This document shows, in pieces, positions 1 to 64,000 of a DNA stretch of 64,000 bases. The DNA is from Psychrobacter luti (GTDB lineage Bacteria > Pseudomonadota > Gammaproteobacteria > Pseudomonadales > Moraxellaceae). Position 1 is the stretch's first letter. Every line of letters begins with the position of its first letter. The notes beneath the pieces were generated by a model that saw only the letters and a program-made list of their open reading frames with translations, ran no database searches and was not told the DNA's origin. The DNA is taken from positions 434,001 to 498,000 of the forward strand of contig NZ_JACHXL010000002.1 of the NCBI RefSeq assembly GCF_014192115.1, written 5' to 3'. The translations under genes were made by a program, and so were the position numbers.

Positions 1-95
1 TGAGCATGGGTATGAGTGAGGATATGAGCGCAGCCATTGCCAATGGCTCGACCATGGTACGCGTCGGTACGGCAATATTTGGAGCGCGTGCCTGA
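1..95 (+). CDS. yggS: YggS family PLP-binding protein, C-terminal end (partial)
   Basis: The frame is open at the left edge and gives the last 30 residues of a protein, ending in TGA at 93-95. The visible residues contain SMGMSEDMSAAI followed by GSTMVRVGTAIFG. This matches the conserved C-terminus of the YggS/PROSC family, where the Ser and Gly residues bind the phosphate of pyridoxal 5'-phosphate. The family acts in cytoplasmic vitamin B6 homeostasis. The rest of the gene is outside the window. It is convergent with the next gene. Confidence 0.88.
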   Translation, partial: SMGMSEDMSAAIANGSTMVRVGTAIFGARA

Positions 96-176
96 TTTTT
101 GTTATTGTCATTAAACCAATTAAGCTCATATTAAGATGCTAAAGCTTACATTGGCATTGAGCTTAAAGTATGGTAA

Positions 177-1454
177 TTATTTAACTGCTTCCTCAATTTT
201 GGTGACGAGTAGCTGCGTAATTTTAAGATTGTCAGTAGCGATAATCTCAAAACGATAATTGGCATATTCAATGGTATCGGTTTTTTTAGGAATTTTGCGT
301 AGCATATACATCATAAAGCCGCTGATGGTCTCATAGTTCTGACTGCGTGGTAAATTGACGATATCTAGCGCCCGAATGACGTCTTCAATAGGCGTCATAC
401 CATCGATGAGCCAAGAATTATCCGTACGCTGTACGATAGGTTGCTCTTCGACTGTCACTAGTTCACCCATGACAATACTCATCACATCGCGTAGGGTAAT
501 GACGCCAACCACCAAGCCATATTCATTGACGATAACGGCAAAGTCAGCACCTGTCGATTTAAACATCTCTAACACTTCAAACAAAGACAAAGTATCGGGT
601 ACAAATAACGCTGGTTTTAATAGCGCTTTGTCAATGAGGCTAACTTCTTGCTGGTTAAGTACCAAGGCTAAAAAGCTGCGCGACTCTACATAACCGATAA
701 TTTGTTCTAAATCGTCTTCCTCACAGACCAAAAACTTATTATGCGGCTGCGCGATCATCACCTCGACCACTTCTTCGGTACTGGTTTTGCTATCGAAATA
801 AACGATATGCTCACGCGGATTCATCACTGAGGTGACGGTACGCTCTTGCATCTCAAAGATGTTTTCGATCAAATGGTGCTCTTGTTTTTTGAGCACACCC
901 GCTTCAGCGCCAGCGTCCATTACGGCATAGATATCTTCTGGAGTAATGTCGTCTTGGCGAATGGTTGAGATGTCAAAAAGCTCAAAGATAAGGTTTGCGG
1001 CGCCATCAAAGACCCAAATAACCGGCTTAAAAATAAAGGTCAACGCCATCATAGGGCGTACCAGTCGCACAGCAAAGATTTCAGCATTAGACATCGCCAA
1101 ACGCCTAGGCATCAAATCAGCAAGTAGGGAAAATAAACTGGTAATAAGCACGAATGAGATGATAGATGCCGCCGCTTCATGCTTGATCAACAGCTGCAAA
1201 TAAGGGCTAATGGCTGACTCACCAACCGCACCGGCTGAAATGGCAACGGCGTTCAGAACAACTTGCACCACAGTAATAAATCCACCAGGATTTTCTTGCA
1301 TATGCAGGACATCAAGAGCGCGGACTTCGCCTTCTTTTGCCATGATTTGGAGCTTAATCTTGCGACCAGCAGCGATGGCAATCTCGGCGGCAGAGACAAA
1401 AGCACTCAAGGTAAGTAATAAAAGAAGGAAGATAGTAGCAGTGATCAAACTCAT
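177..1454 (-). CDS. CNNM/CorC (HlyC) family membrane protein with CBS pair
   Basis: This 425-residue inner-membrane protein begins with a DUF21/CNNM transmembrane domain, with hydrophobic segments near residues 5-25, 60-80, 95-115 and 130-150. A cytoplasmic CBS-domain pair follows at about 205-330, and a CorC_HlyC-type C-terminal domain from about 345. Members are linked to divalent cation (Mg2+, Co2+) transport and are often mis-named hemolysins. The linker motif TPEDIYAVMDAGAEAGVL and the following MNPREHIVYF are typical of the family. The ATG start at 1454 gives a normal family length. No neighbour suggests a specific substrate. The specific ion is not deducible. Confidence 0.9.
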   Translation of the reverse strand: MSLITATIFLLLLLTLSAFVSAAEIAIAAGRKIKLQIMAKEGEVRALDVLHMQENPGGFITVVQVVLNAVAISAGAVGESAISPYLQLLIKHEAAASIISFVLITSLFSLLADLMPRRLAMSNAEIFAVRLVRPMMALTFIFKPVIWVFDGAANLIFELFDISTIRQDDITPEDIYAVMDAGAEAGVLKKQEHHLIENIFEMQERTVTSVMNPREHIVYFDSKTSTEEVVEVMIAQPHNKFLVCEEDDLEQIIGYVESRSFLALVLNQQEVSLIDKALLKPALFVPDTLSLFEVLEMFKSTGADFAVIVNEYGLVVGVITLRDVMSIVMGELVTVEEQPIVQRTDNSWLIDGMTPIEDVIRALDIVNLPRSQNYETISGFMMYMLRKIPKKTDTIEYANYRFEIIATDNLKITQLLVTKIEEAVK

Positions 1455-1588
1455 GACGGACTCGGATAAAAATAGATAGGGTAGTTAGATTAAAAACAGT
1501 AGTTAGAATAGTGAGGAGTAAAAAATATGTATAAAAATTTGGGGCAAGTAGTAGATAATGAAAATTATTTATCAATAAAAACTAAAAA

Positions 1589-1608
1589 AGCTGGGTAAGC
1601 ACCCAGCT
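1589..1608 (-). terminator. Intrinsic terminator downstream of nadE
   Basis: Perfect 8-bp stem (AGCTGGGT / ACCCAGCT) with a 4-nt loop. On the minus strand it is followed by a T-rich run (positions 1588 down to 1570). It lies about 145 bp past the nadE stop and upstream of the CNNM gene, so it separates the two minus-strand units. Confidence 0.8.
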
Positions 1609-1753
1609 AATTATAAAACACTTGAATAATATTATATAAAACTATATAAAAACTTAAATCTATCTAACCTTCTAGTTTGTCATTTAAATAAACATTAATC
1701 TAAAAAATAACAGCATATCTAAAAGGTTGTAATGATAAATCAGTAGTTAAAGC

Positions 1754-3457
1754 CTAGCCTTTGATTGACCATTTATTCACCAGTGGGAAACGACGCTCAC
1801 GACCAAAGGCTTTATGGCTAATCTTAGTGCCAATCGGTGCTTGCGAGCGTTTGTATTCGCTGTTATCAACCATTTTAATAACCTTGGCAACCAAGTCAGC
1901 ATCAAAGCCTTTATCGACAATATCTTGATAACCCATATCTTCATCGATATACGACATTAAGATACCATCTAGGACATCATAGTCAGGCAGGCTATCTTGG
2001 TCTTTTTGATCAGGACGCAGCTCAGCCGATGGCGGACGCGTAATCACGCGCTCAGGGATAACAGGCGTATCTTCTAAGCGGTTACGGTAGCTGGCCAGTT
2101 TATAAACTTGTGATTTATACACGTCTTTTAGCACATCAAAGCCGCCGGCCATATCGCCATATAATGTTGAATAACCAACCGCTAACTCTGACTTATTACC
2201 CGTGGTGATGACCAAATGACCGAATTTATTAGACAATGCCATTAGTACCACACCGCGTGCGCGCGCTTGTATATTCTCTTCGGTGGTATCAGCAGGCGAT
2301 TTATTAAATAATGGCGCTAAGGTATGACGGATGCCTTCAACCGCATCAAAAATCGGGCAGACCGTATAAGAAACGTTTAAGCGACGGGCCTGTGCTTGTG
2401 CATCTTCTAAGCTGATTTGCGAAGTGTATTCGTACGGCATCATTACCGCATAGACTTTATCAGCGCCCAGAGCGTCGACGGCAATACACAAGGTCAAGGC
2501 TGAATCAATACCGCCTGATAAGCCAACAATGATGCCAGTAAAGCCTGAAAGATTGACGTAATCACGTAGACCAACGACCAGCGCTTGGTACATCTCCGAC
2601 TCACGGCTCAATGATAAAGGCGCTTTCGCTTGTGTATTAAATTTCGCCGTCTTTACATTAAATGTCGCTAGCATAAGCTGATTCATAAAGCGTGACGCTT
2701 CGTGAGCTACGCTGCCATCGGCTTGGATGGCCATAGAGCCACCATCAAATACTAAGTCATCTTGACCGCCAACAGCATTCAGATAAATGATAGGCAGGTT
2801 GTTTTCGCGGCTACGTTTGGCGAGCATGGTTTTACGGTTGTCTTGTTTTTCAATCTCAAACGGCGAAGCGTTTAAGCTCACAATTAGGTCAGCGCCTTGT
2901 TTTTTAAGCTCGGCAATCGGACCTTTTTCCCACAAATCTTCGCAGATAAGCAGACCGATAGTAATGCCTTTATAGTCAAACAAGACTTGATTACGACCTT
3001 TATCAAAATAACGGCGCTCATCAAATACGCCATAATTTGGCAAGATTTGTTTATGGTAAAAGCCTTTTTGATGACCGTTATGCAAAATCGCAGCCGAGTT
3101 AAAGGTGCCATGATGGTCGACATGCGGATAGCCTACAATCATCACGATGTCATCGATATCACTTAAAGAGGACAGTGCGCTTTTGATACGACCCGATAAG
3201 CTTGGGCGTAGCAACAAATCTTGCGGTGGGTAGCCCAATAATCCTAGCTCTGGGAATATAATGACATCCGCTCCTTGCTCACGGGCTTGTAGTGCAAGCG
3301 TGCGCATTTTTTCAGCGTTGGCTGTGATATCGCCCACTAAAAAATGCGATTGAGCTAGCGCAAAAGTCACGCTGTCTTGCGGTTTAGATGCCGTATTGGC
3401 GTCATTTGAGGCAGTAGAATTGGGGTTGTCAGTATCTTTTGCAGTGTCTCTTGACAT
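1754..3457 (-). CDS. nadE: Glutamine-dependent NAD+ synthetase
   Basis: Catalyses the last step of NAD biosynthesis: deamido-NAD is amidated with ammonia from glutamine. The N-terminal nitrilase/glutaminase domain shows the Glu-Lys-Cys triad at about E70 (PELGLLGYPP), K136 (before ILPNYGVFDERRYF) and C172 (LLICEDLWE). The C-terminal synthetase domain has the P-loop SGGIDS at about 314-319 and the usual FGRERRFPLVNKW ending. The frame opens at a TTG at 3523, but the ATG at 3457 is preceded by AGGA at 9-nt spacing and gives 567 residues, so it is preferred. About 25 polar residues (Asn/Asp/Thr-rich) precede the nitrilase fold. Monocistronic, ending at the 1589-1608 terminator. Confidence 0.95.
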   Translation of the reverse strand: MSRDTAKDTDNPNSTASNDANTASKPQDSVTFALAQSHFLVGDITANAEKMRTLALQAREQGADVIIFPELGLLGYPPQDLLLRPSLSGRIKSALSSLSDIDDIVMIVGYPHVDHHGTFNSAAILHNGHQKGFYHKQILPNYGVFDERRYFDKGRNQVLFDYKGITIGLLICEDLWEKGPIAELKKQGADLIVSLNASPFEIEKQDNRKTMLAKRSRENNLPIIYLNAVGGQDDLVFDGGSMAIQADGSVAHEASRFMNQLMLATFNVKTAKFNTQAKAPLSLSRESEMYQALVVGLRDYVNLSGFTGIIVGLSGGIDSALTLCIAVDALGADKVYAVMMPYEYTSQISLEDAQAQARRLNVSYTVCPIFDAVEGIRHTLAPLFNKSPADTTEENIQARARGVVLMALSNKFGHLVITTGNKSELAVGYSTLYGDMAGGFDVLKDVYKSQVYKLASYRNRLEDTPVIPERVITRPPSAELRPDQKDQDSLPDYDVLDGILMSYIDEDMGYQDIVDKGFDADLVAKVIKMVDNSEYKRSQAPIGTKISHKAFGRERRFPLVNKWSIKG

Positions 3458-3523
3458 TGTTATTGTTCCTATCAATAGGTTATGTAAATGTGTTGAATCC
3501 GTCTTGGTTTCAAATAAAACCAA

Positions 3524-4317
3524 ATCAAAGTAATTTATAAAAGTAACGCAAAATATAAGTGTTTAATCAGGCACTCAAAACACGACGCTTGAATAGTGAG
3601 TCGGAATGATGAGCGCCAAGCTTAGATAGGCATTAATATAATGCTTATCGACAATACCAAAATATGCAGCGCCGCTCTAAATACCAGTGATTAAGACAGT
3701 CTAGAGTAGGGTGGCAGATGAGGATTGCAAGAAGTAATTTTCAAAACGCCAAGGCTGATAATGCTAAAAACCTATAAGCTCATACTAACTTAACAGCATT
3801 TAAGCGCTCAGATTAATCCCTTTAGTATAACATCAATTGTCGGTACTAATAGAACTGAGCAGTGATTTAGCTGGCAAGATATCACAGCAGAAGTGACTAA
3901 AAAGGCAATAGATAGCCGTTATTTTACAATGATAAATCTGCTTGGGAATCTTTACGTGCAAGCATCAATATGAACCGATAATGCGTACAGATAAATGTAA
4001 GTAAAGATTACAACATAGTCTTATTTATTGGATTTATTTTATTGCATAATAAACCATTATTATCGGCTAATTGTTTCAATTAAGCGCATATAAATATCAA
4101 ATTAACGCTATTTTAACCAGCCAAAAATATTTTTATAAATTAATGCTGTTTTGATAGTCAAATATGATGTTTATAAAGGTGCTGTATGTTACGGTAGCTC
4201 TATTGCGCGCTGTATTGACAGTAACTGTTTTACGCCGCAGTTATGACAAAAATGATTACCCAATACTAATGTTATTTAGAACTTATTACTTAACATACTC
4301 GCTAAGGGATATCAATA
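3524..4317. other. Intergenic region upstream of nadE and the AI-2E permease
   Basis: AT-rich gap between divergent genes. I see no convincing ORF or RNA gene. A TTGACA at 4215-4220 could be a -35 element for the rightward gene, but the matching -10 is poor. GCATTA/TAATGC at 3629-3643 is a short imperfect inverted repeat. Confidence 0.5.
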
Positions 4318-4350
4318 ATGGACCTATTCTGTAACGGACATGCTCTGTGA
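4318..4350 (+). CDS. Possible 10-codon leader peptide upstream of the AI-2E permease
   Basis: A short reading frame (MDLFCNGHAL, then TGA) begins with ATG at 4318. It has a strong SD sequence, AAGGGA at 4304-4309, 8 nt upstream. A hairpin with a T-tract follows at 4382-4403, and the permease start at 4426 has no visible SD. The arrangement resembles a leader-peptide attenuator, but no run of regulatory codons is present, so function is an inference. It is in the same frame as the permease, separated by two stops (4348 and 4369). Confidence 0.35.
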   Translation: MDLFCNGHAL

Positions 4351-4381
4351 TTTTTATCCACCTATTTATAAACGTTACAGC

Positions 4382-4403
4382 AAAGCCGGTTTGGCTTTTT
4401 GCT
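4382..4403 (+). terminator. Hairpin with T-tract just before the AI-2E permease start
   Basis: Stem AAAGCC / GGCTTT with a 5-nt loop, followed by a run of five or more T, 23 nt before the permease ATG. It could act as an attenuator for read-through into the permease, or end the leader transcript. The stem is short, so strength is uncertain. Confidence 0.4.
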
Positions 4404-4425
4404 GGCTGCTCTTGGTTTATACGCT

Positions 4426-5601
4426 ATGATTGAAAACTGGACAAAAGAATTTCTTATTCAGCGCTTATTGGCCATTACCTTATTGGTGGTGCTGTTCGTA
4501 TTATGTTTCCAAGTCGTACAGTTTTTTATTGTACCAGCGCTATGGGCGGCGATTTTAGCCTATGTAACTTTCCCTATTTATAATTTTTTTCATCAAAGAG
4601 TTCGATTCAGCTCAAACTTTAGCGCTGCCATTATGACGGTGAGCATCACGCTTATGATTGGTGTGCCGCTCGTCGTTGGTATCTTTATTTTGCAGCAAGA
4701 AGCGCTGAGTCTCATTAGTAATTTAGTCTATCGCATCAAGGTCGGTTATTTAGATGTGCCTGATTCGATCAAAGATTTGCCCATCATCGGTCAGCAAGTC
4801 AAAGATGTGCTATGGAGAATCAATAAAAACCCTGAGGGGACGTTAGAGGCTTTTCGTCTTTGGGTACAGTCGCATCTGTATTATGGCAAAGTCGCTTTTG
4901 ATGTCGTATTTAGCGGTCTGGCCAAACTTGGGATGGCACTGATGACATTGTTTTTCTTTTATCGTGATGGCACCAGTTTGGTACGCCAAATCCGTCAAGC
5001 GCTACGTAATATCATTGGCAATCGTATCGATGGTTATATTGATTCGGTCGGTACAACCACGCGCGCGGTCGTCTATGGCATTGGCTTGACCGCATTAGCA
5101 CAGGCATTGCTCGCGGGTATTGGTTATTATTTCGCTGGCGCGCCAAGTCCTATCTTGCTCACCATTGTGACTTTTATCATTGCCTTAATTCCCTTTGGTA
5201 CGCCATTTGTTTGGGGCGCGGTATCGATTTGGTTATTGAGCCAAGGACATACCGTAGAAGGGATTGGCTTAGCGCTTTGGGGTATACTGGTTATCAGTTG
5301 GGTTGACAACCTCATCCGTCCTATCGTCATTAGTGGTGCGACCAAAATCCCTTTTATTATTATTTTTATCGGGGTATTGGGTGGTTTAACTGCGTTTGGT
5401 TTTGTTGGCCTATTTATTGGTCCTGTGGTATTGGCAATCGGCCTTGCCGTATGGCGTGAATGGATATCGCAGCATAAGAATGAGTTATTTGCCCAGCAAG
5501 AAGGAATGTTGATTGACGGTCCACTGCAACCTAAAGCTACTGAGCAAAAAATGACTGAGCAAAATAAAGACGAAAATACCGTCTCTACTGACCAAATATA
5601 A
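4426..5601 (+). CDS. AI-2E family transporter (YdiK/PerM-like permease)
   Basis: A polytopic inner-membrane protein of about 391 residues with the AI-2E/UPF0118 pattern. Two N-terminal transmembrane segments are followed by a soluble region (about 90-150, including LPIIGQQVKDVL). A C-terminal bundle of transmembrane helices contains the family-typical PSPILLTIVTFIIALIPFGT stretch and the VDNLIRPIVIS motif. Family members export small solutes; some are reported as autoinducer-2 or Na+(Li+)/H+ exporters, and substrate cannot be assigned here. The frame extends to a TTG at 4399, but that codon sits inside the T-tract of a hairpin, so the ATG at 4426 is preferred despite lacking a clear SD. The C-terminus is a charged, Gln/Lys/Glu-rich tail. 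Confidence 0.88.
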   Translation: MIENWTKEFLIQRLLAITLLVVLFVLCFQVVQFFIVPALWAAILAYVTFPIYNFFHQRVRFSSNFSAAIMTVSITLMIGVPLVVGIFILQQEALSLISNLVYRIKVGYLDVPDSIKDLPIIGQQVKDVLWRINKNPEGTLEAFRLWVQSHLYYGKVAFDVVFSGLAKLGMALMTLFFFYRDGTSLVRQIRQALRNIIGNRIDGYIDSVGTTTRAVVYGIGLTALAQALLAGIGYYFAGAPSPILLTIVTFIIALIPFGTPFVWGAVSIWLLSQGHTVEGIGLALWGILVISWVDNLIRPIVISGATKIPFIIIFIGVLGGLTAFGFVGLFIGPVVLAIGLAVWREWISQHKNELFAQQEGMLIDGPLQPKATEQKMTEQNKDENTVSTDQI

Positions 5602-5701
5602 GGTTAAAAAGAGAAGCTCATAAAGTTTGATAATAAGAAATACACTGTCCTAATGATGCGATGGTTGATAATAAAGCTATTATAAATAGGGATATTTAAA
5701 G

Positions 5702-6847
5702 ATGCCTAATGCCAGCACTATGAATAACGACAACATGCGCCCTCTAACCATTGTTGCTGATAGCAATATCGCTAGCCTTAATGAGTTCTTTAATGCATCA
5801 ACGCTTGGGCAAGAGACGAAGCGCACGGTGAAGATTTTTGCCGTCACTGGACGTGATATCAATGCGCAATTGATTGCAGAGTTACAACCTGACGTGCTAT
5901 TGATACGTTCGGTGACGCCAATAGGAGCGGCGCTATTAGCAGACAATAACAGTGTTAAGTTTGTCGGTTCGGCAACTATCGGTACCGATCATGTCGATCA
6001 AGACTATTTGGCGGCGCGCAATATAACCTTTGCCAATGCAGCAGGCTGTAGTAAACACTCGGTTGCGCAGTATGTATTAACCGCTATCTTAAGCTTGCGC
6101 CCGCAGTATTGGCAGCCATCGATAGCGCCAGTGACATTGGGTATTATCGGACTGGGCAATATTGGCAGCACCCTTGCTCGATATGCTCATGATTTAGGTT
6201 GGCAGGTATTGGGTTACGATCCGCTGCTGCCTGCATCGAATATTAATAATGCCAGCCTTGCGCAAGTACTTAGCCAAAGCAATGTTATCAGCTTGCATGT
6301 GCCGTTGACGGATAGGAAGGATGACGCGAACCCTAGCGGCAGCGACTATCCAACGCGGCATTTAATCGATAAAAATGCATTAGATACGATGCCATCGGAG
6401 ACTTTATTAATCAATAGCGCGCGCGGACCCGTTATTAATGCGCACGACTTAGTAGCAGATATTAAGCATACTGGACGCCAAGTGGTCCTTGATGTGTTTG
6501 AGCATGAGCCAGAAATTTCTGAGGATTTATTGTCCAAACTTGCGATTGCCACAGCGCATATCGCCGGTTATACGGTCGAAGGTAAGCTGCGTGGTACACA
6601 AATTATCTATGATGCGCTTTGTGAAAAACTGGCGGTCACACCGGCACAGTCTATGCACACGCTATTACCTCTCAATATGTTTTTATGGTCTGAATTAAAG
6701 GCGCATCCAGAGAGACTGATTAAATTTTATAATATTATGCAAGATGATGCTGCATTACGAAGCAAGTTAGCTGATGGTCAAGTAAAGGGCGCAGACTTTG
6801 ATCAACTGCGCCGAGATTATCATTTACGCCGTGAATGGCAGTCGTAA
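5702..6847 (+). CDS. pdxB: 4-phosphoerythronate dehydrogenase
   Basis: An NAD-dependent D-2-hydroxyacid dehydrogenase family enzyme that oxidises 4-phospho-D-erythronate in the DXP-dependent pyridoxal 5'-phosphate pathway. The 381-residue protein has the Rossmann motif GLGNIG at 151-156, the catalytic Arg in NSARGP (about 241), the Glu in DVFEHEP (about 267-269) and the catalytic His in TAHIAGY (about 286). ATAGIGTDHVD-type sequence (SATIGTDHVDQ) and AGCSKHSVAQYV are PdxB hallmarks distinguishing it from SerA. The C-terminal dimerisation domain is present. ATG at 5702 is used; ATGs at residues 7 and 12 are alternatives. It stands alone between the permease and epmA. Confidence 0.93.
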   Translation: MPNASTMNNDNMRPLTIVADSNIASLNEFFNASTLGQETKRTVKIFAVTGRDINAQLIAELQPDVLLIRSVTPIGAALLADNNSVKFVGSATIGTDHVDQDYLAARNITFANAAGCSKHSVAQYVLTAILSLRPQYWQPSIAPVTLGIIGLGNIGSTLARYAHDLGWQVLGYDPLLPASNINNASLAQVLSQSNVISLHVPLTDRKDDANPSGSDYPTRHLIDKNALDTMPSETLLINSARGPVINAHDLVADIKHTGRQVVLDVFEHEPEISEDLLSKLAIATAHIAGYTVEGKLRGTQIIYDALCEKLAVTPAQSMHTLLPLNMFLWSELKAHPERLIKFYNIMQDDAALRSKLADGQVKGADFDQLRRDYHLRREWQS

Positions 6848-6945
6848 AAATTAGGTATTTTAAAAGTTAGCTGGTTTTAAACGTCAGGCAGTCTAAAATA
6901 CCCATTTAAACTCCATTTTTTATTCTTAAATTGCAGTAAATAATA

Positions 6946-7971
6946 ATGACTCAAGCAAGTAATTCTTTATCGAAACCTAGCTATGCACCAACGATGACAA
7001 TATCAATGGCACAAAAGCGTGCGCAATTTATAAATACTATTCGGCAGTTTTTTGCTACGCAGCATGTGCTCGAAGTGCAAACGCCACTGCTGTCGCAAGC
7101 AGGTAATACCGATACTTTTTTGCAATCAGTGGCGGCACAGGTCACCTATCAAGATAAACCTCGTACCTATTATCTGCATACGTCGCCTGAGTTCGCTATG
7201 AAGCGGCTACTTGCCAGCTGGCAGGTGCCTATTTATCAGATTTGTCCGGTATTTCGAGATAATGAGATAGGTGTGCGTCACAATATTGAATTCACCATGC
7301 TTGAGTGGTATCAGCCGAATTATAGCCTAGATGATATGGCTGCTGAATTGGGCGAGCTATTAGAAGCGCTTTACGGTTATCCGATTGTGCTGAGTCATTA
7401 CCGTTACGTCGATGCCTTTATGGATTTTGTGGGTATCCATCCATTGACCGCTAGTCTTGCCTCGCTACAAGCCGTTGCAGAAGATAAAAGTTTAACAGGC
7501 TTTGATTTTAATAGTGCAGAAAACGGCGCCACCAACAGTGAAGAGGATATTCGTCAAAGCTGGTTAGATTTGTTATTCAGCCATGCCGTCGAGCCTAACT
7601 TGGGACATGATTTGCCGACGTTGATTATAGAATATCCACCTGCAACTGCTGCATTGGCGAAAACAGCTTTGGATAAAGAGGGTAATATAGTTGCTAAGCG
7701 CTTTGAGCTTTATATTAACGGTATTGAGATTGCCAATGCTTATGATGAACTGGCAGATGGGCAGGCGTTAAGAGAACGCTTTGAGCGCGACAATCAATTG
7801 CGTCAGCATCATAACTTGCCACAAATGCCAATTGATGAGCATTTATTAGCAGCGTCTGATGATTTAATACCTTGTAGTGGTATCGCAGTCGGTATTGATA
7901 GGTTGCTGATGGTTATAACAGGGGCTAGCAGCTTAGAGGACGTGATTACTTTTCCCAGTGGCTTAGCTTAG
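6946..7971 (+). CDS. epmA: Elongation factor P--(R)-beta-lysine ligase
   Basis: A class II aminoacyl-tRNA-synthetase paralogue (GenX/PoxA/YjeA) that attaches (R)-beta-lysine to a conserved Lys of EF-P, relieving ribosome stalling at polyproline. Its 341 residues correspond to the LysRS catalytic core without the anticodon-binding domain, the normal architecture. Class II motifs are visible: YYLHTSPEFAMKRLL, the motif 2 loop PVFRDNEIGVRHNIEFTMLEWY region, and motif 3 GIAVGIDRLLMV. No epmB or efp lies in the window. It ends at a strong terminator 54 bp downstream. Confidence 0.94.
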   Translation: MTQASNSLSKPSYAPTMTISMAQKRAQFINTIRQFFATQHVLEVQTPLLSQAGNTDTFLQSVAAQVTYQDKPRTYYLHTSPEFAMKRLLASWQVPIYQICPVFRDNEIGVRHNIEFTMLEWYQPNYSLDDMAAELGELLEALYGYPIVLSHYRYVDAFMDFVGIHPLTASLASLQAVAEDKSLTGFDFNSAENGATNSEEDIRQSWLDLLFSHAVEPNLGHDLPTLIIEYPPATAALAKTALDKEGNIVAKRFELYINGIEIANAYDELADGQALRERFERDNQLRQHHNLPQMPIDEHLLAASDDLIPCSGIAVGIDRLLMVITGASSLEDVITFPSGLA

Positions 7972-8024
7972 TTGCTCTTTGATATCGTTTAACGTAACCG
8001 TTAATTTTTAAACAATCCATAAGA

Positions 8025-8058
8025 AAAAGCGCGTAAACCGGAAGGCTTACGCGCTTTT
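8025..8058. terminator. Bidirectional terminator between epmA and the NAD(P)-binding protein
   Basis: Perfect 12-bp stem (AAAAGCGCGTAA / TTACGCGCTTTT) with a 10-nt loop, between convergent genes. A T-run follows on the plus strand and a T-rich run on the minus strand, so it can serve both genes. Confidence 0.88.
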
Positions 8059-8122
8059 CTATTCTTGTACTGTTTTTTATAATGCTGCAAAGCTGCATAT
8101 TGTTTATTATAACTTTTGTTTA

Positions 8123-8767
8123 TTACAGTTTAGCAAGCGCTGCATCAATGGTAGTTTCGCCATTGTGCATGCTAAAGACTTTCTTATTGGTATTATCAGC
8201 ATTGAGTACAGCTGCCAACGTCGTAGCCACATCTGCAATTGAGTTTTCACCCGCATCATCATCATTAATAGTGATTTTACCTGTTGCTGCACGCTCTTTT
8301 AGTGCACCTGCTTGCACGATAGTATAATCAAGTTTGCTGTTATTAACCAACCACTGATCGGCGTAATGCTTACAGATATAGTATTCTTTTAAGTCAGCAA
8401 TACCGGGCTGATTCCATTTGCTGGTATCTAATGAAAATACTGTACTAAGCATGATATAGCGTTTGATACCTTTATCCTCGACTGCCTTCATGGTTTTAAC
8501 CGCACCATGTAAATCAACTTCTAAGACATCTTTACCACCAGAACCAGCAACAAAATAGACAGCATCGATATCTTTATCAATTTGGCTCTGAATCGCGTCT
8601 TTTTCTGCGGTGATATCCAAATCTAATTGGCTGTAATTGTCGTCATCAAACAGTTTTTCTTCCTGACGGGTGGTGCCAATCACGTGATGGTTATCTGCTA
8701 ATAACTGCTTAACCAAATCTGTACCCACTCGACCACTAGCGCCAATCACTAAAATTTTCATATTCAT
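8123..8767 (-). CDS. NAD(P)H-binding atypical SDR family oxidoreductase
   Basis: A 214-residue cytoplasmic protein with an N-terminal Rossmann fold: GASGRVG at residues 9-15 gives the GxxGxxG dinucleotide motif of atypical and extended short-chain dehydrogenases (YhfK/HSCARG-like). VYFVAGSGG and the YIMLSTVFS stretch follow in the family positions. No classical YxxxK active site is obvious, so it may be a redox sensor or reductase of unknown substrate. Monocistronic, with several AT-rich direct repeats upstream (8819-8857). Confidence 0.82.
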   Translation of the reverse strand: MNMKILVIGASGRVGTDLVKQLLADNHHVIGTTRQEEKLFDDDNYSQLDLDITAEKDAIQSQIDKDIDAVYFVAGSGGKDVLEVDLHGAVKTMKAVEDKGIKRYIMLSTVFSLDTSKWNQPGIADLKEYYICKHYADQWLVNNSKLDYTIVQAGALKERAATGKITINDDDAGENSIADVATTLAAVLNADNTNKKVFSMHNGETTIDAALAKL

Positions 8768-8818
8768 TCCTATTGTTATATACGTTTTATATACGTTATC
8801 GTTATTTTAAAACTTATT

Positions 8819-8857
8819 GTTTAAAAAACATTTGTTTAAAAACCGATTGTTTTAAAA
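8819..8857. repeat. Three AT-rich direct repeats upstream of the SDR gene
   Basis: TGTTTAAAAA-type units begin at 8819, 8833 and 8848 (the third as TGTTTTAAAA), a period of 14-15 bp. They lie 52-90 bp upstream of the minus-strand gene starting at 8767. A second small direct repeat (TATACGTT twice) lies at about 8779-8799. They may be operator-like or simply AT-rich promoter DNA. Confidence 0.4.
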
Positions 8858-8885
8858 GCTGCATATAGCGTAACAAGAATGATGA

Positions 8886-8908
8886 GCACGCTTCGTTATG
8901 AAGCGTGC
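8886..8908 (-). terminator. Hairpin downstream of the purK-UPF0178 unit
   Basis: Perfect 9-bp stem (GCACGCTTC / GAAGCGTGC) with a 5-nt loop, about 145 bp past the UPF0178 stop. The minus-strand sequence after it is only moderately T-rich, so terminator function is tentative. Confidence 0.4.
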
Positions 8909-9052
8909 CGTTTGCATAGTGTTTGGTTATGGAGTGTATACGGTTTGCAAGCCTGCTATTTATAAAAGCTGCTATTCATAAGAATAAGAAAGTTATAACA
9001 AGGGTTAGAAAGGGTAGCTGTCCAATGATGCGTAAGAAAATTAACGAACCAA

Positions 9053-9502
9053 TTAACGCACCAAACGATTAAGACCATCGGCAAAGGCTTTTTTATCGCG
9101 GTCGCCATAAGGTTTCTGGCCACTCATTTCTTGCAGCTCGAGCACGCCCGTGCCACGCATGGTATCCATAAAATCGCGCATATTGAGCTTTTGCTTGATG
9201 TTATTTTTATCATAGACCATACCGCGCGTGGTTAAAACCATACCGCCTTTATCCAAAATATCATTGGCCAAGGGAATGTCGCTAGTGATGGCTAAATCGC
9301 CTGGCTGGATTTGCTCAACGATATAATCATCGGCTTTATCAAACCCTGATGGCACCACTGTCATGACGAGCAGCGGTGATTTGCGCAGTTTGATTGGCTG
9401 ATTGGCGACAAATATCGCCATGGTTTGGGTACGTTCAGCCGTTTTGATAATCAAGTCTTTGGCAATCAGAGGCACCGAATCAGCATCTACCCAAATCTGC
9501 AT
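9053..9502 (-). CDS. UPF0178 (YaiI/YqxD) family protein
   Basis: A 149-residue cytoplasmic protein matching the UPF0178/DUF188 family, a PIN-like fold of unproven function. Conserved acidic motifs are seen: MQIWVDADSVP at the N-terminus, GFDKADDYIVEQ in the middle, and DLAITSDIPLA, which fit the metal-binding acidic cluster of PIN nucleases. The ATG overlaps the purK stop by one base (TAATG), so it is likely translationally coupled to purK. The C-terminal half (YDKNNIKQKLNMRDFMDTMR) is also family-typical. Confidence 0.88.
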   Translation of the reverse strand: MQIWVDADSVPLIAKDLIIKTAERTQTMAIFVANQPIKLRKSPLLVMTVVPSGFDKADDYIVEQIQPGDLAITSDIPLANDILDKGGMVLTTRGMVYDKNNIKQKLNMRDFMDTMRGTGVLELQEMSGQKPYGDRDKKAFADGLNRLVR

Positions 9503-10881
9503 TATTTCTGAGCCTTATCTGTATTTGATAGCTGGTCGTTTGATAGCTGCTCTATATCTCCTAAACCCTCTGGCTGGCTCTCTTTAACATTGATAGCAGC
9601 ATCTTCTACAGCTTGGTCTGTTTCAGCATTTGTTGCTTGCTCTAATGTTTTTGCTTGGTTCTCTGTAACCGTAGGTGCTAACTTTTTATCAAGACCGACT
9701 TTATTGGGCAAGACAGCAACCAGTTTAGCGAGGGCAATATCTAAGTCAGCAACATCGTTTGGCATCAGGGTAATATGAGCAATTTTACGATCTTCGCGCT
9801 CAGCTTTATGGTAGCTATGGTAATGGGCGCCATCTATGTTTAACACCGCGCTGATATCAGGATATTGACCCAACACATTCAGCATAATCGCTGGATGGAC
9901 GTTGTCAGTATCGCCCAGCGGCAAATTCACCACCGCGCGGATATGATTCTCAAACTGACTGGTAATCGCGCCTTCGATACTCCAATGTCCAGAGTTATGG
10001 ACGCGCGGGGCAATCTCGTTGGCAAGCAGATAGTCGTTACCACGAGCATCTTTGCTCACAAATAGCTCAAGCGCCATTACACCGACATAACCTAGATGAT
10101 TCATCACCGTGGTAATCGCATCGGTTGCTTGTTGAAACAAATGGCTGGTACCAACGGCTGGCGCGCGGGTTTTGGCCAATATGCCATTATGATGATGGTT
10201 TTCGACCAAATCATAGCAGCGTACTTGACCATTTTGCGCGCGTGCAGCAATGATAGATACTTCACGGCTAAAGTTAATAAAGCCTTCTGCAATGAGTGGT
10301 GCAGGTGTTGGCGTCAGTGCGCCTTTACCGCTAACTGCTTCTTTAAGCTCATGCCAAGCAACTGTGATATCACTTTCTTCTTTAATAACAAACTGACCTT
10401 TGCCATCATAACCGCCGCGGCTGGTCTTTAGGACGATAGGTAATCCTAGCTCGTCGCAAGCTTGCTTTAATTCTGCTTCAGAATTAACCGCCATAAAGGG
10501 TACGGTTGCGATATCAAGCTCATTGAACATGCGCTTTTCTTTCAAGCGATCTTGGGCGATATCAAGGGCAATCGGTGGCGGAAACATGCCTTGCTTGCTG
10601 CCAGATTTTGACAGGCTGGCCAATTGCTCAACGGTAGCAGTAGGCGTGTTTTCAAACTCTAAGGTAAAGACGTCAGCTGCGGTAATAAATGCTTCTAACT
10701 GCTCACTATGGAAAACTTTACCATATAGGCTGGCAGGGCAGTCAGCATTATCTTCTAAAAATACGCATTGATAACCGAGCGGCATGGCGGCTTCGGCGAG
10801 CATCATACCAAGCTGACCACCGCCTAAAATACCGATGGTACGAATGGTTTGGGTAACAGGATAAGCGTTCGCTGTAGTCAT
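9502..10881 (-). CDS. purK: N5-carboxyaminoimidazole ribonucleotide synthase with acidic C-terminal tail
   Basis: An ATP-grasp enzyme that makes N5-CAIR from AIR, bicarbonate and ATP in purine synthesis; PurE then converts N5-CAIR to CAIR. The N-terminus has ILGGGQLGMMLAEAAMPLG, the ATP-grasp core has VLKTSRGGYDGKGQ, and ANEIAPRVHNSGHW is the PurK active-site signature. The protein is 459 residues against about 355-380 for most PurK. The extra length is a Gln/Glu/Asn/Asp-rich tail of about 70 residues after KVGLDKKLAP that looks disordered. Start ATG at 10881. Its stop overlaps the next start. Confidence 0.94.
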   Translation of the reverse strand: MTTANAYPVTQTIRTIGILGGGQLGMMLAEAAMPLGYQCVFLEDNADCPASLYGKVFHSEQLEAFITAADVFTLEFENTPTATVEQLASLSKSGSKQGMFPPPIALDIAQDRLKEKRMFNELDIATVPFMAVNSEAELKQACDELGLPIVLKTSRGGYDGKGQFVIKEESDITVAWHELKEAVSGKGALTPTPAPLIAEGFINFSREVSIIAARAQNGQVRCYDLVENHHHNGILAKTRAPAVGTSHLFQQATDAITTVMNHLGYVGVMALELFVSKDARGNDYLLANEIAPRVHNSGHWSIEGAITSQFENHIRAVVNLPLGDTDNVHPAIMLNVLGQYPDISAVLNIDGAHYHSYHKAEREDRKIAHITLMPNDVADLDIALAKLVAVLPNKVGLDKKLAPTVTENQAKTLEQATNAETDQAVEDAAINVKESQPEGLGDIEQLSNDQLSNTDKAQK

Positions 10882-10971
10882 GGCAGGCTCTTTACATTAA
10901 AAATGAATAAGGATTTTTGAGTATTAATATCTGGAATTTACGGTATAAAACTTATGCTAGTAAAATAGGAA

Positions 10972-10992
10972 AAGGTGCACTGTATGCACCTT
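10972..10992 (-). terminator. Probable terminator between purE and purK
   Basis: 8-bp perfect stem (AAGGTGCA / TGCACCTT) with a 5-nt loop. On the minus strand a T-rich stretch follows. It sits 178 bp past purE and 90 bp before purK, suggesting the two genes are not simply one transcript. Confidence 0.55.
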
Positions 10993-11169
10993 GTATTTAG
11001 TAGAACGCATCTGAGCAAAAATATCAAGTTTAGAACATTGCTCGTTAATTTTGGTATTTAAGCTTGATATTAAGATTTAAAAACCAAATGATTGCGCTTA
11101 ATGTTTCTTTATTAATATTGCATTTCTGCTAACGGTTTTTTGCTAAAAACTAACGCTATTTGGCAGGCT

Positions 11170-11730
11170 TTACGCGTTAATAATACCGGGTGTTGGATTG
11201 GCAAGAATGGTATCGGTTTGCGCTTGACGCATGTTATCTAGCTTAGTCGCAATTGTTTCATCATGCAAGGCAAGTACTTGAATAGCAAGGAGGGCAGCGT
11301 TATAGGCGCCAGCTGCACCAATCGCTAAGGTTCCAACGGCCACGCCTTTCGGCATTTGAACGATAGAAAGTAAGCTATCCCAACCACTGAGCATTGATGA
11401 TTTAACAGGGACGCCAAAGACAGGTAGCGGCGTTTGACTGGCGCACATACCGGGCAGATGAGCCGCACCGCCAGCCCCAGCGATAATCACTTGTAAACCG
11501 TTACCTTTAGCACTTTTGGCATAATCAAACAATCTATCAGGTGTACGATGCGCTGACACCACTTCACATTCAAAGGCGATATCAAAGTCGGCAAGTAGTT
11601 GCGCCGCTGCACTCATGGTTGCCCAATCAGACTGCGAGCCCATGATAATACCTACTTTTGGCTGACCAGCAGGAGAAGTGATTGGGCTGTTTTGCTCAAC
11701 AGGGGTAATGGTAACCGATGGGGTGCTCAT
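11170..11730 (-). CDS. purE: N5-carboxyaminoimidazole ribonucleotide mutase
   Basis: Class I PurE, which moves the carboxyl group of N5-CAIR to form CAIR in cytoplasmic purine synthesis and works with PurK encoded 289 bp downstream. The phosphate-binding GSQSDWATM, the [13 protein letters not shown] loop with the catalytic His, and [12 protein letters not shown] are all intact. The 186 residues include a roughly 24-residue polar N-terminal extension ([20 protein letters not shown]) before the core. The ATG at 11730 has AGGA about 9 nt upstream. Confidence 0.95.
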
Positions 11731-11829
11731 GCTTTGATATCCTCAAAAAGACCATCATACAAAAGTTTTGCTGCCTTCGTAAAGCCAAGTTTGCTGTTTA
11801 ATGGCAAAGCTGGCTAAATAACGCTGATT

Positions 11830-12795
11830 TTATACGTTTATCTTTGAGTCTTCATCATGGCGATACTGTACGAAGTTATGGGCTTTAAGCGGTAATGGCT
11901 GCTCGGTATCAAGCTGGTAGCAGGTCAAATAACCGCTATCAATCGCTGCTGAATAATCGGTACAAGCAACCTGCGGGCTAAGAGGTTTCGGCGCGCCTGT
12001 CAGCCAATAATGACCGACGAATACCGGTTTATGAGTTTTAAGGGCAAATTCGATATTTTCCGCTAGGGCATCGCTTGGAATTTGCGCCAATCCTGAGTTC
12101 GGTGCACGGGCAATTTCATGAATGGTACGTTTATTCAGCTCATCAAGCCACCAGCGCACGCGTACTTGTGAGCGCGCTGCGCCATCTTTATCGACCATAA
12201 CTAAACCATCGGGTAATGCGGTTTCTACGCCTTTTAGCACGCGCTCAAGCGCTTCATAATCAGGGCTATGCTTTTGCGCTGTGGCAATGACCGCGGCAGG
12301 CGTCAAGCAATTATCGGCAGTCAAGAGCGGCTTCAATACCGCCATACTATCGACATCCCAGCAAGCGTGTACAAAGCAAGCATAGTCAGTCTCAAGCCAC
12401 AATGGAATCTCATAAAAGCGCCGTAACCAATATTGATGCGCTTCTGAGCCAAATGGTACTTCGGCTAAAAACGCTTCATGCTGTCGTACGTGAACATCGC
12501 TATGCGAGCGTAAATAGCGCTCAGGTTGCTCTGGATCAATCATAGCAAAGGTTAATGCATTGTATTCGTGATTGCCCATCACCGCATCGGCAACGCCTGC
12601 ATCCAACATAGCAAAGACAATCTCTAGTGAGGCTACTTGCTGCGGCCCACGGTCAATGAAATCACCAATGAATAGCGCCCGATGACCGGACGGTGGTACA
12701 AAATAGGTGCCGTTATGAACATAGCCTAACTGCTTTAGTAGTCCGACTAACTTGTCGGCATAACCGTGAATATCACCAATAACATCTATAATCAT
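11830..12795 (-). CDS. Metallophosphoesterase (PPP-like serine/threonine phosphatase family)
   Basis: A calcineurin-like binuclear metal phosphoesterase of about 321 residues. Metal-binding motifs appear in the canonical order: GDIHGYAD near the N-terminus, GDFIDRGP, GNHEYN, and later C-terminal His residues in HACWD and VGHYWLTG. This pattern fits bacterial PrpE/ApaH-related or PPP phosphatases; the substrate is unknown. The frame runs up to a TTG at 12843, but the ATG at 12795 starts directly at the conserved beta strand (MIIDVIGDIHG), so it is preferred even though its SD is weak. Monocistronic. Confidence 0.85.
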   Translation of the reverse strand: MIIDVIGDIHGYADKLVGLLKQLGYVHNGTYFVPPSGHRALFIGDFIDRGPQQVASLEIVFAMLDAGVADAVMGNHEYNALTFAMIDPEQPERYLRSHSDVHVRQHEAFLAEVPFGSEAHQYWLRRFYEIPLWLETDYACFVHACWDVDSMAVLKPLLTADNCLTPAAVIATAQKHSPDYEALERVLKGVETALPDGLVMVDKDGAARSQVRVRWWLDELNKRTIHEIARAPNSGLAQIPSDALAENIEFALKTHKPVFVGHYWLTGAPKPLSPQVACTDYSAAIDSGYLTCYQLDTEQPLPLKAHNFVQYRHDEDSKINV

Positions 12796-12982
12796 AATAA
12801 TTATCAAATTCTTAAATATTTTATTAAATGTAAGTTTGCGCAAATGCTAAGCGATACAAATATAGCGATATAAATGAATCATCACTTGGCTATTTAAACT
12901 GCCATCATAAACCCAGCTTTCATTTCGATGTTCATTACCGAACTTTATTTATAAGCTTAATTACTTGGTTTTACTACCTAGC

Positions 12983-13591
12983 TCAGAACCCAGGAGACAA
13001 GAGCGCATTTAAAAAGTGCGGTAATACTTGAGGTTCTAAAATAATCGTCGCAATTATCCCAAACGCGCCACCCCACATATGTGCCATATGATTGATATTA
13101 GAGCCGCCGCGTTTGTCCGCATAAATACTATAAGCGACATAAGCGACCGCAAACAGTATCGCTGGAATAGGAATAACGGCAAACAGATAAATCTTTTCCC
13201 ACGGTGCCAGCAGGATAAAAGCAAATAAGACTGCTGATACACCGCCTGACGCCCCAAGGCTTAAGTAGCTGGCACTATCTTTATGTTTAACATAGCTTGG
13301 AATCATCGCGACAACGATAGCCAATACATAAAAAACCACGAAACCATAGCCGAATAAAAAAGACTGATATAAGCCTTCGATAGCACGACCAAAAAAGTAT
13401 AGGGTAAACATATTAAACAGCAAATGCATCCCATCAGCATGAATAAAGCCATGCGTCACAAAGCGATCCCATTGACCATTTTTTACCGCTGGCGGATAGA
13501 AAATAAGTCGATTAAACACTGCTTTGTTTTGCCATGCCAATAAACTGACAATAACGGTGATGATAATAATAAGCGTCGTATGGTTAAACAA
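12983..13591 (-). CDS. Rhomboid family intramembrane serine protease
   Basis: A polytopic membrane protease of about 202 residues with a rhomboid core. Key sites are the HxxxN of GMHLLFN (Asn about 60), the nucleophile in GASGGVSAV (Ser about 115) and the catalytic His in NHMAHMWGG (about 171). These form the Ser-His dyad within the membrane, which cleaves transmembrane substrates. No ATG lies upstream of the core. The frame opens at a TTG at 13675, but a second TTG at 13591 has AAGGA 7 nt upstream and is the better start. Natural substrate unknown. Confidence 0.87.
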   Translation of the reverse strand: MFNHTTLIIIITVIVSLLAWQNKAVFNRLIFYPPAVKNGQWDRFVTHGFIHADGMHLLFNMFTLYFFGRAIEGLYQSFLFGYGFVVFYVLAIVVAMIPSYVKHKDSASYLSLGASGGVSAVLFAFILLAPWEKIYLFAVIPIPAILFAVAYVAYSIYADKRGGSNINHMAHMWGGAFGIIATIILEPQVLPHFLNALLSPGF

Positions 13592-13675
13592 AGGGGAGTC
13601 CTTAGGCCGAGCCTGATAGGTGGCAATGATATAAATCGTAACGCTTAAAGCCCAAGTGTCTTGGCTGAATAACAA

Positions 13676-14154
13676 CTACTATTAATCATAATAATAACGG
13701 TAAATAACCATTAAATGTGAGTAATGATAAAGCATTAAGGCATGATATTAGTAATAATAACAGTGATGCTCAGGCAAAAAGCCAATACACGACAAAATTA
13801 TGCTTTAATAATCGTTTATATTAAATAATATAACAGCGTATCGGGCAGAATGAGTAATGCTTCGTATACTGACCGTAACGATTCACGACAGCCTAAAAAT
13901 CAAACTTAAAAAGTAATAATAGGTATGGCATTCATTTAGCTTTATCGCATTAAGCACCATTAAATTCATTGTTGTTTAATTTATAGTCATTTAAAAAGTA
14001 CTGAAAGTTATAAATGATAGGCAATTTATATACCAATATTGCTTGTTAAGTGCTCAGATTTGTCAGCATTTTAGAGTCTACAGCGTATAAAGTTAAATTA
14101 AAAAATAAATCTCCGTTATATCCCCTAAATCAACGCCGACAGAGGCAATAGTTT
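13676..14154. other. Intergenic region upstream of the tandem OmpA-like pair
   Basis: Divergent, AT-rich gap between the rhomboid gene and the first paralogue. No ORF, RNA gene or strong hairpin was seen. It must contain both promoters, but none is clear enough to mark. Confidence 0.5.
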
Positions 14155-15777
14155 ATGAATATTATCGACCAATTAGAGCAGGCAGTGACCTCAGCGGTAT
14201 TGGGTAGCTATAGTAATAACGACAATAGCAGTCAAGTTGATAACGGTAGTGTGTCCCATGTCAGCTTATTAGAGCAGTTTTATGCCATCTTAGCGGCGCG
14301 TTTGGCGTTGCCACAAGTTTACTCGCAGTTACTACGTGATGATCAGCCGATTGCCAATGACAATATAATAGAGACGCCGTTATTTGAGCAATTATGGCAA
14401 GCACCGAGCGCGCGCCAAGTTATTATTCAAGAGCTTGCGGCTACCCATCATATCGATGAGTTTACTACTACAAAGCTTATTATGAACGCTGTGCCACTGG
14501 CTTATCGTGAGCTCAAGGTGATGGCAAATGGGCAGTTTTTGCCAGCATTTTTACAAAGTCAGCAGCCTTTTTTACGCCATTACTTGCCGATATGGGCGGC
14601 ACCAGTGATTACCGCGGCGCAACATGCTGATGATGAGCTGTTTAATGCTCAAAGCACGGTAGCTGATATAGCAGACATGCCTGTTTTATTAAATAAGTAT
14701 GATGCCACTGAAGCAAGTAGGATAAATCCTTCTGCGAACTCGTTAGCAGAACCAAACACAGCAGCAGAGCTTGCCAGTAAAACTTTTGATAATAGTCTAA
14801 GTACATCGGCTATCGATACAGGTGCTATCCATGCCAATCCCGCGGCCCATCATCTAGAAGAAAACAGCAGCCTAAAGCGAGAAAAAGTACGTACCCGCAA
14901 CCAACGTAATGATTTATTAATACGGGTGTTTCTATTATTTGCGGCAATGGCAGCGATTGGGCTGGTATGGGCATTGTTAATTAGACCCAATAACGCACCG
15001 CCTGTAGAGCCAGTGGTGCCGGCGCCCACAGTCATACCGCCTGTCGCTGAGCCGCCAGCACAAGTATTGACACCCGTTGCGCTTATCGTTGGCGTAGATA
15101 ATGGCGGCAACTTATATACTTGTAGCGCCTCTGTCGGTGATGCTGCACTCCAAAGTACGTTGCAACAGGCACTCAATAGTAGCTTCGGTGAGCAGGCGGC
15201 AATGTGTCAGTTTACGGTCCAAGAAGGCGTGGCTAATAATATTGCTAATATGCCTATCGAGGCGCTACCCAATGTTTTAACCTTATTGAGAGCGACTCCA
15301 TTTGCGCGCTTACAGTTGCAAAATGACCGTATGACCTTGGAAGCGCCAGATAGTATGCAGCTACAGAGATTAGCCACCGATATCCGTACTTTGGTACCTG
15401 CAATGATGGTTGATAGCACAGCGCCGCTACCATTACCTAATAATGATAGCGGTATGGGGGCAGCTGATATGGCGGCTATAAATGGCGTCAATAATCAATA
15501 TGATGCTAATAACAATGTTAATGCTAACGGTAATAATGATTACCAAGCAGCGGACGACGATACAGGAGATAGCGTGATACCAGCGCCTGGCCGTAATAAT
15601 GATTTTAATAATCCGCCGATGTATGACCAACCTAGCAATAACGCTGCCCTTAATAATGCTCCGATGAATAATGACCGTCCAGCATCAACTAGGCCACCGG
15701 GCCCTTTCTCCGTATCGGAAGTCGATGATATGGCAAACAGTGTTATTGTCGCTGAGCCTGCCCAAGTCAGAAGATAA
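14155..15777 (+). CDS. Membrane-anchored protein, paralogue of the next gene but lacking the OmpA domain
   Basis: A 540-residue protein of unknown function. The N-terminal domain (about 1-150) carries LLEQFYAILAARLALP and an APLAYREL-like segment shared with the next gene. One transmembrane helix at about 255-277 (RVFLLFAAMAAIGLVWALLI) is followed by a Pro/Val linker (about 280-305). A domain at about 310-425 resembles that of the next gene and has a Cys pair (LYTCSAS and AMCQF). The last 115 residues are Asn/Asp/Pro-rich low complexity with no peptidoglycan-binding motif. GAGG lies 9 nt before ATG 14155. Topology is probably N-in, with the C-terminal part periplasmic. Confidence 0.8.
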   Translation: MNIIDQLEQAVTSAVLGSYSNNDNSSQVDNGSVSHVSLLEQFYAILAARLALPQVYSQLLRDDQPIANDNIIETPLFEQLWQAPSARQVIIQELAATHHIDEFTTTKLIMNAVPLAYRELKVMANGQFLPAFLQSQQPFLRHYLPIWAAPVITAAQHADDELFNAQSTVADIADMPVLLNKYDATEASRINPSANSLAEPNTAAELASKTFDNSLSTSAIDTGAIHANPAAHHLEENSSLKREKVRTRNQRNDLLIRVFLLFAAMAAIGLVWALLIRPNNAPPVEPVVPAPTVIPPVAEPPAQVLTPVALIVGVDNGGNLYTCSASVGDAALQSTLQQALNSSFGEQAAMCQFTVQEGVANNIANMPIEALPNVLTLLRATPFARLQLQNDRMTLEAPDSMQLQRLATDIRTLVPAMMVDSTAPLPLPNNDSGMGAADMAAINGVNNQYDANNNVNANGNNDYQAADDDTGDSVIPAPGRNNDFNNPPMYDQPSNNAALNNAPMNNDRPASTRPPGPFSVSEVDDMANSVIVAEPAQVRR

Positions 15778-15815
15778 ATAGAATATTTATAACAAACGCG
15801 TAAAAATAAAAAGTT

Positions 15816-15858
15816 AAAAGGAGTGCAGTATCAATTATTGGCTGCATTCCTTTTTTAT
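15816..15858 (+). terminator. Intrinsic terminator after the first OmpA-like paralogue
   Basis: 13-bp stem (AAAAGGAGTGCAG / CTGCATTCCTTTT, one G-T pair) with a 13-nt loop and a run of T. It ends the upstream gene, so the two paralogues are transcribed separately. Confidence 0.85.
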
Positions 15859-16252
15859 TTGGCGCTAAATAAAGAAGATAAGAATAAGAAAGTACTATCT
15901 GGAATAGTTAATATACCTTTCTATTTGACCTACCAACTACGTTGGAAATTAAACTATTAACGGTTCATATGTTGGTAATTTGTACTTTATAGGCATTGCA
16001 GTTACGAGTAACAACCGAAACATTACTTATCGTAGCAATTACACAACAGCCTATTGATTGTGAACACATCCTTAATACTTTTATAATAACAAAAGTTGAA
16101 TACAGTTATGACTACTATTTAATAGAATGAGTTAATAGCATGAGCTTATATTAAATAGCAGTCATAAAATATCTATCAACGCTCTACTTTTTGAGAATGC
16201 ACACTATATAAAACAAGCCATTTAAAATAACGATTAATTGAGGAATGACATT
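15859..16252 (+). other. Intergenic region before the OmpA-domain gene
   Basis: About 390 bp, AT-rich and without an ORF. It follows a terminator, so it should contain the promoter of the OmpA-domain gene. No motif was clear enough to call. Confidence 0.45.
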
Positions 16253-17857
16253 ATGGATATTATCAGTCACTTAACGCGGACGGTCAGTCCAGCAGTGCTA
16301 GGAGATGACCGCACTCTTGCTAAGAAAAACTTACTTGAACAGTTTTATGCTATTTTTGCCGCGCGCCTAGCTGATAACGATACTTACAATCGTTTTGCTA
16401 ATGAAAATATCGCTCGTGATGATCAAGGATTTTATGATCGAGTATGGACGGACGGCGCGCACCGTGACCAAATCGCTCGTGAGCTGGCTGGCAAACATAA
16501 TGTCGATGCTACTGCTGCGCGTGGTTTAATTGCGATGGCCGCGCCACTGGCGTATCACGAAATCAAAAGCTTGGCAGGAACGACGCCTGTACCGCAATTC
16601 CTAAATGACAATCTTGCCAGTTATCAGCATCATATCCCAGTATGGGCAAGTACGATTCTGCCTGCCGGTATGATTGCGGCTGCACCCGCTGGCGCCCGTG
16701 TGTCTGATACGGTCAGCACCGCGCCCATTCACCGTGAAGAAGAAGAAAAAGGTAGCTTTATGAAAGCACTGCTACCGATTATTGGACTGATTATCTTGGG
16801 TGCACTGGCCTGGGCACTGCTAAGAGGTTGCCAAGACAATCCTGAGCCAGTCGGAACGCCAGTAGCTACCGAGCAACAAGCAGTGAACGATGATGGGCAA
16901 TCAGTGATTGCGGCTGATATCGAACCTGCATCTTTGCGTATTGCTACTGGTGAAAACAGTGAGCTATACGCTTGCCGCATGAACGTTGGCAATGAGACGC
17001 TACAGAGCAATGTTATGGATGCTTTGACCGCCACATTTGGCGATGAAGCCAATAATTGCCGTGCGGATGTCGATGATAACTTCTCGATTGATATGCCTGC
17101 CGCGGCTCAGCTTGCGTCTATATTACCTATCGTCAAAAATGTACCGAATGCGAGTATGTTAATTAAAGGCGATACTATTACCGTGAATGCGCCTGACGCT
17201 GCAGCTTTAAATAAATTGGTTTCAGATTTACAAGCGGCTGCGCCAGCGATGACTGTCAAAGCAGAAGGTCCATTAGATGCCCAAGCTGAGATTGATAATA
17301 GTCTAACAGCATCTCAAGCGGCGATAGATAACCTTGGCCAAAACCCTGACCCTCAGGATGTGGCTCGTGCGCTCAGCCTACAAGTGGTGAATTTTGAAGT
17401 AGATAAAGCAGTGATTCCTGACGCCAATAAAGCGCTACTAGACCGCGCTGTAAAACTGATGGAACAAGTGCCAGATATGAAGCTAATGATTATTGGTCAT
17501 ACTGACAAAACTGCTGATGCGGCCTACAATATGAAATTGTCACAAGAGCGTGCCGAATCTATGAAGGATTATTTGGTCGGGCAAGGCGTTGACCCAAGTA
17601 AGCTCATGACTAAAGGTATGGGTGAGACCGATCCTATTGCTGAAAACGCTACTGAGCAAGGTCGTTTCCGTAACCGCCGTATTGAGTTTGTCGTCTATGA
17701 TGAGACAGCAAATGCCAACGATGGCATGGTGATTAGTAACAGTGCGCTTGACCCGGACTTAAATCCATTAGACAGCAACAATGATGATTTAATGCCTGAC
17801 GCTGATGATCCTAGTCTTGGTACTGAATTAGACCCACAAGCAAGTACTAGTAATTAA
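16253..17857 (+). CDS. OmpA family protein with N-terminal cytoplasmic domain and single transmembrane anchor
   Basis: About 534 residues. The N-terminal domain (about 1-150) is homologous to that of the preceding gene (LLEQFYAIFAARLAD). A transmembrane helix at about 168-190 (ALLPIIGLIILGALAWALL) is followed by a BON-like middle region (SELYACRMNVGNETLQSNVM, again with a Cys pair). A C-terminal OmpA peptidoglycan-binding domain at about 375-482 shows GHTDKTADAAYNMKLSQERA and RFRNRRIEFVV, including the Asp and Arg that bind diaminopimelate. This suggests an inner-membrane protein reaching the cell wall. The ATG at 16253 has GAGGA about 8 nt upstream; a TTG at 16238 is rejected. Confidence 0.88.
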   Translation: MDIISHLTRTVSPAVLGDDRTLAKKNLLEQFYAIFAARLADNDTYNRFANENIARDDQGFYDRVWTDGAHRDQIARELAGKHNVDATAARGLIAMAAPLAYHEIKSLAGTTPVPQFLNDNLASYQHHIPVWASTILPAGMIAAAPAGARVSDTVSTAPIHREEEEKGSFMKALLPIIGLIILGALAWALLRGCQDNPEPVGTPVATEQQAVNDDGQSVIAADIEPASLRIATGENSELYACRMNVGNETLQSNVMDALTATFGDEANNCRADVDDNFSIDMPAAAQLASILPIVKNVPNASMLIKGDTITVNAPDAAALNKLVSDLQAAAPAMTVKAEGPLDAQAEIDNSLTASQAAIDNLGQNPDPQDVARALSLQVVNFEVDKAVIPDANKALLDRAVKLMEQVPDMKLMIIGHTDKTADAAYNMKLSQERAESMKDYLVGQGVDPSKLMTKGMGETDPIAENATEQGRFRNRRIEFVVYDETANANDGMVISNSALDPDLNPLDSNNDDLMPDADDPSLGTELDPQASTSN

Positions 17858-17916
17858 TATCACTTTAGACGGGCTAATGGATAACCAGTAAGCTTTACAT
17901 AAGAATTTAATAGCAA

Positions 17917-17950
17917 AAAAACCGCATCTTAATAAGGTGCGGTTTTTATT
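17917..17950 (+). terminator. Intrinsic terminator after the OmpA-domain gene
   Basis: 14-bp stem (AAAAACCGCATCTT / AAGGTGCGGTTTTT, one G-T pair) with a 3-nt loop and T-tract. A-rich sequence on the other side means it may also serve nagZ, which converges on it. Confidence 0.88.
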
Positions 17951-17981
17951 TTTCTAAATCGGCTTAGCTACCATAAATTAA

Positions 17982-19052
17982 TCATTTATAAGCGGTTGGG
18001 TCTTTTAAATCAGCCTGCGCTTCTGTTTGAATAGGAAAGAAAGTCTGCAAGATATTGTCTTTTGCTTGTTGCCAATAATCAAACTGCTGGCATGTTGACT
18101 CAAGATCACCTTGCCAAACAGGTATCTGTCCACACATGGTTTTGATACGTTTTTGATTGGGATAGGGCAGTTCTTGTGCCGCTTCGGCAGCTTCGTGAGC
18201 AGCAACGCGGTCATTACAGACTAAAGCAATATCGCAGCCTGCTTCAATCGCCGCTTTGACACGGGCGCTGACATCGCCTGCTGCTTGCGCCCCTGCCATC
18301 GATAAATCATCAGAGAATAACACCCCATCAAAATTAAGCTGCTGACGAATAATGTCTTTAAGCCAAATTTTTGAAAATCCTGCGGGTTTATTATCGACTT
18401 GGGAGAAAATCACATGCGCTGGCATTAGTGCATCAAGCCAAGGCAGCGTCTGTGCAAAAGGCTGCATATCGCTATTCATAATCTCATCTAAGCTACGCGT
18501 ATCGATGGCTTCTGCCACATGTGAATCAGGCGCAATGGCACCATGACCGGGGAAGTGCTTACCTGTGGTCGCCATACCGGCGTCTTTCATGCCTCGCATA
18601 AATTGGCTTGCTAGGGCAATAATCGCTTGCGGCTCATGATGAAAGCTACGGTCGCCGATGACTTGACTGATACCGTCTCTATCGAGCACGGGCGCAAAGC
18701 TTAAATCAATCCCGACTGCCAATACTTCGGCTGCCATCAAATAACCACAATCGTAAGCACGGCTAAGGCCGCGGCTAGGGTCTTCATTAAATAACTCACC
18801 AAGTCTGCCCATCGCAGGCAATGGCGTAAAACCGTTACGTAATCTAGCAACGCGCCCACCTTCTTGGTCAACCCCAATCAAAATGTCGGCATTGTGATAG
18901 CGTATATCGTCACACAACGTTCGCACTTGCGCTGCGTCTGCCACATTACGAGCAAATAATATCACCCCGCCTACTTGTGCTTGTTTGATTAAACTGACAT
19001 CTTCAGCAGTCAGTGCGGTACTATCGATATCAATCATTAAGACGCCGTACAT
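17982..19052 (-). CDS. nagZ: Beta-N-acetylhexosaminidase (peptidoglycan recycling)
   Basis: A glycoside hydrolase family 3 enzyme that removes GlcNAc from GlcNAc-anhydro-muropeptides in the cytoplasm during cell-wall recycling. The 356-residue single-domain form is the normal Gram-negative NagZ size. Motifs seen: LIGVDQEGGRVARLR, GKHFPGHGAIAPDSH (with the general acid/base His on the mobile loop) and LFSDDLSMAGA with the nucleophile Asp. No signal peptide, in agreement with cytoplasmic action. Monocistronic, divergent from prc. Confidence 0.94.
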   Translation of the reverse strand: MYGVLMIDIDSTALTAEDVSLIKQAQVGGVILFARNVADAAQVRTLCDDIRYHNADILIGVDQEGGRVARLRNGFTPLPAMGRLGELFNEDPSRGLSRAYDCGYLMAAEVLAVGIDLSFAPVLDRDGISQVIGDRSFHHEPQAIIALASQFMRGMKDAGMATTGKHFPGHGAIAPDSHVAEAIDTRSLDEIMNSDMQPFAQTLPWLDALMPAHVIFSQVDNKPAGFSKIWLKDIIRQQLNFDGVLFSDDLSMAGAQAAGDVSARVKAAIEAGCDIALVCNDRVAAHEAAEAAQELPYPNQKRIKTMCGQIPVWQGDLESTCQQFDYWQQAKDNILQTFFPIQTEAQADLKDPTAYK

Positions 19053-19603
19053 TGCGTAATCCTTATTAGGCTATACCTTGTTATATTATCGTTTATGGTC
19101 AAAAAAACATTTACGCTCAAAAAGCGCTAAGCAATGACGCGCATTATTTATCGTCATTATTCACTATCGCTGTTCATTGCCATGTTGGTTGTATTATGAC
19201 AGTTATTATAAGATGAGCATAATTTCGTGACTTAATTGATTTAAAAAATTTATGTTGATGAGTTAATAAGTATTTATTAAGTTAGAGCAATAAGTATGTT
19301 TGATACAAGACTCGAACATTAGCCGATAAGACATAGCGACATGGCGGGTAAGATTATTTATACAGTTTGAGACAGCAGCGTATTTATAGCCATGCTAGTA
19401 TTGATTGATTTTTTAACGATAAAACTAAAATAACTATCATACGTTCATACGCTTTTAATGCTAGCGTATCGCATGGTTTAATGGTAAATATAATACAGTT
19501 AAAAACAGTCAGATTTGTGGATAGCCGTTTATTAGATAACTTTTAATATGAATAAAAACTAAGCATATTTTGCATACTTTTCACTTAAAATAATTAGGTA
19601 TAT
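19053..19603. other. Divergent promoter region between nagZ and prc
   Basis: 550 bp without a supported ORF or RNA gene. AT-rich near prc. No promoter elements could be called with confidence. Confidence 0.5.
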
Positions 19604-21817
19604 ATGATGAAAAAACAACCAGCACAGTGGTTACTCAGTGCAGCGTCAGTGGGTATCGCTGGTCTTATTCTTACCCAAAGCTATGGCACCGCAGTGGCTG
19701 ATAGCAATACTGAAGGCTTTAAGGCCACTCCTGAGCAACAGGTTACCACCCGTCAGGTCGCTGCATTGCTGGATCGTAGCCATTATCTCAATCAGCCACT
19801 CGATAGTGCAACGGGTAGCGAGATTCTATCTATGTATATCGATAGCCTTGACCCAAACCATACCTTGTTTTTGCAATCTGATGTCGATGAATTTAAGAAA
19901 AAATATGCTGATGAATTTGGTGCCCGCTTAAAACGTGGCGACTTATCTGCTGGTGTAGAAGTCTTCGAGCGCTATCGTAAACGCTCTAATGAATACTTCG
20001 CCATGGCAAAGAAGTTGCTAAACACAGATCTTGATTTAACCAGTAAAGATAGCATTGTACTTGACCGCGAAAAGCTCAGTCATTTTAAAACTAAAAAAGA
20101 ACAGCGTGATTATTGGACGCGTCAGCTGAAGTTTCAGCTAATGAGTATCACATTAGGTCAAGAAGATGAGAAGGCGAAAGAAAAAGTCTTCTTGGACAAT
20201 CCTGATATTACGCGCGGGCAAGATTTGGTACGTAACGATGAGCGCACGCCAAGTGAGATTTTGCTCAATCGTTTATCACGCCAGCAAGAGCAGTTTACCC
20301 GTCTAAAAAACGACGAAATCATGGAAACTATCTTGAACACAGCGATGCTGACTTATGATCCGCACAGTAATTATTATGCGCCGATTCAAGCCAATGAGCT
20401 GCAGATTCAGTCCAGTTTGCAATTAGAAGGCATTGGGGTTTCTATTCGCCCTGATCGTAAAAACCCAGATTATACTCGCATTGTGACTTTGGTAGACGGT
20501 GGCCCAGCGGCAAAGTCTGGTCAGATTAAACCCAATGATTTGATTATCGGTATCGCCAAAGACGGCGAGACCATGACTGACGTAGTCGGCTGGTCAACGC
20601 GTGAAATTGTTGGTTTGATTCGCGGTAAGCGCGGCACATCGGTGACCATTAAAGTACGTCAACCAAATACCCCTGATGCCAGCGCCCGTAACGTAACTGT
20701 GGTTCGCGATATTATTCAACAAGAAGAATCTGGCGTCACCCAGCGCGTCGTCGAGGTTCAGCGCCCTAATATCGATAAAACACCCAAGCGTATCGGCGTG
20801 CTTGATATACCAAGCTTTTATCTGAACTATCGTGCTCGTCGTAACGGTGAGGATTACCGTAGTGTCAGTGTTGATACTGAAAAAGCCCTTAAAGAATTGA
20901 ATAAACAAAACATCGATGGTTTGGTGGTTGATTTACGTAACAATCCAGGTGGCTCGCTCGATGAGGTTGCCAAGATGCTTGGCTTCTTTATTAAAAGCGG
21001 TCCATTGGTACAGATTCGCGATAATCGAGGCAACATCCAAGTCTACCGTGATGACGATGGCGGCGAGCAACTTTATGATGGCAAAATAGTCGTTTTGACC
21101 AACCTTGCCTCTGCCTCTGCTAGTGAGATTTTCGCTGCAGCGATTCAGGATTACGGTCGTGGCTTGGTCGTCGGTAGTACAACGACGGGTAAAGGCTCTG
21201 CACAGATTCAACTTGATAGCTTAGCTTTGGGCTCAGCAACCTTAACGCAGCGTAAATTCTATCGTATCACTGGCGGTAGTACGCAAAATAAAGGCGTAGT
21301 ACCTGATGTTGAATTGGTCAATATCTATGATGATGCGACCTTTGGCGAGCGCGCTCAGAAAAAAGCTTTGCCGTGGGATACCATTAAAACCGCGCCTTAT
21401 AAGCCTGAAGGTAAATTTTCTGCCAATACGTTAGCGACGCTAAATCAGCAATCAAAAATCCGTCAGCAGAAAAACCCGCAGTTTGTTTATCTATCAACGC
21501 TAAATGATATTCGTAATATGGAAGATGAAAAGAAACCGATTCCTCTCGATATCAATAGCCGCCGCGCTAAGATGCAGCTGATAGAGAAGCGTTCGTTGGA
21601 AGCTGAAAATAAGCGTCTTATCTCAACGGGTGAGCGTCCTTATGCCAACTGGAATACTTATCAAGCCGCAATGGATGCAAAATTTGAAGAGCGTAGCCAG
21701 ATGAAGGAAAGTGAGCGCCCTGAGCTACCTGAAGACGAAGCCTTTATTAATGAAGCTGCTTATATCATGCTTAGCGCTGATGCAAAAGTACTCGCTAGCC
21801 CAGAAGAAAAGTTATAG
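19604..21817 (+). CDS. prc: Carboxy-terminal processing (tail-specific) protease
   Basis: A periplasmic S41 serine protease (Tsp/Prc) that trims or degrades proteins from their C-terminus, including envelope and cell-wall hydrolase targets. The 737 residues include an N-terminal signal peptide (MMKKQPAQWLLSAASVGIAG) and a Tsp N-terminal domain. A PDZ domain at about 265-345 (GIGVSIRPD) precedes the S41 core with S507 in ASASASEIFAAAIQDYGRG and K530 in TTGKGSAQ, the Ser-Lys dyad. A DUF3340-type C-terminal helical region is present. The length is close to that of E. coli Prc. Confidence 0.95.
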   Translation: MMKKQPAQWLLSAASVGIAGLILTQSYGTAVADSNTEGFKATPEQQVTTRQVAALLDRSHYLNQPLDSATGSEILSMYIDSLDPNHTLFLQSDVDEFKKKYADEFGARLKRGDLSAGVEVFERYRKRSNEYFAMAKKLLNTDLDLTSKDSIVLDREKLSHFKTKKEQRDYWTRQLKFQLMSITLGQEDEKAKEKVFLDNPDITRGQDLVRNDERTPSEILLNRLSRQQEQFTRLKNDEIMETILNTAMLTYDPHSNYYAPIQANELQIQSSLQLEGIGVSIRPDRKNPDYTRIVTLVDGGPAAKSGQIKPNDLIIGIAKDGETMTDVVGWSTREIVGLIRGKRGTSVTIKVRQPNTPDASARNVTVVRDIIQQEESGVTQRVVEVQRPNIDKTPKRIGVLDIPSFYLNYRARRNGEDYRSVSVDTEKALKELNKQNIDGLVVDLRNNPGGSLDEVAKMLGFFIKSGPLVQIRDNRGNIQVYRDDDGGEQLYDGKIVVLTNLASASASEIFAAAIQDYGRGLVVGSTTTGKGSAQIQLDSLALGSATLTQRKFYRITGGSTQNKGVVPDVELVNIYDDATFGERAQKKALPWDTIKTAPYKPEGKFSANTLATLNQQSKIRQQKNPQFVYLSTLNDIRNMEDEKKPIPLDINSRRAKMQLIEKRSLEAENKRLISTGERPYANWNTYQAAMDAKFEERSQMKESERPELPEDEAFINEAAYIMLSADAKVLASPEEKL

Positions 21818-21855
21818 CAAATACTATTTTTTAGGCTTTTACTGTAGTCACTAAA

Positions 21856-21885
21856 AATGCGTGTAAGCATATGCTTACACGCATT
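21856..21885. terminator. 30-bp perfect palindrome downstream of prc
   Basis: 15-bp arms (AATGCGTGTAAGCAT / ATGCTTACACGCATT) with no spacer. It lies 38 bp past the prc stop. A T-tract follows it only on the minus strand, so it would terminate leftward transcripts best; for prc it may act as an RNA-stabilising 3' hairpin. Confidence 0.55.
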
Positions 21886-22226
21886 GACGTTTAGACCTCT
21901 TACTAACCTTGGGTCAATCTGCGATTATAACTGTACGGCACGATTGAACGAAAAGGTTCATAGGTACTAGGGATTGGTATCTTAAAGGTCGCATCAGGGA
22001 TAGGTGGTTTGCTGATTAGGGATGATAAGGCTGGAAGCCTGAACGTTATAAGATGCTCCGGGATTAAGTATCTAATAACATTAACATGGATGGTTAGTGA
22101 TAAAAGCTGCATAATGCTTGTCGTTATGCGGCTTTGTTACGTCTGAAATCTCTATAATACTTATAAGAATAATTTTTTAAAAAGCAACTTATGCGACAAA
22201 ATTTTTATTAAAATCAGTGCGAAAAA
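21886..22226. other. Gap between prc and the FKBP gene
   Basis: The stretch holds a 69-codon minus-strand ORF (21903-22112) that I do not recognise and do not support. It also has a 12-bp stem hairpin at 22103-22135 (AAAGCTGCATAA / TTATGCGGCTTT, one G-T pair). Confidence 0.4.
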
Positions 22227-22252
22227 AGGTCGGTAGATTGCTCTACCGACCT
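22227..22252 (-). terminator. Intrinsic terminator of the slyD-like gene
   Basis: Perfect 11-bp stem (AGGTCGGTAGA / TCTACCGACCT) with a TTGC loop, followed on the minus strand by a run of six T. It lies 83 bp past the FKBP stop. Confidence 0.9.
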
Positions 22253-22334
22253 ATTTTAGTTAAACAACACTATCGTTAATAACTAAGTATTCGTCTAACC
22301 ATACTAACAATGATACGCTAAGCTCAAGGAGAGA

Positions 22335-22820
22335 TTAGTGTTCAACGCCACCAGCACCATGTACATGGCCGTGGTTCAATTCATCTTCAGTTGCTGCACG
22401 TACTTCTTGGATTTCAACGTCAAACGTCAAACGCTTACCAGCCAACGGATGGTTTGCATCAACAGTCACTTCTTTGTCGTTTACATCAGTAACGGTAACC
22501 AACATAACTTGACCGCCCGCTTCTGACTGAAACTGCATACCAGGCTGGATATCTTCAACGCCTTGGAAGTTTTCACGTGGTACATGCTGTACTGCTTGTT
22601 CTTGGTATTCGCCGTAACCATCAGCAGGCTCTACAACAGCATTGACTCTTTCGCCAGCAGATTTGCCTTCTAGTTGTTGCTCAAGACCTGGGATGATGTT
22701 GCTATGGCCATGCAAATAAGCAAGCGGTTGACCTTCTGGAGACTGGTCAAGGATATTGCCTTCGTCGTCTTTTAGGGTGTAGTTGAACTTGACGGCAGTG
22801 TCTTTTGCGATAGTAGTCAT
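22335..22820 (-). CDS. slyD: FKBP-type peptidyl-prolyl cis-trans isomerase, SlyD-like
   Basis: A 161-residue cytoplasmic prolyl isomerase and chaperone of the SlyD/FkpB group. The FKBP half-domains (VKFNYTLKDDEGNILDQS and PLAYLHGHSNIIPGLE) flank an insert-in-flap domain (YGEYQEQAVQHVPRENF to VTVDANHPLAGK), the SlyD layout. The C-terminus is short (NHGHVHGAGGVEH) and has only a few His, so the long metal-binding tail of E. coli SlyD is missing. Nickel delivery is therefore uncertain. FkpB-like naming would be the alternative. It has its own terminator. Confidence 0.88.
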   Translation of the reverse strand: MTTIAKDTAVKFNYTLKDDEGNILDQSPEGQPLAYLHGHSNIIPGLEQQLEGKSAGERVNAVVEPADGYGEYQEQAVQHVPRENFQGVEDIQPGMQFQSEAGGQVMLVTVTDVNDKEVTVDANHPLAGKRLTFDVEIQEVRAATEDELNHGHVHGAGGVEH

Positions 22821-23186
22821 AAATTATCCTAAATATGTCGATATTAAAATTTAAATACGGTTGGAATAAACCTAAAAAAGCCAATCAGCCAGCCAAATAG
22901 CCACGTCATTAGTCAATTATCATCAGTTTATTAGGGTAACTTTAGCAGTTAGCATCTTTAATTGCGATGCTTCCTATCGGTTTCAAGGTTAAAAGCATAA
23001 AAAATGCCAAATAATCGGCGAATTAATGTAAATAAATATGATTTTTCTGGTTTTTACTCTTTTTAATGATTTTTTACTCTCTTTAATATAAGTAGCGTAA
23101 GGTTTGCCAGTTGCGTTTTTGCATAATGACTCCTACCATAGAGACGACCATAACAATAAGAATAGTGACAAACATAAGGATAAATA
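22821..23186. other. Divergent intergenic region with a short tandem repeat
   Basis: 366 bp between the FKBP gene and the M61 peptidase. It holds two adjacent 20-bp units (23051-23070 and 23071-23090) sharing TTTTTACTCT and TTTAAT, with 16 of 20 bases identical. No gene seen. Confidence 0.55.
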
Positions 23187-25109
23187 ATGATCATGACTGC
23201 ATCTTCTCAAGCTTTGCCTACTAGTAATTTGAATAGTACTTTAAATCAGCCAACAGCTCATATCTCTTACCAATTCGACTTTGCGCGCTTTTTAGAGCAT
23301 TTGGTCGATGTAGCGCTTACCTTTACCGCTGATACTGATGTGCCAAATTTGTGGTTGCCAGCTTGGATACCGGGTAGTTATTTAATGCGCGAATTTGCAC
23401 GTAATATCACCGCGGTACATTATCGAATAATGGATGATGAACGGTCGAAGGTGTACCGTGCAATAAAGACCGATAAACACACTTGGCAACTGCCACATGC
23501 TAAAGCGGGGCAGGTAGTAGACGTCAGCTATGAAGTGTATTGTTATGATTTATCTGTGCGCACTGCTTATGTAGACCAGCAGCGTCTTTATGGTAACTTT
23601 ACCTCGCTTGCTTTAGCGATTGAGGGGCAAGAGAACAAAGCAGTAGAGGTTGATTTAAGCGTGACAGCGGCATTTTTAGCCGACAAAGATACCAGCCGTG
23701 TGCACTTGGCATGTGGACTTGAGGCAACAGAATCTCAGAATGATAAGCTACGAATATATAATCTGCAAGCAGACAGCTATCACGAGCTTATCGACTATCC
23801 GTTTGAGATTGCTGAACAAGATAAATTTGATTTCATTGTTCAAGATAATAGCCACCAAACGATTGGCCATCATTTTTATCTTGCCGGTAAGCATAGAGCC
23901 AATATGGGACGCTTGCAGCAAGACGTCACTCAAATATGTCAAACCTATTTAGATTGGCTCGGCGATGCGCCATTTGATGATTATACCTTTCTGACCTTTG
24001 CCAGTGGTCAGGATTACGGTGGTCTTGAGCATATCAATTCGACCAGTTTGATTACCCCGCGTCGCGATTTGCCCGGTGCTAATGAGCCAAAAGGACCAAG
24101 TAGCGATTATCAACGCTTTTTGGGCTTATGCAGCCATGAATACTTCCATGCGTGGTGGGTAAAAACCGTCCGTCCAGATGTGATGTTAGATGTGGATTTA
24201 CGCCGCGAAGCCTTCACGCCATTGTTATGGGTGTTTGAAGGTTTTACCTCTTATATCGACGATTTTATGTTACAAGCTTCAGGCGTGATCGATAAGGCAA
24301 GTTATCTTAAATTACTCACTGAACAAATTAATCGCTATTATCAAACTCCTGGGCGCGCGCATCAAAGCGTTGCCGAGTCGAGCTTTGACGCTTGGATTAA
24401 GCTCTATCGTAACGATGAAAATACTGGTAATGCAGGTATCAGCTACTATAATAAAGGTGCCTTGGTGGCATTATGTTTAGATTTAACCTTGCTTGAAAAA
24501 AGCGCTGGTCGTTATCGTTTGTTTGATGTCGTCAAAGCCTTTTATAGTCAAGCAAAGCAAAAGGATAATAAGCGTATCGGCATCAGTAGTGCCGATATGG
24601 GGACAGTTATCGGGCAGTTTATACCGTTAGCGGATTGGGAAGAGTTTGAGCGCCGTTATGTCAATGGCGTTGAAGAGTTACCGATGCAAGAGCTACTTGC
24701 GGCAAATGGTATTCAGCTTCATATTAATACCAAAGAAACCGCTGATAAACATGTGCCATGGGGTATAAGGTGTACCGAAACGCCAGCTGGACTGAAGGTG
24801 AATCATGTACGCCGTGGAAGTACTGCTGCTAAAGCAGGCATATCTGCCCATGATGTTATCATCGCTATTGATGGTATCAAGGCAGACAACAAACAGTTGG
24901 CATTATTTAATGATGCATCGCAAGATGTTGAATGCTATCTGTTTCGTCGTGATGAGTTGATGTGTGTCAGCGTAGTAGCGAATGTGGCAAGTGAAATGAG
25001 AGATAGCCAACAAGATAAAGTAGGCACAGCCAGTCCGCACAAGGTGAATCTAAAGCTGGAAAAGTTAGGGTTTGATAAATGGTTAACACCTGACTTTGTT
25101 AAGTCTTAA
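23187..25109 (+). CDS. M61 family glycyl aminopeptidase-like metalloprotease with PDZ domain
   Basis: A 640-residue zinc peptidase of family M61. The zinc site HEYFH is at 317-321 and the third ligand Glu is in WVFEGFTSY at about 351. The N-terminal beta domain (PNLWLPAWIPGSYLMREFARN) and the QDYGGLEH substrate motif are typical. A C-terminal PDZ domain at about 520-600 includes GLKVNHVRRGSTAAKAGIS. Family members cleave N-terminal Gly or Ala residues. No signal peptide is evident, so location is probably cytoplasmic. AAGGA lies 6 nt before the ATG at 23187. Confidence 0.92.
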   Translation: MIMTASSQALPTSNLNSTLNQPTAHISYQFDFARFLEHLVDVALTFTADTDVPNLWLPAWIPGSYLMREFARNITAVHYRIMDDERSKVYRAIKTDKHTWQLPHAKAGQVVDVSYEVYCYDLSVRTAYVDQQRLYGNFTSLALAIEGQENKAVEVDLSVTAAFLADKDTSRVHLACGLEATESQNDKLRIYNLQADSYHELIDYPFEIAEQDKFDFIVQDNSHQTIGHHFYLAGKHRANMGRLQQDVTQICQTYLDWLGDAPFDDYTFLTFASGQDYGGLEHINSTSLITPRRDLPGANEPKGPSSDYQRFLGLCSHEYFHAWWVKTVRPDVMLDVDLRREAFTPLLWVFEGFTSYIDDFMLQASGVIDKASYLKLLTEQINRYYQTPGRAHQSVAESSFDAWIKLYRNDENTGNAGISYYNKGALVALCLDLTLLEKSAGRYRLFDVVKAFYSQAKQKDNKRIGISSADMGTVIGQFIPLADWEEFERRYVNGVEELPMQELLAANGIQLHINTKETADKHVPWGIRCTETPAGLKVNHVRRGSTAAKAGISAHDVIIAIDGIKADNKQLALFNDASQDVECYLFRRDELMCVSVVANVASEMRDSQQDKVGTASPHKVNLKLEKLGFDKWLTPDFVKS

Positions 25110-25264
25110 ATAGAGATAAAAATTTTTAAATCCATGCATAGTAATAGTGGGTAGGGTTAGTAAAGAATGTACCTGACTTGATATAATAAATAACCTGATA
25201 AATAAATGCTCGGGTTACGTTCCTACTAACACGAGTCGATAGTGCCTTTCACTGATCAGGAATA

Positions 25265-25630
25265 TTAGACAAAGCGTTGCTGTAAATAAGCAATAATATC
25301 ATTCGATTCATACATCCACTGAACGTCGCCATTTTCCTCAATATGTAAACAAGGTACTTTGCCGCGCCCACCATTATCAGCGAGCTCACTGCGAAATTCT
25401 GGATTTTTTTTGATATCTCGAAATTCGATAGGTAAATTTAATTGATGCATTTTACGTCGCACTTTTATACAAAAAGGACAAGCATAAAATTGATATAGCG
25501 ATAAATTTTTACAGGCAGCAGTCACTTCCGCTTGCTGTTCCTGACTGCGTGCCATTGGCTTACCTTGAGTTAATACACTCACAGCAGCAATGATCCGTCC
25601 TAAACCTTCTCTTATAAGATTAACTAACAT
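25265..25630 (-). CDS. Glutaredoxin / GST N-terminal domain protein
   Basis: A 121-residue thioredoxin-fold protein with a dithiol active site CPFC at C51-C54 (LYQFYACPFCIKVR), the cis-Pro region GKVPCLHIEE, and a glutathione-binding ESNDIIAYL motif. It matches the glutaredoxin-like GST_N group, probably reducing disulfides with glutathione. About 40 residues precede the fold, including a weakly hydrophobic stretch (IIAAVSVL) that could be a membrane-associating helix. The substrate is unknown. Confidence 0.87.
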   Translation of the reverse strand: MLVNLIREGLGRIIAAVSVLTQGKPMARSQEQQAEVTAACKNLSLYQFYACPFCIKVRRKMHQLNLPIEFRDIKKNPEFRSELADNGGRGKVPCLHIEENGDVQWMYESNDIIAYLQQRFV

Positions 25631-25763
25631 ACAGACCTCTATAGATTATATCGTGTGAGAGATGATACCACTTCCTCGTTTAAGTATTCAGTTAAGCGGT
25701 AATATCTGTAAATCAAAAATTTATAATAAGTTAGCTTATTCTTGAAAGTTGTCTATCTAGCAT

Positions 25764-26555
25764 CTACTGAGCGCTATTAGTTAGATTATTAATCTCTTTG
25801 CCATCAAATGATGTTCTGCCAATCCAATCTTGCATCACCTCAATCTCAGGCTGCTGAGCATCGATAATGTCTTGGGCTAGTTTACGCATCTCTTCATCCG
25901 TACCGTACTGAAGCTGTACTTTTGCCATATCTACTGCGCCAATATGATGCGGCAGCATACCGCGCGCAAAGGCCATATCAGCCTCAGGTTCGGCAATACC
26001 TAACATCATGTCGCTGTGCATAGTATTCATCCCTTTAGCATAAGCCGCTTGCATGGCCTCAGTATTGGGTTTGGGTTTAGGCGCATCAGGGTGGCTGGCC
26101 AGCCATTTATTCATGATATCGATTTCAATTTGCTGTGAGTCGATAATGTCTTGTGCAAGCTTGCGCATGGTCTTATCGATCCCATATTTCAGCTCAATCT
26201 TTGCCATATCGACCGCGCCGCGATGATGACCGAGCATCCCTTTGGCAAAGGCGGTATCGGGATCGTTATAACCCATACCAACCATCATCTCATTATGCAT
26301 ACTGGTCATCGACTTCGTATAGTCTTTTAGCATATCCGTCATTTGTGCTTTGTCTCCTGCATCGCCACTCTCAGACATATCATGGCCAGCATGTGCGTCC
26401 ATGTCTTCAGCAGCTTCAGACGGCTCAGTCGTGGTTGCAATGGCTTCTTCTGCCGGTATTACCTCGGTATCCTCTGTTGCGGGCTGGCAAGCACTCAGCA
26501 GCAACGCCGCAGAGATACTAGTGGCAAACAAGGTAAAACGACGAGAAGCGATCAT
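25764..26555 (-). CDS. DUF305 lipoprotein with two tandem DUF305 domains
   Basis: A 263-residue secreted lipoprotein. The signal peptide ends in the lipobox LLLSAC (lipidated Cys about 23). An acidic linker (about 25-70) precedes two homologous DUF305 units. The first contains AFAKGMLGHHRGAVDMAKIE, the second AFARGMLPHHIGAVDMAKVQ; both share MRKLAQDIID and a closing Trp. The conserved Met and the HH pair resemble ferritin-like metal sites. DUF305 proteins are often near copper-handling genes, but none is seen here, so a metal role is inferred only from family. Confidence 0.9.
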   Translation of the reverse strand: MIASRRFTLFATSISAALLLSACQPATEDTEVIPAEEAIATTTEPSEAAEDMDAHAGHDMSESGDAGDKAQMTDMLKDYTKSMTSMHNEMMVGMGYNDPDTAFAKGMLGHHRGAVDMAKIELKYGIDKTMRKLAQDIIDSQQIEIDIMNKWLASHPDAPKPKPNTEAMQAAYAKGMNTMHSDMMLGIAEPEADMAFARGMLPHHIGAVDMAKVQLQYGTDEEMRKLAQDIIDAQQPEIEVMQDWIGRTSFDGKEINNLTNSAQ

Positions 26556-26801
26556 GATATATCCTTACTATCAATAAAAAATAACAAACCAGACAAATAA
26601 TAAGCAGGCCGCAGGCGATATCCGCTACATTAAATACAGATATCAACCAAAGATAACATGGTTTTGCAGCTTAGCAGATAAACCTTACTCATTCGAGACG
26701 CTATGTTTAACAAGTCGTAATATATTTAACAAGCTCAAGAGCATAACCGATTAATAAGGGTTTAAAAGGAATAGAAATTAATAAGTTATAAGGTTAAATA
26801 C

Positions 26802-27428
26802 CTAATTAATAGCCCCTAACTGCTGACAACGCTCACTACTTAAATGAATACGCACAAATTCACCAACGCCAAGCGACCCAAGCTCGAATCCGGCGACTGA
26901 CCAGCGAATAAGACGCAAACAAGGTAAGCCCACATGCGCGGTCATACGTCTGACTTGGCGATTTTTGCCTTCATAGATGGTCAGCATAAGCCATGAAGTC
27001 GGCACACTTTTGCGCTCACGGATAGGCGGATCACGCTGCCATAAGTCAATCGGCAAGTCTGCTTCGTCGACCAGTAGCGCAGTCGCCGGTAAAGTTTTAC
27101 CATCTTTTAAATTAATTCCAACAGCCAACTGCTTTAATTGATCAGCACTTACTAGACCTTCGACTTGTACCAAATAGGTCTTACCTTGTTTTTGCTTATT
27201 TTGCGCAAAATTCTTGATTGATGGCGGCTGGGTAATGGCTTTATTGACCCGTCCGTCACTGGTCAAAATCAGCAAGCCTTCTGAGGTGGCATCAAGTCGA
27301 CCAGCAATGCGAAGAGATTTATCGGTGAAATACTCTGATAAGGTACTGTGGTCATTATTGCTGTCATCACGAAATTGACTTTGTACTCCGTAAGGCTTGT
27401 TAAATAAAATCAGGCTAGAGGTCGACAT
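26802..27428 (-). CDS. rluE: 23S rRNA pseudouridine synthase E
   Basis: A RsuA/RluB/E/F family pseudouridine synthase of 208 residues. The catalytic Asp lies in AGRLDATSEGLLILTSDG and the conserved GKNRQVRRMTAHVGLPCLRL motif is near the C-terminus. There is no N-terminal S4 domain, which fits RluE (23S rRNA position 2457 in E. coli) rather than RluB, RluF or RsuA. Exact target uridine is by homology. Monocistronic and divergent from icd. Confidence 0.9.
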   Translation of the reverse strand: MSTSSLILFNKPYGVQSQFRDDSNNDHSTLSEYFTDKSLRIAGRLDATSEGLLILTSDGRVNKAITQPPSIKNFAQNKQKQGKTYLVQVEGLVSADQLKQLAVGINLKDGKTLPATALLVDEADLPIDLWQRDPPIRERKSVPTSWLMLTIYEGKNRQVRRMTAHVGLPCLRLIRWSVAGFELGSLGVGEFVRIHLSSERCQQLGAIN

Positions 27429-28075
27429 AAAATAGCGTTTCCCAAAGATAAAAAACTGAATATAGGATAAATATAAGCAACATTAAAAGAGTAAGTGTTT
27501 GCTAAAAACTTGCAAGTTATGGACCTGTTCTTATAGTTGTTAATAGCCATGTTATAATTGTGGTATTTATCATAATGATAACTAAAAATGGCCCATGCAA
27601 AACAAAAATCATCAGGCATGCTTTATCTTAGTACAATGGCTAAGGCAGCTTGCGGTTTTTTGTATTGCTTAATTAGCAAAATCTGAAAAATTTCATTCAT
27701 TTTTTATAAAGTATTTTTATCATTTTACTTATTGTAATGACATCTGGTTTTCTCGATAAATGACCGAGCAATTTTGCATTAGCTTTGATTCTTTACATGA
27801 TTCTTAAAAAAATATTAATCATACCATCAACAATATCTTTAAATATTACTCTTAAAACTATTATACATCACCTCGCTAAGCATGTTGGCCTAGCCATATT
27901 CTGCTGAGTACGTTCTGCTCAATATGTGTTACTCAAATAATTAGCGTTTAAATCGCTACGCTGCTTAGCTAAAGCCAAAAGCAAAACATAAATAGCTAGC
28001 GAACATAACAGAATGCCATGATGCCAACGATGCTTGAGCTATCTACTATAAAAATACAATCAAGGAGTTTCACCC
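27429..28075. other. Divergent intergenic region between rluE and icd
   Basis: About 650 bp, AT-rich, with no supported gene. A 69-codon minus-strand frame at 27410-27619 shows no recognisable domain. The icd ribosome site (AAGGAG, 8 nt before ATG 28076) lies at its right end. Confidence 0.5.
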
Positions 28076-29335
28076 ATGCCATATGATAAGGTAATCGTAC
28101 CAAGAGACGGCGAAAAAGTAACCGTTAATGCTGATTTAACCCTAAACGTACCCAATCATCCAATTATTCCCTTTATCGAAGGCGATGGCATCGGTGTGGA
28201 TATCACGCCGGTAATGATTAAAGTGGTCGATGCCGCGGTCTCAAAAGCTTATCAAGGCAAAAAATCCATCGTTTGGATGGAAGTATATTGCGGTGAAAAG
28301 GCCTCAAAGATTTATGATGGCGAATATCTACCGACCGAAACGCTTGAGGTTCTGCGCGAATACGTTGTGAGCATTAAAGGTCCATTAACCACGCCAGTCG
28401 GCGGCGGTATGCGCTCGCTAAACGTGGCGCTACGTCAAGAGCTTGACTTATATGTTTGTCAGCGCCCAGTACGGTGGTTTGAAGGCGTGCCAAGCCCTGT
28501 GCATCATCCAGAATTGACGGACATGGTGATTTTCCGTGAAAATTCAGAAGATATTTACGCAGGTATCGAGTGGAAAGCGGGCAGTTATGACGCCAAAAAA
28601 GTCATCAAATTTTTAAAAGAAGAGATGGGTGTGACCAAAATCCGTTTTTCCGATGACTGCGGTATCGGTATTAAACCTGTATCAAAAGAAGGCTCGCAGC
28701 GTTTGGTGCGTAGAGCCATCCAACATGCTATCGATAATGACTTACCGAGTGTCACCCTCGTACACAAAGGTAATATCATGAAATTTACTGAAGGCGCGTT
28801 TAAAGAATGGGGCTATGAGCTTGCCGCTGAGCGTTTCGGTGCTGAGCTATTAGATGGTGGTCCTTGGATGACGATAAAAAATCCAAAAACGGGTAATGAG
28901 ATTGTCATTAAAGACGTCATTGCCGATGCTTTCCTGCAGCAGATTCTCATGCGTCCTGCTGATTATTCGGTTATCGCAACGTTAAACTTAAACGGTGATT
29001 ATATCTCTGATGCGCTGGCCGCAGAAGTGGGCGGTATCGGTATCGCACCGGGTGCTAATAAAGGTGGTTCAATCTCTGTCTATGAAGCAACTCACGGTAC
29101 AGCGCCAAAATATGCAGGTCAAGATAAAGTCAATCCAGGTTCATTGATTCTGTCTGCGGAAATGATGCTACGCGATATGGGCTGGACAGAAGCTGCCGAC
29201 CTTGTGATCGATGGTATTAAAGGTGCGATTAAAAACAAAACTGTGACTTATGACTTTGAGCGCTTGATGCCAGATGCTATTTTGCTCAGCAGCTCTGAGT
29301 TTGGTCAAGCCATTATTAAACATATGGATGCTTAA
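28076..29335 (+). CDS. icd: NADP-dependent isocitrate dehydrogenase, homodimeric type
   Basis: A TCA-cycle enzyme converting isocitrate to 2-oxoglutarate with NADPH production. The 419 residues closely follow E. coli Icd in length and motifs: [13 protein letters not shown] (with the regulatory Ser that AceK phosphorylates in E. coli), [16 protein letters not shown], and the dimer-type active-site segment [19 protein letters not shown] with 8-nt spacing precedes the ATG. It converges on a second, unrelated NADP-dependent isocitrate dehydrogenase. Confidence 0.96.
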
Positions 29336-29390
29336 TCAAAAAAGGTTAAGAAAATTAGGTTAGTTGAGTGTGGAGATTTATATTTTGAAG

Positions 29391-29421
29391 AGCCATCTAC
29401 TGTAATGTAGGTGGCTTTTTT
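29391..29421 (+). terminator. Intrinsic terminator of icd
   Basis: 10-bp stem (AGCCATCTAC / GTAGGTGGCT, one G-T pair) with a 6-nt loop, followed by six T, 55 bp past the icd stop. Confidence 0.88.
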
Positions 29422-29447
29422 ATGGTCGTTTATTTATTCAGCCATAA

Positions 29448-29482
29448 AAACACCCCAAAAGTCTCAAACCTTTGGGGTGTTT
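29448..29482 (-). terminator. Intrinsic terminator of the monomeric isocitrate dehydrogenase gene
   Basis: Perfect 12-bp stem (AAACACCCCAAA / TTTGGGGTGTTT) with an 11-nt loop and a T-run on the minus strand. It pairs with the icd terminator to insulate the two convergent genes. Confidence 0.87.
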
Positions 29483-29596
29483 AATTGATGCTAACTTAGC
29501 AACGTTTACTAAGTCAGTTTAGAGCCAGTTAGTATGATGCATTCATTACAATGACGCACCAATCATAACGAAGTAACAATTACAACGGAGCACTAA

Positions 29597-31816
29597 TTAT
29601 AGTGAAGCAATAGTCTCGTTGAATAATGCACTTGGGCGCATGGCTTTTTCTGCCAAAGCTTCATCTGCTAAGTAATAGCCTTTAAGATCCATAGACTTAC
29701 CTTGAACCGCATTTAGCTCTTCAACGATAGCAGCTTCATTGCTTTCAAGCTTTTGTGCCAATGGCGCAAATTGTGCTTTTAGCTCGCTATTCTCATCTTG
29801 TGCTGCCAACTCTTGAGCCCAGTACATAGCCAGATAGAAATGGCTACCACGGTTATCCAATTCGCCCGTTTTACGTGAAGGCGACTTGTCATTTAACAGT
29901 AGCGTTTCAGTGGCTCTATCAAGCGTATCTGCCAAGATTTTTGCTTTGGCATTACCATCGTTCTTGGCTAAATGCTCTAAAGATTCGGTCAAGGCTAAGA
30001 ACTCACCGAGGGAATCCCATCGTAGATGGTTTTCTTCAAGCAATTGTTGTACGTGCTTCGGTGCTGAACCACCTGCACCTGTTTCAAACAAACCGCCGCC
30101 CTTCATTAGTGGGACAACTGATAGCATTTTAGCACTGGTGCCTAATTCTAAAATCGGGAACAAGTCAGTTAGGTAATCACGTAAAATATTACCGGTAGCA
30201 GAAATGGTATCTAGACCACGAGCAACACGCTCCAAGGTATAACGCATCGCACGAACTTGTGACATGATTTCGATATGTAGACCATCAGTGTCATGATCTT
30301 TTAAGTAGGTTTGCACTTTTTTGATCAGCTCATTCTCATGTGGACGGTAAGGGTCTAACCAAAAAATAACTGGGGTATCTGATTCACGGGCGCGGCGTAC
30401 GGCAAGCTTCACCCAATCTTGGATAGGCTCGTCTTTGACCTGACACATGCGCCAGATGTCACCTTTCTCAACACGCTGCTCAAGCAATACTTCGTTGGTT
30501 TCTTCGTCAACGATACGAGCTATGCCTGAATCACTTGCTTCGAAGGTTTTATCATGCGAGCCATATTCTTCTGCTTTTTGCGCCATCAAGCCAACGTTAG
30601 GTACAGTACCCATCGTAGTTGGGTCAAAGTTGCCATGCCATTTACAGAAGTTAATCATTTCTTGGTAAATACGCGCAAAAGTAGACTCAGGCATGACTGC
30701 TTTACAGTCATACATTTTACCATCAGCGCCCCACATTTTACCGCCTGAACGGATCATAGCAGGCATCGACGCATCGACAATCACATCACTTGGTGAATGG
30801 AAGTTGGTGATACCTTTTGATGAATCAACCATCGCTAGACGTGGACGATGTACTTGGCAAGCATGTAAATCGCGCTCGATCTCTTCACGTAAACTGGCTG
30901 GCAATTCAGCAATTTTTTCATACAAACTTGCCATGCCGTTATTGACGTTGATACCTAGCTCATCAAATAACGCGCCATGTTTGTTAAACGCATCTTTATA
31001 ATAGGTCTTAACCGCGTGTCCAAAGACGATAGGGTGCGATACTTTCATCATGGTGGCTTTTACGTGCAGTGAAAATAAGATACCGGCTTCGCGGCAATCT
31101 TCCATTTCACGCTCATAAAATTCGAGTAACGCTTTTTTGCTCATAAACATCAAGTCAATGACTTCTTTGTCGAGCAAAGCGATGCCTGTTTTGAAAACAT
31201 TGATAGTGCCGTCTTCAGCCACGCGCTCCATACGTACGGTACGGGCTTTATCTAAGGTAATCGATTGCTCGCCGTCGTAGAAGTCGCCACTGTGCATGTG
31301 TGAGACGTGCGTCTGTGACCATTGCTTCCATTCACCCATAGAATGCGGGTGCTTACGCGCGTAGTTTTTAACTGCTTTTGGCGCACGGCGGTCTGAGTTA
31401 CCTTCACGCAATACTGGGTTAACCGAGCTGCCTAGACTTTTGCCATAGCGCGTACGAATATTTTCTTCTTCTTCCGTTTTTGGCTCATCTGGGAAGTCAG
31501 GTAGCGCGTAACCTTTGCTTTGTAACTCTTTAATAGCCGCTTTTAATTGCCCCACAGAGGCACTGATATTAGGCAGTTTGATGATATTGGCATTAGGATC
31601 TTGCGTCAATTGACCAAGCGCCGCTAAGTTATTAGGAACGCGCTGCTCTTCCGTTAAATATTCTGGAAATTCAGCCAACACACGCGCTGCAACAGAGATA
31701 TCACTGGTTTCAACTTCGATGCCTGCTGTTTGGGTAAATGCTTTTACAATAGGCAAGAATGATAAGGTTGCAAGCGCTGGGGCTTCGTCAGTTTTTGTAT
31801 AAATAATTTTTGACAT
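29597..31816 (-). CDS. icd2: NADP-dependent isocitrate dehydrogenase, monomeric type
   Basis: A 739-residue single-chain isocitrate dehydrogenase (IDH-II class), unrelated in length to the dimeric enzyme but catalysing the same reaction. Substrate-site motifs include [35 protein letters not shown], and the C-terminal [14 protein letters not shown]. In Colwellia maris the corresponding enzyme is cold-adapted and cold-induced, which is the known precedent for cold-living bacteria. The start ATG at 31816 is preceded by a long non-coding region. Confidence 0.96.
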
Positions 31817-32494
31817 GTTAGTAGAGTATTCCTTGTTGTCATTAATGAGGTTAATAAAGCTGAGATATTATTTAACAGCTCTATACAGCCTTCATACAAT
31901 AATGGGCTACGGGTTGGTTCAAATACATCAAGTGTCGTCGTTTATCGCCATTCTAGAGTGTCAAGACTGCTGGAAAAATCTCTCATAAGCAGCGACTGAC
32001 CTTTCTTAGGTTGGCCTTTCTTAAAAAGTCGCTGTAGCAAGCGCTTATTTTATTAAAGGTCATTATTCAAAGGTCATCTTAACCATTTACTTCAAAGCTA
32101 TCAGACTAAAATGGTCTGAAAATGTATGACTGACGCTATATTATAGTCGATCGACTATAAATCCGATACGATGTCAATCTTGTACATTGAACTAAGTATA
32201 CTATTTTCGCTCATATCCTATGTATCTGAATTATATTAAGCTAGTAATAGCCTTATTCTACCAGTCATCAGCGGCGATATCATCTTTTGCAGACAATTAG
32301 CACGCTTTTAATACTATTTTCTGCACACATCAGCTTATTTCTGAAACAATGAGCTTGTTATAGTGGTTATTCCCTAATAGAGCCATCCTTTAAAATAGCC
32401 ATTTTTAGCGTTTATTTCAGCCCCAACCAAATCCATACGTAATCTTAAATCTCAGTCATAAAAATAAAAAATTAGTTAATAAATAGCTCATGTC
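31817..32494. other. Long non-coding region upstream of the monomeric isocitrate dehydrogenase
   Basis: No supported ORF. It holds an imperfectly paired structure at 31990-32034 (CAGCGACT / AGTCGCTG), direct repeats CCTTTCTTA (twice, 31999-32024) and AAAGGTCAT (twice, about 32056-32084), a TCAGAC / GTCTGA inverted repeat at 32101-32119 and a 20-bp perfect palindrome at 32141-32160. It probably carries promoters and operators for icd2. Confidence 0.55.
32141..32160. repeat. 20-bp perfect palindrome
   Basis: TTATAGTCGA followed directly by its reverse complement. It lies 325 bp upstream of the icd2 start. Dyads of this type often bind dimeric regulators, but none is identified. Confidence 0.65.
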
Positions 32495-32527
32495 AGTCAT
32501 CTACCTTGCTGTCGATGACTTTTTTTG
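32495..32527 (+). terminator. Terminator-like hairpin with no assigned upstream gene
   Basis: 7-bp stem (AGTCATC / GATGACT) with a 12-nt loop, followed by seven T. No plus-strand gene lies between it and position 31817. It could end a small RNA. Confidence 0.5.
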
Positions 32528-32781
32528 TGCTGCTTTTTGTTCTCTTTTTTTATAAAAGTGTTTCGACAAAGATGTTTCGACAAGAGTGTTTTAAGAGAAC
32601 GTTTGAAATAGAGGTTATATCGTTTTGAATATAAATAAAGTCCTCTTTTTTTGAGGGTTTGATAATGAGGGTTGGATAAATTGCTGGGTTTTTGCAAATT
32701 GTGACAGCAAAAGCATGGTAGTTTGATAGGCTAAACACTAAATAAAAATAGTCTAAGAAATAGCATGGTGAGAGTGTGGTG

Positions 32782-34128
32782 ATGATGAATTTGCAATATG
32801 CGTTACTCAGCGATAGCAGTTGGCATGCTTTAACCAACTGGCAGACGCCAGATACGCCTTTTATGTCGTTTGAGTTTTGGCAGGCGCTTAGTGATACGGG
32901 CGCTATCGGCGAAAAAGCAGGTTGGTTGCCTATTTATATCTTAATCCATCGCCCAAACGATATTGATAGTGATGCAACTGAGGAAGCACTATTTTCATCA
33001 AAGTTATCTTCAAAACAAATAGGTCAACCGATTGCGGTGATGCCCGTTTTTGTTAAAGGTCATCATCAAGGTGAGTTTGTCTTTGACCATGCGTGGGCAC
33101 AAGCGTATGCACAGTATGGTCTCGATTATTACCCGCGTTTGGTGACCAGCGCGCCTTATACACCCATTACCGGTCAACGTATGTGGTTGGCAGAGGGTGA
33201 GGTGCTAGATGCTGATATTTTAAAGGCAGCTATCGCAGGGGTTGACGATATTGCTAAGCAAGTAGAAGCATCCGGCTGGCATGGTTTGTTTGTCACGCCT
33301 GAAATGGCAGCTATCGCTCATGCAGCGCTGCCTACTGATATTGATATAGAAATGGCGCTTAACAGTCAAGCAAATGGCGAGGCAGCAAAACCGATTGAGT
33401 TACCAATATTGGAGCGCCAAGGCTGTCAGTTTTTATGGCAAAATAAGCATTTGAACCAAGACAGTCAGCCATTCGCCGACTTTGAGGCATTTTTGGCAAC
33501 CCTAAGAGCCAAAAAACGTAAAACCATTCGTGCTGAGCGGCGCAAAGTCGCCGAGCAAGGTATTGTATGTCAGCGCAAATGCGGTGATGCTATCACTGAA
33601 GAAGATTGGCAGACGTTTTATCATTGTTATGTGATGACATACGCCGTACGAGGGCAGCAGCCTTATCTAACACTAGACTTTTTTAAAAAATTGGCAGCAA
33701 CCATGCCTAAGCATTTGATGCTAGCGCAAGCGCTAGATGTTAATGCTGATATTATCGCTAGCAGTTTGTTTTTATACGATAAGCCTGATAGTAAAAATGC
33801 AACGCTGTATGGGCGTTATTGGGGTGCGCTTGGTGAGTATGATAGCCTGCACTTTGAGCTGTGTTATTATCAAGGTATCGAGTTTGCTATCGAGCAAGGT
33901 TTGACGTATTTTGACCCAGGCACCCAAGGTGAGCATAAGCTGATTCGTGGTTTTATTCCGACCAAGACTCATTCGTTACACCGCATTTATGATGCGCGTT
34001 TTGTCCCAGCGATTAGCGATTTTTGTGCCAAAGACCGCATGCATATGGCGCAATATCGAGAGCAAGCCTTTGAAGCCTTGCCCTTTAATATTGATAATAT
34101 GCTGACGTTTAATGACAGTGGTTTTTGA
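32782..34128 (+). CDS. FemAB-like GNAT superfamily acyltransferase (DUF482 / peptidogalycan biosynthesis type)
   Basis: A protein of about 449 residues of the PF04339 FemAB-like group, GNAT-fold enzymes of uncertain substrate. Typical segments are MSFEFWQALSDTGAIGEKAGWLP near the start, RAKKRKTIRAERRKV, and YFDPGTQGEHKLIRGFIP near the end. The frame opens at a GTG at 32776; ATGs at 32782 and 32785 are more likely starts, and no SD separates them clearly. It precedes ubiC by 86 bp with no obvious terminator, so they may share a transcript. Confidence 0.85.
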   Translation: MMNLQYALLSDSSWHALTNWQTPDTPFMSFEFWQALSDTGAIGEKAGWLPIYILIHRPNDIDSDATEEALFSSKLSSKQIGQPIAVMPVFVKGHHQGEFVFDHAWAQAYAQYGLDYYPRLVTSAPYTPITGQRMWLAEGEVLDADILKAAIAGVDDIAKQVEASGWHGLFVTPEMAAIAHAALPTDIDIEMALNSQANGEAAKPIELPILERQGCQFLWQNKHLNQDSQPFADFEAFLATLRAKKRKTIRAERRKVAEQGIVCQRKCGDAITEEDWQTFYHCYVMTYAVRGQQPYLTLDFFKKLAATMPKHLMLAQALDVNADIIASSLFLYDKPDSKNATLYGRYWGALGEYDSLHFELCYYQGIEFAIEQGLTYFDPGTQGEHKLIRGFIPTKTHSLHRIYDARFVPAISDFCAKDRMHMAQYREQAFEALPFNIDNMLTFNDSGF

Positions 34129-34214
34129 TAACACTAATTAATGCACAATAAATGTTCTTTGGTAATCTCTACTCAATGACTTTCTATTTAATACTTTCCT
34201 ATCAGCCGTAAACT

Positions 34215-34715
34215 ATGACCTCTAATCTTTGTTGTTCTGACCTGTTGTCGCCTCCCAGTGAGCTATTAGAGTTTCTCAATACTGAAGGTTCGCTCACTGC
34301 CATGCTTGAGGTAAAAGCGGGGCAGCCATTACGTGTCGAGCGTAGCTTTGAGGGTTATCGATCATTGTCCTTGGCGCAAAAAAAGCAATTGGGTGTACAA
34401 GGTGCGGCGCTGAGCCGTCCATTGTTAGCGTGGGTACGCGAGGCGAAGCTATATGGCAATGATGAGCAACCATGGGTGGAGGCACAAAGTATTTTCCCTT
34501 TAACAAGTTTAAAGGGGCGCGCCCGCCGTTTACAGCAATTGAAAAGTACGCCGATTGGCTATGTGTTATTTAAGCGCAGTCTTACCTTGCCCAACCAACG
34601 TTCTATCGAAAAAACGGCAGAGGGTTGGCAACGGCAGACGCTGTATAATTGGTATGGTCGCAAGATACTTATTAGTGAGACTTTTTTAGCGGCGTTTTTG
34701 TCTAAGGATGCTTGA
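34215..34715 (+). CDS. ubiC: Chorismate--pyruvate lyase
   Basis: A 166-residue cytoplasmic protein resembling UbiC, which removes pyruvate from chorismate to give 4-hydroxybenzoate, the first committed step of ubiquinone synthesis. LLAWVREAKLYG followed by PWVEAQSIFP and then LKGRARRLQQLKSTPIGYVLF is the family core. Identity is divergent but the order of motifs matches. No ubiA or other ubi gene is adjacent. Confidence 0.83.
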   Translation: MTSNLCCSDLLSPPSELLEFLNTEGSLTAMLEVKAGQPLRVERSFEGYRSLSLAQKKQLGVQGAALSRPLLAWVREAKLYGNDEQPWVEAQSIFPLTSLKGRARRLQQLKSTPIGYVLFKRSLTLPNQRSIEKTAEGWQRQTLYNWYGRKILISETFLAAFLSKDA

Positions 34716-34750
34716 TATTGATTCGTCCATCAATTAATGTATCAATAAAT

Positions 34751-34781
34751 AAAACAGTCACCTTTTGAGTGGCTGTTTTTT
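34751..34781 (+). terminator. Intrinsic terminator of ubiC
   Basis: 11-bp stem (AAAACAGTCAC / GTGGCTGTTTT, one G-T pair) with a 7-nt loop and T-tract, 35 bp past the stop. Confidence 0.87.
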
Positions 34782-35126
34782 ATGGGCGACAAATAATTAT
34801 TTGACTAACAAATCAAGCAAGACCTGGAACTAGAAAATATAAAACAATGATTTTATTGCGCATTTATTTGCTTGATAACGTCATTATGGCGTCATTTAAA
34901 GCCTCCAGCTTTCCGTGAGGTTTTTTTGCGCTCACAGTATAAATTTTCATGTTACACTTAATCTTTAGCGATGATATCGATGCCTTTGTCGTTCGATTTT
35001 ATTGCCAATCTGGACAAGTTAATAACAGGTTAGTTGCCTTTGCTTGCCCATTTTCACCTCCTTTTATTACTCGCCTCTTTTCAATGAGCACCACCATTAA
35101 CGATAGCCACTACCTAGGACATCACT
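34782..35126 (+). other. Region upstream of glyA
   Basis: 345 bp without a supported gene. A 61-codon frame at 34949-35134 overlaps the glyA start and looks spurious. A second terminator-like hairpin lies inside (34898-34927). No glycine or purine riboswitch core was recognised. The glyA SD (AGGA) is 7 nt before its ATG. Confidence 0.5.
34898..34927 (+). terminator. Second terminator-like hairpin, upstream of glyA
   Basis: 8-bp stem (AAAGCCTC / GAGGTTTT, one G-T pair) with an 11-nt loop, followed by seven T. It lies 200 bp before glyA. As ubiC already has its own terminator, this one could end a small RNA or attenuate glyA. Confidence 0.45.
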
Positions 35127-36383
35127 ATGTTTAAAGATATTTCTATCAAAGAGTTTGATCCAGTACTTGCTGAAGCCATGGCCGCTGAAAGCGTTCGTCA
35201 AGAAAACCACATCGAGCTTATCGCTTCAGAAAACTATTGCTCACAAGCAGTGATGGAAGCACAAGGCACTGACCTGACCAATAAATACGCTGAAGGCTAT
35301 CCTGGTAAGCGTTATTATGGTGGTTGTGAGCACGTCGATGTGGTTGAGCAATTGGCCATTGATCGTGCAAAAGAGTTGTTTGGTGCTGAGTACGTCAACG
35401 TCCAGCCACACTCTGGTAGCCAAGCAAACTCTGCTGTTTTCTTAGCATTATTAGACGCCAATGACACCGTACTAGGCATGAGCCTAGACGCAGGTGGTCA
35501 CTTGACGCATGGCGCGCATATTAACTTCTCAGGTTTAAACTACAACGCCGTACAGTATGGTTTGGTTGAAGAAACGGGTCTTATCGATTATGACCAAGTT
35601 GATGCCCTTGCGCGTGAGCACAAGCCAAAGATGATTATTGCTGGTTTCTCAGCGTATTCACAAGTCGTTGATTGGCAGCGCTTCCGTGACATCGCTGATG
35701 AAGTTGGCGCGTACTTGCTTGTTGACATGGCACACGTTGCTGGTTTGGTTGCTGGCGGTGTTTACCCAAGCCCAGTACCATTTGCTGATGTGGTCACGAC
35801 TACAACGCACAAAACTCTACGTGGCCCACGCTCAGGTATGATTTTGGCTCGTGATGAGAAGCTTGCGAAGAAGTTAAACTCTGCGGTATTCCCAGGTAAC
35901 CAAGGCGGCCCGTTGATGCATGTCATCGCGGCAAAAGCAATTTGCTTTAAAGAAGCGTTAGAAGATAACTTCAAAACTTATCAGCAGCAAGTGGTTAAAA
36001 ATGCCCAAGCGATGGCGAAAGTCATCCAAGATCGCGGTTATGAAATCATCTCTGGCGGTACTGAAAACCATCTAATGCTGATTAGCCTAGTTAAGCAAGA
36101 AATGACTGGTAAAGAAGCAGATAAGTGGCTTGGCGATGCGCATATTACGGTTAATAAAAACGCCGTACCAAACGATCCAAAATCTCCATTTGTGACTTCT
36201 GGTATCCGTATCGGTACGCCAGCGATTACCACTCGCGGCTTCAACGAAGCACAAGCAGGTGATTTGGCAGGTTGGATTTGCGACGTGCTAGATAGCCGTG
36301 GCGATGAAAAAGTTGCTGCTGAAGTACGCGGTAAAGTTGAAGCTATCTGTAAAGAGCTTCCTGTATATGCTAAAAATCAGTAA
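35127..36383 (+). CDS. glyA: Serine hydroxymethyltransferase
   Basis: A PLP enzyme interconverting serine and glycine with tetrahydrofolate and supplying one-carbon units. The 418 residues include [20 protein letters not shown] near the N-terminus, the PLP-binding Lys in [15 protein letters not shown] (about 230), and [16 protein letters not shown]. Length and motifs are standard for bacterial GlyA. It forms a single-gene unit with a strong terminator. Confidence 0.97.
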
Positions 36384-36413
36384 TTTTTGATTCATTAGTT
36401 TTATAATTTAGAT

Positions 36414-36449
36414 AAAAAAACCGCTTAGCTTTTGCTAGGCGGTTTTTTT
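36414..36449. terminator. Bidirectional terminator between glyA and gltS
   Basis: Stem of about 16 bp (AAAAAAACCGCTTAGC / GCTAGGCGGTTTTTTT, one G-T pair) with a TTTT loop. It lies between convergent genes and has T-runs on both strands. Confidence 0.92.
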
Positions 36450-36488
36450 GTCTTACGATTATTTAAATCAGCGTTCTCATTTATCAGA

Positions 36489-37763
36489 TCACATAAAAGG
36501 CAATTTGGTAAATATCTGCAAGATAGTGGCGTTAACGATATCGACGAAGAACGCACCAACCATCGGCACAATCAAAAACGCCTTATGTGATGGCAAGTAG
36601 CGATCGGTGACCGCCTGCATATTGGCAATCGCCGTCGGCGTTGCGCCCATACCAAAACCACAATGTCCCGCTGATAGTACGGCAGCATCATAATCTTTAC
36701 CCATGACCTTAAAGGTAATAAAGTAAGCATAACCAATCATCAGTAGCGTCTGTACCAGTAAGATAATTAATACCGGTCCTGCTAGGTCAGTCAACTGCCA
36801 GAGTTTCAATGACAATAGCGCCATCGCTAAGAACAAGCTTAAAGAGGCGTTACCAATGACGTCGATAGCACGGTCAAACATATCAAAATTGAATACCATG
36901 GTTAAGGTATTACGTAGAATCACACCGCCTGCCAGCGCCCATACGAAAGTAGGTAGCTCAAACCAAGTATCTTGCGCCAACAAAGTCATGATGTCAGCGA
37001 ACGCCAATGCCGCGGCAAATAGTGCCAAGGATTCAATGGTAGAGGAGGCGGTGATAAGACGAATGTTATCAGGCTTCTCAAACATCTCCTTATTACCATG
37101 TACTTCCTCTTCGTTATGCTTGGTACTATAGAGTGATTGCTCGCCAGCAAGTCGTTCAACCTCACTCGGATTTGGATTAGCCGCCGCTGGTTTTAAACCA
37201 AGTTTTTTAATCAAATGACGGGCAACCGGACCACCGATGACGCCACCTGCAACCAAGCCATAAGTGGCGACCGCGATACCAAGTGTCGTGGCACCAACCA
37301 CGCCATATTGCTCTTCTAAGGTAATACCCCAAGCGCCTGCCGTACCGTGTCCACCAGTTAGAGCTATCGAACCTGTTACCAAGCCGAGGAGTGGGTCAAG
37401 TCCAAGCACACTTGCCATCGCCACGCCTACGACATCTTGTAAGATAATAAATACTGATACCACGATAGTGAAAATCATTAGTGGCGAGCCACCTGCCTTA
37501 AGCCTACTAAAATCAGCACTGAGTCCGATAGAGGCAAAAAACATCAGCATCGTTGCGGTTTGCAGCCCTTGATGGAAATTAAAGCTATAGCCCCAAACGA
37601 TATTAAGAATATAGACGACAATTGCTGCCACCAAACCACCGGCTACTGGCTCTGGAATATTGAAGTCTTCTAGGAATTTAATCCTTTTGACTAAAAAGCG
37701 TCCAAGCAAGAGCACTAAGGTGGCCAATATCAAGGTGTAGTAGCCGTTGAGGGTGATTTCCAT
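36489..37763 (-). CDS. gltS: Sodium/glutamate symporter
   Basis: A 424-residue inner-membrane ESS-family carrier that imports glutamate with Na+. Two inverted halves each carry a re-entrant loop with Gly-rich sequences (TGGHGTAGAWG and GHCGFGMGATPTA). N-terminal LNGYYTLILATLVLLLGRFL is family-typical. The central loop is long and charged (NPSEVERLAGEQSLYSTKHN region). AAAGGA lies 7 nt before the ATG at 37763. The window also encodes an ABC system for the same amino acid (gltIJKL). Confidence 0.93.
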   Translation of the reverse strand: MEITLNGYYTLILATLVLLLGRFLVKRIKFLEDFNIPEPVAGGLVAAIVVYILNIVWGYSFNFHQGLQTATMLMFFASIGLSADFSRLKAGGSPLMIFTIVVSVFIILQDVVGVAMASVLGLDPLLGLVTGSIALTGGHGTAGAWGITLEEQYGVVGATTLGIAVATYGLVAGGVIGGPVARHLIKKLGLKPAAANPNPSEVERLAGEQSLYSTKHNEEEVHGNKEMFEKPDNIRLITASSTIESLALFAAALAFADIMTLLAQDTWFELPTFVWALAGGVILRNTLTMVFNFDMFDRAIDVIGNASLSLFLAMALLSLKLWQLTDLAGPVLIILLVQTLLMIGYAYFITFKVMGKDYDAAVLSAGHCGFGMGATPTAIANMQAVTDRYLPSHKAFLIVPMVGAFFVDIVNATILQIFTKLPFM

Positions 37764-37791
37764 AGGTTAATCCTTTCTATAAATATAAATT

Positions 37792-37835
37792 AACCTAAAT
37801 TCGGGATAAAGCTGGTTTTATCTCGAATTTAGGTT
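37792..37835 (-). terminator. Very long hairpin between the barstar gene and gltS
   Basis: The stem has 19 consecutive pairs. The outer 12 bp (AACCTAAATTCG / CGAATTTAGGTT) are perfect, the inner 7 bp have one G-T pair, and the loop is 6 nt. It lies 12 bp past the barstar stop on the minus strand and 29 bp before the gltS start. The following T-tract is weak (AATTTATATTT), so it may terminate, stabilise the upstream RNA, or act as an operator. Confidence 0.6.
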
Positions 37836-37847
37836 CTGGTAATCTCG

Positions 37848-38225
37848 CTATTCGCATGCATCATCTGACGCCGCAACAATCCACAACTGCGGCTTGCCAA
37901 AATCTTTATAGGCGTCCTCAATGATACGCTTAAAGACATTAAAGTCCTCAGTATTAATTTTCTCTACCCCATTTAAGTAAAGCGTGAGGTGAGTGATATC
38001 ACTATCGGTCAAACAGTCCCAAGCGCTGTCCCAATTATGGGCAAAATAGTCGGGAAAATTGGCTACTTTAGCTAAGCTGTTTAGCAACGTCTCTTTATCT
38101 AAAATAACGCCAATTGGAATGTTAAGCGCTTGCTCGGGAATGCTGTTAATGAGAGCGGAGTCGTGCTTATTGACGCTGTTTTGGTCAACGCAGTTTTGAT
38201 TAACATAGTAAATAGCTTGGCTCAT
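37848..38225 (-). CDS. Barstar family ribonuclease inhibitor
   Basis: A 125-residue cytoplasmic protein with a barstar domain from about residue 37. FPDYFAHNWDSAWDCLTD (about 57-74) matches barstar's inhibitory helix, and D66 and D70 align with the two Asp residues that enter the RNase active site. The C-terminal LWIVAAS strand is also typical. The ATG is 1 nt after the RNase-fusion stop, with an AGGTG ribosome site inside the end of that gene, so production is probably coupled. It is predicted to bind and block the RNase domain encoded just upstream. Function is inferred from family and gene pairing. Confidence 0.9.
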   Translation of the reverse strand: MSQAIYYVNQNCVDQNSVNKHDSALINSIPEQALNIPIGVILDKETLLNSLAKVANFPDYFAHNWDSAWDCLTDSDITHLTLYLNGVEKINTEDFNVFKRIIEDAYKDFGKPQLWIVAASDDACE

Positions 38226-38226
38226 A

Positions 38227-38970
38227 TCAGTTCACCTGCAATTGTCGGAAGCTATCATAATGGTCGACGGTCAAATAATAAATGGTCGGTGGATGACCGC
38301 CGGTGACAATGCGCCGTGCACCGCGATGGGAAACCCCCGGCGTAGGCACGGTATATTCGCGGTAATAACCTTGCGACTGGGCGGGTAGCTTGCCTTCGCG
38401 ATTATAAAAGGTTGTGCCATCTTTATTAGGGTAAGGAAAAGGACCACCTTGCTTAATAAGTGCCAGCGTCTGGTCGATTTGCGCATCACCTGTGATAGCT
38501 GCGGAACCTGAACTGCTGGTTTTAGAGGCCGTCTGCGATATAGAAGTTGCTGGCGTGCTATCTGTAAATAAACTGGATTTTAAATCCCCAAAAAAGTAAA
38601 CCGCAACGGCAATAAGGGCGATGACACTCAATAGGGTAGAGAAGCCACTTTTCTTGTTTTGGCTACCACGAGTATTTTTATATCGATTGTTTTTCTGCTG
38701 CGCATTATCTAGGTTGTGATGCGCTGAAATTGCTGCTGAATTTGATGCTGATGTTTCTAAAATACTCAATTCATCAGAGGTGACTTCAGTGGCGCGTAAT
38801 TGATTTTTTTCATTACGTTGGCTGTTAAAATAGACACGTTGACCTTCGCTTATAGGCTGCGATAAGCGTACGGTGCTGATATGAAAGAAGACATCTTCAC
38901 TTTGATTGTCTACCTCAATAAAGCCGTAGCCTTTATCGGCATTCCAGTGCTTAATTTTGCCACTTTGCAT
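38227..38970 (-). CDS. Cold-shock domain / transmembrane / RNase Sa-type ribonuclease fusion
   Basis: 247 residues. Residues 1-65 form a cold-shock domain with RNP1 KGYGFI (13-18) and RNP2 VFFHIS (27-32). A basic linker (about 92-108) precedes one transmembrane helix (about 109-129). A Ser/Thr-rich linker follows to about 165, then a guanyl-specific ribonuclease domain (about 165-245). GPFPYPNKDGTTFYNRE, GYYREYTVPTPG and RGARRIV resemble Streptomyces RNase Sa, and E205, R220 and H237 fit its catalytic Glu, Arg and His. The domain has no Cys, so the RNase Sa disulfide is absent. Charges suggest the N-terminus is cytoplasmic and the RNase periplasmic. AGGAAG lies 8 nt before the ATG. Confidence 0.9.
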   Translation of the reverse strand: MQSGKIKHWNADKGYGFIEVDNQSEDVFFHISTVRLSQPISEGQRVYFNSQRNEKNQLRATEVTSDELSILETSASNSAAISAHHNLDNAQQKNNRYKNTRGSQNKKSGFSTLLSVIALIAVAVYFFGDLKSSLFTDSTPATSISQTASKTSSSGSAAITGDAQIDQTLALIKQGGPFPYPNKDGTTFYNREGKLPAQSQGYYREYTVPTPGVSHRGARRIVTGGHPPTIYYLTVDHYDSFRQLQVN

Positions 38971-39048
38971 GAGTATGGCTTCCTATAGAATCTATTTTAT
39001 TCAGCAAAATAATTTTTATGTGCCATATATAACATATTTATCAATAAT

Positions 39049-39082
39049 AAAAAAACGCCAGCAATTAAGCTGACGTTTTTTA
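39049..39082 (-). terminator. Intrinsic terminator of proA
   Basis: 13-position stem with one mismatch (AAAAAACGCCAGC / GCTGACGTTTTTT), a 6-nt loop and T-run on the minus strand, 50 bp past the proA stop. It separates proA from the RNase gene. Confidence 0.85.
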
Positions 39083-39131
39083 TGGATTATACTTGAGGTA
39101 AGACGATCAATTGTAGTGAAGAAGTAATGCG

Positions 39132-40433
39132 CTAGGCGCGGGTTTCACCGTGTCCGTAAACGATCCATTTTTGCGAGGTTAAGCCTTCAAGTCCAACTGG
39201 TCCACGTGCATGGATTTTATCGGTTGAGATACCGATTTCTGCCCCAAGCCCATATTCAAATCCATCAGCAAAACGGCTAGAGGCGTTAATCATAACGCTT
39301 GCCGAATCAACTTCACGGATAAAGCGTTGCGACTTGGTATAGTTGTCGGTAATGATAACGTCGGTATGCTGGCTGCCGTGAGTATTGATATGCTCAATCG
39401 CTTCATCGATACCGGACACCACTTTAATCGCTAAAATAGGTGCAAGATACTCTGTATCCCAGTCTGCGCTAGTCGCCGCTGATAGATGACCTTGAAGGGT
39501 AGCATTGTCATTTAAAATAGCTTGTGATTTGTCATCAAGGCGCAGTTGCATGGCATCATCAGCTTTTACGATGGCTTCAGCGATTTTCGGTAATAACTCA
39601 TTGGCGATGGCTTCATCGACTAATAACGTCTCCATGGTATTACAGGTGCCATAGCGATGGGTTTTGGCATTGACGCTAACTTTGATAGCAATGTCGGCAT
39701 CGGCGTCGCTATCGATAAAGGTATGGCAGTTGCCATCTAGATGCTTAATCACAGGAACGCGCGCATCACGGCTGATACGTTCAATCAAACCTTTACCGCC
39801 GCGTGGCACGATAACATCGACATATTCCGTCATGGTAATCAGCTCGCCAACAGCAGCGCGGTCAGTGGTCTCTAATACTTGCACGCTATGTTCAGATAGA
39901 CCAACCTTGTTTAAGCCTTTTAAAATACATTTCGCAATCGCTTGATTGGATTCAAAGGCTTCAGAGCCACCACGTAAGATAATGGCGTTACCGGACTTTA
40001 GCGCAAGCGAAGCCGCCTCCAAGGTGACGTTGGGGCGCGACTCATAAATCATACCGACCACACCAAGTGGCACGCGCATTTTACCCAAATGAATACCTGA
40101 TGGCTGATAGGTCATATCTGTAACTTCGCCAATAGGATCGGGCAGCGCGGAGACGTCTTTTAAACCTTGCAACATACCGTCGAAGCGTGCATCGTTTAGC
40201 TCTAGGCGATCTAGTAAAGCGGCGTCTAAGTTATTTTTTGCACCTTTATCCATATCGACTTTATTGGCCGCTAAAATATCGGCTTTGGCACTTTTTAACT
40301 CGTCATAGATTGCCATCAAGGCGGAATTTTTATCGCCAGTATTAGCCGCCGCTAGTGCTCGTGACGCGGCACGTGCTTGCTGACCAACGCTTTGCATATA
40401 AGCGGTAACATCTGTGGTATTCGATTGACTCAT
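39132..40433 (-). CDS. proA: Gamma-glutamyl phosphate reductase
   Basis: Second enzyme of proline synthesis, reducing gamma-glutamyl phosphate with NADPH to glutamate semialdehyde. The 433-residue aldehyde-dehydrogenase-like protein has [41 protein letters not shown] (each run shorter than 20 in the core) and the catalytic Cys in [13 protein letters not shown]. No proB is adjacent, so it is unlinked here. Start ATG at 40433. Confidence 0.96.
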
Positions 40434-40987
40434 AAATTAACTTCCTTATAGTTATCAATAGAGGGTTTGTAGATTAGTAATGATGAATCCTAAATTTTAT
40501 AAAATTCTCATATATAGGTTCAGACATAAAGAAAAGCAGCTAAAGCCGCCAAAAAGCAGTAAATATGCTAATTATCATCACTACTCTACAAAAATATATT
40601 TTTAGCACCTATTTATCTTTTAGCGCCTGACTGTTTTCTAGAAACTAATGGCTTTTTAGAAATTAATGGCGCTCTGCTATTTAACATAGAGGAGATGAGG
40701 ACGATAGTAAAGTCGATTTTGTGAACAAAGACCGTTTATCAAGCACTGCAGAGTTTTCTTTAACGTTGCTTTTGGTGTTATTTACTAAATATTTGGAGTG
40801 GTGTTTTTACTATCATTTGAATTTTTATCCATAATAAGTAGCATTTAGAAATAAAAAGACAAGCAGTTAAAAGCTAGGGCGCTGTTACGTATTTTTAACA
40901 GAACTGCGCTGTAACTGCTAAGGTAGTACTTATAAATCGTGAGTATAGTGGGCGCTAATACGGTAAATACTTATGATGGAGAATAAA
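40434..40987 (+). other. Region upstream of the small lipoprotein, with nested inverted repeats
   Basis: No supported ORF. An outer perfect 8-bp pair (AGCAGTTA 40862-40869 / TAACTGCT 40912-40919) encloses an inner 6-bp stem (CTGTTA 40882-40887 / TAACAG 40896-40901). This sits 69 bp before the lipoprotein start and could be an operator or a structured leader. Confidence 0.45.
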
Positions 40988-41317
40988 ATGGCGATTGAAA
41001 ATAAAACCTATAAAAATTGGTTAACGGTTGGTTTGGTGGCAGCGGCATTAAGTGTTAGCGCCTGTGGTAAAAAAGATGAGGCGCCGATGGACGTTGAACC
41101 AACAGCCGATGCTCAAACAGCGGTAGAAGATGAAGCGACTGGCGTTGCTACAGCAGGCAGCAATAATGATGTCGCTGTAGCTAGCGCTAATGACAGTGCT
41201 GCCAATACTAATGAAAGTATGGTAGTCGGCGAAAATGACGATGTAGCGGTAGCAACTGCCGATGATGCAGAGGTACTCGATGGTACTGAAAGCGAAGAGC
41301 ATGTTTCGACGTACTAA
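40988..41317 (+). CDS. Small acidic lipoprotein of unknown function
   Basis: About 109 residues. An N-terminal signal segment (NWLTVGLVAAALSVSAC) ends in a lipobox SVSAC, followed by GKKDEAP and a very acidic, Ala/Asn/Val-rich tail. A weak internal repeat is visible (NNDVAVASAND and ENDDVAVATADD). No domain is recognised. The frame opens at ATG 40973, but GGAG at 40978-40981 lies 6 nt before ATG 40988, which is preferred. The residue after the Cys is Gly, consistent with outer-membrane sorting. It has its own strong terminator. Confidence 0.75.
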   Translation: MAIENKTYKNWLTVGLVAAALSVSACGKKDEAPMDVEPTADAQTAVEDEATGVATAGSNNDVAVASANDSAANTNESMVVGENDDVAVATADDAEVLDGTESEEHVSTY

Positions 41318-41353
41318 TGCCGCAGATAAAACAGCGCTAATGGCGTTAAGATG

Positions 41354-41400
41354 ATAAAATGAGGCCCATAACTGACTGTGCGTTATGGGCCTCATTTTAT
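41354..41400 (+). terminator. Strong terminator after the small lipoprotein
   Basis: 19-bp perfect stem beginning ATAAAATGAGGCCCATAAC, with a 9-nt loop. The arms have A/T-rich ends, so it may function on both strands. A second weaker hairpin (AGGCAAA / TTTGCCT followed by five T) lies at 41429-41457. Confidence 0.88.
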
Positions 41401-41663
41401 AAAGGTTATTGGTTCGTCAAAAGCTAATAGGCAAAAGCGACAAGGTTTGCCTTTTTATTACATTATAGGCGACAATATCGCGCCTTTATTGAACCCATCA
41501 TAACGTTATCGAAATAATGCGACTAACACAGCGCTCTAAAATATTGCTTTGTATTGCTCATATTGATGAAGCGGCTATTTATAGAGTTATTTATTATAGA
41601 GCTGTTTAATAGCGCATTTTTTATTCATGTTTTCACTCATATTTATTGGAAGTCTGCTAAACC
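41401..41663 (+). other. Promoter region of the amino-acid ABC locus
   Basis: Non-coding DNA between the lipoprotein terminator and the ATPase gene. Apart from the hairpin at 41429-41457 I see no clear regulatory motif. Confidence 0.4.
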
Positions 41664-42461
41664 ATGCTTGATACTGCAAAGAATCCGACTCGGCCTATCG
41701 CCTTAGATTTACAAGACGTCCATAAAAGCTATGGCTCATTAGACGTGCTAAAAGGGGTGTCTCTCACCGCCTATGATGGCGATGTCATCTCTATTTTAGG
41801 CTCGTCTGGCTCCGGTAAGTCGACCTTGCTGCGCTGTATTAATCTGCTTGAAAAGCCCAATCAGGGTCGTATCATCATCGGTAACGATGAGCTGATACTA
41901 AAACCTGCTAAGTCGGGTGAATTGCAAGCGGCAGACATCAAGCAGTTAGAAAGCTTACGTGCGCGCGTGGGGTTCGTCTTCCAGAACTTTAACTTGTGGC
42001 CGCACAAGACCATTTTGCAAAATATCATTGAAGGGCCAACGCAAGTCCTAAAAATCAAAAAAGACCAAGCCATTAGCGATGCTGAAAAATTGCTCGATAA
42101 AGTTGGTTTGCTCGATAAAAAAGATGCTTATCCAGCAAATTTATCAGGCGGTCAGCGTCAGCGTGTGGCGATTGCGCGTGCGCTTGCAATGCAGCCGCAG
42201 GTGTTATTATTTGATGAGCCAACCTCGGCACTCGACCCTGAATTGGTCAATGAAGTGCTCGCCGTCATGCGCGAGCTGGCCGAAGAGGGGCGTACCATGT
42301 TAATTGTCACCCATGAGATGCGTTTTGCCCGTGAAGTATCGAGTAAAGTAGTATTCCTCCATCAAGGTGTGATTGAAGAGATTGGTACGCCTGAACAAGT
42401 CTTTGATAACCCGAAATCTGAGCGCGTTAAAGACTTTATGGCATCACATCGCAAAAACTAA
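41664..42461 (+). CDS. Polar amino-acid ABC transporter ATP-binding protein (HisP/ArtP/GlnQ type)
   Basis: A 265-residue cytoplasmic ATPase energising an importer. Walker A is GSSGSGKST, the ABC signature is [14 protein letters not shown], Walker B is [14 protein letters not shown], followed by the switch His in VTHEM. The Q-loop [11 protein letters not shown] and the C-terminal segment [13 protein letters not shown] place it in the polar amino-acid family. It is first in a locus with three binding proteins and two permeases, so it probably powers all of them. A 315-bp gap separates it from the next gene. Confidence 0.94.
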
Positions 42462-42779
42462 CAGGCCGTTTTTATTTGCTTTAACTTTAACGGCTTTAAT
42501 TTAGAAGTTATTTTAAGTTTTAAATACTTAAAGCGATTAAAACGCCAAAATTACTCATTGGTAATTTTCTTAGAGTGTTTATTACTCAATAATCACAGTC
42601 GGTATGCAAAACGTTTGTTTTTGATATTTGAGTCAGGTATTATCAAAAGGTTTACAGGCAACTGCTCACGATTGCTGCCTGTGTTTTCTGTGCATTGAAT
42701 TGCTTTTCTGGCAGGGACGTCAGAGAACAAAATATCAGAACCCTATATTAAAAACCCATCAGAATTTAAGGAATGTATG
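42462..42779 (+). other. Gap between the ATPase and first binding protein
   Basis: 318 bp with a terminator-like hairpin at 42654-42688 and no gene. It probably holds a promoter for the binding-protein genes. Confidence 0.45.
42654..42688 (+). terminator. Terminator-like hairpin after the ATPase gene
   Basis: Stem ACAGGCA / TGCCTGT with a 15-nt loop, followed by GTTTTCT. The loop is large and the T-run short, so strength is doubtful. Confidence 0.4.
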
Positions 42780-43577
42780 ATGTCGAATTCTCGCCTATTG
42801 TGGTCATCGATGACCGTTACCGCCGCGCTCATGCTTGGTGCTTGTAGTCAGCCTGCTAACGAAGCTACTGATACCAATGCTGATGCCCCTGCCGCAGAAA
42901 CGGCTGGTAAGACCATTCGTATCGCCACCGAGGGCGCTTACCCTCCTTTTAACTATACCAATGCCGATGGCAGCTTGGCGGGTTTCGATATTGATGTTGC
43001 CAATGCGTTATGTGCGCAAATGCAAGCCAAGTGTGAAATCGTTGCTCAAGATTGGGACGGTATTATTCCAGGTTTATTGGCGCAAAAATATGATGCGGTC
43101 ATCGCTGGTATGTCTATCACCACTGAACGTCAAGAAAAGGTTGATTTCAGTGAGCCGTATTTTGCCAATACTATGGTTTGGCTAACCGATACCAAAGGCG
43201 GCTTTGAGCCTAAAGCAATTAAAAATCTAACCCTTGGCGGTCAACGCTCAACGACACCTGGCGCGTATTTACAAGACAATTATGAAGGCAAAGACGGTAA
43301 TACCGTTAAGCTGTATGATAATTATGACAATGCCTATTTAGACCTAAAATCTGGTCGCAGTGATGCGGTACTTGCTGAAAAAGTCTCTGCCAAATCATGG
43401 TTAGCGGATAATCCAGAAGGTTTCGGTATCGTAGGTGATGAGATTGATAATGACGATAATATTGCCATTGCTGTGCGTAAAGGTGATTCAATCAAAGACG
43501 ACTTTAATAAAGCGCTGAGCGAAATCCGTAGTAACGGTGAGCTTGCCCGTCTTGAACAGGAAAACTTCGGTCAATAA
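42780..43577 (+). CDS. Polar amino-acid ABC transporter substrate-binding lipoprotein 1
   Basis: About 265 residues. The signal peptide ends in lipobox LMLGAC, so it is a periplasmic protein anchored in the membrane. The SBP family 3 fold shows IRIATEGAYPPFNYTNADG, GFDIDVANALCAQM and AQDWDGIIPGL, the pattern of lysine/arginine/ornithine/histidine-binding proteins (HisJ/ArgT/ArtJ). AAGGA lies 4 nt before the ATG at 42777 and 7 nt before the one at 42780, so 42780 is preferred. It is the first of three tandem paralogues. Confidence 0.92.
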   Translation: MSNSRLLWSSMTVTAALMLGACSQPANEATDTNADAPAAETAGKTIRIATEGAYPPFNYTNADGSLAGFDIDVANALCAQMQAKCEIVAQDWDGIIPGLLAQKYDAVIAGMSITTERQEKVDFSEPYFANTMVWLTDTKGGFEPKAIKNLTLGGQRSTTPGAYLQDNYEGKDGNTVKLYDNYDNAYLDLKSGRSDAVLAEKVSAKSWLADNPEGFGIVGDEIDNDDNIAIAVRKGDSIKDDFNKALSEIRSNGELARLEQENFGQ

Positions 43578-43701
43578 TTTGCTTACTACGCTTTGAGAAA
43601 AGTCTTCAATCAATAGACTGTTTGTAGAAGCGTTGATTAACGAATGACTGACCCATTGCGGATTAACAAACGGCTGGTCAATATATTAAGGAATAAACCC
43701 T

Positions 43702-44640
43702 ATGATTACTTCAATGACATCATCAATAAGCAAAAAAGCCTTGTGGCTTGCCCCACTTAGTGCGGCGATGCTTATGCTTACGGCTTGTAATAACAACTCA
43801 GCACCGACTGAAAGCACTGAAACAGATGCCGCCACTGATGCGCCTTTAAACATCAAAATCGCTACAGAATCAAGCTATAAGCCCTTTAGCTATACTGACG
43901 CTGATGGCAAATTAATCGGCTATGAGATTGAGCTAGTCGACGCCTTATGTGCGCAAATGAAAGCAGAGTGTGAAGTTATCTCGCAAGACTGGGATGGCTT
44001 AATTCCGGGGCTGAATGCGCAGAAATTTGACGCGGCCATCGCTGGTATGTCAATCACCCCTGAGCGCAAAGAAGTCGTAGAGTTTAGCGACCCGTACTTT
44101 CATACTGGCATTATCCTAATTGGTAAAAAAGGCGATGATATCAGTGTTGATGGTCTTAAAGGTCAGCCGGTTGCGTCACAGCGTTCAACGGTTGCGTCAC
44201 AGTATTTGCAAGAAAAACATGCTGACTCTGATATCAAACTTTATGACACTCAAGATAATGCTTACCTAGACCTAACCTCGGGTCGTGTCCGTGCCATGAT
44301 GTCTGATAAAGTCACGGGTATCGACTGGCTGAAAACTGAAGCCGGTAAAGACTACGAAGTCAAAGGGCAAGAAATCAGCACCAGTGATGATGCAATGGGT
44401 ATTGCCTTCCGTAAAGGTGATCCATTAGTCGCTAAATTTAATAAAGCATTGGCTGAACTTAAAGACAATGGCACTTATGACCAAATCACCGGTAGCTATT
44501 TTGGTACCAGCTCAACAGCGGCGGCACAAAAAGCGGTAGCGACTGAGGGTGTTAAAGAAGTGGTCGTGGTTGACGATGGCAATGTTGACGCCAATGCTGT
44601 GATCGCCAAAGAAGAACAAGCAGAAGCGGCGACTAACTAA
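43702..44640 (+). CDS. Polar amino-acid ABC transporter substrate-binding lipoprotein 2
   Basis: 312 residues with lipobox LMLTAC. The ligand motif is altered from its neighbours: IATESSYKPFSYTDADG and LIGYEIELVDALCAQM instead of EGAYPPFNY and GFDID, while SQDWDGLIPGL is kept. This suggests a related but different ligand. After the folded domain (ending GSYFGTSS) there is an extra Ala/Val/Glu-rich tail of about 45 residues. AAGGA lies 9 nt before the ATG. It lies 124 bp after paralogue 1. Confidence 0.91.
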   Translation: MITSMTSSISKKALWLAPLSAAMLMLTACNNNSAPTESTETDAATDAPLNIKIATESSYKPFSYTDADGKLIGYEIELVDALCAQMKAECEVISQDWDGLIPGLNAQKFDAAIAGMSITPERKEVVEFSDPYFHTGIILIGKKGDDISVDGLKGQPVASQRSTVASQYLQEKHADSDIKLYDTQDNAYLDLTSGRVRAMMSDKVTGIDWLKTEAGKDYEVKGQEISTSDDAMGIAFRKGDPLVAKFNKALAELKDNGTYDQITGSYFGTSSTAAAQKAVATEGVKEVVVVDDGNVDANAVIAKEEQAEAATN

Positions 44641-44682
44641 TAGCGTTTTTTACAAAGGCCTATTAGATAAGCGCTGATTTTA

Positions 44683-44714
44683 ATAAAGCACGTTTTACCT
44701 AAAGCGTGCTTTAT
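44683..44714 (+). terminator. Hairpin between binding proteins 2 and 3
   Basis: Perfect 10-bp stem (ATAAAGCACG / CGTGCTTTAT) with a 12-nt loop, 42 bp past the stop of binding protein 2. There is no good T-tract, so it may be an RNA-stabilising or partial terminator. Confidence 0.45.
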
Positions 44715-44802
44715 GCCATTTATAATATTTTGCTAAGTAGCAATGCTAAGTCTAAGTAATAATACTAATTAATAATACCAAGTAACAACATCAAGGATGA
44801 TT

Positions 44803-45768
44803 ATGAGCCACCATCTTCTCCCAGCCAGCATATTTAGTACTTCTACTATTTCCTCATCCGCCAGTAAACCTTTCTTAAAGGCAAAGCCGATGCTAGCCCT
44901 AGCGGCATTATTGGTGTTGGCGGGTTGCAGTAATGGTCAAAATGAGACTAACGAAACCGCTAGCTCAGAGGCAACGAAGACAACAGAAGCGGCGGAAAAT
45001 AATACCGCTGCGTCAGATGGTAATGTGCTGCGTATCGGTACCGAAGGCGCTTATGCACCCTTTAACTATACCAATGCTGATGGGACGCTTGGCGGCTTTG
45101 ATGTTGAAATCGCCAATGCTATTTGCGCCGATATGCAGATGACCTGTGAAATCATAGCGCAAGATTGGGACGGTATTATTCCTGGGCTTAAAGCTGGCAA
45201 GTATGACGCCATCGTCGCGGCAATGTCGGTGACGCCTGAGCGCGCAAAGCAAGTTGCTTTTACTGATCCGTACTTTAGCAATGCTTTGGTATTTTTAGCC
45301 AAAAAAGACAGCAGTTTTGATCCAGCCAATAGTAGCGATATTAATGCGCATTCTATTGCCGCGCAGCGCTCAACCATCTCCTCACAGTGGCTAGAAAATA
45401 CTTATCCAAAAGCCAATATGAAACTATATGATACTTTGAGTAATGCCTTTTTAGATTTGGGTTCTGGTCGCGTCGATGCCATGATATCGGACAAATTGCC
45501 TGCACTAGAGTGGCTTGGCTCAGCATCAGGTAGTGATTATGTACTAAAAGGTGATGAGATTGATATTAATGACAATTTTGCGATAGCCGTGCGTCCTAAT
45601 GATGAAGCACTACAAGCAAAAATCAATCAATCATTGGCCAATTTAAAGTCTAATGGCACTTATGATAAAATCAATCAAAAGTATTTTGCCGTACCAGTAA
45701 GTGCTACGCCAACAGCAGTAACGCCAGAACCAGCACCAACAACAACGGTAGAGAGCGCGGTACAATAA
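44803..45768 (+). CDS. Polar amino-acid ABC transporter substrate-binding lipoprotein 3
   Basis: About 321 residues. The signal peptide is unusually long: roughly 30 residues precede the hydrophobic stretch, ending at lipobox LVLAGC. The binding domain repeats the paralogue 1 signature (IGTEGAYAPFNYTNADG, GFDVEIANAIC, AQDWDGIIPGLKAG). A Thr/Pro/Ala-rich tail follows the domain. The ATG at 44803 has AAGGA 5 nt upstream; the ATG at 44797 overlaps that SD. It is followed by a strong terminator. Confidence 0.91.
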   Translation: MSHHLLPASIFSTSTISSSASKPFLKAKPMLALAALLVLAGCSNGQNETNETASSEATKTTEAAENNTAASDGNVLRIGTEGAYAPFNYTNADGTLGGFDVEIANAICADMQMTCEIIAQDWDGIIPGLKAGKYDAIVAAMSVTPERAKQVAFTDPYFSNALVFLAKKDSSFDPANSSDINAHSIAAQRSTISSQWLENTYPKANMKLYDTLSNAFLDLGSGRVDAMISDKLPALEWLGSASGSDYVLKGDEIDINDNFAIAVRPNDEALQAKINQSLANLKSNGTYDKINQKYFAVPVSATPTAVTPEPAPTTTVESAVQ

Positions 45769-46220
45769 CGGCTCAGAATTATTACTGTGTTCACAACTGC
45801 ATTAATCGTTTCTTAATAACTTATTAAATAGTGTTTTGATAAACATAAAGACATTGCCATAACGGCGATGTCTTTTTTGCTTTTTATAGCAAATCATTGC
45901 GCTCTAAGTGTGATTGACGGTCAACTTTTATCAGACCTCACTGATTTATTTGATATTTATGCTGATAAGTACCTATTTAGACAATGCTTTTACGTGTCAG
46001 TATTAACATAGCTGGCAGCGAATATGATAAAATCAGCGCTCATTTCTACTGTGTCAATTACCGCCGCAATAATCGTATTTATCTGACGTCACTCTATGAC
46101 GCAAAAGGCTAAGCTCTATTTGGTCTAGCAGACGATTATTAGCAGCGCTCAGCTATTGATGCTGATTCTTTTAACTCATATTTTGCAAATTGCTAATATA
46201 AAGAGACTGAGTGGATAATT
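45769..46220 (+). other. Gap between the binding-protein genes and the permeases
   Basis: 450 bp with a strong terminator (45847-45878) and no ORF. The permease genes therefore need a promoter in the rest of this gap; I cannot point to one. Confidence 0.5.
45847..45878 (+). terminator. Strong terminator after binding protein 3
   Basis: 12-bp stem (AAAGACATTGCC / GGCGATGTCTTT, one T-G pair) with a 5-nt loop and six T. Confidence 0.9.
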
Positions 46221-46970
46221 GTGTTTGACTTACAAGGATTTGGCGCGCTATTACTAAGCGGCGCTACCGTCACCATAAAACTTGCCATGACCAGTTTGGT
46301 CATCGGTATGGCCTTAGGTTTGCTCGGTGCCACAGCAAAGCTGTCTAATATCTGGCTGCTGCGTAAGCTTGCGACGGTCTATACCGCCACAATGCGCGGT
46401 ATTCCTGAGCTGCTCTTGGTATTGTTTATCTATTATGGCGGCTCCATCGTGCTGATGAGTATCCTCAAAAAGTTTGGCTATAACGACTATGTCGAGATTA
46501 GCGCTTTTTGGGGCGGCGTCATGGCATTGTCTATTGCGTTTGGTGCTTATGCGACTGAAATTTTTCGCATGTCGATTCAAGAGATTCCAATAGGACAGCG
46601 TGAAGCGGCACAAGCGATTGGGATGCGTCCTTTTCAGACCTTTTATCGTATTACCTTGCCGCAAGTATGGCAAATTGCGCTGCCAGGTTTGGGCAATCTA
46701 TTTTTGGTATTGCTCAAGGATACGGCTTTGGTTTCAGTCGTCGGTCTCAAAGACATCATGTATCAGTCCTCGCGTGCAGCGCAGTCGACACAGCAGCCGT
46801 TTACCTTTTATATGGCAGCGGCGATTATTTATTTGGGTCTGACTATGCTGATTACCGGCTTTATGATGTGGCTTGAATGGCGCGCCAATCCGGCGGCACG
46901 TTATGCTAAAAAGCTGAGCCGTCAAACTAGCCCCCATCAAAACACTCAAAGTCAATCGACCATAGGGTAG
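46221..46970 (+). CDS. Polar amino-acid ABC transporter permease (HisQ/ArtQ type)
   Basis: A 249-residue inner-membrane permease with about five transmembrane helices. The EAA loop is REAAQAIGMRPFQTFYRITLPQ, which docks on the ATPase. MRGIPELLLVLFIYYGG is the conserved N-terminal segment of the HisQ group. The start is GTG, with a GTGGA ribosome site 5-6 nt upstream; the first ATG lies well inside the first helix. It forms a heterodimer with the next permease, 12 bp away. Confidence 0.92.
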   Translation: MFDLQGFGALLLSGATVTIKLAMTSLVIGMALGLLGATAKLSNIWLLRKLATVYTATMRGIPELLLVLFIYYGGSIVLMSILKKFGYNDYVEISAFWGGVMALSIAFGAYATEIFRMSIQEIPIGQREAAQAIGMRPFQTFYRITLPQVWQIALPGLGNLFLVLLKDTALVSVVGLKDIMYQSSRAAQSTQQPFTFYMAAAIIYLGLTMLITGFMMWLEWRANPAARYAKKLSRQTSPHQNTQSQSTIG

Positions 46971-46982
46971 AGGAGAGATACT

Positions 46983-47708
46983 ATGGATTGGAATTGGCAG
47001 GTCATTTTTGATCATATCCCTGATTTACTTAATGGCGCGGTATTGACCGTACAGTTAGTAGTGTTCTCAGGTATTATCGGCTTGTTTCTTGGTTTAATTT
47101 TGGCATTATTACGGCTGTCCAAAAATTGGCTAGTGCAAGTCTTACCATTTTTATATATCTTCTTTTTCCGTGGCACGCCGCTATTGGTACAGATATTCCT
47201 GATTTATTATGGTCTTGGGCAGTTTGAAGCGGTCCGTAACTCGTTCTTGTGGGAGCCAGTGCTTAGCCAAGCGTATTGGTGTGCGATTATTGCCTTTACC
47301 CTAAATACCAGTGCGTATTTGGCAGAGATTATTCGCGGTGCTATCCAAAATATTCCTGTAGGTGAGCTTGAAGCTGCCGATGCAATTGGCATGTCAAAAT
47401 GGCAGAAGCTGACGCGTATTACTTTACCGCGTGCCTTTGGTATTGTGATTCCAGCCTACAGTAACGAAGTTATTTTTATGCTCAAAGGCAGTGCGCTGGC
47501 ATCAACCATTGCTTTGATGGATATTACGGGCGTCGCTCGTACGATTAGTGCGCGCACTTATACCTTGATGGAATTGTTCTTTGCCGCCGGTGTGGTTTAC
47601 CTATTGCTGTCGTGGGTTATTCTGTTTAGCTTTAGATTGTTTGAAAAGCGTATGAATCGTCACGCCAGCTATGTACCACCCGATGTGGTCACCAATACGA
47701 TTCCTTAG
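46983..47708 (+). CDS. Polar amino-acid ABC transporter permease (HisM/ArtM type)
   Basis: 241-residue inner-membrane partner of the preceding permease. The EAA loop is LEAADAIGMSKWQKLTRITLP, and FFFRGTPLLVQIFLIYYG is typical of the HisM group. GAGGAG is a strong ribosome site upstream of the ATG, and the 12-bp gap indicates co-translation with the first permease. The pair probably works with the ATPase at 41664-42461 and the three binding proteins. Confidence 0.93.
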   Translation: MDWNWQVIFDHIPDLLNGAVLTVQLVVFSGIIGLFLGLILALLRLSKNWLVQVLPFLYIFFFRGTPLLVQIFLIYYGLGQFEAVRNSFLWEPVLSQAYWCAIIAFTLNTSAYLAEIIRGAIQNIPVGELEAADAIGMSKWQKLTRITLPRAFGIVIPAYSNEVIFMLKGSALASTIALMDITGVARTISARTYTLMELFFAAGVVYLLLSWVILFSFRLFEKRMNRHASYVPPDVVTNTIP

Positions 47709-47771
47709 TTGTATTGATAGTGACTATAAAAAGCCTGCCATAATATTTATAAATTGCCGTGAGAATCTAAT

Positions 47772-48494
47772 ATGAGCCAATCACCACATATGTCTTTAGC
47801 TGATGCGATTACTGCGGGCATTAATGATAATAGTGCTGTCCATGCTGATAATGCCAACGAGCGCTTACGTGCGGCTATTGGTAAAGTGGTCTGCGTCGGT
47901 CGCAACTATGCGGCGCATGCTGAAGAGTTGGGCAATGAAGTACCTAAAGCACCGATATTATTTATGAAGCCTGCCTCTTCGGTGGTGTCTATCCGTCAAG
48001 GCGTTGTACGTCCAAATCCAGCGCTATATGGCGAGACCCATTATGAGGCGGAGCTGTGTGTGCAATTAGCCGCAGACTTATCAGCAGCAACGATTGAAGA
48101 AGCCAAGCAAGCGATTGGTGGCGTAACCTTGGGCTTAGATTTGACTTTGCGTGAGCTACAAGCTGAGCTAAAAGAAAAAGGTCATCCATGGGAGCGCGCC
48201 AAGTGCTTTGATGGCGCTTGCGTACTTGGCGATTGGCTGGACCCGCAAGTATTTGGCGATTTTAAAAATGTGTATTATCAGCTGAATATTAATAACGAGC
48301 TAAAGCAAGATGGTGATAGCGCTTTAATGCTATTTCCTGTTTATGAGTTATTGGTAAATATCAGTCACGCTTTTAGCTTGCAAGCAGGAGATGTGATTAT
48401 GACTGGTACGCCAAGCGGTGTTGGCGCTTTACAAGCAGGTGATCAATTGAGCTTAAAATTAGGTGCGCATGAATGGCAGGCAGAGGTTAAATAA
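47772..48494 (+). CDS. Fumarylacetoacetate hydrolase family protein
   Basis: A 240-residue cytoplasmic enzyme of the FAH superfamily. The metal-binding residues lie in HYEAELCVQL and in the Asp-containing GLDLTLRELQAELKEKG segment, with VCVGRNYAAHAEELGNEVP upstream and MTGTPSGVGALQAGD near the end. It resembles the YcgM/FAHD1 acylpyruvase or oxaloacetate decarboxylase subgroup; exact substrate unknown. It lies 63 bp after the permease with no terminator between, so it may be the last gene of that transcript. Confidence 0.87.
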   Translation: MSQSPHMSLADAITAGINDNSAVHADNANERLRAAIGKVVCVGRNYAAHAEELGNEVPKAPILFMKPASSVVSIRQGVVRPNPALYGETHYEAELCVQLAADLSAATIEEAKQAIGGVTLGLDLTLRELQAELKEKGHPWERAKCFDGACVLGDWLDPQVFGDFKNVYYQLNINNELKQDGDSALMLFPVYELLVNISHAFSLQAGDVIMTGTPSGVGALQAGDQLSLKLGAHEWQAEVK

Positions 48495-48800
48495 GTTGTC
48501 AGTTAGCGGTTAATGACAAAGTACTCAATGCCAACTCTACTATTCACTATCAAAACCTCAAATATTATTTGGGGGTTTTTTATGTTAAAAATTGATCGTA
48601 AAGATGGTATATTTTGCTTATTAAAAACCCAAAGAATAATGAATAAAGTACTGAGAAAAGCACGATAAATACTATCTATACTCATATGTTTGTAACTACT
48701 TTGACAATAAAGATACGGTATAGTTCAATCATTCTCTTCTGTTTATGACATTTACAGGCTAGTATGGAAAACCTCCTTAATTGCTCGATGTATCAAAACT
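48495..48800 (+). other. Gap between the FAH-family gene and the lipase-like gene
   Basis: 306 bp. It contains the terminator at 48552-48582 and otherwise nothing I can support. Confidence 0.45.
48552..48582 (+). terminator. Terminator after the FAH-family gene
   Basis: Stem AAAACCTCAAAT paired with ATTTGGGGGTTTT (one T-G pair and one bulged G), 3-nt loop, then a T-run. Confidence 0.75.
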
Positions 48801-50267
48801 ATGCTCAAACCCAGACCTTTAGAAAGTATTCATGATTTATTTGCCACCACTCGACGTCCATCTGATGAATTGGGTACTGAGGAAGGTTTTCAGGGCGATG
48901 TCTACGAAGAGTTGGCGAAACTTGAATATATTTATGTCGATGAGCTAAGCGCAGAAACGGTCGATAACAGCTATAGCAAACCGCATCAGCCTATCTCCTT
49001 GGTTGATTTCTTTGAAGGTTTAGCTCAGCTAGCAACGATGGGCGTGGTTGAAGTCACTGATATTGTAGAAGCTATCCACCGTGAGATTTTACTACGGCCT
49101 TTAGGACGGTTTAATAAAGGCAATCTTGAGCACTGGCAGCGTGGTATCACCGGTCGCATTTATGGTACGGTGCGTCAGGCAATGCAAATGGTCGGCAGTA
49201 ATATCGCCACAGGGCTGCGTCTTTATAACACTGTTTCAAAGCCCAAAAAAATACAGCCATTACCGAAAAACTTACGCCGCGTGGTCAATATCTTAAACGG
49301 CGTCATGGGCGATCATCTTATTACCCATCATAATCCCTTGGCAGTATCGATGGTGCTATACGATAAATACAATCGTGTCCAAAGCGATACACTGTCAGGG
49401 CGGGTGGTTGTGTTATGCCACGGGCTTTGTATGAGTCACTTAAGCTGGCAAGTACCCGGCGAGGGTGATTTGGCTCAAACGCTGAGTAGCCATATGCCAA
49501 ACACGACGGTTTTGTATTTAAACTATAATACCGGTCGACGTATCTCTAGTAATGGGCGTAGCTTTGCAAAAGTCTTGCAAGATTTGGTGGAAAATAATCC
49601 AGATATCACCCAACTTGATTTAATCGGTCATAGCATGGGCGGTTTACTCAGTCGTAGTGCGCTGTTTTATGGTAAGGAACAAGGGTTTAACTGGGTCAAA
49701 CGCGTCGGCAATCTTATTACCTTAGGTTCACCGCATCACGGTGCCAGCTTGGAACAAATTGGTCATTTTGTCCAAGATAAAATCGCAAAGCTGCCTTTCG
49801 CAGGCTCATTGGCTAAATTGGGTGATTTGCGTAGTGCGGGTATTATTGATTTACGTTATGGCAGTATTCGCGATGCAGACTGGAAATCAGCTGAAGGGCG
49901 TAGTGTGCTGCCAGCAGAATTTCGCCACCCGACGCGCTTACCTTTGCATGTAAATACCTATCTGGTCGCGGCAGCTATGGTTGAGGTGCATTATAAATCT
50001 AAGACCACAAGCTTACTCGGTGACGGACTGGTGTCAGTAGAATCAGCGCTTGGTGAATATACCGAAGAGCATACGTTGAATGTACCAGAGGGCCATAAGG
50101 CGATTTTTTATGGCGTCAATCATATGAATCTAATCTATAACGATAGGGTACATCAGCAAATCGTTACTTGGTTATTAGCCGATAGGCAAGGGGATGCACA
50201 TGAAGCAAAGTATGCACTTGATGATCGTATCTACTCTTATCCAGAAATGGATGAAGTCGCGGATTAA
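48801..50267 (+). CDS. Alpha/beta-hydrolase, lipase/PGAP1-like
   Basis: A 488-residue hydrolase. The N-terminal 190 residues are helical and unrecognised; the alpha/beta-hydrolase domain starts around VVLCHGLCMSHLSW. The nucleophile elbow is GHSMGG with Ser about 278, followed by TLGSPHHGA. The likely acid is in LLGDGLVSVESA and the catalytic His in GVNHMNLI. This is the pattern of PGAP1-like lipases and esterases. No signal peptide is seen. The substrate is unknown. It is a single-gene unit with a strong terminator. Confidence 0.85.
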   Translation: MLKPRPLESIHDLFATTRRPSDELGTEEGFQGDVYEELAKLEYIYVDELSAETVDNSYSKPHQPISLVDFFEGLAQLATMGVVEVTDIVEAIHREILLRPLGRFNKGNLEHWQRGITGRIYGTVRQAMQMVGSNIATGLRLYNTVSKPKKIQPLPKNLRRVVNILNGVMGDHLITHHNPLAVSMVLYDKYNRVQSDTLSGRVVVLCHGLCMSHLSWQVPGEGDLAQTLSSHMPNTTVLYLNYNTGRRISSNGRSFAKVLQDLVENNPDITQLDLIGHSMGGLLSRSALFYGKEQGFNWVKRVGNLITLGSPHHGASLEQIGHFVQDKIAKLPFAGSLAKLGDLRSAGIIDLRYGSIRDADWKSAEGRSVLPAEFRHPTRLPLHVNTYLVAAAMVEVHYKSKTTSLLGDGLVSVESALGEYTEEHTLNVPEGHKAIFYGVNHMNLIYNDRVHQQIVTWLLADRQGDAHEAKYALDDRIYSYPEMDEVAD

Positions 50268-50334
50268 GCATTCTTGAATTTATTAGTATTATGGTTAATG
50301 ATTGTAGAACAGTAAATGTAGAATGATAAAAACG

Positions 50335-50368
50335 AAAAACCCTCAAGCTTAATACTTGAGGGTTTTTT
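50335..50368. terminator. Bidirectional terminator between the lipase-like gene and hslO
   Basis: 12-bp perfect stem (AAAACCCTCAAG / CTTGAGGGTTTT) with a 7-nt loop and T-runs on both strands, between convergent genes. Confidence 0.92.
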
Positions 50369-50412
50369 GAATTAAGAAAAATTAAATAATTACAAAGAAA
50401 TATAATGAAAGA

Positions 50413-51393
50413 CTACTCAGCGAAAATTGTCGCCACATCGTCTTTGTTAAATTTATAGACTTCACCGCAAAATCCGCAATCCATCTCAAAAGTACCGCCT
50501 TGCTCTTCAACGATATCTAAAACTTCAGTTTCGCCGATTTGCTCGATGGCCATTTCACACTTCTCGCGTGAGCAGGTGCAGCCAAACGATAAAGATACAG
50601 GGTCAGGGGCAACGACTTTTTCTTCATTATATAAGCGATAAAGAATTTCGTTGGTATCAAGCGTGGTTAGCTCTTCTGCTTTCACCGTGCGCGTGAGCAC
50701 ACTTAAGCGCGTCCACAAATCATCATCGATACCAGCGTCTTGGTTTTGCTCGACTTCATAAGTTTCTTCAGCCGTACGAGGCAGCATTTGCACCAAGATA
50801 CCACCCGCTTGCAAGCCATCGGATGCTAAGTTAATCAGCGTTGGAATCTGTGCCGATTGCTTTTGATAATGCGCTAAGCAGTCAGCCAAATTATCATGGC
50901 TACGCTCAACGATACCTTGATACGGTTCGCCGCCATCAGGTTGGATATTGATAAACAATACGCCTTGACCAGCAGCACCCAATTCAGCAAAAGCTTCTTT
51001 GGCGTGCAGCATATTTTCCCACGCTTGCACTTGCTCGTCAGTGTCACCTTTCCAGCTGGCAAGCGCACGGATGATGCCGTCTTGGTCACATTCTGCCATC
51101 GCCCAATTCAGCAAGCTGTCACTATCTGATGACTGCAACTGAATCGATAGACGACCATTAATTTTAACCGTACTGATTAGCAAACTTGCTGCCGTCAGCA
51201 TCTCGCCCAATAAGCGCTTAATCGCTTCAGGGTAAGGCTTTTGCGCAATCGTCGTCGCATAACTGCGTGATAAGCGCACCACATCGCCGCGCACCGGTGA
51301 ATCTTCGATAAAAAAGCGTTGGCGTACGTCATTATCATGATGCTGAACAACCGTTTGGCTCTCAGTATTTGGGGCTTGAGTATCTTGTGTCAT
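50413..51393 (-). CDS. hslO: Hsp33 redox-regulated molecular chaperone
   Basis: A 326-residue cytoplasmic holdase that activates on oxidative unfolding. The C-terminal zinc switch is intact: CTC in FGCTCSREKCE and CGFC in MDCGFCGEVYKF supply four Cys ligands. The N-terminal domain has AMAECDQDGIIRALASWKGD-like features, with an extra polar N-terminal stretch (about 30 residues, rich in Gln, Asp and His). It has no clear SD, but a good heat-shock promoter match lies 35-60 bp upstream. Confidence 0.95.
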   Translation of the reverse strand: MTQDTQAPNTESQTVVQHHDNDVRQRFFIEDSPVRGDVVRLSRSYATTIAQKPYPEAIKRLLGEMLTAASLLISTVKINGRLSIQLQSSDSDSLLNWAMAECDQDGIIRALASWKGDTDEQVQAWENMLHAKEAFAELGAAGQGVLFINIQPDGGEPYQGIVERSHDNLADCLAHYQKQSAQIPTLINLASDGLQAGGILVQMLPRTAEETYEVEQNQDAGIDDDLWTRLSVLTRTVKAEELTTLDTNEILYRLYNEEKVVAPDPVSLSFGCTCSREKCEMAIEQIGETEVLDIVEEQGGTFEMDCGFCGEVYKFNKDDVATIFAE

Positions 51394-51427
51394 AGGTCAT
51401 AGGTAGTATTAAGAAGTTGTTAGCTTT

Positions 51428-51452
51428 ATGGGGATTAATCATGATTTATCAA
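51428..51452 (-). promoter_or_regulatory. Probable sigma-32 heat-shock promoter of hslO
   Basis: On the minus strand TTGATA and CCCCAT (then AAAG) are separated by 13 bp. This is close to the sigma-32 consensus (CTTGAAA, 13-14 bp, CCCCATnT). It ends 35 nt before the hslO start. HslO belongs to the heat-shock regulon in E. coli, which agrees with the match. Confidence 0.6.
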
Positions 51453-51790
51453 TCACAGCGTTTAGATTACTTGCTGATTTTAAGTTATTAATGAAAAATA
51501 AACACTCTTATTAAGCGCTTAGTATTTTCTACGCTTATGGCGGCTTTGCTAGCTCATTAATAACATAGATAAGCTTAAGTATTTTGCAAGTCGCCCTTAT
51601 TAAAAAAAGTTTACCCCCACCGCTCAAATTGTTGTACAGTAACATTAAGTTGCATAGTGATAAATAACAGCAACAGCACGGATGCATGGCGAGATGGTCA
51701 GTTAATAACTTAAATAAAGTTAATTAATGGCTTATACAGCGCCAAAGTCCCCTCTTAATTTTGTGATAATGTGATAAAAGGATGTATCTC
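51453..51790 (+). other. Intergenic region upstream of gltI
   Basis: Non-coding DNA between the divergent hslO and gltI genes. A TTGTAC at about 51632 followed 17 bp later by TAGTGA could be a weak promoter for gltI. The gltI SD (AAAGGA) lies at the right end. Confidence 0.4.
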
Positions 51791-52774
51791 ATGACCTACT
51801 TAATCTCTAAACCCTTAACTCTGGTCGCCTTTATGGCACTTGGCCTGGCGGGTTGTAATAACAGCAATCAAACCAACACTGAAGCGACGCCAGCAGATGG
51901 GGCGACTACGACAGAAACGGCAGCAAATGCCAACGGTACGCTACAAAAAATCAAAGATTCAGGTACTATCGTGGTCGGTCACCGTGATTCTTCTATTCCG
52001 TTCTCTTATATCGCCGACGACCCAAATCAGCCGATTGGCTATGCCCATGATTTAGAAATGAAAGTGGTCGAAGCGGTAAAAGAAAAACTGAATATGCCCG
52101 ATTTGAAAATTCGTTATAACCTTATCACCTCGCAAACTCGTATTCCTTTGGTACAAAACGGCACGGTCGACTTTGAATGTGGTTCAACGACCAATAACGA
52201 AGAGCGCCAAAAACAAGTGGCCTTCTCAAACGGCTTCTTTGAAATTGGTACGCGTTTATTGACCAAAAAAGACTCAGGTATTCAAGATTTTGAAGACCTA
52301 AAAGGTAAAACCTTGGTCACTACCGCTGGTACGACCTCAGAGCGTTATATCCGTCAGTACAACGATGATAAGAAAATGGATACCAATATTATCTCAGCAA
52401 AAGACCATGGCGAAGGCTTCTTGATGTTAGAAAATGGTCGTGCTGATGCCTTTATGATGGATGATGTTTTGCTTGCGGGCGAAAAAGCCAAAGCAAAAAA
52501 TCCTGATGACTGGGTTATCGTTGGTACACCGCAATCGTTTGAGATTTATGGTTGTATGATGCGTAAAGACGACCCTGAATTTAAAGCGGTGGTCGATGAA
52601 GCGCTTGCCAATGTCTTTAGCTCGGGCGAGATTAATAGCATTTATGACAAATGGTTCTTAAACCCAATCCCACCAAAAAATGTCAATTTAAACTTTGAGA
52701 TGTCAGACAATCTAAAAGCTTTGATTGCCAATCCACATGATAGTGATCAGCCGAAAGTCGCGACAGCACAGTAA
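51791..52774 (+). CDS. gltI: Glutamate/aspartate ABC transporter substrate-binding lipoprotein
   Basis: About 327 residues. The signal peptide ends in lipobox LGLAGC, giving a lipoprotein instead of the soluble periplasmic GltI of E. coli. Binding-domain motifs include SIPFSYIADDPNQPIGYAHD, FECGSTTNNEERQKQVAFSN and the C-terminal YDKWFLNPIPPK, typical of GltI. The ATG at 51791 has AAAGGA at 8-nt spacing; the ATG at 51782 overlaps that SD. First gene of gltIJKL. Confidence 0.94.
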   Translation: MTYLISKPLTLVAFMALGLAGCNNSNQTNTEATPADGATTTETAANANGTLQKIKDSGTIVVGHRDSSIPFSYIADDPNQPIGYAHDLEMKVVEAVKEKLNMPDLKIRYNLITSQTRIPLVQNGTVDFECGSTTNNEERQKQVAFSNGFFEIGTRLLTKKDSGIQDFEDLKGKTLVTTAGTTSERYIRQYNDDKKMDTNIISAKDHGEGFLMLENGRADAFMMDDVLLAGEKAKAKNPDDWVIVGTPQSFEIYGCMMRKDDPEFKAVVDEALANVFSSGEINSIYDKWFLNPIPPKNVNLNFEMSDNLKALIANPHDSDQPKVATAQ

Positions 52775-52801
52775 TTATTGTCCCTCAACATAGCTTGCTT
52801 G

Positions 52802-52836
52802 CGCGCTCAGATTGATAGCAATGTCAATTGAGCGCG
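52802..52836 (+). promoter_or_regulatory. Stem-loop between gltI and gltJ
   Basis: 8-bp stem CGCGCTCA / TGAGCGCG continuing as ATTGA / TCAAT after a one-base bulge, with an 8-nt loop. It is 28 bp past the gltI stop and has no T-tract. It probably stabilises gltI mRNA or lowers read-through, raising binding protein over permease. Confidence 0.55.
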
Positions 52837-52869
52837 TTGGCTTTTCAATCGCTGCTTGGAGAGACAATC

Positions 52870-53616
52870 ATGAATTATAGCTGGAACTGGGGTGTGCTCT
52901 TTGAGCAGACCGGTATCGGTAACGAGCTTTATATCCATTGGATGATTACAGGTCTAGGTTGGCTGTTATTAATTGGCAGTATCGCGTGGGCCATAGCCAT
53001 GGTCGTTGGTACTATTTTTGGCATCATGCGCACCTTGCCGAATAAGGCTGCCCGTAGCATCGGCACCGCCTATGTGACGTTTTTTCGTAATATTCCACTT
53101 CTCGTACAATTATTCTTTTGGTTTTATATTGCCCCTGGTTGGCTGACGCCCGCGATACAGGATTGGTGGTATAAAGACTTATCTCCCAATACCTCGGCTA
53201 TGCTGTCAGCAAGTATTGGTCTAGGATTATTTACTGCGGCGCGTATCGTCGAACAAGTACGTACTGGCATTGAATCGCTTCCTGAAGGGCAAGTCAACGC
53301 AGCTTATGCGCTCGGCTTTACGATTCCGCAAGCTTATAAAGAAGTGCTGCTGCCACAAGCGTTTCGGATTATCTTACCGCCGCTGAGCTCAGAGCTAACC
53401 AACTGCTTTAAAAACGCCTCAGTTGCGTCTTTGGTGGGGGTGATGGAGCTGATTAGCCAAACCAAAACCATCAGTGAATATACCCAAAATAGCCTAGAGA
53501 TTTATACTTATGCGACCATTATTTATCTGGTCTTTAATCTGTCCTTGATTGCTATTATGGGTTTGATAGAACGTAAATTACGTGTGCCCGGGCTGATTGC
53601 AGGAGGTCAAAAATGA
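52870..53616 (+). CDS. gltJ: Glutamate/aspartate ABC transporter permease GltJ
   Basis: A 248-residue inner-membrane permease. FRNIPLLVQLFFWFYIAPGW and the EAA loop (NAAYALGFTIPQAYKEVLLPQ region) match GltJ. The long first loop is typical of this subunit. The frame opens at a TTG at 52828, but ATG 52870 follows GGAG at 8-nt spacing and begins with MNYSWNWGVLF, the usual GltJ start. The stop overlaps gltK by 4 bp (ATGA). Confidence 0.95.
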   Translation: MNYSWNWGVLFEQTGIGNELYIHWMITGLGWLLLIGSIAWAIAMVVGTIFGIMRTLPNKAARSIGTAYVTFFRNIPLLVQLFFWFYIAPGWLTPAIQDWWYKDLSPNTSAMLSASIGLGLFTAARIVEQVRTGIESLPEGQVNAAYALGFTIPQAYKEVLLPQAFRIILPPLSSELTNCFKNASVASLVGVMELISQTKTISEYTQNSLEIYTYATIIYLVFNLSLIAIMGLIERKLRVPGLIAGGQK

Positions 53617-54284
53617 ATATGATGACCGAACTTGCTACCGCTTATCCCGGTTTGATGGGCGGCATGCTGACCACTTTAAAGGTATTGTTTCTCGCTATCT
53701 TGGGTGGCATTAGCTTAGGAACGGTACTGGCATTGATGCGCTTATCGGGTATCAAAGCGCTAGAAATTCCGGCAAAACTATACGTCAATTATTTCCGTTC
53801 AGTACCGTTGCTATTGGTGCTGCTGTGGTTTTATTTCGCCGTACCGATGATTTATTTTTGGATAGCGGGTAAATATCTGCAACTTGATACCGCATTTACC
53901 TCGTGTGTCGTCGCCTTTATGATGTTTGAAGCAGCATACTTTTCAGAAGTGGTACGGGCTGGTATCCAATCGATTGGTAGTGGACAGGTTAATGCAGCGA
54001 AAGCTCTTGGCATGACTTACGGGCAAACGATGCGTTTGGTTATCTTGCCGCAGGCTTTTCGCAAGATGCTACCGCTGATTTTGCAGCAATGTATCATTTT
54101 ATTCCAAGATACGACGCTGGTATTTGCCATTGGTTTGACCGATTTCTTCCGCGCCGCTTACGTCCGTGGTGAGCTGATGGGCTTATTAACGCCTTATATT
54201 TTGGGCGCTGGTGCTATTTATTTTATCATTAGCTTAAGTGCTTCTATCGGCGTGCAGCAACTGCAAAAACGTCTCAGGTTTTAA
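53613..54284 (+). CDS. gltK: Glutamate/aspartate ABC transporter permease GltK
   Basis: A 223-residue permease partner of GltJ. YFRSVPLLLVLLWFYFAVP and the EAA loop (VNAAKALGMTYGQTMRLVILP) are typical. The ATG overlaps the gltJ stop (ATGA), so the two are translationally coupled. An AGGAGG-like site is present within the end of gltJ (GCAGGAGGTC). Normal length. Confidence 0.95.
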   Translation: MNMMTELATAYPGLMGGMLTTLKVLFLAILGGISLGTVLALMRLSGIKALEIPAKLYVNYFRSVPLLLVLLWFYFAVPMIYFWIAGKYLQLDTAFTSCVVAFMMFEAAYFSEVVRAGIQSIGSGQVNAAKALGMTYGQTMRLVILPQAFRKMLPLILQQCIILFQDTTLVFAIGLTDFFRAAYVRGELMGLLTPYILGAGAIYFIISLSASIGVQQLQKRLRF

Positions 54285-54364
54285 GATGAATTTAACGCAG
54301 TATTTTAAGATTAAGACTTTAACTTAATAAATATTATCGAAAGTAATGTGGTTAGGAGCCAGTG

Positions 54365-55183
54365 ATGAATGAGCCAGTGGTAAATAATGCTGACACGTAT
54401 ATAAATAAATTTGGCGGACTGGTCACCGATAATGGGCATGCGAGTGATGAAATAGTCATTGAGATGTCTAATGTCAGTAAGTGGTATGGTGACTTTCAGG
54501 TGCTGACTGACTGTAGCGCTCATGTGCATAAAGGCGATGTCGTCGTGGTTTGTGGCCCATCGGGCAGTGGTAAATCAACCTTGATAAAAACCGTCAATGG
54601 ACTCGAGCCTTTTCAAAAAGGCAACATCATGGTCAACGGTATCTCAGTTGGCGCATCAAAGACCAATTTGCCCAAATTGCGCAGTAGTGTGGGGATGGTA
54701 TTTCAGCATTTTGAATTGTTTCCGCATCTGACCATTATCGATAATCTCATGGTCGCCCAAATCAAGGTATTGGGTCGTAAAGAAGACGAAGCTAAGAAAA
54801 AAGCCATGGCGTATCTAGATCGCGTCGGGCTGACGGTGCAAGCGTCAAAATATCCAGCTGAGCTGTCCGGTGGGCAGCAGCAGCGTGTAGCAATTGCACG
54901 TGCCTTGGCGATGGATCCGGTAGCTATGTTATTTGATGAGCCAACCTCCGCGCTTGACCCTGAGATGATTCAAGAAGTGCTCGATGTGATGGTTGAACTG
55001 ACTCGTGATGGTATGACCATGATGTGCGTGACCCATGAAATGGGCTTTGCCAGTCAGGTGGCCAACCGGATTATCTTTATGGATGAAGGGCATATCGTCG
55101 AAAACTGTAGTAAAGATGAGTTTTTTGAAGGCGCAAAAAGCGATCGCGCGCAGATGTTCTTATCTAAGATTTTGAACCACTAA
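54365..55183 (+). CDS. gltL: Glutamate/aspartate ABC transporter ATP-binding protein
   Basis: A 272-residue ATPase of the gltIJKL importer. Walker A is GPSGSGKST, signature [14 protein letters not shown], Walker [15 protein letters not shown], switch VTHEMGF. It has about 30 extra N-terminal residues compared with the 241-residue E. coli protein (VVNNADTYINKFGGLVTD region). AGGAG lies 7 nt before the ATG at 54365; the GTG at 54362 is rejected. An 80-bp gap separates it from gltK, and it closes the operon before a terminator. Confidence 0.95.
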   Translation: MNEPVVNNADTYINKFGGLVTDNGHASDEIVIEMSNVSKWYGDFQVLTDCSAHVHKGDVVVVCGPSGSGKSTLIKTVNGLEPFQKGNIMVNGISVGASKTNLPKLRSSVGMVFQHFELFPHLTIIDNLMVAQIKVLGRKEDEAKKKAMAYLDRVGLTVQASKYPAELSGGQQQRVAIARALAMDPVAMLFDEPTSALDPEMIQEVLDVMVELTRDGMTMMCVTHEMGFASQVANRIIFMDEGHIVENCSKDEFFEGAKSDRAQMFLSKILNH

Positions 55184-55220
55184 AGATATCATTAAAAATA
55201 TCATTTAATTTTGCATTATC

Positions 55221-55248
55221 AAAAGCGTCTATTTATAGGCGCTTTTTT
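55221..55248 (+). terminator. Terminator of gltIJKL
   Basis: 10-bp stem (AAAAGCGTCT / AGGCGCTTTT, one T-G pair) with a 6-nt loop and a T-run, 38 bp past gltL. Confidence 0.87.
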
Positions 55249-55413
55249 ATGCCCGTAGCATGTCATAGATCTATACGATCAACGGTGATGTTGATGCAAG
55301 TGACTACATTAGTGGCTACATATCTACATAGGTGAGTGAATGGCTGTTTACTGATACAATAGTAGTCAATATGTTAAAAATTAAAATAATTCATAAATGA
55401 TATTGGAGCTAAT

Positions 55414-56670
55414 ATGAGTGTAGAAAACCCATCTGTAGCGGCAAGCAACGCATCTACAGGTATTGTTATTATCGGTGCAGGCTTAGCAGGCTGGCACGTT
55501 ATCGATGCCATCCGTGCAAAGGATAAAGACATTCCGATTACCTTAATTACCTCTGATAATGGCGATCGTTATCATAAACCAATGCTCACTATGGCAATTA
55601 GCCAAAAGAAAAGCGCCGCCGATTTGGTGCGAGCAACGGGTAGTGATGCTGCAGAGGCGGCGAATATTACCTTACTTGCCAATACGCAAGTGACGGATAT
55701 CGACGCTGCTGCTCAAACAATACAGCTTATTTCGGCGCTACGCTCAGATCCTGTTTATACCAATTATGCAACCATCAGCTATGACAAGCTGGTTTTAGCC
55801 ATGGGCGCTCATCCTATTTTCCCTAAGAGTTTGCCGCAAGACTTAGTATGGCATGTCAATCATATTGAGCGCTTTGGACAATTACAAGAAAAACTGGCAA
55901 CTGGCAGTCAGCACGTTGCGATTGTTGGTGCGGGTATGGTAGGGACAGAAATCGCTGAGGACTTGCTAAAGGCGGGTCATGAAGTGACGCTGATTGATTT
56001 AAATAATGCGCCTTTATCACAAATGCTACCAGCAAAAGCAACCGCGCGTATTGCAGAGGCAGTTAAATCACAAGGTATTAACTTTTTGGGCGGTTATCTG
56101 GTAACGGATGTTATTCGTATCAGTGATGATAATGAAGGTGAGAACAATATTGGTAAGCTGCAAGTCAGCTATGAGCCATTTGCTTCCAATGTAGAAGATA
56201 CAGATGCTCAGTCATCTGAGATATTAATCGTCGACCATGTGATTGCCAGTACTGGCTTGACGGTTGATGGTAAATTGCCAACCGCCGCTGGGATAGATTT
56301 TAATCGCCGTACTGGCATCGAGGTAGATGCGCCAACGCTGCGTACCACTACCAATAATATCTATGCAATTGGTGATTGTATGTCTATCAATGGCGTTGCC
56401 TGCCGTTATGTCGCGCCACTGCGTGCGCAAGCAGCAACCATTGCTGATGATGTGTTGGGTTTAAAGCATAGCGGTTATGAGCATAAGCCACCGATGATTC
56501 GCCTAAAAAACAAAGCCATCTCAGTGATGGTAACGGGTGTGCCGCAAGCTGCTGGTAATTGGCAGGTAAAGACTGAAACTGATGAAGAGCTAATCATGGA
56601 TTTGATAGATGATAACAACGAAGTCAGTGCGACAGTGACTATCAAAGCGCCTGTCATGCCTAAAGGGTAG
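55414..56670 (+). CDS. FAD-dependent NAD(P)H oxidoreductase, rubredoxin reductase-like
   Basis: A 418-residue two-domain flavoprotein. The FAD motif GAGLAGWH is at the N-terminus, a second Rossmann motif IVGAGMVGTEIAEDLL binds NAD(P)H, and the C-terminal FAD motif is YAIGDCMS. It is similar to rubredoxin reductases such as Acinetobacter RubB, which feed electrons to alkane hydroxylase or cytochromes. No rubredoxin or alkane hydroxylase gene is adjacent, so the partner is unknown. It is monocistronic, with GGAG 5 nt before the ATG. Confidence 0.87.
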   Translation: MSVENPSVAASNASTGIVIIGAGLAGWHVIDAIRAKDKDIPITLITSDNGDRYHKPMLTMAISQKKSAADLVRATGSDAAEAANITLLANTQVTDIDAAAQTIQLISALRSDPVYTNYATISYDKLVLAMGAHPIFPKSLPQDLVWHVNHIERFGQLQEKLATGSQHVAIVGAGMVGTEIAEDLLKAGHEVTLIDLNNAPLSQMLPAKATARIAEAVKSQGINFLGGYLVTDVIRISDDNEGENNIGKLQVSYEPFASNVEDTDAQSSEILIVDHVIASTGLTVDGKLPTAAGIDFNRRTGIEVDAPTLRTTTNNIYAIGDCMSINGVACRYVAPLRAQAATIADDVLGLKHSGYEHKPPMIRLKNKAISVMVTGVPQAAGNWQVKTETDEELIMDLIDDNNEVSATVTIKAPVMPKG

Positions 56671-56972
56671 CTATTAAAAAATCTCTACACCATAGCCAGT
56701 GCTGCGAACCTAATGCAGCACTGGATTTTTTTGTTCATATCTACCACATCTCTTTTATCGATTTTAGAATTAAGAACGCTTCAGTCTAATATTATCGATA
56801 CATATCGTATTATTATTGATATTCTTTAATTTAAAGCACAATATTATTGGTCAGAGCATGATTTAATCATAGTCTATGGCTAAAAAGGATATTCAAGGAA
56901 GAATATTGTATTCAGCTTTTTAGTTTATTTTTCCAGTACTAAACACTCAATAGTAAAACGGAAGGACTCGTT
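56671..56972 (+). other. Gap upstream of the leucine catabolism cluster
   Basis: 302 bp, AT-rich. It contains the terminator at 56696-56732 and otherwise no recognised motif; promoter for the downstream ligase gene is presumed here. Confidence 0.45.
56696..56732 (+). terminator. Terminator of the flavoprotein gene
   Basis: Perfect 10-bp stem (CCAGTGCTGC / GCAGCACTGG) with a 9-nt loop, then a T-rich tail. Confidence 0.9.
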
Positions 56973-58727
56973 ATGACTCAGCTTACTGATTTTGACAGCA
57001 TTCTTAATAATGTTCCAAAAGTTGATGTAGGCGCGCGCTCAGCGAATGCGCCACTCAGCCAAAGCCATGATAAAGGACTTGATGTACCGCTGATAGAAGC
57101 GACTATCGGGGATTTTTTTGATGCTATTGTCGATAAATATCCTGAGCGTGAAGCATTGGTTTCTCGCCATCAAAATATCCGCTGGACTTATCGTGAGTTA
57201 CAAGAGAAAGTTAATCAGTTGGCAAGTGCTATGATTGAGATGGGACTTGAGATAGGTGATCGTATCGCTATTTGGTCGCATAACAATGCTGAATGGCTGC
57301 TGATACAATTGGCAACAGCAAAAATCGGTGTAATTCTAGTCAATATCAATCCCGCCTATCGTACCTTTGAGCTGCAATATGCACTGAATAAATTGGGATG
57401 TTCGGCATTGGTATTGATGCGTCATTTTAAAAGCAGCGACTATACGCAGATGATTCGTGAGCTGTGTCCTGAGATTTATCATAAAAATTATCAGCAACTT
57501 GATTTGGTCGAGATTCCGACGATTGAGCGCATCATTTGGATTGATGAGCCAGACAGTGATGAAAATTTTAACTTTATGCAAAAATTTTCGGATTGGATGG
57601 CAGAAGGTGATGCCAATGATCCACGCGTTGCAGAGCGTCAAGCCCAGCTTAAGAATACTGATGCTATTAGTGTGCAGTTTACCAGTGGCACGACAGGGAC
57701 ACCGAAAGGCGCCACCTTAACGCATCGTAATATCCTTAATAATGGCTATTTTCTTGGCGAAGGCATGAAGTTAACCTGTGATGATAGGCTGTGTATTCCA
57801 TTACCGCTGTATCACTGCTTTGGCATGGTGGGTGGTAATCTCGCCATTTTAACTCATGGTGGCTGTGCAGTTTATCCTAATGATGGTTTTGATCCGCTAA
57901 CGGTATTGCAAACAGTGGAAGAAGAGAAGTGTACCGCTTTGCTTGGTGTACCGACGATGTTTATCGCGGAGCTCGATCATCCAGACTTCGATAGCTTTGA
58001 TTTATCTAGCTTGCGTACCGGTATCATGGGCGGCTCTAGCTGCCCGATTGAGGTCATGCGACGTGTTATGGATAAGATGCACATGAAGGAAGTTACCATT
58101 GCTTATGGCATGACCGAGACCAGTCCAGCTTCTTGTCAGACCAGCTCGCAAACGCCACTTGAAAAGAGAGTGTCGACAGTAGGGATGGTGCTTCCAGGGC
58201 TTGAAGTTAAAATCGTTGACACTGAAACGGGTCAAGTCGTCCCGATTGGAGAGACAGGTGAATTGCTTACTTATGGCTATGCGGTGATGAAAGGTTATTG
58301 GGGCAGCCGCTTTAAAACCCGTGAAGCCATTCAGGATGGCTGGATGCATACCGGTGATTTGGCGACCATGGATGAAGATGGCTATGTCAAAATCGTCGGT
58401 CGTAGTAAAGATATGGTCATCCGCGGCGGTGAGAATATTTATCCTGTCGAAATCGAAAACTATCTCTACCGTCATCCTAAAATTCGTGATGTGCAAATTG
58501 TCGGTGTTCCTGATAAAAAATATGGCGAGGTATTGGCGGCTTGGATTATTCCTAAAGAAGAGGGCTGCTTGACTGAAGAAGAAGTACGCCAATTCTGTAG
58601 TGAGCATATCGCCCATTATAAAGTGCCGACCTATTATCGCTTTGTGACCGAATATCCGATGACTATCACTGGAAAAATTCAGAAATATAAGATTATTGAG
58701 CAGATGAAAGAAGAATTGGGCTTATAA
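56973..58727 (+). CDS. AMP-forming acyl-CoA ligase
   Basis: A 584-residue ANL-superfamily ligase. The P-loop [18 protein letters not shown] is at about 235-252. Other motifs are [21 protein letters not shown] and the C-terminal [10 protein letters not shown] with the catalytic Lys. It activates a carboxylic acid to its CoA thioester. Position just before liuBCD suggests a branched or short-chain acid such as isovalerate, 3-methylcrotonate or acetoacetate, but the sequence alone cannot show this. AAGGA lies 6 nt before the ATG, and the gap to liuB is 126 bp. Confidence 0.9.
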
Positions 58728-58853
58728 AAAATTGAGCTGCTTTACTTCTTATTTTACTAATAACTTATATTGGTAAAGACTAAAATAACCAGTAGTTAAA
58801 ATAATTCGCATAAAAAAGCTACTCGCATTTACGCATTAAAGAAAAGGGATATC

Positions 58854-60464
58854 ATGAGCGCTATCATAACCAGTAAACTGAGTCCAAATGCCGCTGAATT
58901 TCAGCAGAACAGTGCTGCCATGCAAGAGGTCGTTGATGACTTATATCAGCACTTGCGTAAAGTCGCCCAAGGTGGCTCAGAACGCGCACGCGCCAAGCAT
59001 TTGGCACGTGGCAAGTTATTACCTCGTGAGCGTGTCGAGCGTTTGCTTGATGTTGGTACGCCATTTTTAGAAGTTGCTCCGATGGCGGCGCATGACATGT
59101 ATGGCGAAGATATTCCAGCGGCGGGCGTGATTGCTGGTATCGGTCGCATTAACGGCACTGAGTGTATGATTGTCTGTAATGATGCCACCGTAAAAGGCGG
59201 CACTTATTATCCAATGACAGTCAAAAAACATCTACGTGCCCAAGAAATTGCGCAAGAAAACAACTTGCCTTGTGTCTACTTGGTTGATTCTGGCGGTGCG
59301 AACTTGCCCAATCAAGATGAAGTGTTTCCTGATAAAGAGCACTTTGGACGTATTTTCTTTAATCAGGCTAATATGAGTGCCGCTGGCATTCCGCAGATTG
59401 CGGTGGTGATGGGTAGCTGTACTGCTGGCGGTGCATACGTGCCAGCGATGAGTGACGAATCTATTATCGTTAAAGACCAAGGAACCATCTTTTTGGGTGG
59501 TCCGCCACTGGTCAAAGCCGCTACCGGCGAAGAGGTTACTGCCGAGGACTTGGGCGGCGGCGATGTGCATACGCGTCTGTCAGGCGTGGTCGATCATTTA
59601 GCCCAAAACGATACTCATGCGTTATCGATTGCCCGTAATATCGTCAGCCACTTAAATCGTCCCGCTAAGCAAATTCCGAATCAAATCAAACCGCTTCCAC
59701 CGCGCTATGATGCCAAAGAGTTATACGGCGTTATCCCAACCGATAAGCGCAAGCCATTTGATATCAGAGAGATTATCACTCGTATTGTTGATGATAGTGC
59801 CTTTGATGAATTTAAAGCGCGCTTTGGCACGACACTGGTTTGTGGTTTTGCTCATATTGAGGGTATGCCAGTTGGTATTATCGCCAATAATGGCATCTTA
59901 TTTAGTGAATCTGCGCAAAAAGGTACGCACTTTATTGAGCTGTGCTGTAAGCGCAAAATTCCATTGATATTCCTGCAAAACATCACCGGCTTTATGGTCG
60001 GTCGTAAGTATGAGAACGAAGGTATTGCCCGTCATGGCGCTAAGATGGTAATGGCAGTAGCGAATGCTAAAGTACCTAAATTCACTGTCATCGTCGGTGG
60101 CTCATTCGGTGCTGGTAACTACGGTATGTGTGGTCGTGCTTATAGCCCGCGCTTCTTATGGATGTGGCCAAATGCGCGTATCTCTGTGATGGGTGGTGAG
60201 CAAGCAGCGTCGGTATTGGCAACGGTTAAGCGTGATAACTTTGATCGTAAAGGTGAGGCGTGGAGTGATGAAGACGAAGCCGCATTTAAAGCGCCGATTC
60301 GTGAGATGTACGAAGAGCAAGGTCATCCATATTATGCCACCGCACGTCTATGGGATGACGGCGTGATAGACCCTGCTGATACCCGTAATGTGTTGGCATT
60401 AGCGCTTAGCGCGGCTCATAACGCGCCGATTGAAGAGACAAGCTTTGGTGTGTTTAGAATGTAG
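58854..60464 (+). CDS. liuB: 3-methylcrotonyl-CoA carboxylase, carboxyltransferase (beta) subunit
   Basis: A 536-residue carboxyltransferase that moves CO2 from biotin to 3-methylcrotonyl-CoA in leucine degradation. Motifs include [40 protein letters not shown] and [19 protein letters not shown], typical of MCC beta rather than propionyl-CoA carboxylase. It works with LiuD encoded two genes downstream. AGGGA lies close to the ATG. Normal length. Confidence 0.95.
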
Positions 60465-60524
60465 CATTGAACGGTATATTGCCAGTCACTTCGCGCTCAT
60501 AAATACATAAATATAGAGAAAGTT

Positions 60525-61331
60525 ATGCAACAAAACTTGAATAATTATAAAAGTCTATTGGTTGACGTTGAGCAGCACGTTGCAACGGTAACCTTGAATC
60601 GCCCTGAGATACGTAATGCCTTTAACGATGAGATGATTGCTGAGCTAACCGATGCCTTTAGTACACTTGGCGCTGATGATCAAGTACGTGTTATTGTTTT
60701 AGCCGCAGCCGGTAAAGCGTTCTGTGCTGGCGCAGATCTCAATTGGATGCGCGCCATGGCGGATTATAGCTATGAGGAAAATCTAGCAGATGCTGATAAA
60801 TTGGCACAAATGCTCAAGACTATTTATGAGTGTCCAAAACCAACGATAGCGGCTATTCAAGGTGACGTCTATGCAGGTGGCATGGGCTTAGTTGCGGTTT
60901 GTGATGTAGCAATCGCGGTGAGAATTGCCAACTTCTGTCTTAGCGAAGTACGTTTGGGCTTAGCACCAGCAACCATTAGTCCTTATGTGATTAGAGCCTT
61001 AGGTGCCAGAGCCTCGCAGCGTTATTTTCTCAGTGCGGAAGTATTTGATAGTAAAAAAGCCCGTCAGCTTGGCTTTATCCATGAGCGCGTCAGTGAAGAG
61101 TCGCTTGATGATGCAGTTGCAGAATTTTGTGCCAAAGTCGTTAAAAATAGCCCTGAGGCTGTGAAAACCTGCAAGCGCTTATTGCATGAAGTCGCGGGCG
61201 CGCCTATTACCGATGAGCTAATTGCTAATACGGTCAAAGGAATCGCTGATATTCGCTCATCAGAGCAGGGCAAAGAGGGTGTACAAGCATTCTTGCAAAA
61301 GCGCAAACCTGATTGGCTAGTAGTAGGGTAG
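60525..61331 (+). CDS. liuC: Methylglutaconyl-CoA hydratase
   Basis: A 268-residue crotonase-fold enzyme that hydrates 3-methylglutaconyl-CoA to HMG-CoA. The oxyanion-hole motifs are AGKAFCAGADLNWMRAMADY and the DVYAGGMGLVAVCD segment, and SEVRLGLAPATISPYVIRALG carries the active-site Glu region. Its place between liuB and liuD, 60 bp after liuB, fixes the pathway role; by sequence alone it could be another enoyl-CoA hydratase. Confidence 0.92.
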   Translation: MQQNLNNYKSLLVDVEQHVATVTLNRPEIRNAFNDEMIAELTDAFSTLGADDQVRVIVLAAAGKAFCAGADLNWMRAMADYSYEENLADADKLAQMLKTIYECPKPTIAAIQGDVYAGGMGLVAVCDVAIAVRIANFCLSEVRLGLAPATISPYVIRALGARASQRYFLSAEVFDSKKARQLGFIHERVSEESLDDAVAEFCAKVVKNSPEAVKTCKRLLHEVAGAPITDELIANTVKGIADIRSSEQGKEGVQAFLQKRKPDWLVVG

Positions 61332-61473
61332 CAATAAAGAATAGCAATAAGAAATGTTTTCGCTAAATTGCCAATGAATAACAAAACCAATTTAGCGTAA
61401 ACGGTCATACGTGAATATCAGCCTACCGTTTGATTATTTATCAACGATAAAACGACAAGATACAGGGATAGTT

Positions 61474-63588
61474 ATGTTTTCTAAAATTTTGATCGCCAAC
61501 CGTGGTGAAATTGCCTGCCGTGTTGCTGCGACTGCCAAGCGTTTGGGTGTGAGTACCGTTGCGGTTTATTCTGATGCTGACCGTGAAGCCAAACACGTGG
61601 CTGTCTGTGATGAAGCGGTTTATTTGGGAGGTTCTGCGCCGAAAGATAGCTATCTAAAAGGTGATGCTATCATTGCGATTGCCCTCGATGTTGGCGCACA
61701 AGCGATTCATCCAGGTTATGGGTTTTTAAGTGAAAATGCGGACTTTGCACAAGCTTGTCACGATGCAGGTTTGGTCTTTATCGGTCCATCAGCTGACGCT
61801 ATCCGTGCCATGGGCGGCAAATCTGAGTCCAAGCGTTTGATGGAAGCGGCAGGTGTGCCATTAATACCTGGCTATCATGGTGAAAATCAAGATGGTGCAT
61901 TCTTAAAGCAGCAAGCAGATAGTATTGGCTATCCAGTACTGATTAAAGCCAGTGCTGGTGGTGGTGGTAAAGGTATGCGTATCGTTGAGCAGCCCAGTGA
62001 GTTTATTGATTTATTAGAATCATGCCGCCGTGAAGCGATTACCAGTTTCGGTAACGATCAAGTGTTGGTCGAAAAATATGCCCTAAAACCGCGCCATATC
62101 GAGATTCAAGTCTTCGGTGATACGCATGGCAATTATGTGCATTTGTTTGAGCGTGATTGCTCGGTACAGCGTCGCCATCAAAAGGTATTAGAAGAAGCGC
62201 CGGCACCGGGTGTTGATGAAGCGATGCGTGAAGCAATGGGAACAGCGGCAATCGAAGCGGCACGTGCGGTCAATTATTTTGGCGCAGGCACGGTTGAGTT
62301 TATCGTTGAGCAGCGTGAAGGCTCAATGAATTTTTATTTTATGGAAATGAATACCCGTCTGCAAGTTGAGCATCCGGTCAGTGAAGCTATCTCTGGCGTA
62401 GACTTGGTTGAATGGCAGCTATTGGTTGCGGCAGGTTTGCCATTGCCGAAAAAACAAGAAGAGCTGACTATCAACGGGCATGCAATTGAAGCGCGTATTT
62501 GTGCTGAAAATCCTGACAATGGATTTTTACCAGCCACGGGTACTTTATTCACTTATCAAAAGCCTGAGCATAGTACTTTTATCATTAATAAGAACAGCAC
62601 GGATGTGCGTATCGATGATGGCGTACGCGAAGGCGATGTCATCAGTCCATTTTATGACTCTATGATTGCTAAGCTTATTGTGCATGCACCTACTCGCGAG
62701 CAAGCGTTAGCCAAGCTCGATCGTGCACTGGCTCAAACGCGTATCGTGGGTCTGCCAAATAACGTCGCATTTCTACGCTATATTATTAATACAGAATCGT
62801 TTAGCCAAGCCAATCTTGATACGGCATTGATTGAGCGTGAGCGTGAGCAGCTGTTTGATCAGCATCCGCTTGAGTTATCGACGCTCGCGGTTACGGCTAT
62901 TGCGCAGCAGCTTGCCAGTGAAGCGACGATGCAAGGGTTAGATCCGTTTAGCAAGCCTACGGGTTTCCGAACCTTTAGCGATTATACGCGCTCGTTTAGC
63001 TTGGTTTATAATGAGCAATCTTATAACGCTCGTATTAGTAACTGGCACAATGCAAATTGTTCAGATAACAAAAAGGGCAGCGATAACCTTAGTAGCTTTA
63101 CGCTAGTTATTGGGAAAGAGATTGCTAACACTCAAGATAATAGCAATGCTAATGTAGCCGCCCAGACAGAAACTGTCTATGAAGGTCAAATCAGCTATAG
63201 CAGTATTGACGCACACAATCATACTCTATGGTTAGATGGTGCTCGTATCAACGCCCAAAGCTGGACAAACCATGAGACCGTCTATGTGTTTGCCGACAAC
63301 GGACGAGATGAGATTACCCTCGTTGATATCATGGCGCATGTTGGCGAAGAGAATGCGGCTGTTGGCAGTTTAAAATCACCAATGCCAGGGCAAGTCGTTG
63401 CCTTTAAAGTCGCTGTAGGTGATACTGTGAAAAAGGGCGAGCCATTAGCAGTCATCGAAGCGATGAAAATCGAACATACCATTACTGCACCGACAGACGG
63501 TGTGGTTGCAGAATTGTTATTTAGCGCAGGTGATTTGGTTGCTGATGGTGATGAGCTCCTACGTATCGATAGTGAAGACAGCCAGTAA
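61474..63588 (+). CDS. liuD: 3-methylcrotonyl-CoA carboxylase, biotin-carboxylase/biotin-carrier (alpha) subunit
   Basis: About 704 residues. Biotin carboxylase domain: KILIANRGEIACRV at the start, HPGYGFLSENADFA, KASAGGGGKGMRIV and EMNTRLQVEHPV. The MCC-type linker region (about 470-620) is poorly conserved. The C-terminal biotinyl domain has the biotinylated Lys in VIEAMKIEH. The frame opens at a GTG at 61411, but ATG 61474, after an AGGGA, begins at MFSKILIANRGE and is preferred. It is 14 bp before liuE. Confidence 0.95.
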   Translation: MFSKILIANRGEIACRVAATAKRLGVSTVAVYSDADREAKHVAVCDEAVYLGGSAPKDSYLKGDAIIAIALDVGAQAIHPGYGFLSENADFAQACHDAGLVFIGPSADAIRAMGGKSESKRLMEAAGVPLIPGYHGENQDGAFLKQQADSIGYPVLIKASAGGGGKGMRIVEQPSEFIDLLESCRREAITSFGNDQVLVEKYALKPRHIEIQVFGDTHGNYVHLFERDCSVQRRHQKVLEEAPAPGVDEAMREAMGTAAIEAARAVNYFGAGTVEFIVEQREGSMNFYFMEMNTRLQVEHPVSEAISGVDLVEWQLLVAAGLPLPKKQEELTINGHAIEARICAENPDNGFLPATGTLFTYQKPEHSTFIINKNSTDVRIDDGVREGDVISPFYDSMIAKLIVHAPTREQALAKLDRALAQTRIVGLPNNVAFLRYIINTESFSQANLDTALIEREREQLFDQHPLELSTLAVTAIAQQLASEATMQGLDPFSKPTGFRTFSDYTRSFSLVYNEQSYNARISNWHNANCSDNKKGSDNLSSFTLVIGKEIANTQDNSNANVAAQTETVYEGQISYSSIDAHNHTLWLDGARINAQSWTNHETVYVFADNGRDEITLVDIMAHVGEENAAVGSLKSPMPGQVVAFKVAVGDTVKKGEPLAVIEAMKIEHTITAPTDGVVAELLFSAGDLVADGDELLRIDSEDSQ

Positions 63589-63602
63589 AAAGGATAATCA
63601 AT

Positions 63603-64000
63603 ATGAGTATCTCGTATCCAAAACATGTCACCATCGTCGATGTCAGTCCACGTGATGGTTTGCAAAATGAAGCCATGACAGTACCGACTGCAGTTAAGCA
63701 AAGGCTTATCAATGATTTGATTGCTGCAGGGGTTAAAAAGCTTGAGGCTACTAGCTTTGTCTCGCCCAAATGGGTACCGCAAATGGGCGACAATAGCGCG
63801 CTTTTAGAGGCACTTGCAGCCACACGCCAAAGTGATGTGAGCTATTCTGTCTTAGTGCCGAATATGCGCGGTTTTGAAAATGCTATCGTCCATCGTCCTG
63901 ATGAAATCGTCATCTTTGGTTCGGCTAGTGAAACCTTTAGTCAAAAAAATATTAATTGTAGTATTGATGAAAGTATCGAGCGTTTTGCGCCCGTTGCCGC
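63603..64000 (+). CDS. liuE: Hydroxymethylglutaryl-CoA lyase, N-terminal part (cut by window edge)
   Basis: The first 132 codons are visible. VTIVDVSPRDGLQNEA is the N-terminal catalytic motif of HMG-CoA lyase, with metal-binding Asp and Arg, and VKKLEATSFVSPKWVPQMGD follows as expected. The enzyme cleaves HMG-CoA to acetyl-CoA and acetoacetate, the last step of leucine catabolism. AAGGA lies 8 nt before the ATG, and the gap to liuD is 14 bp. The frame is open at the right edge. Confidence 0.93.
   Translation, partial: MSISYPKHVTIVDVSPRDGLQNEAMTVPTAVKQRLINDLIAAGVKKLEATSFVSPKWVPQMGDNSALLEALAATRQSDVSYSVLVPNMRGFENAIVHRPDEIVIFGSASETFSQKNINCSIDESIERFAPVA

What the first reader, a model, noticed from the sequence alone, without database searches (positions are those of the whole stretch)
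37848..38970. Membrane-tethered cold-shock-domain/RNase Sa-type fusion with a coupled barstar inhibitor
The upstream gene encodes, in order, a cold-shock RNA-binding domain, a basic linker, one transmembrane helix, a Ser/Thr linker and a guanyl-specific ribonuclease domain with Glu, Arg and His in RNase Sa positions (E205, R220, H237). The downstream gene, 1 nt away, has the barstar inhibitory helix with two Asp at the positions that fill the RNase active site. Secreted RNases paired with barstar are known, and barstar is known to inhibit RNase Sa. A fusion of such an RNase to a cytoplasmic cold-shock domain across a membrane segment is not an arrangement I know. By charge the RNase would face the periplasm, so the inhibitor would protect the cytoplasm during synthesis. 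Possible roles (inferred): breakdown of periplasmic or incoming RNA, a contact toxin with immunity, or a cold-linked RNA turnover module.
Basis: partly seen in the sequence, partly recalled or inferred. Interest (0 to 1): 0.72.

Follow-up and report, generated by a model that had tools for sequence, protein, structure and literature searches.

The report
Membrane RNase with RNA-binding tail, inhibitor
Most species of the cold-loving bacterium Psychrobacter carry a protein predicted to have an RNA-binding cold-shock domain on one side of the cell membrane and an RNA-cutting enzyme on the other, encoded next to the enzyme's likely inhibitor; the parts are familiar, but the combination seems undescribed and may be a way to make a dangerous enzyme safely.

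Summary
On the minus strand of a Psychrobacter-type genome, 38227-38970 encodes a cold-shock domain (CSD), basic linker, one predicted membrane helix, Ser/Thr linker and an RNase Sa-type domain; a barstar gene starts 1 nt after its stop. Active-site residues of RNase Sa and both key barstar Asp are present. It is not a chance join: 82 of 105 genus genomes have the RNase locus, 76 with an intact fusion; proA and gltS flank it in 68 of 82 stretches read. CSD, helix and RNase are under purifying selection (dN/dS 0.05-0.07), the linkers less so (0.35-0.39). Charge bias puts CSD inside and RNase outside in 76 of 76. The fusion also occurs in a second gammaproteobacterial family (2 genomes, one without detectable barstar). 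One Psychrobacter genome lacks only the CSD. Relatives elsewhere are mostly short exported RNases with adjacent barstar. Best reading: an inner-membrane-anchored periplasmic guanyl-RNase of the simple barnase-barstar kind with an added cytoplasmic CSD; barstar guards the cytoplasm. What the CSD does is inferred: probably it binds RNA and docks synthesis at the membrane. Contact-toxin and defence readings are little supported. New variant of a known kind.

The parts
38227..38970 (-). CDS of the CSD-TM-RNase fusion, 247 aa plus stop
   Evidence: Pfam; 76 full-length fusions in the genus, window's included
38779..38964 (-). cold-shock domain, residues 3-64, with KGYGFI and VFFHI nucleic-acid-binding motifs (motif names recalled)
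   Evidence: PF00313 E 4e-14; dN/dS 0.062; model matches Csp structures
38650..38778 (-). basic, variable linker, residues 65-107
   Evidence: mean net charge +4.9 in the 20 residues before the helix; dN/dS 0.347 for residues 67-107
38587..38646 (-). single predicted membrane helix, about residues 109-128
   Evidence: best 19-residue hydropathy 2.25 at 109-110; dN/dS 0.071 for residues 108-127
38239..38487 (-). RNase Sa-type guanyl-specific ribonuclease domain, residues 162-244
   Evidence: PF00545 E 1.4e-21; RNase Sa3 E 9.5e-24; catalytic columns invariant in 76 of 76
37848..38225 (-). barstar gene, 125 aa plus stop, start codon 1 nt after the RNase stop
   Evidence: PF01337 E 4.3e-13; a start codon 1 nt after the stop in 78 of 82 genomes; F57, P58, N64, D66, D70 invariant in 33 aligned barstars
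39050..39081 (-). terminator-like hairpin between proA and the fusion gene
   Evidence: 1 found; 1.5 expected in shuffles, so the count is no evidence; 13-pair stem with T run
37792..37835 (.). 19-nt inverted repeat between barstar and gltS, possible terminator
   Evidence: not reported as terminator-like by the scan
39132..40433 (-). proA (gamma-glutamyl phosphate reductase; name by recall), upstream neighbour
   Evidence: seen in 75 of 82 stretches
36489..37763 (-). gltS-like sodium/glutamate symporter (name by recall), downstream neighbour
   Evidence: seen in 71 of 82 stretches

Best explanation
It is a simple RNase-barstar pair of the barnase/RNase Sa kind in which the RNase is held in the inner membrane by an internal signal-anchor and carries an extra cytoplasmic cold-shock domain at its N-terminus. 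Steps: (1) the two genes are translated one after the other from one message (inferred from the 1-nt spacing); (2) the CSD folds in the cytoplasm and binds RNA, the helix enters the membrane N-in/C-out, and the RNase domain passes to the periplasm (predicted from charge and hydropathy; RNA binding inferred); (3) in the periplasm the RNase cuts RNA at G (inferred from the conserved active site); (4) barstar stays in the cytoplasm and blocks any RNase domain that folds before export (inferred from family knowledge and its conserved Asp pair). The CSD is most likely an RNA-binding docking module that brings the message, its ribosome or other RNA to the membrane so that the RNase is exported before it can act inside. 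That last step is the least certain.
For: Domains and active site. Topology: charge bias 76 of 76. CSD, helix and RNase under purifying selection while the linkers are relaxed (176 pairs, 168-176 usable per region). A start codon exactly 1 nt after the RNase stop in 78 of 82 (76 ATG, 2 GTG), 0 nt in 2, 4-nt overlap in 1, ATT there in 1 (the barstar frame of G048 and G075 is broken). Barstar sequence beside the RNase in 82 of 82 genomes, and a barstar match in only 1 of the 23 genus genomes without the locus, that one below the curated cut-off and beside a different toxin-like gene. Relatives outside: short exported-looking RNases; a barstar motif or frame downstream in 24 of 27 loci and in 17 of 23 named loci. 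G007 keeps helix, RNase and barstar but lacks the CSD, so the exported RNase looks like the core and the CSD an addition. G994 has an intact fusion and no barstar match at E<=0.001 in its genome, which fits an RNase that acts outside the cytoplasm. proA tree (94 sequences): fusion-bearing genomes in one clade after three lineages without it (support 0.86), with later losses; barstar fragments remain in 4 genomes and a short RNase fragment in G103.
Against: No activity, topology, RNA binding or inhibition has been measured. The membrane helix is predicted with low model confidence. The barstar model matches barstars only weakly (best E 1.0e-3, TMt 0.43-0.66), though the sequence profile is clear. 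The fusions have no Cys in 73 of 76, unlike RNase Sa with its disulphide (recalled). G994 could have a barstar too divergent to detect; if it has none, the inhibitor is not indispensable. The linker after the helix could be cut so that the RNase is released. The lack of the CSD in G007, and a stop between CSD and helix in G045, show that the docking role, if real, is dispensable.
Confidence: 0.6

Rival explanations
1. Contact or secreted toxin with immunity: the RNase is delivered to competitors and barstar protects the producer and its kin.
For: Barstar is a known immunity protein of barnase-type polymorphic toxins (PMC3482391, passages seen). G072 in the same genus has a large toxin-like protein with a C-terminal RNase and a barstar-like neighbour.
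Against: Same chromosomal place between proA and gltS in 68 of 82 stretches, the rest not fully read or different; clade-wise distribution; dN/dS 0.053 on the RNase; a membrane anchor and no delivery domain; no plasmid or phage record covers 80% of the fusion (0 of 43 and 0 of 3 matching records).
Confidence: 0.08
2. Defence or stress switch: the CSD senses phage or cold-induced RNA in the cytoplasm and the RNase is released or activated, barstar being the antitoxin.
For: CSDs occur in predicted RNA-targeting defence proteins (CoCoNuTs, PMC11090510, passages seen); the CSD gives weak hits to PADLOC CSD_V (E 5e-10) and to the retron Se72 effector model (31.4 bits against a cut-off of 82).
Against: The predicted topology puts RNase and CSD on opposite sides; housekeeping-type neighbours; present clade-wise in 82 of 105 genus genomes rather than scattered; both hits cover only the CSD.
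Confidence: 0.1
3. Plain nutritional RNase: a periplasmic, anchored RNase that recovers nucleotides from environmental RNA; the CSD is a solubility or stability tail without a role in RNA docking.
For: Relatives are mostly short exported-looking RNases with barstar; the CSD is missing in G007.
Against: The CSD is nearly as constrained as the catalytic domain (0.062 against 0.053), and its binding-motif residues are conserved (75-76 of 76 in 8 of 9 columns listed), which a passive tail would not need.
Confidence: 0.22

Closest known systems
Simple barnase-barstar / RNase Sa gene pairs (PF00545 + PF01337)
   Same: Guanyl-RNase domain with the Sa active site, a hydrophobic export segment before it, adjacent barstar
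   Different: An additional cytoplasmic CSD before the membrane helix, so that the export segment is internal
CSD-TM-Excalibur proteins of other Moraxellaceae (L203, L204, L208)
   Same: CSD, linker, single hydrophobic helix, linker, C-terminal domain (Pfam run on the L203 protein only)
   Different: The far-side domain is Excalibur (PF05901), not an RNase; their CSDs do not group with those of the fusion
CSD-DUF1294 membrane proteins (L002 in the same genome)
   Same: N-terminal CSD joined to membrane segments
   Different: DUF1294 membrane domain instead of an extracytoplasmic enzyme
Polymorphic toxins with Tox-Barnase and Imm-Barstar
   Same: RNase fold and inhibitor family (PMC3482391, passages)
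   Different: No secretion scaffold, no diversification, conserved place
Free cold-shock proteins (Csp) of bacteria
   Same: CSD fold and motifs
   Different: Those solved are free proteins of about 65-80 aa

Membership tests
RNase Sa / N1-T1 ribonucleases (PF00545) | profile match above cut-off | tested here: met
   77.3 bits against 24
RNase Sa / N1-T1 ribonucleases (PF00545) | catalytic Glu, Arg, His and guanine-site Asn/Glu | tested here: met
   aligned residues; invariant in 76 of 76
RNase Sa / N1-T1 ribonucleases (PF00545) | fold | tested here: met
   Foldseek 1mgr, TMt 0.81, rmsd 1.1
RNase Sa / N1-T1 ribonucleases (PF00545) | guanyl-specific RNase activity | not testable with these tools
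   needs a purified-protein assay
Barstar (PF01337) | profile match above cut-off | tested here: met
   49.5 bits against 23.4
Barstar (PF01337) | two inhibitory Asp (D35, D39 of barstar; numbering recalled) | tested here: met
   D66, D70 align with them and are invariant in 33 aligned sequences
Barstar (PF01337) | fold | tested here: inconclusive
   the 27 best Foldseek matches are barstar chains, but with E 1.0e-3 to 1.2e-2 and rmsd 4-9
Cold-shock domain (PF00313) | profile and conserved nucleic-acid-binding motifs | tested here: met
   52.7 bits against 27; motif columns 14-18 and 28-30 in 75-76 of 76, column 31 I or V in 75 of 76
Cold-shock domain (PF00313) | RNA or ssDNA binding | not testable with these tools
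   needs a binding assay
Simple barnase-barstar pair | RNase gene with adjacent inhibitor gene | tested here: met
   82 of 82 genus loci
Simple barnase-barstar pair | exported RNase | tested here: inconclusive
   predicted from charge and hydropathy only
Polymorphic / CDI toxin | large secretion scaffold and variable C-terminal toxin | tested here: not met
   247 aa, no such domain found; low dN/dS
Retron Se72 CSD effector | NCBIfam cut-off | tested here: not met
   31.4 bits against 82

The most novel reading that the evidence does not exclude
CSD-linker-TM is a reusable RNA-docking anchor: the cytoplasmic CSD binds the protein's own nascent message (or the ribosome-bound RNA) and holds translation at the membrane, so that a toxic far-side domain is exported as it is made. 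The same layout carrying an RNase, an Excalibur domain or DUF1294 in Moraxellaceae would then be one mechanism with several payloads, and barstar coupled at 1 nt the fail-safe.
Probability: 0.18. Interest if true: 0.78.

Novelty: new variant of a known kind. Interest (0 to 1): 0.52.

Why it matters
It puts an RNA-binding domain and an RNA-cutting enzyme, by prediction, on opposite sides of one membrane, in one protein kept by selection in most genomes of a genus, and adds a natural set of variants (fusion with barstar, fusion without detectable barstar, RNase without CSD, decayed locus) that makes two questions testable: what a membrane-tethered cold-shock domain does, and how a cell exports a potent RNase safely. 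Eight searches of the held library that bear on it listed nothing whose title or abstract start describes this architecture; the listed papers were not read through.

Tried and rejected
Contact-toxin reading: set low because of conserved place, low dN/dS and lack of a scaffold. Plasmid or phage origin: 43 plasmid records match, none over 80% of the query (15 rows seen, all on the RNase part); 3 phage records match, all on the CSD part. Defence reading: PADLOC gave a generic CSD model and two matches near E 1e-3 to unrelated-looking models. Gene capture from CSD-DUF1294 or CSD-Excalibur proteins: an unrooted CSD tree of 27 chosen sequences splits the fusions of both families from the others (0.95), but midpoint rooting puts two DUF1294 CSDs beside them, and trees of about 66 residues are weak. 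The promoter scan found no consensus promoter on the minus strand. A model of the RNase-barstar complex was not made. The listings were mostly off target; only PMC3482391, PMC11090510 and PMC8546975 were opened, each for passages.

Results that sit less well: a strict motif pattern counted 69 of 76 RNases and 78 of 82 barstars; the RNase shortfall was not traced sequence by sequence, while the alignment columns of the active-site residues are 76 of 76. Barstar exceptions: G048 and G075 have broken frames, G076 and G087 substitutions at the motif. The 6 of 82 left out of the 76: G095 (contig end), G075 and G098 (frame breaks), G087 (run of N), G045 (in-frame TAA in the linker), G007 (no CSD). 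Two of the 76 have one changed residue in the CSD motif (G025 and G014). Flanks: 14 of 82 stretches do not show both proA and gltS; some are at contig ends or short, others (for example G005, G076, G077, G078) may have other neighbours and were not followed. Not read for a CSD: L225 of the 14 other-genome matches, and 5 of the 28 newly matched genomes; the output was cut, so part of the loci L079-L090 was not seen there (their matches begin at query residue 105 or later, outside the CSD). In the proA tree several inner nodes are weak (0.26-0.55), and G062 is not in it.

Full report
What is there. On the minus strand at 38227-38970 lies a 247-codon gene, followed after one base by a 125-codon gene at 37848-38225. 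The first protein has a cold-shock domain (residues 3-64), a basic linker, one strongly hydrophobic stretch (about 109-128), a Ser/Thr-rich linker and an RNase Sa-type domain (162-244); the second is a barstar. The best solved relatives are RNase Sa3, Sa2 and Sa. In the alignment to RNase Sa, E205, R220 and H237 fall on E54, R69 and H85, and N190, E192 and R216 on N39, E41 and R65. The AlphaFold2 model gives confident CSD and RNase domains that match Csp and RNase Sa structures, joined by low-confidence linkers and helix. The genome is of Psychrobacter type: the closest named fusion is from P. maritimus (92%); the window's own record is unnamed.

Is it more than chance. The genus search (105 genomes) together with the PF00545 search of 346 family genomes puts the RNase locus in 82 of 105 genus genomes, G072 not counted because its match is a different, larger protein. 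76 of the 82 encode an intact fusion of 231-269 aa; the other six are cut, broken, masked or lack the CSD. In the stretches read, proA is seen in 75 of 82, gltS in 71 and both in 68; the rest are partly short stretches or contig ends and were not followed. Over 176 pairs of sequences (168-176 usable per region) dN/dS is 0.062 for the CSD, 0.071 for the helix, 0.053 for the RNase, and 0.347 and 0.387 for the two linkers. So each domain is under selection, and the fusion is not an assembly or gene-calling error.

Topology. In all 76, the 20 residues before the helix are more positive than the 20 after it (mean net charge +4.9 against -2.5). This predicts CSD inside, RNase outside. Short-form relatives, named ones such as Stenotrophomonas ginsengisoli, Lysobacter tolerans and Leptothrix discophora and unnamed ones, mostly begin with a signal-peptide-like or anchor-like segment before the RNase (judged by eye and hydropathy). 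A barstar motif lies downstream in 24 of 27 unnamed loci and a barstar-like frame in 17 of the 23 non-Psychrobacter loci. The internal helix is therefore most simply the old export segment with a CSD put in front.

The inhibitor. A start codon lies exactly 1 nt after the RNase stop in 78 of 82 genomes; the other four have 0 nt (2), a 4-nt overlap (1) and an ATT at that place (1). In G048 and G075 the barstar frame is broken. Barstar's two key Asp (D66, D70 here) are invariant in 33 aligned barstars from Psychrobacter and distant genomes. Barstar sequence is found beside the RNase in 82 of 82 genomes and a barstar match at E<=0.001 in only 1 of the 23 genus genomes without the locus; that one, in G072, scores below the curated cut-off and adjoins the toxin-like RNase gene. 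Outside the family, G994 has an intact fusion but no barstar match at that threshold in its genome, and the next gene found is a tRNA-Gly. The barstar model is of moderate confidence and matches known barstars weakly.

Distribution and history. Of the 346 family genomes, which leave about 241 outside the genus, two outside it had PF00545: G131, with a 134-aa exported-looking RNase and an adjacent barstar and no CSD, and G301, with a 2144-aa open frame. Of 369 class genomes 15 matched, the window's own included; 13 of the other 14 were read and one (G493) is a CSD-TM-RNase fusion with a barstar next to it. Its family (12 genomes) gave a second fusion, G994, and its order (32 genomes) no more. 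Of 398 phylum genomes 35 matched, 28 of them new; 23 of the 28 were read and none showed a CSD motif. Of the 57 loci, 34 are Psychrobacter; the matches of the other 23 begin at query residue 101 or later, so they show no CSD there. A proA tree of 94 sequences places the fusion-bearing genomes in one clade (support 0.86) after three lineages without it; one genome (G030) and a group of seven inside that clade lack it. Four of these eight keep barstar fragments between proA and gltS, and G103 also a 20-residue RNase fragment (E 0.001; a similar one in G072 is at E 0.02), so at least these lost the pair. Whether the gain came by transfer between the two families is open; an unrooted CSD tree keeps the fusions of both families on one side (0.95), but it is a short alignment of 27 chosen sequences.

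The CSD. It is nearly as conserved as the enzyme, with its binding-motif residues nearly invariant, yet G007 lacks it while keeping the first residues, helix, RNase and barstar, and G045 has a stop between CSD and helix. It is therefore useful but not needed for the rest to persist. Other Moraxellaceae have the same layout with an Excalibur domain at the far end, and a CSD-DUF1294 membrane protein occurs in the window's own genome. This makes a docking function for the CSD the most economical guess, but no call tests it.

Compared with what is known. Simple barnase-barstar pairs are described as possibly an incipient toxin-immunity gene order without notable polymorphism (PMC3482391, passage). 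This pair meets the sequence tests for that kind made here, with one new part, the cytoplasmic CSD; export itself is only predicted. Searches of the held library for CSD with barstar, CSD with DUF1294, Psychrobacter with barstar and a mixed query returned no paper, and CSD with Excalibur two that are off target by title and abstract start; only open-licence PMC papers are held, so an unseen description is possible.

Verdict. Observation confirmed; interpretation partly supported; a new variant of a known kind, with a well-conserved but unexplained RNA-binding half.

Noticed in passing
L203, L204, L208 (other Moraxellaceae): CSD, linker, single hydrophobic helix, linker and an Excalibur-like C-terminus in one protein (Pfam run on L203 only): the same layout with another far-side domain.
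   Followed up: partly
L002 (same genome, G000:C2:566681): CSD fused to a DUF1294 membrane protein.
   Followed up: partly
L148 (G072): Toxin-like large protein with C-terminal RNase domain followed by a barstar-like gene, in a genome that lacks the CSD fusion.
   Followed up: partly
L161 (G301): 2144-aa open frame with a weaker PF00545 match (E 7.5e-6), possibly a large toxin.
   Followed up: no
37848-38225 and L034:4782-5231: The barstar N-terminal extension is rich in Asn/Gln and varies by repeats of about 'INQN' between close species (intact barstars of about 105 to 150 aa with the start 1 nt after the RNase stop).
   Followed up: no
L145 (G101): Linker of the fusion expanded into a run of Ser-Asn repeats.
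   Followed up: no
L192-L195 (other Moraxellaceae): 333-358 aa open frames with a C-terminal CSD behind a domain that looks like a NYN/PIN-type nuclease (label by eye, not tested).
   Followed up: no
L201, L202: Reverse order: several hydrophobic helices followed by a C-terminal CSD.
   Followed up: no
L170, L171 (G071, G001): At the proA-gltS interval a different gene (about 235 aa, transporter-like by eye) sits in place of the RNase pair.
   Followed up: no
plasmid records H4-H8: Five enterobacterial plasmids carry an RNase Sa-like stretch 50% identical with no annotated gene there in the PLSDB table.
   Followed up: no
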